The translations under genes and the position numbers were made by a program. From assembly GCA_934525325.1 (NCBI GenBank), contig CAKSZE010000017.1:1-27541 (forward strand): DNA of 27,541 bases, in the 5' to 3' direction. Source of the DNA: an uncultured Faecalibacterium sp. GTDB lineage: Bacteria; Bacillota; Clostridia; Oscillospirales; Ruminococcaceae. Below are positions 1 to 27,541 of the stretch, in pieces (position 1 is the stretch's first letter; each line of letters opens with the position of its first letter). A model generated the notes under the pieces. That model was given only the letters and a program-made list of their open reading frames with translations, made no database searches and was not told the DNA's origin.

Positions 1-30
1 GCCTGCGCTGAAGTTATATACTCGTGCCAT
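1..30 (-). CDS. serC: Phosphoserine aminotransferase, first 10 codons only (partial)
   Basis: Read on the minus strand from position 30, the sequence starts with ATG and encodes MARVYNFSAG. This matches the conserved start of phosphoserine aminotransferase (SerC), the PLP enzyme that makes phosphoserine from 3-phosphohydroxypyruvate in serine synthesis. A strong ribosome binding site (AAAAGGAG at 40-47) lies about 9 bases upstream of the ATG. The rest of the gene lies outside the window. The identification rests on only ten residues, but they are a distinctive SerC signature and the start context is good. Confidence 0.8.
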   Translation of the reverse strand, partial: MARVYNFSAG

Positions 31-112
31 AATGAACCTCTCCTTTTCCTGTGATACACCTATCACGCAGCACCGCCTGTTTTGCAGTGCGTCTGTTACT
101 TTCTGTAGCCGT

Positions 113-142
113 AGTATACCGGTTTTCCCATGCCGAAAACAA
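113..142 (-). promoter_or_regulatory. Probable promoter of serC
   Basis: On the minus strand there is TTGTTT (137-142), an 18-base spacer and TATACT (113-118). Transcription would begin near 106 and give a leader of about 75 bases before the serC start. The assignment is by pattern only. Confidence 0.45.
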
Positions 143-282
143 GAGCATCTTTGCACAAAGATATGGCCCCTGTACCCCGCCTGATGGCACAAAGCATACA
201 AATGTGCGCCATACAGAGACAAAATATAAGACAATTGTAAAAGATACGTGCTATGCCTTGATTCCATGCGGATTTTCCACCC

Positions 283-311
283 TTGCAGCTTTGGCGGAAA
301 TGCGGTATACT
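283..311 (+). promoter_or_regulatory. Candidate promoter reading toward the BlaI-type regulator
   Basis: TTGCAG (283-288), 17 bases, then TATACT (306-311). If active, the transcript would run about 350 bases through the hairpin repeat array before the regulator gene at 674. The two CGGTATACT sequences at 113-121 (minus strand) and 303-311 (plus strand) point in opposite directions, so the region may hold back-to-back promoters. Confidence 0.4.
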
Positions 312-339
312 GGGAAAACTGAGACGAATGTAAAAGAAA

Positions 340-640
340 CTCCCTCAGTCAAAACCTGACGGGTACCCCTTCCGTCTTGCCGCTTCGCGTCAAGCCACCT
401 TCCCCAAGGGGACGGCTTTAGCAGTGGCGGGAACTTTCTTATTACATCTGAACTTTAACGGTGGGGCTAACGGCGTGCGCCCTCTCCGTCACGGCTTACG
501 CCGTGCCACCTCTCCCAAAGGGAGAGGCAAGAGCACTGCCGGAAACTTTCGCATTACACCTAACGCTTTAGCAACGGGCTTTAAACCTTGGCTCCCCCTT
601 TGGGGGAGCTGGCAAAGCCGATAGGCTTTGACTGAGAGGG
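340..640. repeat. Array of paired-hairpin intergenic repeat modules
   Basis: No convincing gene lies here. Three copies of a module of about 50 bases are visible, at about 366-412, 479-530 and, inverted, 589-640. Each has a CCCTYYC-GTC type lead-in, a first hairpin, a GCCA linker and a second hairpin with a C-run, AA or AAA loop and G-run. Clear stems are 490-495/500-505, 509-516/520-527, 591-598/602-609 and 613-619/624-630. The stretches after modules 1 and 2 are also alike (AGCA-TG-CGG-AACTTTC-ATTACA), giving a tandem period of about 112 bases. Positions 340-356 match the far end (624-640) in inverted orientation at 14 of 17 bases. It resembles non-coding intergenic repeats of gut Clostridia and could be MITE-like or RNA-level structure. 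Confidence 0.75.
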
Positions 641-673
641 CGAGCCCACTAAATATTTACGGAGGTACAACAG

Positions 674-1096
674 ATGTACGGTTTACCGGATACTCTGCGG
701 CCGCTTTCGGCGGCGGAAGAACAGGTGATGCTTGCGGTGTGGGCGTGCCCGGGCGCGGCGGCGCGGCGGGACATCAGCCAGAAGCTCAAGGCCACCGGCT
801 GGGCAGCAGCTACGGTGCTGAATTTTCTCTACCGGTTGGAGGAAAAAGGCTGGGTCAGGTCGGCAAAGCAGGGCAACTGCAACGTGTATGTGCCGCTGGT
901 CACCCGGCGGGCTTACGGCGTGTACTGTATGCGGCAGCGGCTGGACACCCTGTTTGACGGCGACCTTGCCGCCGCCGTCCATGCGCTGGTAAGCGAAAGC
1001 GGCTGCTCCCAGAGCGCCTTGGAACAGGCCATCCGGGTGCTGGAAGAGAAGCATCAGGAGACCGAGGAGTACGATCTGTACGACCCCTACGGCTGA
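674..1096 (+). CDS. BlaI/MecI/CopY-family transcriptional repressor
   Basis: A 140-residue protein with an N-terminal winged helix-turn-helix (about residues 12-75; core LSAAEEQVMLAVW, then TVLNFLYRLEEKGWV) and a short helical C-terminus suited to dimer formation. This is the architecture and size of BlaI/MecI/CopY repressors, which control beta-lactamase or copper genes and are often released by proteolysis through a BlaR-type partner. No BlaR1/MecR1 sensor protease or beta-lactamase lies next to it, so the target is unknown. A GGAGG at 661-665 lies a suitable distance before the ATG. The next gene, citrate synthase, has its own strong promoter and is probably a separate unit. The C-terminus is acidic and tyrosine-rich (EEYDLYDPYG). 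Confidence 0.8.
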   Translation: MYGLPDTLRPLSAAEEQVMLAVWACPGAAARRDISQKLKATGWAAATVLNFLYRLEEKGWVRSAKQGNCNVYVPLVTRRAYGVYCMRQRLDTLFDGDLAAAVHALVSESGCSQSALEQAIRVLEEKHQETEEYDLYDPYG

Positions 1097-1126
1097 ATTG
1101 TTTCATATTTTTTTACAAAATGTTGG

Positions 1127-1155
1127 TTGACAGCGAAATATCCGTTCTGTAATAT
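1127..1155 (+). promoter_or_regulatory. Promoter of citrate synthase gene
   Basis: A perfect TTGACA (1127-1132), a 17-base spacer and TAATAT (1150-1155). The expected start is near 1162, giving a leader of about 50 bases. It lies just after the regulator gene's stop codon, so citrate synthase can be expressed independently of that gene. Confidence 0.8.
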
Positions 1156-1214
1156 AAAAACAATTGAAAAATGAGAAACTGATATGGACGAACAGGAAAG
1201 GAGCAGCCAGACAC

Positions 1215-2573
1215 ATGGATCATTTGCAGAATGTATTAAGCTACTTCGACCAGCAGCAGCCCCTTTGCGCAGAGCATGACCGCATCCCCAAGGACCTTTA
1301 CCGGGAGTTCGGGGTCAAGGCCGGTTTGCGCGATGAGACCGGCAAGGGCGTGCTGGCAGGTCTGACCAACATCTCGGACATCCGGGCGTTCCAGTATGTG
1401 GACGGGGTCAAGCACCCGGCAGACGGTCAGCTGCTGTACCGCGGCTATGACGTAAAAGACCTCATCAACGGCAGCCGCGGCAGCCGCTTTGCCTTTGAGG
1501 AGGCGGGATATCTGCTGCTGTTTGGTCAGCTGCCCACCCCGGAGCAGCTGGAACAGTTCTGCGCGGTGCTGGGCGAGTGCCGCACCATGCCCACCAACTT
1601 TACCCGCGATGTCATTATGAAGGCACCCAGCCACGATATCATGAACAGCATGGCGCGCAGCGTGCTGACGCTGGCGTCCTACGACCCCAAGGTGGCAGAT
1701 TTAGATACCGCCAACGTGCTGCGCCAGAGCATCCAGCTGGCGGGCATTTTCCCCATGCTGGCGGTGTACAGCTACCACGCCTATAACCACTACGAAAAAG
1801 ACGCCAGTATGTATATCCACCGCCCGGACCCCAGCCTTTCCACCGCAGAGAATTTTTTGCGGATGCTGCGGCCGGATATGCAGTACACCCCGCTGGAAGC
1901 CCGCGTACTGGACGTGGCGCTGCTGCTGCACGCCGAGCACGGCGGCGGCAACAACTCCACCTTTACCACCCGCGTGGTCACCTCCTCCGGCACCGACACC
2001 TACTCGGCCATGGCGGCGGCGCTGTGCTCCCTCAAGGGCCCGCGCCACGGCGGCGCAAACCTGATGGTCATGCACATGATGCAGAACATCCGGGACAACC
2101 TCCACGACATCGAGGACGACGAGGAGCTGGAAGCCTACCTGAAAAAGCTGCTCCATGGCGAGGCCTTTGACCGCAAGGGGCTGATCTACGGCATGGGTCA
2201 CGCCGTCTACTCCCTCAGCGACCCGCGCGAGGTGGTGTTCAAGGGCTATGTGGAGCAGCTGGCCCACGAAAAAGGCCGGGACAAGGAGCTTTCCCTCTAC
2301 ACCCGCATCGAGCGCATGGCACCGCAGCTGATCGCGCAGGAGCGCAAGATCTTCAAGGGCGTCAGCCCCAACGTGGACTTTTACAGCGGTTTTGTATACG
2401 AGATGCTGGGCATCCCCATGGAGCTGTACACTCCTCTGTTTGCCGTGGCGCGCGTCATGGGCTGGAGCGCCCACCGCATCGAGGAGCTGCTCAGCGCCAA
2501 CAAGATCATCCGCCCGGCCTACAAGAGCCTTGGCGGCACCCATGATTATATCCCGCGCAGCCAGCGGGCATAA
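1215..2573 (+). CDS. gltA: Citrate synthase
   Basis: A 452-residue citrate synthase that condenses acetyl-CoA and oxaloacetate to citrate, the entry to the oxidative TCA branch and to 2-oxoglutarate and glutamate. The family's catalytic residues can be placed: His242 in HAEHGGGNNST, His329 in YGMGHAVY and Asp388 in NVDFYSG, followed by the VARVMGWSAHRIEE segment near the C-terminus. I chose the ATG at 1215 because AAAGGAG lies about 12 bases upstream. An in-frame ATG at 1164 would sit almost at the predicted transcription start and has no ribosome binding site. The gene stands alone: no aconitase or isocitrate dehydrogenase gene is in the window. A strong terminator follows. Confidence 0.95.
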   Translation: MDHLQNVLSYFDQQQPLCAEHDRIPKDLYREFGVKAGLRDETGKGVLAGLTNISDIRAFQYVDGVKHPADGQLLYRGYDVKDLINGSRGSRFAFEEAGYLLLFGQLPTPEQLEQFCAVLGECRTMPTNFTRDVIMKAPSHDIMNSMARSVLTLASYDPKVADLDTANVLRQSIQLAGIFPMLAVYSYHAYNHYEKDASMYIHRPDPSLSTAENFLRMLRPDMQYTPLEARVLDVALLLHAEHGGGNNSTFTTRVVTSSGTDTYSAMAAALCSLKGPRHGGANLMVMHMMQNIRDNLHDIEDDEELEAYLKKLLHGEAFDRKGLIYGMGHAVYSLSDPREVVFKGYVEQLAHEKGRDKELSLYTRIERMAPQLIAQERKIFKGVSPNVDFYSGFVYEMLGIPMELYTPLFAVARVMGWSAHRIEELLSANKIIRPAYKSLGGTHDYIPRSQRA

Positions 2574-2604
2574 AAGGAACTCCCCGCCGCACAGTAATGA
2601 TTAT

Positions 2605-2653
2605 AAAAGAAAGACACCGGACAGCCTTGCAGGCCGCCGGTGTCTTTCTTTTT
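2605..2653. terminator. Bidirectional terminator between citrate synthase and the convergent hydrolase gene
   Basis: A long stem pairs AAAAGAAAGACACCGG (2605-2620) with its complement (2637-2652). A T-rich run follows on the plus strand and another on the minus strand, so it can serve both converging transcripts. Confidence 0.85.
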
Positions 2654-2665
2654 ATAAAAATATTT

Positions 2666-3781
2666 TTATTTGATGCAGCTTGCGCAGGGGGCATAGCCTG
2701 CGGCAATGGCTTCGTCATAGCTGGAAAAGAGGACTCGGTTCTTTTCCGCAGGCAGGTTGGCGCAGGTGGGCAGATGGAACTTTTTGCTGTTCACGTTGCC
2801 GATGTAGGCCTGCTGCGCCGTGCTGGAGGACGACGGGTCGGTGGGGTTCAGCTGGCTGTCCGGCACAAAGTGCTCGGTGCCCACGGTGAAGTTCTGGCCG
2901 TCGCTGCCAATGGTGATGGTGCCCTGCAGGTCGGTGCGGTAGACGTCCACCTTTGCATCCCGCAGGATGCTCAACGCCTCCTCGTGCGGGTGGCCGTACT
3001 TGTTGCCTGTGCCGCAGGAGATGACGCCCATTTCCGGCAGGACTGCTTTCAAAAACAGGTAGCCGGTGCTGGTGCTGGAGCCGTGGTGCCCTACTTGCAG
3101 CACATCGGCTTTCAGGTTGGCACCGCTGTTTACAAGGTCGGTCTCGGCGGCCTTTTCCATGTCGCCGGTCAGCAGGAAGCTGGTGCTGCCGTAGTCGATG
3201 CGCAGCACCAGCGAGGTGTTGTTGGTGTCACTGTACCCGGTCACTGGGCCCAGCAGGGTAACGGTGGCGCTGCCCAGCGGCCAGACGGTGCCCACGGAGG
3301 GTACCTCCAATTGCAGACCTTGCTGCTGCGTATACTTGACAAAATCGTTGAAGCATTTGGTGCTGCTCTCGGTCACGGGGCTGTAAGCGTGGCCTGCCGG
3401 GAACTTTGCCATCACGGCGGCAAGCCCGCCCACATGGTCCTCGTGGGCGTGGGAGCAGAACACATATTGCAGCTGCTCCACCCCCTGCTTTTGCAGGTAG
3501 GATACCACCAGACTGCCATCGTCTACGTTGCCGCCGTCGTAGAGCAGGAAATGTCCGTCACACTCCACCAGCACGCTCAGCGCCTGCCCTACATCAATGA
3601 AGTGCATCTCAAAGGGCTGGCTTGCCCCGGTGGAGGGTTTGACGATATGGCCGCCGTCGCCGGGCAGGCTGTCACAGGCGGTAAGCCCCAGCGCCAGCAC
3701 AGCGGCCAGCGCCAGCGCAGCCAGCCGCAGGAACAGGCGGCGGGGGAATAAAGTTACTTTTTCTTCTTTCCAGTTTTCCAC
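2666..3781 (-). CDS. ComEC/Rec2-like metallo-beta-lactamase-fold lipoprotein with C-terminal Ada-type metal-binding domain
   Basis: A 371-residue protein. Residues 14-36 form a lipoprotein signal peptide ending in LTAC (Cys36), so it is probably anchored outside the membrane. A metallo-beta-lactamase domain follows: FIDVGQALSVLV, the metal ligands H111-A-H113-E-D115-H116, LTGDME and VGHHGSSTST. This is the domain attached to ComEC competence channels, but the membrane channel itself is absent. The last 45 or so residues (YIGNVNSKKFHLPTC...CASC) resemble the Ada zinc-binding domain often found on secreted nucleases and hydrolases. A nuclease or phosphodiesterase role is inferred, not shown. 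The start is GTG. The gene overlaps the upstream ygiQ-like gene by 28 bases, suggesting coupled translation. Confidence 0.85.
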   Translation of the reverse strand: MENWKEEKVTLFPRRLFLRLAALALAAVLALGLTACDSLPGDGGHIVKPSTGASQPFEMHFIDVGQALSVLVECDGHFLLYDGGNVDDGSLVVSYLQKQGVEQLQYVFCSHAHEDHVGGLAAVMAKFPAGHAYSPVTESSTKCFNDFVKYTQQQGLQLEVPSVGTVWPLGSATVTLLGPVTGYSDTNNTSLVLRIDYGSTSFLLTGDMEKAAETDLVNSGANLKADVLQVGHHGSSTSTGYLFLKAVLPEMGVISCGTGNKYGHPHEEALSILRDAKVDVYRTDLQGTITIGSDGQNFTVGTEHFVPDSQLNPTDPSSSSTAQQAYIGNVNSKKFHLPTCANLPAEKNRVLFSSYDEAIAAGYAPCASCIK

Positions 3782-5799
3782 GTTGCGTTCTCTTTCTGTT
3801 GATTATTTTTGGGTTTATGGCCCGGCGCGGAGTTGGGCGCAAAGCGTGCGCCCGGGCTGGGCTGACGGCCTGCCGGGGCAGCAGTGCGGGCATTTTTGCC
3901 GGTGCTGCGTCCCTTCTGGCTGGAATGTACGGTATAAGTGCCATCATTGTGGATGGTCACCTCGGCGCTCTCTGCCCGGCGGGCGGTGCGCTGCACGGCG
4001 CGCCGGCCTGCGGCGGGCACCAGCAGGGGAATCAGATCCTCCCGGTGGGTCAGCTGCAAGGCCTTGACCACCTTTTCCGCGTTGCGGGGCTCGTAGTATT
4101 GCAGCAGCGCACGCTGCAAGGCCTTGCCCTCGGGGGTCTTTTCCACAAACACCGGCTTGAGGGTGTAGGGGTCAAGCCCGGTATAGAACATACAGGTGCT
4201 CACAGTGCCGGGGGTGGGGTAGAAGTCCTGCACCTGCTCCGGGCGCATGTGGTTCTTATAAAGGTATTCGGCCAGATAGACCGCGTCCTTCAGGGTACTG
4301 CCCGGGTGGCTGGACATGAGGTAGGGCACCAGATACTGCTTTTTGCCCGCTTTCTTGCTCAACTCGTAGAATTTATCCTTGAACTTATTAAAGGTCTCGA
4401 TGGGCGGCTTGCCCATGTAGGCAAGGGTGTTGGGGGCGCAGTGCTCCGGGGCGACCTTCAGCTGGCCGGATACATGGTACTCTACCAGCTCCTTGAAGAA
4501 GGTATCGTCCGGGTCAGCCATCAGGTAGTCGAACCGGATGCCGCTGCGGATGAACACCTTTTTCACGCCCGGCAGCTCCCGCACCCGGCGCAGGATCTTC
4601 AGATAGTCGCTGTGGTCCACGATCATGTGGGAGCAGGTGGTGGGGGCAAGACAGTGCTTGCCGCCGGTGCACATGCCCCGCAGCATCTGCTCCCGGCAGG
4701 AGGGAAAGCGGAAGTTTGCGGTGGGGCCGCCCACATCGTGGATGTAGCCCTTGAAATCCGGCTCGTGGGTCATGCGCTCGGCTTCCTCCACGATGCTGTC
4801 GGCGCTGCGGCTGGTGACCCGCCGCCCCTGATGCAGCTGGATGGCGCAGAAGTTGCAGCCGCCGAAGCAGCCGCGGTTCTGGATGATGGAGAACTGCACC
4901 TCCCGGATGGCGGGCACGCCGCCCATGCTCTCGTAGATGGGGTGGTAGCGGCGGGTGTAGGGCAGGGCATAGACCTTGTCCAGCTCCCCGCGCACCAGCG
5001 GCTTTGCGGGGATGTTCTGCACCAGATACTTCTCGCTCTGCTTCTGCACGATGATCTGGCCGCTGACCACGTCCTGATTGTCCATCTGGATGCGGCAGGC
5101 CTTGGCATAGGCAGTCTTATCGGCGGCAACCTTTTTGAAACCGGCGCACTCCACATACCGCTGGGGCAGGTGGTCGAAATCGGTCAGGTAGCAGGTACCG
5201 TTCACGTCCGTGATGCTCTCCACCGGCTCCCCGGCGGCCAGACGGCGGGCGATCTCCACAGTCTGGTGTTCGCCCATGCCAAAGCTGATGAGATCCGCGC
5301 CGGAGTCCTCCGCGATGCTGGGCAGCACGGTGTCCAGCCAGTAGTCGTAGTGGGCAAACCGGCGCAGGCTGGCCTCCAGACCGCCTAAGATCACCGGCAG
5401 GTCGGGGTAAGCCTGCTTGGCAAGCTTGGTGTACACGGTGGCGCTGCGGTCCGGGCGGGCACCGGCCTTGCCACCGGGGGAGTATTCGTCCTCGGCACGG
5501 GGGATCTTTGCCACGGAATAGTGGCTGACCATGCTGTCCACATTGCCGCCGCCGATGAAAAAGCCGTACTTGGGCTTACCGAACCGTTTGAAGTCCTCAC
5601 AGTCGGTGTAGCGGGGCTGTGCCAGCACGCCCACCTTGTAGCCCTCGGCCTCCAGCAGGCGGCTGATGATGGCGGTGCCAAAGCTGGGGTGGTCCACATA
5701 GGCGTCACCGCCCACCACCACAAAGTCCAGCTGCTCCCAGCCCCGGGCTTCCATGTCCGCCCGGCTGATGGGAAGAAATTCGGTGTAGATCTGTTCCAT
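3754..5799 (-). CDS. ygiQ: YgiQ-family radical SAM protein (UPF0313)
   Basis: A 681-residue protein with the full YgiQ layout: an N-terminal cobalamin-binding-like region (LDFVVVGGDAYVDHPSFG, about residues 24-60), the radical SAM cysteines C311-x3-C315-x2-C318 in NRGCFGGCNFC, a long TIM-barrel region with conserved GPTANF and CSHM segments, and a basic Ala/Pro/Lys-rich tail from about residue 600. Radical SAM enzymes use a 4Fe-4S cluster to cleave S-adenosylmethionine; the substrate of YgiQ proteins is not established. The gene begins only 6 bases after the restriction endonuclease stop codon. Its weak ribosome binding site (GAGAAAG) therefore lies inside that gene's last codons, and it overlaps the hydrolase lipoprotein gene downstream. 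Confidence 0.93.
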   Translation of the reverse strand: MEQIYTEFLPISRADMEARGWEQLDFVVVGGDAYVDHPSFGTAIISRLLEAEGYKVGVLAQPRYTDCEDFKRFGKPKYGFFIGGGNVDSMVSHYSVAKIPRAEDEYSPGGKAGARPDRSATVYTKLAKQAYPDLPVILGGLEASLRRFAHYDYWLDTVLPSIAEDSGADLISFGMGEHQTVEIARRLAAGEPVESITDVNGTCYLTDFDHLPQRYVECAGFKKVAADKTAYAKACRIQMDNQDVVSGQIIVQKQSEKYLVQNIPAKPLVRGELDKVYALPYTRRYHPIYESMGGVPAIREVQFSIIQNRGCFGGCNFCAIQLHQGRRVTSRSADSIVEEAERMTHEPDFKGYIHDVGGPTANFRFPSCREQMLRGMCTGGKHCLAPTTCSHMIVDHSDYLKILRRVRELPGVKKVFIRSGIRFDYLMADPDDTFFKELVEYHVSGQLKVAPEHCAPNTLAYMGKPPIETFNKFKDKFYELSKKAGKKQYLVPYLMSSHPGSTLKDAVYLAEYLYKNHMRPEQVQDFYPTPGTVSTCMFYTGLDPYTLKPVFVEKTPEGKALQRALLQYYEPRNAEKVVKALQLTHREDLIPLLVPAAGRRAVQRTARRAESAEVTIHNDGTYTVHSSQKGRSTGKNARTAAPAGRQPSPGARFAPNSAPGHKPKNNQQKENATWKTGKKKK

Positions 5800-5804
5800 T
5801 GTTT

Positions 5805-5818
5805 ATCACTTTCTCGGT
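5805..5818. repeat. Direct repeat, ygiQ side of the restriction-modification module
   Basis: ATCACTTTCTCGGT here matches ATCACTTACTCCGT at 8213-8226 at 12 of 14 positions in the same orientation, including a perfect 7-base ATCACTT core. The copies sit at the two outer edges of the restriction-modification genes, and this one overlaps the endonuclease stop codon. It may be an insertion footprint. Confidence 0.6.
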
Positions 5819-6726
5819 CCCATGAATTTATCGCCGTTCAGATGGATCATGTGATCCGGCATTTCTGCTAACCATACTTCGGTTTCCCATGCAAGTGATT
5901 CCGAAAACTTTTTATATGTCTTAAAATCAAGAAACGCCGTTACATAAATTTTACCAGCTGTCACATTTTTGGTTAAGGCTTCTAGTTCCATAATTCTTTT
6001 GGGGGACATAGGCCCAACAGATGTTACAGCTTCAATAAAATAAATCCAATTTTTTTCGCGTGAATAAAGAACGATATCAGGCATCGTATCATGCTGTGTG
6101 ATTCCAAATCCTAGTTCACATAAACGAGCATCCTCTTTCAATAGGCTTTTCTTTTCAGTATCTCCTACATAGAGGCATTCTGTTCCTTGCGCAAATCGCG
6201 GCGCAAACTCTTCCAAAATCTCTTTCTGAAGTTGATTGTGTTTCCCTTCTGAAAAATGCAGTTTCTGGCCATTGACTTGAACCGGAATTTTTGTCAGATG
6301 GCGTTTTGATTCATACTTAGAAATCAGTGACCCCTGTCTTTGCATAAAATCGGCCAGCTTCAATTCCCAAAGATCACTCCCATAGCTTTGCAACAGCTGT
6401 AGCATCTCATCGGTTAGTCTATAGCTATATTTCGGACTGTTTGTTGCGGGTGCATAATTTTCAACAAAAGCAGCCTGCATAAAGGGCTTTACCGCTTCTT
6501 TTCGTAGTGATTCACGGGTGTTTTCAGCATACTCGACATCATAGCCAGTCTTTATCCTTACACGAATATCGTGTATCCGCATAAACTTGTTTGTTGCCTG
6601 CTCCCATTTTCCATCTTCATCAATACCAGCTAGTGCAATGAGCACATAGCAACACATATCATTTCTTTGCTCTTTGGGTACTTGTAGTGCGGTTAAAATT
6701 TTTCGTGCATCTTCCAGTTTACTCAT
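5806..6726 (-). CDS. BsuBI/PstI-family type II restriction endonuclease
   Basis: A 306-residue protein. The N-terminal part is helical and probably DNA-binding. The C-terminal part (about residues 180-300) carries the BsuBI/PstI endonuclease signature: D217 in TMPDIVLYSREK and E232 in FIEAVTSVGPMSPKR, consistent with a PD-(D/E)xK-like catalytic core. Known members cut CTGCAG; the exact specificity here is inferred from family membership. It overlaps the upstream methyltransferase gene by 4 bases (ATGA), so the two are translationally coupled. The gene is much richer in A and T than its neighbours, and its codon choice (AAA, ATT, TTT, GAA) differs too, which points to horizontal transfer. I see no truncation or frameshift. 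Confidence 0.88.
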   Translation of the reverse strand: MSKLEDARKILTALQVPKEQRNDMCCYVLIALAGIDEDGKWEQATNKFMRIHDIRVRIKTGYDVEYAENTRESLRKEAVKPFMQAAFVENYAPATNSPKYSYRLTDEMLQLLQSYGSDLWELKLADFMQRQGSLISKYESKRHLTKIPVQVNGQKLHFSEGKHNQLQKEILEEFAPRFAQGTECLYVGDTEKKSLLKEDARLCELGFGITQHDTMPDIVLYSREKNWIYFIEAVTSVGPMSPKRIMELEALTKNVTAGKIYVTAFLDFKTYKKFSESLAWETEVWLAEMPDHMIHLNGDKFMGPRK

Positions 6727-8210
6727 AGATAATTCTCCAAAATTTTATCACAGGAAGCCTCTGACATATCGTGAATCTGCAGCAAATCTCTCCCCATTGA
6801 TTCAATTGTGTTTATCGACGGTACAGGCATCGAATTTATTTCTGTGGAATTTACCTGTGTTGAGCCGTTTAAAATCCGATAGTATATATCATACATTGTA
6901 GAGTTAAAAAGCACATACAAACCATATACTGTACATTCAGAAAGATCTCGTATTCCGCTAATAAAATTCAGCTTATTCTGCGTGCTGATTTTATTATACT
7001 GCGGATTTCTTTTTGCCAAATATACGCCGCATTGTAGTCGTCGATGTTCTTCCTTCGCTGTAAAACGTTTGACGAAAAGATAATTCGTATTTTTTTGCAA
7101 CAGCCCCATTTGATTTGTAGCTAAATACTCATTTTCCTTTCCAATTGGAAAATTTACTTTTCCAGCCTGAATATGCTGCGCATAAAAAAGCGGTACTGCA
7201 CCCTCTTCTGCGTCACTGCGCAGCGCTTCTCGATTGCGAAAATCCACGGTCAATCCAGTTTTCATCTTTAAACCGATTTGTGGCAGAGTGTTTTTCCAGC
7301 AATTCAATCTTTGAAGTACGGCTGCTTCGGCTTTATTGGTTATTAGGTATATATAGTTTTCTGCTCCACTAACCACGGTGTCATAAGGCGCTCGATACTC
7401 GGTCTTATCATGAAAGTCTGCATTGTTTTTTGTTGTCGTTATTAAGATGTTTTCCGGTTTTTGAGATGTCTTTTTTGCTTTGAAAATCATGGTTTCTTGC
7501 AAAACACTTTCAATTTCGAAAACCTTATCTCGACTTTCGAATAAATGAATGTGCTCCAGTACCATCTCTTCTAAAAATTTGATCCTGAAACGTTTAAAGT
7601 ATGCACCCGATGTCCAAGAACGCGGAATGATATACACCATCTCTCCATCTTTTCTTAAATTAAATGCGCTCATCGCAGCAAATAGAAAGTAAAGATTTGG
7701 TGCCCCATAGCAAATATCCTGCATGGCTATTGCTTCCGGTGCATCTTTGGGTAACTTTATATATGGCGGATTTGCAATTACAATATCGTACTTTTGCGGA
7801 TTCAATTCTGCATAAAATGTTTCGTTGTAATTTTCTTTCTGGCTTAGGATGTAATTCTCCTGCCGTATCTCATATACAATTTTTTTTGAAAGATGCTTTT
7901 TTATCCATTCCAAGTTTGTGTGCAGAAGTTCAACGATATCCTGATTATTTTCATAACAGATCAAATGTATCTCTTCTACGGCCGGTATTTCATTTAATTT
8001 ATCCACTACTGCGGCTGTAAGCACACCAGAACCTGCACCAGGGTCAAGAATTGAAACAGCTCTTTTTTCGGAAGGAATTTCCAACAACTGCGCCATGAAA
8101 ACTGCTGTTTCCGGGCTTGTAAAGAACTGTCCGTACTTCTTTCGTTGGGCTTTCGGCATTTGCTCGACATATTTTTTTGTCGTTGCCACAACAAAATCAA
8201 CTGCTTTCAT
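6723..8210 (-). CDS. N6-adenine DNA methyltransferase of a BsuBI/PstI-type restriction-modification system
   Basis: A 495-residue methyltransferase with the SAM-binding motif DPGAGSG (residues 56-62), the adenine-methyltransferase motif NPPY (147-150), and a leader KKYGQFFTSPETAVFMA typical of Eco57I/PstI-like enzymes. The C-terminal half (about 290-490) is probably the target recognition domain. It should methylate adenine in the site cut by the adjoining endonuclease and so protect host DNA. It lies directly upstream of that gene, the safe order in which protection is made first. There is no C-protein control gene. A GGAG about 10 bases upstream supports the start at 8210. AT-rich composition contrasts sharply with ftsK 34 bases upstream and ygiQ downstream. 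Confidence 0.92.
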   Translation of the reverse strand: MKAVDFVVATTKKYVEQMPKAQRKKYGQFFTSPETAVFMAQLLEIPSEKRAVSILDPGAGSGVLTAAVVDKLNEIPAVEEIHLICYENNQDIVELLHTNLEWIKKHLSKKIVYEIRQENYILSQKENYNETFYAELNPQKYDIVIANPPYIKLPKDAPEAIAMQDICYGAPNLYFLFAAMSAFNLRKDGEMVYIIPRSWTSGAYFKRFRIKFLEEMVLEHIHLFESRDKVFEIESVLQETMIFKAKKTSQKPENILITTTKNNADFHDKTEYRAPYDTVVSGAENYIYLITNKAEAAVLQRLNCWKNTLPQIGLKMKTGLTVDFRNREALRSDAEEGAVPLFYAQHIQAGKVNFPIGKENEYLATNQMGLLQKNTNYLFVKRFTAKEEHRRLQCGVYLAKRNPQYNKISTQNKLNFISGIRDLSECTVYGLYVLFNSTMYDIYYRILNGSTQVNSTEINSMPVPSINTIESMGRDLLQIHDMSEASCDKILENYL

Positions 8211-8212
8211 AA

Positions 8213-8226
8213 ATCACTTACTCCGT
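8213..8226. repeat. Direct repeat, ftsK side of the restriction-modification module
   Basis: This copy (ATCACTTACTCCGT) pairs with 5805-5818. It lies in the 34-base gap between ftsK and the methyltransferase gene and includes that gene's probable GGAG ribosome binding site, read on the minus strand. Confidence 0.6.
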
Positions 8227-8244
8227 ACATAGTTAGAAAATATA

Positions 8245-11112
8245 TTATTCCTCCGGTTGGTTCATCTGCATTTCCAGCCACTGCTGGCGGCTGATGAGCA
8301 CGGCGCGGGGCTTTGCGCCCTCGTAGGGGCCGATGATGCTCTTTTGCTCCATCTCGTCCATGATGCGGGCGGCGCGGGCGTAGCCCAGCTTGCAGCGGCG
8401 CTGCAGCAGGCTGGTGGACGCCTGACCGGCATCGATGACCACGTCCACGGCCTGCTTGAACATGGGGTCGGAGCCTGCGTCCTCCTCGGCGTCGGCACCG
8501 CCGCCGCCCTTTTTGCCGTCCTGAATGGCGTGCTTTTCCATGGCCTCGATCATGGCCTCGTCGTACTGCACGGTGGCGCTGGATTTGATAAAGTCCAGCA
8601 CACGGCTGATCTCCTCATCCCGCACGAAGGTGCCCTGGATACGGGTGGGCTTGGGTGCGCCCACGGGCATAAAGAGCATATCGCCCTGACCCAGCAGCTT
8701 TTCTGCACCGGCACCGTCCAGAATGGTGCGGCTGTCCACCTGACTGGACACCGCAAAGGCGATGCGGCTGGGGATGTTGGCCTTGATCAGGCCGGTGATC
8801 ACGTCCACGCTGGGGCGCTGGGTAGCAACGATCAGGTGCATACCGGCGGCACGGGCTTTCTGGGCGATGCGGCAGATGGAATCCTCCACGTCTTTGCCCA
8901 CCACCATCATCAGGTCGGCCAGCTCGTCGATGATAATGGCGATGTAAGGCATCTTTTCCAGTTCCGGCTGCTCGGCAGCCAGCTTGTTGAAGGACTTGAT
9001 GTCGCGCACATTGTTCTCCGCAAACAGGCGGTAGCGGCGCTCCATCTCCTGCACCGCGCTGCCCAGTGCACCGGCGGCCTTGCGGGGCTCGGTGACCACC
9101 GGCATCAGCAGGTGGGGGATGCCGTTATACTCGGCAAGCTCTACCACCTTGGGGTCAATGAGCAGCAGCTTCACGTCCTCCGGGCTGGAGCGGAACAGCA
9201 GGCTCATGATGATGCTGTTCACGCACACGGATTTACCGCTGCCGGTGCTGCCCGCGATGAGCAGGTGGGGCATCTTGCACAGGTCGGTCACCTGTGCCAC
9301 ACCGGCAATGTCCTTGCCCAAGGCGATGCCCAGCGGCGAGGTCATGCGCAGAAAACTCTGGCTTTCAAAGATGCTGCGGATGGAAACGGCGGTCTTTTTG
9401 TGGTTGGGCACCTCGATGCCCACGGCGGGCTTGCCGGGGATGGGGGCTTCCATACGCACATCAGCCACCGCAAGGTTCAGAGCGATATCGTCTGCCAGCG
9501 AGGTGATACGGCTGATCTTTACGCCCGCCATGGGCTGCAATTCGTACCGGGTAACGGACGGCCCGCGGGAGATATCCAGCACACGGGTGCGCACGCCGAA
9601 GCTTTCCAGCGTGTCCACCAGCTTTTGGGCGTTGGCTTTCAGCTCCTCCTGTGCGCCGGGGTCGCTCTCCTCCTGCGTTTTTTCAAACAGCTCGATGGGC
9701 GGGTACTGGTACTCGTAGCTGTCCACCGGCTCGCTCTCCTCGGCGGGGGCGGTGGCGGCTGCCTGCTCGGAGACAGCGGGCTTTTCCATGGCCGCTGCCA
9801 CCAGCGAGTTGATGTCCTTTTCCTCCACCGGTTCAGCGGTGATGCTGATCCAGCCGTCCTCGTCCGGCGCAGAGCGGAACGCCACGGCGTTCTCGGCGCT
9901 CACCCGGGGCACGGCGGGCTGAATGGGCGCAGCCCCCGGCTGCGGCATCTGCGGCTGCACCACCGGCGCTGCCGGCTGGACGATGGAAGTGTCAAAAGCA
10001 GGGGCAGGGGAGGGTTCTTCCGGCTGCACAGCGTCCTTGGCAAAGAAATCTGCCGCAGCGGTGACCACCGGGTCTGCCACGATGGGCGGCGGCGTGGGCT
10101 TAGGCGCAGGGCGCAGCGGGTCCTGCCCGAAGGTGCCGCCCGGCCCGACGATCAGCGGCTCAATGGGCTCGCTGCCGCCCTCGGAAAGAGCGGTGTGGTC
10201 GGGGCCAAGGTCTACGTCAAAGGCAGCGCGGGGACGCGCAACGCTGACCCGCACCGGGGTGATGGGCGGGTCAGTGGGTGCAGGCTCCGGCTGAGCAGGG
10301 GCGGCGGGAGCGGCTTCGGGGTCTGCCGCGTCTGCTTCCATCTCCTGCGTTACCTTGTGCCCCCAGCGCAGCACACCGGACATCCAGTCCGGTACCCCCA
10401 GATGCAGCCCGGCGGGCTCGTCCTCCTCGTCCAGCGGCTCGTCCTCGGCTTCATCGTATTCCTCGTCGATCTCCCGTTCTGCCTGCCGGATGGCGGCACG
10501 CTCGGCGCGGCGGGCAGCGCTCTGCTCTGCAAAGGCAGAACCGCGGGCGTGGATGCCGCCGGTGACGGCGCACAGCCAGACCCAGACCTCGGCGGGGGTG
10601 ATGTCAAAAATGTACAGGCTGCCGCACAGCAAAAGCACGATCATGATGAGGTTTGCCGCCGGGCGTCCGCACAGCAAAAGCAGCACGCCGCCCAGCACAA
10701 AGCCCATTGCGCCGCCGGACAGCCATGCGTTGACGCCGTTGGCGTAGCAGGCGGAAAGCATTTGCAGCGCCGACAGCCCCTGCGGCTGGATATCGGAAAA
10801 CACGATGACCGTGCCGCAGACAAAGACCAGCCCCAGCACCAGCTTGAGGATGCGGGACAGCAGCTCCTCGCCCCGGGTGTACAAAACGGCCAGACAGCAC
10901 ACGGCTGCACCCAGCACAAAGCTGCCGCAGCCGAACAGCCCGAACAGTACATCATGGAGCACCCGCCATGCGGAATCGCCCTGCACAAAGGCCAGCACCA
11001 TCAGCAGCAGGCCGCCGAACAGGGTGCCAAGCCCTGCCGGGAGCCGCTGCTCTGCCTTTTTACGGCGGGCAGCAGTACGCCGTTTCGTTGATTTTCGTTT
11101 TTTCGTTGCCAT
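8245..11112 (-). CDS. ftsK: FtsK/SpoIIIE-family DNA translocase
   Basis: A 955-residue DNA pump for chromosome segregation at the division septum. It has a basic N-terminus ([12 protein letters not shown]), about four membrane segments between residues 30 and 190, and a long acidic and then Pro/Ala-rich linker (about 200-480). The motor domain follows, with Walker A GSTGSGKS (Lys627), [14 protein letters not shown] and the Walker [14 protein letters not shown]-terminal winged-helix gamma domain (about 880-945), which reads oriented chromosome motifs, ends the protein. I chose the ATG at 11112: the TTG at 11145 adds 11 residues unlike FtsK, and the basic start is typical. A promoter lies just upstream. 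TepA-like and FtsK/SpoIIIE genes are also neighbours in Bacillus. Confidence 0.95.
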
Positions 11113-11159
11113 TCTACTCTGTTCCCCAACTTCCCATAGACACAATAATTGATTCTACT

Positions 11160-11188
11160 ATTGTACCACGCAAGGGCAAAAATGGCAA
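11160..11188 (-). promoter_or_regulatory. Promoter of ftsK
   Basis: On the minus strand TTGCCA (11183-11188), 17 bases, then TACAAT (11160-11165). It lies about 50 bases upstream of the ftsK ATG, so ftsK and the genes after it need not depend on tepA transcription. Confidence 0.65.
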
Positions 11189-11252
11189 ACCATAATGTTG
11201 TTTTTGTTGGAGGAAATGGAACGCGCCCAGCCCCTCTCGTGAAAAGGCAGTT

Positions 11253-11330
11253 CGAAACGCCCGCAGGCGTTTCGGAATTGCAAATAAAAAATAATTCCGC
11301 TGTTCCTGCGCAGAGCAACGCGGAGCGCAG
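11253..11330. other. Cluster of three adjacent hairpins between tepA and ftsK
   Basis: In the 174-base gap between tepA and the ftsK promoter three inverted repeats follow each other: 11253-11261/11266-11274 (CGAAACGCC and complement), 11273-11279/11293-11299 (CGGAATT and complement) and 11306-11311/11325-11330 (CTGCGC and complement). The minus-strand T-run at about 11282-11292 sits inside the middle hairpin loop rather than after a stem, so this is not a textbook terminator, although termination of tepA is the obvious guess. It may be another intergenic repeat family. Confidence 0.5.
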
Positions 11331-11362
11331 TTCAAATCGTCCGGCGGGGAAGCCGCAAAGCT

Positions 11363-12046
11363 TCACTCCCGCTCGATCTCCCCGTACAGCCACGCCAGCG
11401 CGTCCGAAAGACCGCCCAGCTCGTCGATGAGCTTTTCCTTTACGGCGCGGCGCCCGTCCAGCACAGTACCCATGTCCATGACCAGCTCCCCGGTGTGGAG
11501 CATCAGCTGGGTGTAGCGCTTTTCGGGCATGCCGCTGTGGGCGGCTACAAAGCCGGTGATGCGCTGCTGCATCTGCTCGAAGCAGTGCATGGTCTGCGGC
11601 ACGCCTAAAATCAGCCCGGAGTGCCGCACCGGATGCACCGTCATGGTGGCGGTGGGCACAATAAAGCTGTGCCGCGCGCTGACCGCCAGCGGGATGCCGA
11701 TGGAGTGCCCGCCGCCCAGCACCAGTGTGGCGCTGGGCTTGGAGATGCTGGCGATCAGCTCCGCCAGCGCAAGGCCGGTCTCCACATCGCCGCCCACCGT
11801 GTTCAGCAGCACCAGCAGCCCCTCGATGCGGGGGTCTTCCTGCACCGCCACCAGCTGCGGGATGACGTGCTCGTATTTGGTGGTCTTTTGCCCCTGCGGT
11901 GCTTCGGTGTGCCCTTCGATCTGACCGATGACAGTCAGGCAGTGGATGACATGACCGCCCCGGGTCAGGGTGACCGTACCCAGATCCTCGATGTCCTCTT
12001 TTTCCATCCGGTGCAGCTCTGCAGGGGTGTCTTTTGCCGTATCCAT
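11363..12046 (-). CDS. tepA: ClpP-like serine protease of the TepA/YmfB type
   Basis: A 227-residue protein with a ClpP/crotonase fold: GQIEGH, a strand-turn VLLNTVGGDVETGLALAELI, the likely nucleophile Ser in GGGHSIGIPLAVSA, and the likely catalytic His in TMTVHPVRHSG. TepA-type proteins are ClpP relatives without a known ATPase partner; in Bacillus the gene lies beside spoIIIE and has been linked to protein export or degradation of signal peptides and small spore proteins. Here it is directly upstream of ftsK, the same neighbourhood. GGAAGGAGAA 6-14 bases upstream supports the start at 12046. The gene is divergent from rex. A role in cell-envelope proteolysis is inference. Confidence 0.85.
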   Translation of the reverse strand: MDTAKDTPAELHRMEKEDIEDLGTVTLTRGGHVIHCLTVIGQIEGHTEAPQGQKTTKYEHVIPQLVAVQEDPRIEGLLVLLNTVGGDVETGLALAELIASISKPSATLVLGGGHSIGIPLAVSARHSFIVPTATMTVHPVRHSGLILGVPQTMHCFEQMQQRITGFVAAHSGMPEKRYTQLMLHTGELVMDMGTVLDGRRAVKEKLIDELGGLSDALAWLYGEIERE

Positions 12047-12167
12047 GCGCGTTCTCCTTCCGTAGCGGGGTCTTTGTGGGGTCAGTATCCCCCGGCTGCC
12101 GGGGAACTATACGGGAGAAAAGAAACAAAAAACTTTGTGAATTTTTTATTTTTTTATAAATAGGTAT

Positions 12168-12195
12168 TTGACATTCGCCTTTCATGCTGTATACT
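12168..12195 (+). promoter_or_regulatory. Promoter of rex-tdk
   Basis: TTGACA (12168-12173), 16 bases, TATACT (12190-12195), giving a leader of about 100 bases. TTGTGAA at 12135-12141, 27 bases upstream of the -35, resembles half of a Rex operator (TTGTGAA-N4-TTCACAA), but the second half is missing. Rex autoregulation is therefore only a possibility. Confidence 0.7.
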
Positions 12196-12300
12196 TTAAA
12201 TAATATAACAGGATAAAACGGAACATCTCTCTGCGCGCAAAGAAGCCCCTTGCATGGCGGCAGAAGCTGCAGCGCGTTGGGCAGAAAGGAGAATTTTGCT

Positions 12301-12942
12301 ATGAACACCCCCCAAAAAGCATCGATCCCTGTGATCAAGCGTCTCCCCAAATATTACCGGTACCTGCGCTCCCTGCAGGCCGATGGCATTACCAGCATCT
12401 CCTCCCGGGAGCTGGCCTCTCAGATGGGCACCACCGCCTCACAGGTGCGGCAGGACTTCAACTGTATCGGCGATGTGAACGGCCGGCAGGGCATCGGCTA
12501 CTCGGTGGAGAACCTGCTTTCCATTCTGGAAAGCCTGCTGTTCGGCAACGGCGACCGTCTGCCCACCATCCTGATCGGCTGCGGCCGTTTGGGCAAGGCT
12601 GTGAGCCGCTTTATTACCACCGATACCAACGGCTACAAGCTGATCGCCGCCTTTGATGTGGCAGAAAACGAGGTAGGCAAGGAGATCAGCGGCATCCGCA
12701 TCCGGCACATTGACGAGCTGGAGGCATTTTGTGAGGAAAACAAGCCCAAGGTGGCGGTGCTCTGTGTGCCCCGCGATGGTGCACAGCAGGTCAGCGGACG
12801 GCTGGTAGATCTGGGCATCGAGGGCTTCTGGAACTTCTCCCACTATGACCTGTCGGTGCCTTACCCCAATGTGGTGGTGGAAAACGTCCATCTGGGCGAC
12901 AGCCTGATGAGTTTGGGCTACCGTCTGCGCAATCAGGAGTGA
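12301..12942 (+). CDS. rex: Redox-sensing transcriptional repressor Rex
   Basis: A 213-residue repressor that senses the NADH/NAD+ ratio and controls fermentation genes. The N-terminal winged helix-turn-helix spans about residues 15-75 (RLPKYYRYLRSL...SRELASQMGTTASQVRQDF). The Rossmann domain follows, with the dinucleotide-binding IGCGRLGKAV (about residues 95-104), and the C-terminal helix used for domain swapping ends the protein. Length and order match the family. The start at 12301 has AAAGGAGAA upstream. The gene is 4 bases from tdk and shares its transcript. In a butyrate-forming anaerobe Rex would be expected to act on butyrate and NADH-reoxidising genes, but none of those are in the window. 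Confidence 0.95.
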   Translation: MNTPQKASIPVIKRLPKYYRYLRSLQADGITSISSRELASQMGTTASQVRQDFNCIGDVNGRQGIGYSVENLLSILESLLFGNGDRLPTILIGCGRLGKAVSRFITTDTNGYKLIAAFDVAENEVGKEISGIRIRHIDELEAFCEENKPKVAVLCVPRDGAQQVSGRLVDLGIEGFWNFSHYDLSVPYPNVVVENVHLGDSLMSLGYRLRNQE

Positions 12943-12946
12943 CGGC

Positions 12947-13552
12947 ATGGCAAAATTGTATTTCCGCTACGGTGCCATGAACAGCGGCAAGAGCACGGCG
13001 CTGATGCAGGTGGCACACAACTACGAAGAGCAGGGCATGAAGGTGCTCATTTTAAAGCCGCAGGTGGATACCAAGGGCGGCGGGGAACTGGTGAGCCGTC
13101 TGGGCGTGCGCCGCAAGGCAGACCTGCTGATCCCGCCGGAGCTGGACGTGTTTGCAGCCGTGCAGGCGGCAAATGCCGCCGCCGGGCCGCTGGCCTGTGT
13201 GCTGTGCGACGAGAGCCAGTTCTTCACCCCGGAACAGGCCGAGCAGCTGTTTATGATCACGGTGGACCTGAACATCCCGGTGATCTGCTACGGTCTGCGG
13301 GCAGATTTCTCCCTCAAGGGCTTCCCGGGCTCTACCCGTCTGCTGGAGCTGGCGCACACCATTGAAGAGATGAAAACGATATGCACCTGCGGGCGCAAGG
13401 CCATCTGCAACTGCCGCAAGGTGAACGGACAGTTCGTCTTTGAGGGCGAGCAGGTAGCCATCGACCTTGAAAACGATGTGCAGTACGTCAGTATGTGCCC
13501 CCAATGCTACTTCAAAGCGCGGCGGGCGTTCTACGCTGCAAAGAAAAACTGA
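12947..13552 (+). CDS. tdk: Thymidine kinase
   Basis: A 201-residue type II thymidine kinase, which phosphorylates thymidine to dTMP in salvage. It shows the P-loop GAMNSGKST (residues 9-17), the Walker B-like CDESQFF (Asp88, Glu89), the lasso and substrate segment FSLKGFPGSTRLLELA, and a structural zinc site from the CTCGRKAICNCR and CPQCYF cysteines. It begins 4 bases after the rex stop codon and is followed by a strong terminator, so rex-tdk is a two-gene unit. Confidence 0.95.
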   Translation: MAKLYFRYGAMNSGKSTALMQVAHNYEEQGMKVLILKPQVDTKGGGELVSRLGVRRKADLLIPPELDVFAAVQAANAAAGPLACVLCDESQFFTPEQAEQLFMITVDLNIPVICYGLRADFSLKGFPGSTRLLELAHTIEEMKTICTCGRKAICNCRKVNGQFVFEGEQVAIDLENDVQYVSMCPQCYFKARRAFYAAKKN

Positions 13553-13572
13553 GATACCTTTATATTGTATAC

Positions 13573-13607
13573 AAGCCGCTGCACCGTGCCGGGTGCAGCG
13601 GCTTTTT
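13573..13607 (+). terminator. Terminator of rex-tdk
   Basis: A perfect 13-base-pair stem (13573-13585 with 13592-13604), a 6-base loop (GTGCCG) and a T-run to 13607. It lies 20 bases after the tdk stop codon. Its left edge overlaps a TTGTATACAA palindrome at 13565-13574. Confidence 0.9.
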
Positions 13608-13629
13608 GTGCGGGACAGGCTGTATACAG

Positions 13630-13720
13630 ACTGATATATCAATTTGTTGCCTTTTGTGGCAGGGACTGATATATCAACCGGTCGAAATACGCACGTTTTT
13701 TGCGCTATTGATATATCAGT
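13630..13720. repeat. Three copies of the 13-mer ACTGATATATCAA
   Basis: Exact copies lie at 13630-13642 and 13665-13677 on the plus strand and at 13708-13720 on the minus strand. The core TGATATATCA is itself a palindrome, as expected of a site for a dimeric DNA-binding protein. Palindrome centres are 35 and 42 bases apart. I found no further copy in the window. The cluster lies in the 558-base gene-free stretch between tdk and the sugar transporter genes and could be an operator array; no cognate regulator is recognised. Confidence 0.7.
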
Positions 13721-13742
13721 TCAGACTGGGCAGTTACTCGAC

Positions 13743-13782
13743 GGAGGGGAGAGGGGGTGGGAGAAGAAGAGAGCAGCGGGGG
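13743..13782 (+). other. Purine-only G-run stretch
   Basis: Almost all bases are G or A, with runs of four, five, three and five G at 13746-13749, 13753-13757, 13759-13761 and 13778-13782. The last loop is 16 bases long, so a quadruplex is possible but not a canonical one. No gene is seen here. Confidence 0.3.
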
Positions 13783-13805
13783 ACGGCAGAGCATAAAAAA
13801 TTACA

Positions 13806-13855
13806 GGCAGAACGGGAAATGTAACAGGAATTATTGAAATTTTTGCCGTTCTGCC
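13806..13855. repeat. Inverted repeat, 10-base arms
   Basis: GGCAGAACGG (13806-13815) and its exact complement (13846-13855) flank a 30-base AT-rich loop. There is no T-run after it on the plus strand. Its function is unknown. Confidence 0.45.
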
Positions 13856-13889
13856 CTTGTTGCATCCCAGATTTTTATGCAAGTCATTG

Positions 13890-13900
13890 AAGTATACAAG
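13890..13900 (+). promoter_or_regulatory. GTATAC-centred site upstream of the transporter operon
   Basis: AAGTATACAAG shares nine bases (GTATACAAG) with the palindromic sites at 13565-13574 and 14043-14052. A further GTATAC lies at 13622-13627. This is possibly one of a set of operators for a single regulator. Confidence 0.35.
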
Positions 13901-14021
13901 TTGCACAGTTTTTCGGCGCAAGTTTATTCATTTCGGCAAGGACGTCGAATTGCACACGAAAACAAGGGCAATATTTGTACGTTTTTATCCCGTATCACTG
14001 TAAATTGCATCTTTCTTTTTC

Positions 14022-14052
14022 TTGCAGCTTTTGTTATCATAATTGTATACAA
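14022..14052 (+). promoter_or_regulatory. Putative promoter and overlapping TTGTATACAA operator of the sugar transporter operon
   Basis: TTGCAG (14022-14027), 18 bases, TATACA (14046-14051). The -10 is embedded in the perfect palindrome TTGTATACAA (14043-14052), whose form fits GntR-type operators; a bound repressor would cover the -10. The same palindrome occurs at 13565-13574. The leader to the solute-binding protein gene would be about 55 bases. No GntR gene is in the window, so a regulator encoded elsewhere would be needed. Confidence 0.45.
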
Positions 14053-14110
14053 GGGGGTGTGTGCAGACCCCCCCTACATGAAGATGTTTTCTATTAGGAG
14101 GAGAACAAAA

Positions 14111-15502
14111 ATGAGCAAGGCAATTTCTCGTCGTAACTTCCTGATGGCTACCGGCGCTGTCGGTGCTGCAGGTCTGCTGGCTGCTTGCGGCGGCAGCTCC
14201 GCTGCTTCTTCCACCGCTTCTTCCGCTGCTTCTCAGGCTCCCGCTGCTTCCGCAGATGAGAGCCTGGCTCTGTCTGACGGCCCCGTCAATCTGAGCATCA
14301 GCTGGTGGGGCGGCGACAGCCGTCACGCTGCTTACCAGAGCGCTCTGGAGGCTTTCCAGGCTGAGCACTCCAACATCACCGTGGAGCCCACCTTCGCCGC
14401 ATGGTCCGGCTGGGAAGAGAAGATGGCTGCTGCCTTCATCGCAGGCAACGCACAGGATGTCTGCCAGGTGAACTGGAACTGGCTGTACAACTACTCTGCT
14501 GACGGCAGCAAGTTCGTGGATCTGAACACCACTTCCAAGTTCATCGACCTGACCCAGTGGGATGCCGCTGCTATGGACGCTTGCTATGTGGCCAACAGCC
14601 AGCAGTGCGTGCCTGTCTCCATGACCGGCCGTATCTTCTACTGGAACATGACCACCTTTAATAAGGCTGGCATCACCGAGGTCCCCAAGTCTCTGGACGA
14701 TCTGATGGCTGCCGGTAAGGCTTTCCAGGAGAAGCTGGGCAACGATTACTACCCCATGCACCTGGGCGCATACGACCGTATGATCCTGATGGTGTTCTAC
14801 CTCGAGTCCAAGTACGGCAAGGACTGGGCAGATCCCACTACCTCCACCCTGAACTACACCGAGGAGGAGATCGCTGAGGGTCTGGCCTTCATCAAGAGCC
14901 TGGTGGACAACCACGTCATGATGAACCTGAAGACCTACTACTCTGCAAACTCCGATACCGCTACCCACCAGTCCAACGAGTGGATCACCGGTAAGATCGC
15001 AGGCATCTTCGAGTGGGATTCCGCTGCAAGCAAGTACTCCTCCGCTCTGGACGACAGCAACAAGGACGGCTTCACCGTCGGCGAAGAGATCAAGTTCGGC
15101 GACAACAACGGCGGCTTCTCCAAGGTGTCCATGGGTCTGGCTATCACCAAGACCTGCAAGAACGTTGCTGAGGCTGCTACCCTGATCAACTTCCTGCTGA
15201 ACGAGGAGAAGGGTGCTTCCATCATGGGTTCCGAGTGCGGCATCCCCGCTTCCAAGGCTGGTCTGGCTGCTGCTCAGGCTGCCGGCGCTGTCAAGGATCT
15301 GGTTGCTGATGCAAACGCCAAGGTCCTGGCTTTCACCACCAACAAGCTGGATCCCCTGTTCGAGAACAACGACCTGAAGGCTTCCGGCACCGGCATCTAT
15401 CAGGAAGTGTTCGATACCGTTGACTACGACGGCGTTGCCGGCGCAGACGTTGTTGACACCCTGCTGGACGGCATGGAGTCTGTTGGCTACACCATCGGCT
15501 AA
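14111..15502 (+). CDS. Extracellular solute-binding lipoprotein of a carbohydrate ABC transporter
   Basis: A 463-residue family 1 sugar-binding protein. The leader SRRNFLMATGAVGAAGLLAAC combines a twin-arginine motif (residues 6-11) with a lipobox (LLAAC, Cys26), followed by a Ser/Ala-rich linker that would hold the binding domain off the membrane. The mature part opens with VNLSISWWGGDSRHAAYQ, typical of the family. The two permease genes downstream complete an oligosaccharide importer. Pectic oligosaccharides are the likely cargo because GH28 and GH105 genes follow. Codon use is strongly biased (GCT, CTG, ACC, TCC), as in highly expressed genes. AGGAGGAG about 8 bases upstream fixes the ATG at 14111. 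A terminator directly follows. Confidence 0.93.
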   Translation: MSKAISRRNFLMATGAVGAAGLLAACGGSSAASSTASSAASQAPAASADESLALSDGPVNLSISWWGGDSRHAAYQSALEAFQAEHSNITVEPTFAAWSGWEEKMAAAFIAGNAQDVCQVNWNWLYNYSADGSKFVDLNTTSKFIDLTQWDAAAMDACYVANSQQCVPVSMTGRIFYWNMTTFNKAGITEVPKSLDDLMAAGKAFQEKLGNDYYPMHLGAYDRMILMVFYLESKYGKDWADPTTSTLNYTEEEIAEGLAFIKSLVDNHVMMNLKTYYSANSDTATHQSNEWITGKIAGIFEWDSAASKYSSALDDSNKDGFTVGEEIKFGDNNGGFSKVSMGLAITKTCKNVAEAATLINFLLNEEKGASIMGSECGIPASKAGLAAAQAAGAVKDLVADANAKVLAFTTNKLDPLFENNDLKASGTGIYQEVFDTVDYDGVAGADVVDTLLDGMESVGYTIG

Positions 15503-15568
15503 GTTCCATTTTTGAGTGCCGTCGTGTGCGGTCACGCACAGAAAAGGGCACCCTTTGACTGAATTTGA

Positions 15569-15606
15569 GGGGCACCTGCCGCCCGACCGGCAGATGCCCC
15601 TTTTTT
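15569..15606 (+). terminator. Terminator between the solute-binding protein and permease genes
   Basis: A 13-position stem with one C-A mismatch (15569-15581 with 15588-15600), a 6-base loop and six T residues. Because the permease genes lack a clear promoter of their own, it probably lets a fraction of transcripts through and so gives more binding protein than permease. A TTGACA at 15629-15634 is followed by no good -10. Confidence 0.85.
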
Positions 15607-15706
15607 GTCAGAGATATATTACAAAATCTTGACAAAGTTGTATCCAGTCTGTTACCCCTTCGTCCGTCTCATGCTCCGAAATTCCTTAAAAAGGAGGATT
15701 TCCCAG

Positions 15707-16636
15707 ATGAAAGAAAGCAATGCTCCCGCCGTCGGGCGCACCCCGTTCCAGAAGTGGCTGGACAAGTATCAGGGCCTGTTTTATCTGATCCCCTGGATCA
15801 TCGGCTTCGTCGTCTTTAAGGCAGTTCCCTTCGGTCAGTCGCTGTACTACAGCTTCACCGATATGAACTTCTTCAAGAGCGGCACCCAGTTCGTTGGTCT
15901 GACCAACTACATCACGGCCTTTACCACCACCAAGATCACCAAGGCGCTGATCATCACCTTCAAGTACGCTTTCATCACCGTGCCTCTGAAGCTGGTCTTT
16001 GCGCTGTTCATCGCATACATCCTGAACTTCAAGATCGCATGCGTCAACCTGTTCCGTACTGTGTACTACATCCCCTCCATTCTGGGCGGCTCTGTTGCCA
16101 TCGCCGTTCTGTGGAAGGCTGTGTTCAGTGTGGACGGCCTGCTCAACACCGTTCTGCGCGCTGTCACCTTTGGTCTGGTGCAGGGCCCCGAGTGGCTGTC
16201 TGACCCCAGCTATGCGCTGTGGATCATCTGCTTCCTGCGCATCTGGCAGTTCGGTTCTGCCATGGTGCTGTTCCTGGCCGCTCTGAAGGGCGTGCCTGCC
16301 GACCTGTACGAGGCCGCCACCATTGATGGTGCCGGCAAGTGGCGTCAGTTCTTCTCCATCACCGTTCCGATGATCACCCCCATCATCTTCTACAACCTGG
16401 TCACTCAGATCTGCCAGGCTTTCCAGGAGTTCAACGGCCCCTACATCATCACCAACGGTGGTCCCCGTGGTTCCACTACCCTGATCTCCCTGCTGGTTTA
16501 CAACTACGCATTCAAGTCCTACGACATGGGCATGGCTTCTGCTCTGGCATGGATCATGTTCATCATCGTCTGCGTCCTGACGATCATTGCGTTCACCAGC
16601 CAGAAGAAGTGGGTCTACTACTCGGATGAAAGGTAA
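15707..16636 (+). CDS. Carbohydrate ABC transporter permease, MalF/UgpA type
   Basis: A 309-residue membrane protein with about six transmembrane helices; the first follows FQKWLDKYQGLFYLIPWIIGF. The EAA loop EAATIDGAGKWRQFFSITVP (about residues 202-221), which docks on the ATPase, is intact. I chose the ATG at 15707 because AAGGAGGATT lies just upstream; the longer open frame to 15605 has no ribosome binding site and runs back into the terminator. The gene ends 10 bases before the second permease. No ATPase gene is present, as is common for sugar importers of this family that share an MsmX-like ATPase. Confidence 0.93.
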   Translation: MKESNAPAVGRTPFQKWLDKYQGLFYLIPWIIGFVVFKAVPFGQSLYYSFTDMNFFKSGTQFVGLTNYITAFTTTKITKALIITFKYAFITVPLKLVFALFIAYILNFKIACVNLFRTVYYIPSILGGSVAIAVLWKAVFSVDGLLNTVLRAVTFGLVQGPEWLSDPSYALWIICFLRIWQFGSAMVLFLAALKGVPADLYEAATIDGAGKWRQFFSITVPMITPIIFYNLVTQICQAFQEFNGPYIITNGGPRGSTTLISLLVYNYAFKSYDMGMASALAWIMFIIVCVLTIIAFTSQKKWVYYSDER

Positions 16637-16646
16637 GGTGACCAAT

Positions 16647-17504
16647 ATGGGAATGAAAGCATCGAATAAGATCGCAACCTTCTTTAAGTACTTCGTGCTG
16701 ATCCTGGTTGGTGTCATCATGATCTATCCTCTGCTGTGGATGATCAGCGCTACCTTCAAGGACAACAGCGAGATCTTTGCAGGCATCAGCCTGTGGATCA
16801 AAAAGCCTACGCTGGATGGCTACCGCAACGCCCTGAACAACTTCGGCGGTTCCATCAACATCCTGCAGGCTATGCTCAACACTTACAGCTACGTCATCCC
16901 CAAGGTGATCTGCACTGTGGTGTCTGCCTGTGTTGCAGCTTACGGCTTTGGCCGTTTCGACTTCCCCGGCCGCAAGCTGCTGTTCAACATCATGCTGGCC
17001 ACCCTGTTCCTGCCGCAGGTCGTGCTGAACGTGCCGCAGTACCTGCTGTACAACAAGTTCGGCTGGGTTGACAGCCCCTTCTATCTGGCTATCTGGGTGC
17101 ACTGCGCATTCGCTACCGAGACCTACTTCGTGTATCAGCTGGTGCAGTTCATGCGCAACGTCCCGCGTGATCTGGACGAGGCTGCCGCCATTGACGGCTG
17201 CTCCTCCTTCCAGACCCTGTACAAGGTCATCGTGCCCATGCTGGGACCCGCTCTGGTGTCCTGCGCACTGTTCCAGTTCATGTGGAGCTGCAACGACTTT
17301 ATGGGCCCGCTGCTTTACGTCAGCACCCCCGGCAAGTACCCCATGTCCCTGTTCGTCAAGCTGTCCATGGACGGTGATACCGGCTTTGCTTGGAACAAGA
17401 TCCTTGCTCTGTCCCTTATCTCCATCCTGCCGCAGCTGATCGTATTCTTCTGTGCACAGGATCAGTTCGTTGAAGGTATCTCCGCAGGTGCCGTCAAGGG
17501 CTAA
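16647..17504 (+). CDS. Carbohydrate ABC transporter permease, MalG/UgpE type
   Basis: A 285-residue partner permease with about six transmembrane helices. It starts with a short cytoplasmic N-terminus and a first helix at about residues 13-33 (YFVLILVGVIMIYPLLWMI). The EAA loop is DEAAAIDGCSSFQTLYKVIVP. The C-terminal QFVEGISAGAVKG is the usual ending of MalG-like proteins (QF--G---GAVKG). An AAGGTGA lies before the ATG at 16647; longer in-frame starts overlap the first permease and look artificial. It is the last gene of the importer operon, ahead of a strong terminator. Confidence 0.93.
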   Translation: MGMKASNKIATFFKYFVLILVGVIMIYPLLWMISATFKDNSEIFAGISLWIKKPTLDGYRNALNNFGGSINILQAMLNTYSYVIPKVICTVVSACVAAYGFGRFDFPGRKLLFNIMLATLFLPQVVLNVPQYLLYNKFGWVDSPFYLAIWVHCAFATETYFVYQLVQFMRNVPRDLDEAAAIDGCSSFQTLYKVIVPMLGPALVSCALFQFMWSCNDFMGPLLYVSTPGKYPMSLFVKLSMDGDTGFAWNKILALSLISILPQLIVFFCAQDQFVEGISAGAVKG

Positions 17505-17532
17505 TGCGCCATAAGAACATCTGACCAAGACC

Positions 17533-17576
17533 AACACCCCCTGTGCTGCTCCCAACGGATGGCACAGGGGGTGTTT
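17533..17576. terminator. Bidirectional terminator between the permease and AraC-type genes
   Basis: A perfect 14-base-pair stem (AACACCCCCTGTGC at 17533-17546 with 17562-17575) and a 15-base loop. T residues follow on the plus strand (GTTTT). It separates the permease operon from the convergent regulator gene. Confidence 0.85.
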
Positions 17577-17587
17577 TGGTGAAAGCG

Positions 17588-18406
17588 TTATTTCGTCTGC
17601 TTTTTGCGGTACTGCAGGGGGCTGATATCCATCACCTCGCGGAACACGCGGCGGAAGTGGGCGGCGCTGGCAAAGCCGGTCTGCTCGGCAATAGCGCAGA
17701 TGGAAAGCTCGGTGGTCTCCAGCAGCTTCTGCGCGGCTTCGATACGGCGGTTGTTCAGGTAGTCCACGATGGACTGCCCGGTCACCCGCCGGAACAGGCG
17801 GCTGAGGTAGTAAGGGGAAAGGTAGAACCGTGCCGCCACCTCGGTAAGAGAAAACTTTTGCCGGTAGTTGGCGGCAAGGTAGGCGCACACCTGCTCAATG
17901 GCCTCGTTGCGGGGGCGCGCTGCGGCGCTGCTTTCGGCAAGGCACTCCTGCTCTACATAGTGCAGGATCAGCAGCAGGTACAGCCCGCCGGGGTAGTCCT
18001 GCTCCGGCATGGCAGAGCGCATCATCTCCAGCAGGGTGCGCAGGCGGCGGATCCACGGCACCGGGCCGTACAGCACCGTGGCTTCCCCGGGCACGAACAG
18101 CCGGGCAAAATCCTGCTGGGTGGCGCTGCGCAGCTCGTGCAGGGCGCTGAGCGGGAACCGGCAGCCTACCAGTTCCGGTACGGCTGCACCGGCGGCGGTG
18201 AGCACCGCGTCCCCCGCACCCAGCAGCAGTGCGCTGCCGGGGTTCAGCAGCAGACTGTTTTCCCCCATTTGCAGGGTGCAGCTGCCCTCGCTTACCAGCA
18301 GAAAGGTGCACATCTCCTCGTCTGCCGTCAGCTCCAGCCTGCTGCCGTTCAGGCGCACGGTGTCTGCCTTTACCTTCGCGTTGATCTTTTCCCGTTCCGC
18401 TTTCAT
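17588..18406 (-). CDS. AraC-family transcriptional regulator
   Basis: A 272-residue regulator. The N-terminal cupin-like domain (about residues 15-150) would sense a ligand. The C-terminal AraC DNA-binding domain (about 170-268) has two helix-turn-helices: FSLTEVAARFYLSPYYLSRLF and LSICAIAEQTGFASAAHFRRVF, ending in the family's SPLQYRKK. It lies between the importer genes and the divergent GH28-GH105 genes, so it is probably the sugar-responsive activator of the locus; this is inferred from position. I prefer the ATG at 18406, 9 bases after GGAAAGG, over the ATG at 18415, which touches that ribosome binding site. A palindrome lies in its leader. Confidence 0.9.
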   Translation of the reverse strand: MKAEREKINAKVKADTVRLNGSRLELTADEEMCTFLLVSEGSCTLQMGENSLLLNPGSALLLGAGDAVLTAAGAAVPELVGCRFPLSALHELRSATQQDFARLFVPGEATVLYGPVPWIRRLRTLLEMMRSAMPEQDYPGGLYLLLILHYVEQECLAESSAAARPRNEAIEQVCAYLAANYRQKFSLTEVAARFYLSPYYLSRLFRRVTGQSIVDYLNNRRIEAAQKLLETTELSICAIAEQTGFASAAHFRRVFREVMDISPLQYRKKQTK

Positions 18407-18432
18407 TTTGCGCATCCTTTCCGAAAACAGCC

Positions 18433-18449
18433 CTCCCGGCAGCCGGGAG
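18433..18449. promoter_or_regulatory. 17-base palindrome in the araC-GH28 intergenic region
   Basis: CTCCCGGC-A-GCCGGGAG, with perfect 8-base arms around one A. It lies between the probable araC promoter and the araC start codon. It could be an operator or a leader hairpin. No T-run follows it closely on either strand, so a simple terminator is unlikely. Confidence 0.5.
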
Positions 18450-18462
18450 AGCGCTTTTCCTC

Positions 18463-18491
18463 ATGATACCACGTCTGCCCCGTGGGGGCAA
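18463..18491 (-). promoter_or_regulatory. Probable promoter of the AraC-type regulator gene
   Basis: On the minus strand TTGCCC (18486-18491), 17 bases, TATCAT (18463-18468). No plus-strand promoter of comparable quality is seen for the divergent GH28 gene, which would fit activator-dependent transcription. A 6-base-pair hairpin (18476-18481/18485-18490) overlaps the -35 region. Confidence 0.5.
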
Positions 18492-18517
18492 GACAAACTC
18501 ACAGGAGGTTATTTCGC

Positions 18518-20074
18518 ATGAATCTGACCCTGATCCGTTCCATGACCCGCAGCGCTGTTTTCGAGCTGGAAAACGAGCTGTGCTACCGTCCGGCACACCC
18601 CTTTACGGTTGCCCTGAACGGCAAGACGGTATACGAAGCCTGCAACACCAACGTGTTCTCCCTGTTCTCCCTGCTGCCCGGCACCACCTATACGGTGGAG
18701 GTGCAGGCAGAGGGCGAGACCCTGAAGCTGGATTTCACCACCGAGGCTGAGACCTTCTTCGTGGATGCTGCCCGCTACGGTCTGGTGGCTGACGGAGAGA
18801 CCGACAACACTGTGCGGCTGCAGGCGGCGCTGTCCACCTGCCCCAAGGGCGGCACAGTGTATGTGCCCGCCGGACGTTACCGCACCGCCAGCCTGTTCAT
18901 GAAGAGCAACACCACCCTGTATCTGGAAAAGGGCGCTGTGCTGCTGGGCGACAACGACCGCACCCATTACCCCATCCTGCCCGGTGTGTTGCCCAGCGAG
19001 AACGAGGTGGACGAGTACTATCTGACCGGCTGGGAGGGCAACCCGCTGGACAGCTTTGCAGGTCTTTTGAACATCACGCAGGTGCATGACGTGGTGGTGA
19101 CCGGTGAGGGCACGCTGGACTGTGACGCCGAAAACGGCGACTGGTGGGTGAATCCCAAGGTCAAGCGCATTGCATGGCGTCCCCGCGCCGTGGCTGCGGT
19201 GGACAGCGAGAACGTCTGCCTGCACGGCATCACGGTGCAGAACAGCTACTCGTGGACCATCCACCCCATCTTTGTCAAGCACCTCGACCTGCTCAACTTC
19301 AACATCAACAACCCCTACAACGCCCCCAACACGGACGGCATCGACCCCGAGAGCTGCGAGTATATCCGCATCATCGGCATGAACATCCATGTGGGTGACG
19401 ACTGCATCGCCATGAAGGCCAGCAAGGTCTTTCTGGGCATGAAGCTGAAGCGCAGCTGCGAGCACACCGTCATCCGCAACTGCCTGCTGGACAAGGGCCA
19501 CGGCGGCATCGTCATCGGCAGCGAGATGAGCGGCGGCGTCAAGGACATGGTGGTGACCCAGTGCCTGATGGATCACACCGACCGCGGTCTGCGCGTCAAG
19601 ACCCGCCGCGGCCGCGGCAACACCGCCGTCATCGACGGGCTGGTGTTCCGCAACGTGGAGATGCGGGGCGTCAAGGCACCCTTCGTCATCAATATGTTCT
19701 ACTTCTGCGACCCGGACGGCCACGGCCCCTATGTGCAGTGCCGCGAGCCGATGCCGGTGGACGAGTACACCCCCAAGCTGGGCAGCCTGACCATGGAGAA
19801 CATCGTGGCTACCGACGCCCAGTTCGCGGGCTGCTACTTCGACGGCCTGCCGGAGCAGCCCATCGAGCGGGTGACCATGCGGGATGTGAGCATCACCTTC
19901 GACCCCAACGCCAAGGAGGGACAGGCCGCCATGGCCGACAACCGCCCGCTGGTGAAAAAGCTGGCCATCTATGCCGAGAACGTCAAGGAGATCGACCTGC
20001 ACAACGTGAAGATCGAGGGCTACGAGGGCGAGCGGCTGCACTTTGCCAACGTAGGACATTTTGAGGAGGACTGA
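18518..20074 (+). CDS. Glycoside hydrolase family 28 polygalacturonase, probably cytoplasmic
   Basis: A 518-residue pectin-degrading enzyme. About residues 1-85 look like a fibronectin type III-like domain (HPFTVALNGKTVYE... TYTVEVQAEGE), followed by the parallel beta-helix. GH28 catalytic signatures are in place: NTDGID (271-276), DD (294-295) in GDDCIAMKA, His328 in GHGG and R359-V-K361 (the family RIK position). It would hydrolyse alpha-1,4-galacturonic linkages, possibly from chain ends because related enzymes with this extra N-terminal domain are exo-acting. No signal peptide is visible, so it probably acts inside the cell on imported oligosaccharides. AGGAGG 9 bases upstream fixes the ATG at 18518. 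The GH105 gene follows after 3 bases. Confidence 0.93.
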   Translation: MNLTLIRSMTRSAVFELENELCYRPAHPFTVALNGKTVYEACNTNVFSLFSLLPGTTYTVEVQAEGETLKLDFTTEAETFFVDAARYGLVADGETDNTVRLQAALSTCPKGGTVYVPAGRYRTASLFMKSNTTLYLEKGAVLLGDNDRTHYPILPGVLPSENEVDEYYLTGWEGNPLDSFAGLLNITQVHDVVVTGEGTLDCDAENGDWWVNPKVKRIAWRPRAVAAVDSENVCLHGITVQNSYSWTIHPIFVKHLDLLNFNINNPYNAPNTDGIDPESCEYIRIIGMNIHVGDDCIAMKASKVFLGMKLKRSCEHTVIRNCLLDKGHGGIVIGSEMSGGVKDMVVTQCLMDHTDRGLRVKTRRGRGNTAVIDGLVFRNVEMRGVKAPFVINMFYFCDPDGHGPYVQCREPMPVDEYTPKLGSLTMENIVATDAQFAGCYFDGLPEQPIERVTMRDVSITFDPNAKEGQAAMADNRPLVKKLAIYAENVKEIDLHNVKIEGYEGERLHFANVGHFEED

Positions 20075-20077
20075 CCC

Positions 20078-21223
20078 ATGACCCATGAAGAGATCCTGTC
20101 CATGCTGGGCGACTATGTGGACTACCTGATCGCCAATTCCAGCGCCGAGGCACCGATGTGGAACATCGAAAAGGTGCGCAGCGGCAAGCCCAACAAGTGG
20201 AACTACATCGACGGCTGCATGATCACCGCCTGCCTGAGCCTGTACAAGACCACCGGCGACGAGAAGTACCTGAGCTTTTCCAAGAACTTCATCGACTGGT
20301 TCGTGCAGGAGGATGGCTCCATCAAGACCTACGACCCCAGGGAGTACAATCTGGACAACGTGAATCAGGGCAAAAACCTGTTCACCCTGTACGATATCTT
20401 TGGTGATGAGAAGTACCGCAGGGCCATTGACACCATCCGCAGCCAGCTGGCCACCCAGCCCCGCACCAAAGAGGGCAACTTCTGGCACAAGGACATCTAT
20501 CCGTGGCAGGTGTGGCTGGACGGCACCTACATGGCCCAGCCCTTCTACATGGAATACGAGACCCGCTTCAACAAGATGCAGGGCTGCATCGACAGCTACA
20601 AGCAGTTCATGAACATCAAAAAGCACATGCGGGACGAAAAGACCGGCCTGTACTACCACGGCTACGATGAGAGCCGCCAGATGTACTGGGCAGACCCCGA
20701 GACCGGGTGCAGCCCCAACTTCTGGCTGCGCGCCATGGGCTGGTTCCTTGTGGCAATGGTGGACGTGCTGGAGCGCATGGACGAGCAGCTGTACAACGAG
20801 TACCGCGGCATCATGGCCATGCTCAAGCAGACCGTGGAGGATATGCACAAGTTCCAGGACGAGCAGAGCGGGATGTTCTGGCAGGTCATCGACCACCCGG
20901 AGGCCGAGGGCAACTATCTGGAGACCAGCGGCACCGCCCTGTTCACCTACGCGGTGCTCAAGGGTGTGCGTCTGGGCTACCTGCCAAAGCGGATGGCTGC
21001 ATGGGCGGAGAAGGCCTTCTACGGCACCTGCGACCGGTATCTGTCCAAGAACCCGGACGGCAGCTTGCAGCTGGACGGCATCTGCCTTGTGGCAGGTCTG
21101 GGCGGCAAGGATCACCGTGACGGCTCTCTGGCCTACTACTTCAGCGAGCCGGTGGTCTGCAACGACGCCAAGGGCGTAGGCCCGCTGGTGCTGGCTTATA
21201 CCGAAATGATCGCACGCAAGTAA
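20078..21223 (+). CDS. Glycoside hydrolase family 105 unsaturated uronyl hydrolase (YteR/YesR-like)
   Basis: A 381-residue (alpha/alpha)6-barrel hydrolase. The catalytic Asp148 sits in YPWQVWLDGTYMAQPF, matching the YteR active-site region; WLRAMGWFLVAMVDVLE and DGSLAYYFSEP are further family segments. GH105 enzymes remove the unsaturated uronic acid left at the non-reducing end of pectin or rhamnogalacturonan oligosaccharides by lyases. It has no signal peptide, so it is cytoplasmic. It begins 3 bases after the GH28 gene, with GAGGAGG overlapping that gene's end, and ends at a terminator. Unsaturated ends imply that a pectate or rhamnogalacturonan lyase acts somewhere; none is in the window, so the enzyme may rely on other bacteria or a distant gene. 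Confidence 0.93.
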   Translation: MTHEEILSMLGDYVDYLIANSSAEAPMWNIEKVRSGKPNKWNYIDGCMITACLSLYKTTGDEKYLSFSKNFIDWFVQEDGSIKTYDPREYNLDNVNQGKNLFTLYDIFGDEKYRRAIDTIRSQLATQPRTKEGNFWHKDIYPWQVWLDGTYMAQPFYMEYETRFNKMQGCIDSYKQFMNIKKHMRDEKTGLYYHGYDESRQMYWADPETGCSPNFWLRAMGWFLVAMVDVLERMDEQLYNEYRGIMAMLKQTVEDMHKFQDEQSGMFWQVIDHPEAEGNYLETSGTALFTYAVLKGVRLGYLPKRMAAWAEKAFYGTCDRYLSKNPDGSLQLDGICLVAGLGGKDHRDGSLAYYFSEPVVCNDAKGVGPLVLAYTEMIARK

Positions 21224-21243
21224 CACAAAAAATAGAATACAGC

Positions 21244-21284
21244 AAGGCTGAGCAGCTGCAAAAAAGCGGCTGCTCAGCCTTTTT
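21244..21284 (+). terminator. Terminator of the GH28-GH105 unit
   Basis: A perfect 13-base-pair stem (21244-21256 with 21269-21281), a 12-base A-rich loop and a T-run, 20 bases after the GH105 stop codon. Confidence 0.9.
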
Positions 21285-21385
21285 ATATGTCTTTTTTGGC
21301 CCCTTGCATAAACCGCCCGCCGCTGTCCCACACTAAACCCAGAAAAAGACCCCGTACACAAAACGGACAGATGGGAGTAACAAGC

Positions 21386-22150
21386 ATGGAGCAGATCAAA
21401 AAATTTCTGCACGGCAAGGGCTTTGCTCTGCTGCTGACCGCAAGCCTGCTGGCTGCGGCTGTGGCGGGGGTGTGGGCGGTGCGCGCCCTGCGGGCAGAAC
21501 TGCAAAAAAGTCTGGATGGGCTGAACGCCCCCGGCACCACCCAACAGACCACCCCGGAAGAAGAACCGGACTGGGACGCACAGGAGGATACCACATGGCA
21601 GCAGCCCGTGACCGACGTTGCAAACAGCAAGGCAGATGTGCCGCAGCAGACGCCCTCTGGGGCGTCCTCTGGTGTGCAGTCTGGTTCTGGTTCGCTGCGC
21701 GAACCCTCGGCACTGCAAGGCGCATCCTCGCCTGCCAGCAGTTCGGCGCAGCCTGCCGCCGCGCCCTCTATGCCGGGGCGCGTGCTCAACGCCTTCAGCG
21801 GCGATGAGCTGGTCTACAACAAAACGCTGGGCGACTGGCGCACCCACAACGGCGTGGACTATGCCTGCACGCAGGGCACTGCGGTGGCAGCACCCGTGGC
21901 GGGCAAGGTGGTGTCTGCCGGGGCAGAGGGCAACTGGGGCACCGTGGTGGTGCTGGAGGATGCCGCTGGCCGCAGTTGGCGGCTGTGCGGTGTCGCTGAC
22001 CCTGCCGTAAAAGCCGGGGATACCGTAGCCGCCGGGCAGAAGCTGGGCACGGTGGGCACGGTCGGCTGCGAGTGCGCCGAGGAGAGCCATATCCATGTGG
22101 AGGTAAAGCAGGGCGAAAGCTACCTCGACCCGGCAAAGCTGCCGGAATAA
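21386..22150 (+). CDS. M23-family peptidase, SpoIIQ-like, membrane-anchored
   Basis: A 254-residue protein. An uncleaved signal anchor (about residues 10-30) is followed by a Ser/Ala/Pro/Gln-rich linker (about 45-130) and a C-terminal LytM/M23 domain. Zinc ligand motifs are present: H154-x3-D158 in RTHNGVDY and H235-I-H237 in SHIHVEV. It would cleave peptidoglycan cross-bridges outside the membrane. The stretch LVYNKTLGDWRTHNGVDYAC resembles SpoIIQ, the forespore protein of the engulfment channel; here the zinc site looks intact, as in clostridial SpoIIQ. I chose the ATG at 21386 (GGGAG 8 bases upstream) because the longer frame begins inside the previous terminator. It appears to be a single-gene unit. 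Confidence 0.85.
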   Translation: MEQIKKFLHGKGFALLLTASLLAAAVAGVWAVRALRAELQKSLDGLNAPGTTQQTTPEEEPDWDAQEDTTWQQPVTDVANSKADVPQQTPSGASSGVQSGSGSLREPSALQGASSPASSSAQPAAAPSMPGRVLNAFSGDELVYNKTLGDWRTHNGVDYACTQGTAVAAPVAGKVVSAGAEGNWGTVVVLEDAAGRSWRLCGVADPAVKAGDTVAAGQKLGTVGTVGCECAEESHIHVEVKQGESYLDPAKLPE

Positions 22151-22159
22151 GCAAACCAT

Positions 22160-22189
22160 AAAAGGGGCTGCAATAGCGGCTCCTTTTTT
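22160..22189. terminator. Terminator between the M23 and MFS genes
   Basis: A 12-position stem with two G-T wobbles (22160-22171 with 22176-22187), a 4-base AATA loop and a T-run. The minus strand also ends in TTTT, so it can serve both converging genes. Confidence 0.8.
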
Positions 22190-22195
22190 GCTGCG

Positions 22196-23389
22196 TCAGA
22201 CGGCGCGGCGCGTTTGCAGCAGCCAGAGGACCAGCGCCGAAAGCACCCCGGCTGCCAGCAGGACATCTGCCGGGTGTGCAGTCCAGTGCTGGAAAGCACT
22301 GCCATAGGCTGCCTGCCCGATGGGCTGTGTCAGGCAGGCCAGCACGGAGAGGCAGGCTGTCGTCTTGCCCAGCTGTGCCTGCGGCACTAACACCTGCAGC
22401 TGCGCAAAGAACCACACATTGAACAGCGCCGCCACGGCCATAAACACACCTCCCAGCACCAGAATGCTGCCGAACTGCAGCGCGGGCACCCGGAGGGCAA
22501 GACCCAGCGCGGCGCACACGCCGCTGAGCGCCAGCAAAAGATGTGTGCCACTGCGGATGGGATGCCGGACAAAAACAGTTCCCGCCAGCACGCCGCCTAA
22601 AATGCCGCCCGCGCTCAACACCGCCTGCACAAGACCAAGGGAGGCATCACTTTTCTGCAAAGTCTGTACCACCAGCACGGGGACACCCACAGTGAGGGCA
22701 GGGACTTCCAGCAGGTTTACAGCCGCCATGGCGGCAGCTAACTGCAGCACCGCAGCCTGCCCGGTGAGAAACTGCGCACTTTCCCGCAGGTCGGTACACA
22801 GAGAACGGACGGAGAGTTTTGTGTCCCGTGGGACATCCTGTGGGATGTGCAGGCACAGCTCCATCCCGGCGGAAAGTGCAAAGCAGCCGCCGCAGAGCGC
22901 CAGCAGACCCCGGATACCGATGTGCTCCAGCAGAACAGCACCCAGCAGGGGGCCGAGAAGCTCGTCCACGGTATCCACCAGCTGGATGACTGCGTTGCCG
23001 CGCAGCAGCTGGGTACCGTTCAGCAATAGGGGCAGACAGGCGCGTACCACGGGCTGGTAAAGCCCCTGAATAGCGTACAGGCTGCTCAGTACGGTCAGGA
23101 TCAGCGGAAGTAATGGCAGATGCGGCAGTCCGGCAGCGGCGGCTGCCGAAATACCGGCAGTCACCAGATCAAGCAGCGCCATCAGGCGGGCTTTACGGCA
23201 GCGGTCTGCCAGTGCACCGCCGGTCAGCATTCCGGCCAGAGCGGGCAGCATGGCCAGCGCGGTGATGCCGCCGTACAGCGCAGCGGAACCGGTCTGCCGC
23301 AGCAGATACAGCGGCAGCGCAAACCGCAGGGCGGCATTGCCGAACAGGGAGACGATCTGCCCGAGGACGATGAGGGAAAAAGCGTTCAT
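22196..23389 (-). CDS. Major facilitator superfamily exporter, TetR-controlled
   Basis: A 397-residue membrane protein with about twelve hydrophobic helices. The MFS motif between helices 2 and 3 is GGALADRCRKARLM. The N-terminus (MNAFSLIVLGQIVSLFGNAALRFALPLYLL) resembles macrolide-efflux-type MFS proteins. Its substrate is unknown. AGGAGGTT before the ATG gives a strong start. A TACAGACC/GGTCTGTA palindrome directly upstream, and a TetR gene further upstream on the same strand, indicate drug- or metabolite-induced expression. The preceding tetR gene has its own terminator, so this gene appears to have a separate operator-controlled promoter. Confidence 0.88.
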   Translation of the reverse strand: MNAFSLIVLGQIVSLFGNAALRFALPLYLLRQTGSAALYGGITALAMLPALAGMLTGGALADRCRKARLMALLDLVTAGISAAAAAGLPHLPLLPLILTVLSSLYAIQGLYQPVVRACLPLLLNGTQLLRGNAVIQLVDTVDELLGPLLGAVLLEHIGIRGLLALCGGCFALSAGMELCLHIPQDVPRDTKLSVRSLCTDLRESAQFLTGQAAVLQLAAAMAAVNLLEVPALTVGVPVLVVQTLQKSDASLGLVQAVLSAGGILGGVLAGTVFVRHPIRSGTHLLLALSGVCAALGLALRVPALQFGSILVLGGVFMAVAALFNVWFFAQLQVLVPQAQLGKTTACLSVLACLTQPIGQAAYGSAFQHWTAHPADVLLAAGVLSALVLWLLQTRRAV

Positions 23390-23411
23390 GGGAACCTCCT
23401 GTTTTTTTATT

Positions 23412-23430
23412 TACAGACCGCTGGTCTGTA
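23412..23430 (-). promoter_or_regulatory. TetR-type operator upstream of the MFS exporter
   Basis: A perfect inverted repeat, TACAGACC-GCT-GGTCTGTA, with 8-base arms around 3 bases. It lies just upstream of the exporter's AGGAGG. A related copy stands in front of the tetR gene, which supports joint control. Confidence 0.8.
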
Positions 23431-23439
23431 TTTGCGTAC

Positions 23440-23463
23440 AAAAAAGGGCGGAGCGTTCCGCCC
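23440..23463 (-). terminator. Terminator of the tetR gene
   Basis: On the minus strand a stem GGGCGGA/TCCGCCC (23457-23463 with 23446-23452) has a 4-base loop and is followed by six T residues (23440-23445). It starts 7 bases after the tetR stop codon and ends just before the exporter operator. Confidence 0.8.
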
Positions 23464-23470
23464 GGAAAAT

Positions 23471-24115
23471 TCAGTCCTTGACCGGTGTGCACAGCTGCAC
23501 CAGCTGTTCGGCCTGTGCATCCGTCAAAAGATCCAGCCCAAGCGCATGGGTCATTTGCTGAAACACGAGATTCCGCGCCCGCTGCTGGGCCGGCGTGGTG
23601 GGGCGCGTTTGGGGAGAGAGCCAGATGTCTGCCAGCACGAACAGCGCTTCCGCCAGCGCGTTGGCATCGGCGGCGTGGATGGAGCCGTCTGCCATGCCCT
23701 GCCGGATCATGGGTGCAATGCACTCCGGGGCCAGATGTGCTTCAATGTTGACCAGCTCCATGGCAAGGAACTGCGGGTTGCTGCACAGGTGCGGCAAAGT
23801 CTGCGCGATCTGCTGCTGCCGCTGCCCGGCAAAGGATGCTGCAAACACCGCCTGCAGCTTTTGCAGCCCGGTCAGAGCCGGGTCGTCCCGGATATGGCGC
23901 AGCGGCTCCCACATCTGGTCGCCCAAACGGTCACCGACGCGCTGCGCGATCTCCTCCTTGGAGCGGAAGTGGTGGTACACCGCCCCTTTGGAAAGCTTTG
24001 TGGCATCGATGATGTCCTGCAGGGTGGTATTCTGGTAGCCCTTCTGGATAAAGAGCAGGGCGGCGGCGTCCAGGATCTTTTCTACAGTCTGTTCCGGGTA
24101 TTTGTTGCGCGGCAT
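23471..24115 (-). CDS. TetR-family transcriptional repressor
   Basis: A 214-residue repressor. The N-terminal TetR helix-turn-helix spans about residues 8-55: VEKILDAAALLFIQKGYQNTT, then LQDIIDATKLSKGAVYHHFRSKEEI. The C-terminal ligand-binding domain is family-specific, so the inducer cannot be read from it. AAGGAG 8 bases upstream supports the start at 24115; the much longer open frame upstream is the antisense of the flavoprotein gene. Operators with the same half-site (GGTCTGTA) precede both this gene and the MFS exporter, so it should repress both. Confidence 0.92.
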   Translation of the reverse strand: MPRNKYPEQTVEKILDAAALLFIQKGYQNTTLQDIIDATKLSKGAVYHHFRSKEEIAQRVGDRLGDQMWEPLRHIRDDPALTGLQKLQAVFAASFAGQRQQQIAQTLPHLCSNPQFLAMELVNIEAHLAPECIAPMIRQGMADGSIHAADANALAEALFVLADIWLSPQTRPTTPAQQRARNLVFQQMTHALGLDLLTDAQAEQLVQLCTPVKD

Positions 24116-24132
24116 GGCAGATGCTCCTTTTT

Positions 24133-24151
24133 TACAAACAAACGGTCTGTA
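24133..24151 (-). promoter_or_regulatory. TetR-type operator in front of the tetR gene
   Basis: TACAAACA-AAC-GGTCTGTA. One half-site is identical to the exporter operator; the other differs at two of eight positions. It sits directly downstream of the tetR -10, at the expected transcription start. The degenerate half suggests weaker binding than at the exporter. Confidence 0.75.
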
Positions 24152-24154
24152 AAA

Positions 24155-24183
24155 AGAATACCGCAGCCCGGCGGCTTTGTCAA
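24155..24183 (-). promoter_or_regulatory. Promoter of the tetR gene
   Basis: On the minus strand a perfect TTGACA (24178-24183), 17 bases, TATTCT (24155-24160). The operator begins 4 bases downstream, so bound repressor would block initiation. Confidence 0.8.
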
Positions 24184-24226
24184 GAGGGGCAGAACCGAAA
24201 ATCCATTCATTTCCTGCGGCGCTGCA

Positions 24227-24255
24227 TTGCTTTTGTGCGGGGTTTCTGGTATGAT
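24227..24255 (+). promoter_or_regulatory. Promoter of the YhiN-type flavoprotein gene
   Basis: TTGCTT (24227-24232), 17 bases, TATGAT (24250-24255), about 38 bases before the start codon. It is divergent from the tetR promoter. Confidence 0.7.
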
Positions 24256-24292
24256 ACAATAGAATCAACAGGCGATTTTGGGAGGATGACAG

Positions 24293-25585
24293 ATGGCAAG
24301 GGTTTTGATCGTGGGAGCCGGGGCAGCCGGACTGATGGCGGCGGGTGCCGCCGTGCGGCAGGGACATCAGGTGACGGTGCTGGAGCATACCGACAAGCCC
24401 GGGCAGAAGATCCTTGTCACCGGCAAGGGGCGCTGCAACGTGACCAACGACTGCCCGGCAGAAGAGTTTTTGCGCCATGTGCGCACGAACCCGCGCTTTC
24501 TGTACTCCTCGCTGGGGGCGTTCCCCCCGGCAAAGACCATGGAGCTGTTCGAGGCTTTGGGCGTGGAACTGAAGGTGGAACGCGGACGCCGGGTGTTCCC
24601 GGTATCGGATAAGGCTGAGGAGATCCGGCAGGCGCTGCTGCGCTATGCGCAGGACGCCGACATCGTCTATGACGGCGCGAAAAAGCTGCTGCTGGAAGAG
24701 GTCGTGCCTGAGGCAGAGCCCGCCCCGGCGGCAGAGGAAAACCCGCGCCATCCCAAAAAGAAAAAAGCAGGCCCGGCGCTGCGCTGCGTGGGCGTGCGGG
24801 GCACTTCTGGCAGGGAGTACCGGGCAGATGCGGTGCTGGTAGCCACCGGCGGCGTAAGCTACCCCACCACCGGCTCTACCGGTGACGGTTATAAGCTGGC
24901 ACAGCAGGCGGGGCACACCCTTGTGGAGCCGGTGCCCAGTCTGGTCAGCCTTGTCAGCCGGGACCCGGACTGCAAAAAGATGATGGGTCTGGCGCTGAAA
25001 AACGTCACACTGACCCTGCTGGAGGACGGCAAGGCCATCTTTGACGAGCAGGGCGAGATGCTGTTTACCCACTTTGGCATCAGCGGGCCGCTGACCCTGA
25101 GCGCGTCCAGCCATCTGGGGGATATGAAAAAGCACAGGTACATTGCGGAGATCGACCTGAAACCTGCCCTGAGCGAGGAGCAGCTGTACGACCGCATCAC
25201 CCGGGACTTTGCCCTGCTGGCAAACCATGCGGCGCAGGGTGCGCTGGTCAAGCTGCTGCCTTCCAGTATGCAGCCGGTGATGGTGGCGCGCTGGGGCATC
25301 GACCCCGCCACTAAGGCAAACCAGATCACCCGGGAGCAGAAGCGGGAGCTGGTGCAGCTGGTCAAGCACTGGCAGGTGCCTATTGATGCCCGGGGCGACC
25401 TTGCCCACGCAGTCATCACCAGCGGCGGCGTATCGGTGCGGGAGGTAGACCCCAAGACCATGCAGAGCAAAAAGGCGCTGGGGCTGTACTTCGCGGGCGA
25501 GGTGTTGGACGTGGACGCCTACACCGGCGGCTACAATCTGCAGATCGCTTTCTGCACTGCACAAAGCTTTGCGAATAACCTGTAA
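24293..25585 (+). CDS. NAD(P)/FAD-dependent oxidoreductase, HI0933/YhiN (BaiN) family
   Basis: A 430-residue flavoprotein. The FAD-binding GxGxxG motif is VLIVGAGAAGLMAAGAA near the N-terminus. The family signatures GQKILVTGKGRCNVTN (about residues 38-53) and ATGGVSYPTTGSTGDGYKLA follow, with a C-terminal FAD contact LYFAGEVLDVDAYTGGYNLQIA. The reaction of this family is mostly unproven; one clostridial member (BaiN) was reported to reduce bile acid intermediates, so a bile acid role is possible but not shown by sequence. A charged, Lys-rich insert (about residues 142-162, ending PKKKKAGPA) is unusual. GGGAGGA upstream supports the start. Confidence 0.9.
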   Translation: MARVLIVGAGAAGLMAAGAAVRQGHQVTVLEHTDKPGQKILVTGKGRCNVTNDCPAEEFLRHVRTNPRFLYSSLGAFPPAKTMELFEALGVELKVERGRRVFPVSDKAEEIRQALLRYAQDADIVYDGAKKLLLEEVVPEAEPAPAAEENPRHPKKKKAGPALRCVGVRGTSGREYRADAVLVATGGVSYPTTGSTGDGYKLAQQAGHTLVEPVPSLVSLVSRDPDCKKMMGLALKNVTLTLLEDGKAIFDEQGEMLFTHFGISGPLTLSASSHLGDMKKHRYIAEIDLKPALSEEQLYDRITRDFALLANHAAQGALVKLLPSSMQPVMVARWGIDPATKANQITREQKRELVQLVKHWQVPIDARGDLAHAVITSGGVSVREVDPKTMQSKKALGLYFAGEVLDVDAYTGGYNLQIAFCTAQSFANNL

Positions 25586-25640
25586 AAAACAGCGCAGTCA
25601 ATTCCCTGCGTACTATTATATATAATAAGGAGAACATATC

Positions 25641-26309
25641 ATGGTATCTGTTGCAATTGATGGGCCTGCGGGTGCAGGCAAATCCACTCTGGCACGCCGT
25701 CTGGCGGCAGAGCTGGGCTATATCTATGTGGACACCGGTGCAATGTACCGCGCCATCGGCCTGTACGCCCTGCGCGCGGGCAAGGACCCCAAGGACAATG
25801 CGGCGGTGGATGCCCTGCTGCCGGAAATAGAGCTGCGGCTGGCCTCCATTGCGGGCGAGCAGCACATCTACTTAAAGGACGAGGACGTGAGCACCGCCAT
25901 CCGCACCGAAGCTGCGGGCATGGCAGCTTCTGCCGTGGGTGCAAACCCCGCTGTGCGGGCATTTTTGCTGGACTTGCAGCGCAGCATGGCAAAAAAGCAG
26001 GATGTGCTGATGGACGGTCGGGATATCGGCACGGTGGTGCTGCCGGACGCTACGGTGAAGATCTTCCTGACCGCCAGCCCGGAGGCACGCGCCACCCGCC
26101 GCTGGAAGGAGTATCAGGCTAAGGGCATCGACACCCCCTACGAGGAAGTGCTGGCAGACGTGAAACAGCGGGACTATCAGGATACCCACCGCGCTGCCGC
26201 CCCGCTGAAGCAGGCAGAGGACGCTGTGCTGCTGGATACTTCGGAGCTGGATTTTGAGCAGAGCCTTGACGCCATGAAGCAGATCATTGCCAAAAAGATC
26301 GGCGGATAA
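25641..26309 (+). CDS. cmk: Cytidylate kinase
   Basis: A 222-residue kinase converting CMP or dCMP to the diphosphate. The P-loop is DGPAGAGKST (residues 7-16), followed by YVDTGAMYRAI (about 29-39) and MDGRDIGTVVLPDA in the CMP-binding region. AAGGAG 8 bases before the ATG fixes the start. Upstream is a very AT-rich tract (TATATATAATAA, 25616-25627) that could hold a -10, but no good -35 is present. It begins the cmk-plsC-ispH series, a common arrangement in Clostridia. Confidence 0.96.
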   Translation: MVSVAIDGPAGAGKSTLARRLAAELGYIYVDTGAMYRAIGLYALRAGKDPKDNAAVDALLPEIELRLASIAGEQHIYLKDEDVSTAIRTEAAGMAASAVGANPAVRAFLLDLQRSMAKKQDVLMDGRDIGTVVLPDATVKIFLTASPEARATRRWKEYQAKGIDTPYEEVLADVKQRDYQDTHRAAAPLKQAEDAVLLDTSELDFEQSLDAMKQIIAKKIGG

Positions 26310-26332
26310 AACAAACAGGACAGGAATAGAAA

Positions 26333-26944
26333 ATGGTACTATATTATATTCTGGTGCCCCTTGCGTGGCTTGTGTGGCACATCGGCTTCCGCATCCGGGT
26401 GGAGGGGCGCGAAAACCTGAAAAAGGTGCAGACGAAGGGCTATATCCTTGCGCCCACCCATGTGTCGGCCATCGACCCGGTGTTCATCGTCGTTACCCGG
26501 TGGGGCAGGCGGATGGTGGTGTTCGCCAAAAAGGAGCTGTTCGAGATCAATGCCTTTCTGACCTGGTTCTTCCGCTGCTGCGGCGGCGTGTGCGTCCGCG
26601 GCACCAAGGACGAGATGGCGGTCATCTCCCAGACGGTGGAAGCCTGCAAGCAGGGCAAGACCCTGCTCATCTTCCCGGAGGGCACCCGCGAAAAGGAGGG
26701 CAAACTTCTGCCCCCCAAGAGCGGCCTTTTTGTCATTGCCGCCGAGGCCGGGGTGGACGTTGTGCCCTGCCGCATCCTGTACGACACCCCGGACGGAAAG
26801 ATGCACCTGTTCTGCAAGGTGCGGGTGATCTACGGCGAGCCGATGCCCGCAGCACAGTTTGCCATGGAGGGCCGCCGGGACACCAAAAAGCTCCGTGCCA
26901 ACAAGCAGGCACTGCTGGAAGCATGGGAAAAGATGGGGGCGTAA
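26333..26944 (+). CDS. plsC: 1-acyl-sn-glycerol-3-phosphate acyltransferase
   Basis: A 203-residue membrane-associated acyltransferase that adds the second acyl chain in phosphatidic acid synthesis. It has an N-terminal hydrophobic helix, the catalytic HxxxxD motif HVSAID (His43, Asp48) and the glycerol-phosphate-binding FPEGTR (114-119). It starts 23 bases after cmk with a modest ribosome binding site (ACAGGA), and ispH begins 3 bases after its stop codon. Confidence 0.94.
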   Translation: MVLYYILVPLAWLVWHIGFRIRVEGRENLKKVQTKGYILAPTHVSAIDPVFIVVTRWGRRMVVFAKKELFEINAFLTWFFRCCGGVCVRGTKDEMAVISQTVEACKQGKTLLIFPEGTREKEGKLLPPKSGLFVIAAEAGVDVVPCRILYDTPDGKMHLFCKVRVIYGEPMPAAQFAMEGRRDTKKLRANKQALLEAWEKMGA

Positions 26945-26947
26945 GAG

Positions 26948-27541
26948 ATGGAGATCCGTTTGGCGAAAACGGCGGGGTTCTGCTTTGGTGTGAACCGTGC
27001 CGTGGAACTGACCTATGGTCTGCTGGCCGAGGGGCATAAGGTGGCAACACTGGGCCCGCTGATCCACAACCCGCAGGCGGTGGAGGATATGCAGCGCAAG
27101 GGCGCACAGGTAGTGGACACCGTGCGGGATGTGCCTGCCGGGTGCGAGGTGGTCATCCGCAGCCACGGGGTGCCCCGCAGCGTTTACGATGAGCTGGAAG
27201 CACACGGCATCCCGTACCACGACGCCACCTGCCCCTTTGTGCAGAAGATCCAGCGCATTGCCGCACAGGCTGAAAAAGAGGGTGCGGTGCTGCTGGTGGC
27301 GGGGGATAAGACCCACCCGGAGGTGCAGGGCATCGTGGGACACACCCGGGGCGAGGTGTTCGTTTTTGCCGATTTAGCCGAGTTAGAGGCGTGGAACGGC
27401 CCTTCTGACCCCCAAAAACCCCTTTTTGCAGTTGCACAGACCACATTTCAGGTAACAAAATGGAAAGAAAGTTCGGAGTTTCTCAAAAAAGCCTATACAA
27501 ACGCCCGAATTTTTGATACAATATGTAATGCGACGTGGGCG
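26948..27541 (+). CDS. ispH: 4-hydroxy-3-methylbut-2-enyl diphosphate reductase, 5' part (partial)
   Basis: The frame is open from the ATG at 26948 to the window end (198 codons). IspH (LytB) is the last enzyme of the MEP isoprenoid pathway, making IPP and DMAPP with an iron-sulfur cluster. All three cluster cysteines are visible: Cys12 in AGFCFGVNRAV, Cys95 in HDATCPFVQ and Cys193 in DTICNATWA. The active-site segments SHGVP and THPEVQG are also present. It begins 3 bases after plsC. In several Clostridia ispH is fused to ribosomal protein S1 domains; the C-terminus is outside the window, so this cannot be judged. Confidence 0.95.
   Translation, partial: MEIRLAKTAGFCFGVNRAVELTYGLLAEGHKVATLGPLIHNPQAVEDMQRKGAQVVDTVRDVPAGCEVVIRSHGVPRSVYDELEAHGIPYHDATCPFVQKIQRIAAQAEKEGAVLLVAGDKTHPEVQGIVGHTRGEVFVFADLAELEAWNGPSDPQKPLFAVAQTTFQVTKWKESSEFLKKAYTNARIFDTICNATWA

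Follow-up and report, generated by a model that had tools for sequence, protein, structure and literature searches.

The ftsK-ygiQ junction of Faecalibacterium looks like a docking site for unrelated restriction-modification pairs

In a Faecalibacterium prausnitzii-like genome, a restriction-modification (R-M) operon lies between the core genes ftsK and ygiQ. Our findings suggest that this operon probably replaced the ftsK-ygiQ leader, that the junction recurrently receives unrelated R-M pairs without the help of an integrase, and that an imperfect 14-bp direct repeat at the edges of the module is irrelevant to the process. The junction looks like an integrase-free R-M docking site, i.e. a new site of an already known kind. 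The identity of the genes, the empty sites, the module boundaries, the other occupants and their orientation were all observed directly. A repeat picked out by eye gives way to a testable statement, namely that one Faecalibacterium junction repeatedly receives unrelated restriction systems that bring no recombinase gene with them. If the site holds in strain collections, it would show where R-M barriers to DNA transfer into this inhabitant of the gut may sit, and it would offer a small and clean case for studying how bare R-M pairs move and are expressed.

The R-M module and the empty site

The window, which is the whole stretch of 27,541 nucleotides analysed here, is part of an F. prausnitzii-like genome; its YgiQ shares 99% identity with the one of F. 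prausnitzii ATCC 27768 (L049). Between ftsK and ygiQ lies a complete-looking type II R-M operon made up of a PstI/BsuBI-type nuclease and an N6 methyltransferase (Table 1). The methyltransferase gene precedes that of the endonuclease, whose start is overlapped by ATGA. The endonuclease matches the BsuBI/PstI domain PF06616 (E 3.6e-61) and the N-terminal HTH domain PF17728 (E 2.3e-33), both spanning nearly the whole length of the protein, as well as the PADLOC model REase_II (E 3.4e-87) and the SdaI structure PDB 2ixs (E 1.6e-50). The methyltransferase matches PF07669 (E 1.1e-16), PF02384 (E 1.7e-10) and PADLOC MTase_II (E 2.2e-106). With both endonuclease domains and an adjacent N6 methyltransferase, the module appears to be organized like the PstI/BsuBI (SdaI) systems, among which SdaI is the relative with a solved structure. 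PstI recognizes CTGCAG. No sign that this sequence is avoided was seen, as 16 sites occur in the 27.5-kb window and four relatives have 7-10 in 19.9 kb, a comparison that says little.

Table 1. Coordinates of the module, its repeat copies and the flanking genes in the window.
Feature	Position	Strand	Evidence or content
ygiQ, radical SAM protein, core gene downstream of the putative docking site	3754..5799	-	PF08497 E 8.9e-123
Left 14-mer copy	5805..5818	+	Endonuclease Pro-Arg-Lys-stop codons plus one base on either side
Type II restriction endonuclease, PstI/BsuBI (SdaI)-type, 306 aa	5806..6726	-	PF06616, PF17728, PADLOC REase_II, SdaI PDB 2ixs
N6-adenine DNA methyltransferase, 495 aa	6723..8210	-	PF07669, PF02384, PADLOC MTase_II
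Methyltransferase leader, 34 nt, from the ftsK stop codon to the methyltransferase ATG, GGAG ribosome-binding site inside	8211..8244	-	Sequence
Right 14-mer copy	8213..8226	+	Within the methyltransferase leader
ftsK/spoIIIE DNA translocase ORF (coordinates of the ORF, start codon provisional), core gene upstream of the putative docking site	8245..11145	-	PF01580 E 7.9e-67, PF17854, PF09397

The original prediction had described an AT-rich R-M pair set cleanly between the GC-rich ftsK and ygiQ genes and free of any integrase or transposase, and both statements hold. The GC content of the module is 38.9% versus 63.4% on the ftsK side and 65.6% on the ygiQ side, and the interval from ftsK to ygiQ contains R-M genes only, in the window as well as in loci L040, L041 and L042, with no integrase or transposase gene among them.

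None of the 31 genus genomes matched PF06616; matches were obtained in 6 of the 297 genomes of the family and in 8 of the 394 of the order, several of these being fragments. PF07669, the type of the window methyltransferase, occurred in 0 of the 29 genus junctions read. Relatives of the endonuclease with 92-99% identity exist among the 120 matches listed. On plasmids, 147 records contained relatives, the best-ranked full-length one being 55% identical and one further record falling within the 60-80% identity band; three phage records were 37.5-47% identical and one viral contig (L157) 58%. Carriage of the module by a phage or plasmid was also considered, and no vehicle was identified among these plasmid, phage and viral records.

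The empty site was read from a genus sample comprising one genome per species. ygiQ was located in 30 of the 31 genomes, and the junction was readable in 29 (all except G019 and G026), 27 of them from the first loci (26 module-free junctions and that of G007) and those of G009 and G004 from longer pieces. The module-free junctions span 22-206 bp. In the near relatives G018, G014 and G030 the sites are compact, the ftsK TAA being followed by TAAAGGAGCATT and then by the ygiQ ATG; in G001, the nearest genome by shared words, the spacer measures 203 bp and contains inverted repeats. Homology of the window to its four nearest genomes ends at position 5793, in ygiQ codon 3, and restarts at 8243-8245, at the ftsK stop, which indicates that the module replaced the leader together with a small number of variable codons at the start of ygiQ. 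Read from these alignments, the event appears as an insertion with deletion and not as a duplication. In the bins that adjoin the module, the flanks are 97.6-100% identical to these four genomes. No foreign tract was found beside the module in this comparison, neither a short one nor a long one enclosing it, and recombination through the flanks is therefore not directly visible.

In several genomes the ftsK-ygiQ spacer is about 160-206 bp long (L129, which is G001, L005 and L006) and in some of them contains inverted repeats by eye, so that the spacer may be a preferred place for small insertions too.

The 14-bp repeat at the module edges

The two 14-mers at the edges read ATCACTTTCTCGGT on the left and ATCACTTACTCCGT on the right, both on the plus strand and in the same orientation, and are identical at 12 of 14 positions with a perfect core ATCACTT. 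In transcription sense, the copy in the methyltransferase leader is ACGGAGTAAGTGAT and that at the endonuclease end ACCGAGAAAGTGAT. The original prediction was exact in the places, orientation and identity of the two copies, including the 7-base core, and also in assigning the endonuclease stop to one copy and the methyltransferase ribosome-binding site to the other: the left copy includes the stop codon at 5806-5808, and the right copy contains the GGAG and stops 2 nt short of the methyltransferase ATG. In first-order Markov simulations, a match of at least 12 of 14 arose between 60-nt edge windows in 1.0% of 800 runs and between 100-nt edge windows in 3.0% of 400, and with the length left free the ungapped score was equalled or bettered in 17.5% of 200 simulations (P 0.175). 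None of these figures takes into account that the repeat had been selected by eye and that each copy immediately precedes a start codon. As a string of letters the repeat is real, and it is not convincingly above chance.

The endonuclease terminates in Gly-Pro-Arg-Lys-stop. Among the 20 relatives examined out of 120 listed, the exact GPRK ending is present in 13, and GPR was found by reading within the last ten residues in 19. The leaders of homologues from other genera are different ones, as seen in six loci from the family set that were compared for leaders and ends. Since the left copy encodes the end of the endonuclease and the right copy belongs to the methyltransferase leader, both copies most likely arrived with the module.

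These observations bear on the mechanism proposed earlier, according to which the insertion duplicated the ribosome-binding region of ygiQ and left behind a direct repeat that could allow precise loss. The match of 12 of 14 between the edges, with P 0.01-0.03 for a fixed 14-mer, would agree with such a duplication, but the signature expected of it, an empty site with a single copy of the repeat, was looked for in the 26 module-free junctions and not found. None of them contains a copy, the best matches reaching 7-9 of 14, and the near empty leaders read TAAAGGAGCATT. In addition, the left copy is endonuclease coding sequence, the support fades to P 0.175 once the length is free, and no comparable repeat occurs at the other three R-M junctions (G009, G004 and G007). 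We consider the duplication highly improbable; the repeat is not an insertion scar and plays no part. Inverted repeats above chance were likewise absent from the module ends (best P 0.805 for the window, 0.185-0.930 for the other three modules). Of the results that the original prediction had named as refuting, neither was seen: no module-free relative keeps both copies, and the relatives do not all carry the module with a neighbour-like base composition.

Other occupants of the junction

Other R-M pairs occupy the ftsK-ygiQ junction in 3 of the 29 readable genus genomes, G009, G004 and G007. In G009 and G004 the pair consists of a C5 methyltransferase and an NgoMIV-type endonuclease (E 3.4e-139 and 4.1e-125), in G007 of a BglII-type endonuclease (E 1.4e-42) and an MT-A70 methyltransferase. 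The gene order in G007 is reversed relative to the window module, and methyltransferase-first is thus not a rule of the site. PADLOC assigned the NgoMIV-type nucleases to REase_II, ranked Druantia DruM above MTase_II for the C5 methyltransferases, and gave no match at 1e-10 for the BglII-type endonuclease of G007. The four modules, that of the window included, run in the same direction as the genes on either side, and their GC content is 39-46% inside flanks of 62-67%. The idea that other cargo at the same site would point to an integration hot spot is borne out by these unrelated pairs, and all gene-sized cargo found at ftsK-ygiQ junctions of the genus is R-M.

In the tree, the window, a group of G004, G009 and G015, and G007 fall into separate clades. 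Three unrelated types in separate clades indicate at least three gains. The G004 and G009 pairs, which are 86% identical in the methyltransferase and 64% in the endonuclease and have unlike leaders, may have descended from one gain; in G015, a member of the same clade, the junction is empty.

Twelve adjacent junctions of the window, ftsK-ygiQ included, were measured across relatives. At nine of the 11 others the length was 303 bp or less in every genome read, between 6 and 26 per junction. The remaining two are the gltA-MBL junction between citrate synthase and the next gene (window 2574-2665), with 98 bp in the window by the measure applied to all junctions versus 542-702 bp in three near relatives, and the tdk-binding protein junction, which is long (470-1071 bp) in all 13 relatives read. 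PF09015 occurs in 3 of the 31 genus genomes, two of these at the ftsK-ygiQ junction, and PF09195 exceeds the cut-off in 3 of 31, one at the junction. As PF06616, PF09015 and PF09195 were picked because of the junction, counting C5 and MT-A70 methyltransferases is less biased. The genus has 37 C5 genes (47 rows, consolidated by eye) plus 16 MT-A70 genes, a total of 53 from which the many weak Eco57I family matches, not countable as genes, were left out. Three of the 53 lie at the ftsK-ygiQ junction versus about 0.02 expected if genes were spread uniformly over an assumed 2,600 junctions per genome. The corresponding Poisson P for two or more at the junction is near 2e-4, an optimistic estimate because it ignores that defence genes cluster.

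The four occupied junctions could still be one-off acquisitions that coincide in a permissive spacer, in which case the site would not be special. An occupancy of just 3 of 29, the small inverted-repeat insertions that the same spacer also accepts, and the presence of the same endonuclease families elsewhere (NgoMIV in G002; BglII in G023 and G006) would all agree with coincidence. We nevertheless regard it as unlikely, given that three unrelated R-M types share one junction, that the gene-sized cargo there is R-M throughout, and that the uniform model predicts so few C5 and MT-A70 methyltransferases at this place. Another explanation would be that an unrecognised mobile element, or a recombinase acting from elsewhere, targets ftsK-ygiQ and delivers the R-M cargo. 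Repeated use of one site and the sharp boundaries at the ftsK stop and the ygiQ start are what such an enzyme might produce, but no terminal direct or inverted repeat above chance is common to the four modules, no extra gene is present between ftsK and ygiQ in any of them, and the spacers on both sides of the R-M pairs vary between occupants. An external recombinase is very unlikely on this evidence.

Beyond the genus sample, 80 loci were fetched, 68 of which contained matches to both ftsK and ygiQ, encoded on one strand; the 12 without an ftsK match were left out. The adjacency of both genes in 68 loci indicates that the pair is old. One of the 68 (L049) is F. prausnitzii by title, and among the 67 outside the genus the spacer between the matches exceeded 500 bp in seven. 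The longer ORFs of these seven loci include a 4-alpha-glucanotransferase, a TraX-like protein, an alpha/beta hydrolase, an acetyltransferase and unknowns, and 0 of 8 matched a PADLOC defence model at E 0.001.

Arrival, expression and comparable sites

Taken together, a docking site at ftsK-ygiQ would work as follows. An incoming pair, nearly bare coding sequence and codirectional with ftsK, would arrive either by end joining at gene edges or through recombination around the core genes on either side, with no dedicated recombinase. In this way an R-M operon would have replaced the short leader in one F. prausnitzii-like lineage, and three unrelated R-M types would have docked in three separate clades of the genus. 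No match to a promoter consensus was found in the 34-nt leader, and the 2.7-kb region scanned held 4 matches versus 5.9 expected. Read-through from ftsK would be the likeliest source of transcript given the lack of a match in the leader, and the pair is probably transcribed in this manner. Having the methylase first and the overlapping nuclease second would be a sensible order for establishment: the methylase would protect host sites, and the nuclease would cut foreign DNA. A bolder version, tentative at best, is that the junction serves as a genus-specific parking place in which promoterless type II R-M pairs are swapped as operon cassettes, the expression of each new arrival being tied to transcription of ftsK, whose translocase product handles the chromosome during division. 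If true, this coupling could explain how an R-M system that lacks a control gene of its own settles safely in a new host, a long-standing question.

Places of this kind have been described. Integrase-free hot spots between core genes (PMC5635113) resemble the present junction in their conserved core flanks, changing cargo and lack of a recognisable mobile element. The ftsK-ygiQ cargo differs in being single two-gene R-M pairs. As to raised recombination of the flanking core genes, what was seen here is no foreign tract beside the module and one between-species tract 7 kb away. In the E. coli immigration control region, R-M systems alternate between the fixed genes yjiA and yjiN (PMC12707154), again at a fixed chromosomal place and with no mobilising gene at the anchor. 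The yjiA-yjiN region has clusters in which type I and type IV systems predominate and is occupied far more often, whereas the occupants of ftsK-ygiQ are small type II pairs flanked by genes that run in one direction. Insertion of R-M units with target duplications, either short or of about 100 bp, is also on record (PMC3874152, PMC3031569); these are chromosomal R-M units without a transposase gene as well, and the window module differs from them in that the empty site has no repeat copy and the ends are not inverted above chance. Among the literature matches listed, there was no report of an ftsK-ygiQ site or of Faecalibacterium R-M hot spots.

Exchange between species is visible elsewhere in the window. 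In the sugar-transport region at 15.2-16.4 kb (15200-16400), 7 kb from the module, identity is 96-99% to G029/G031 versus 70-93% to the four nearest genomes, which probably reflects short-tract recombination between species. The NgoMIV-type pair of G002, which sits at another locus, shares DNA homology with that of G009 that begins right at the methyltransferase ATG and goes no further than the endonuclease stop. This would fit a bare coding unit of transfer, although faster divergence of the spacers would look the same.

The nearest relatives within the NgoMIV-type pairs (L040, L041 and L144) differ by gene, the methylase of G009 being closest to that of G004 (86%) and its nuclease to that of G002 (85%), which hints at the exchange of single genes. 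A second R-M place may exist next to what reads as a HAD-type phosphatase gene, where G023 carries a BglII-type pair (L145, 5717-7071). In G006, apparently the same place (L146, 4859-5927) holds a fragmented endonuclease together with an intact MT-A70 domain.
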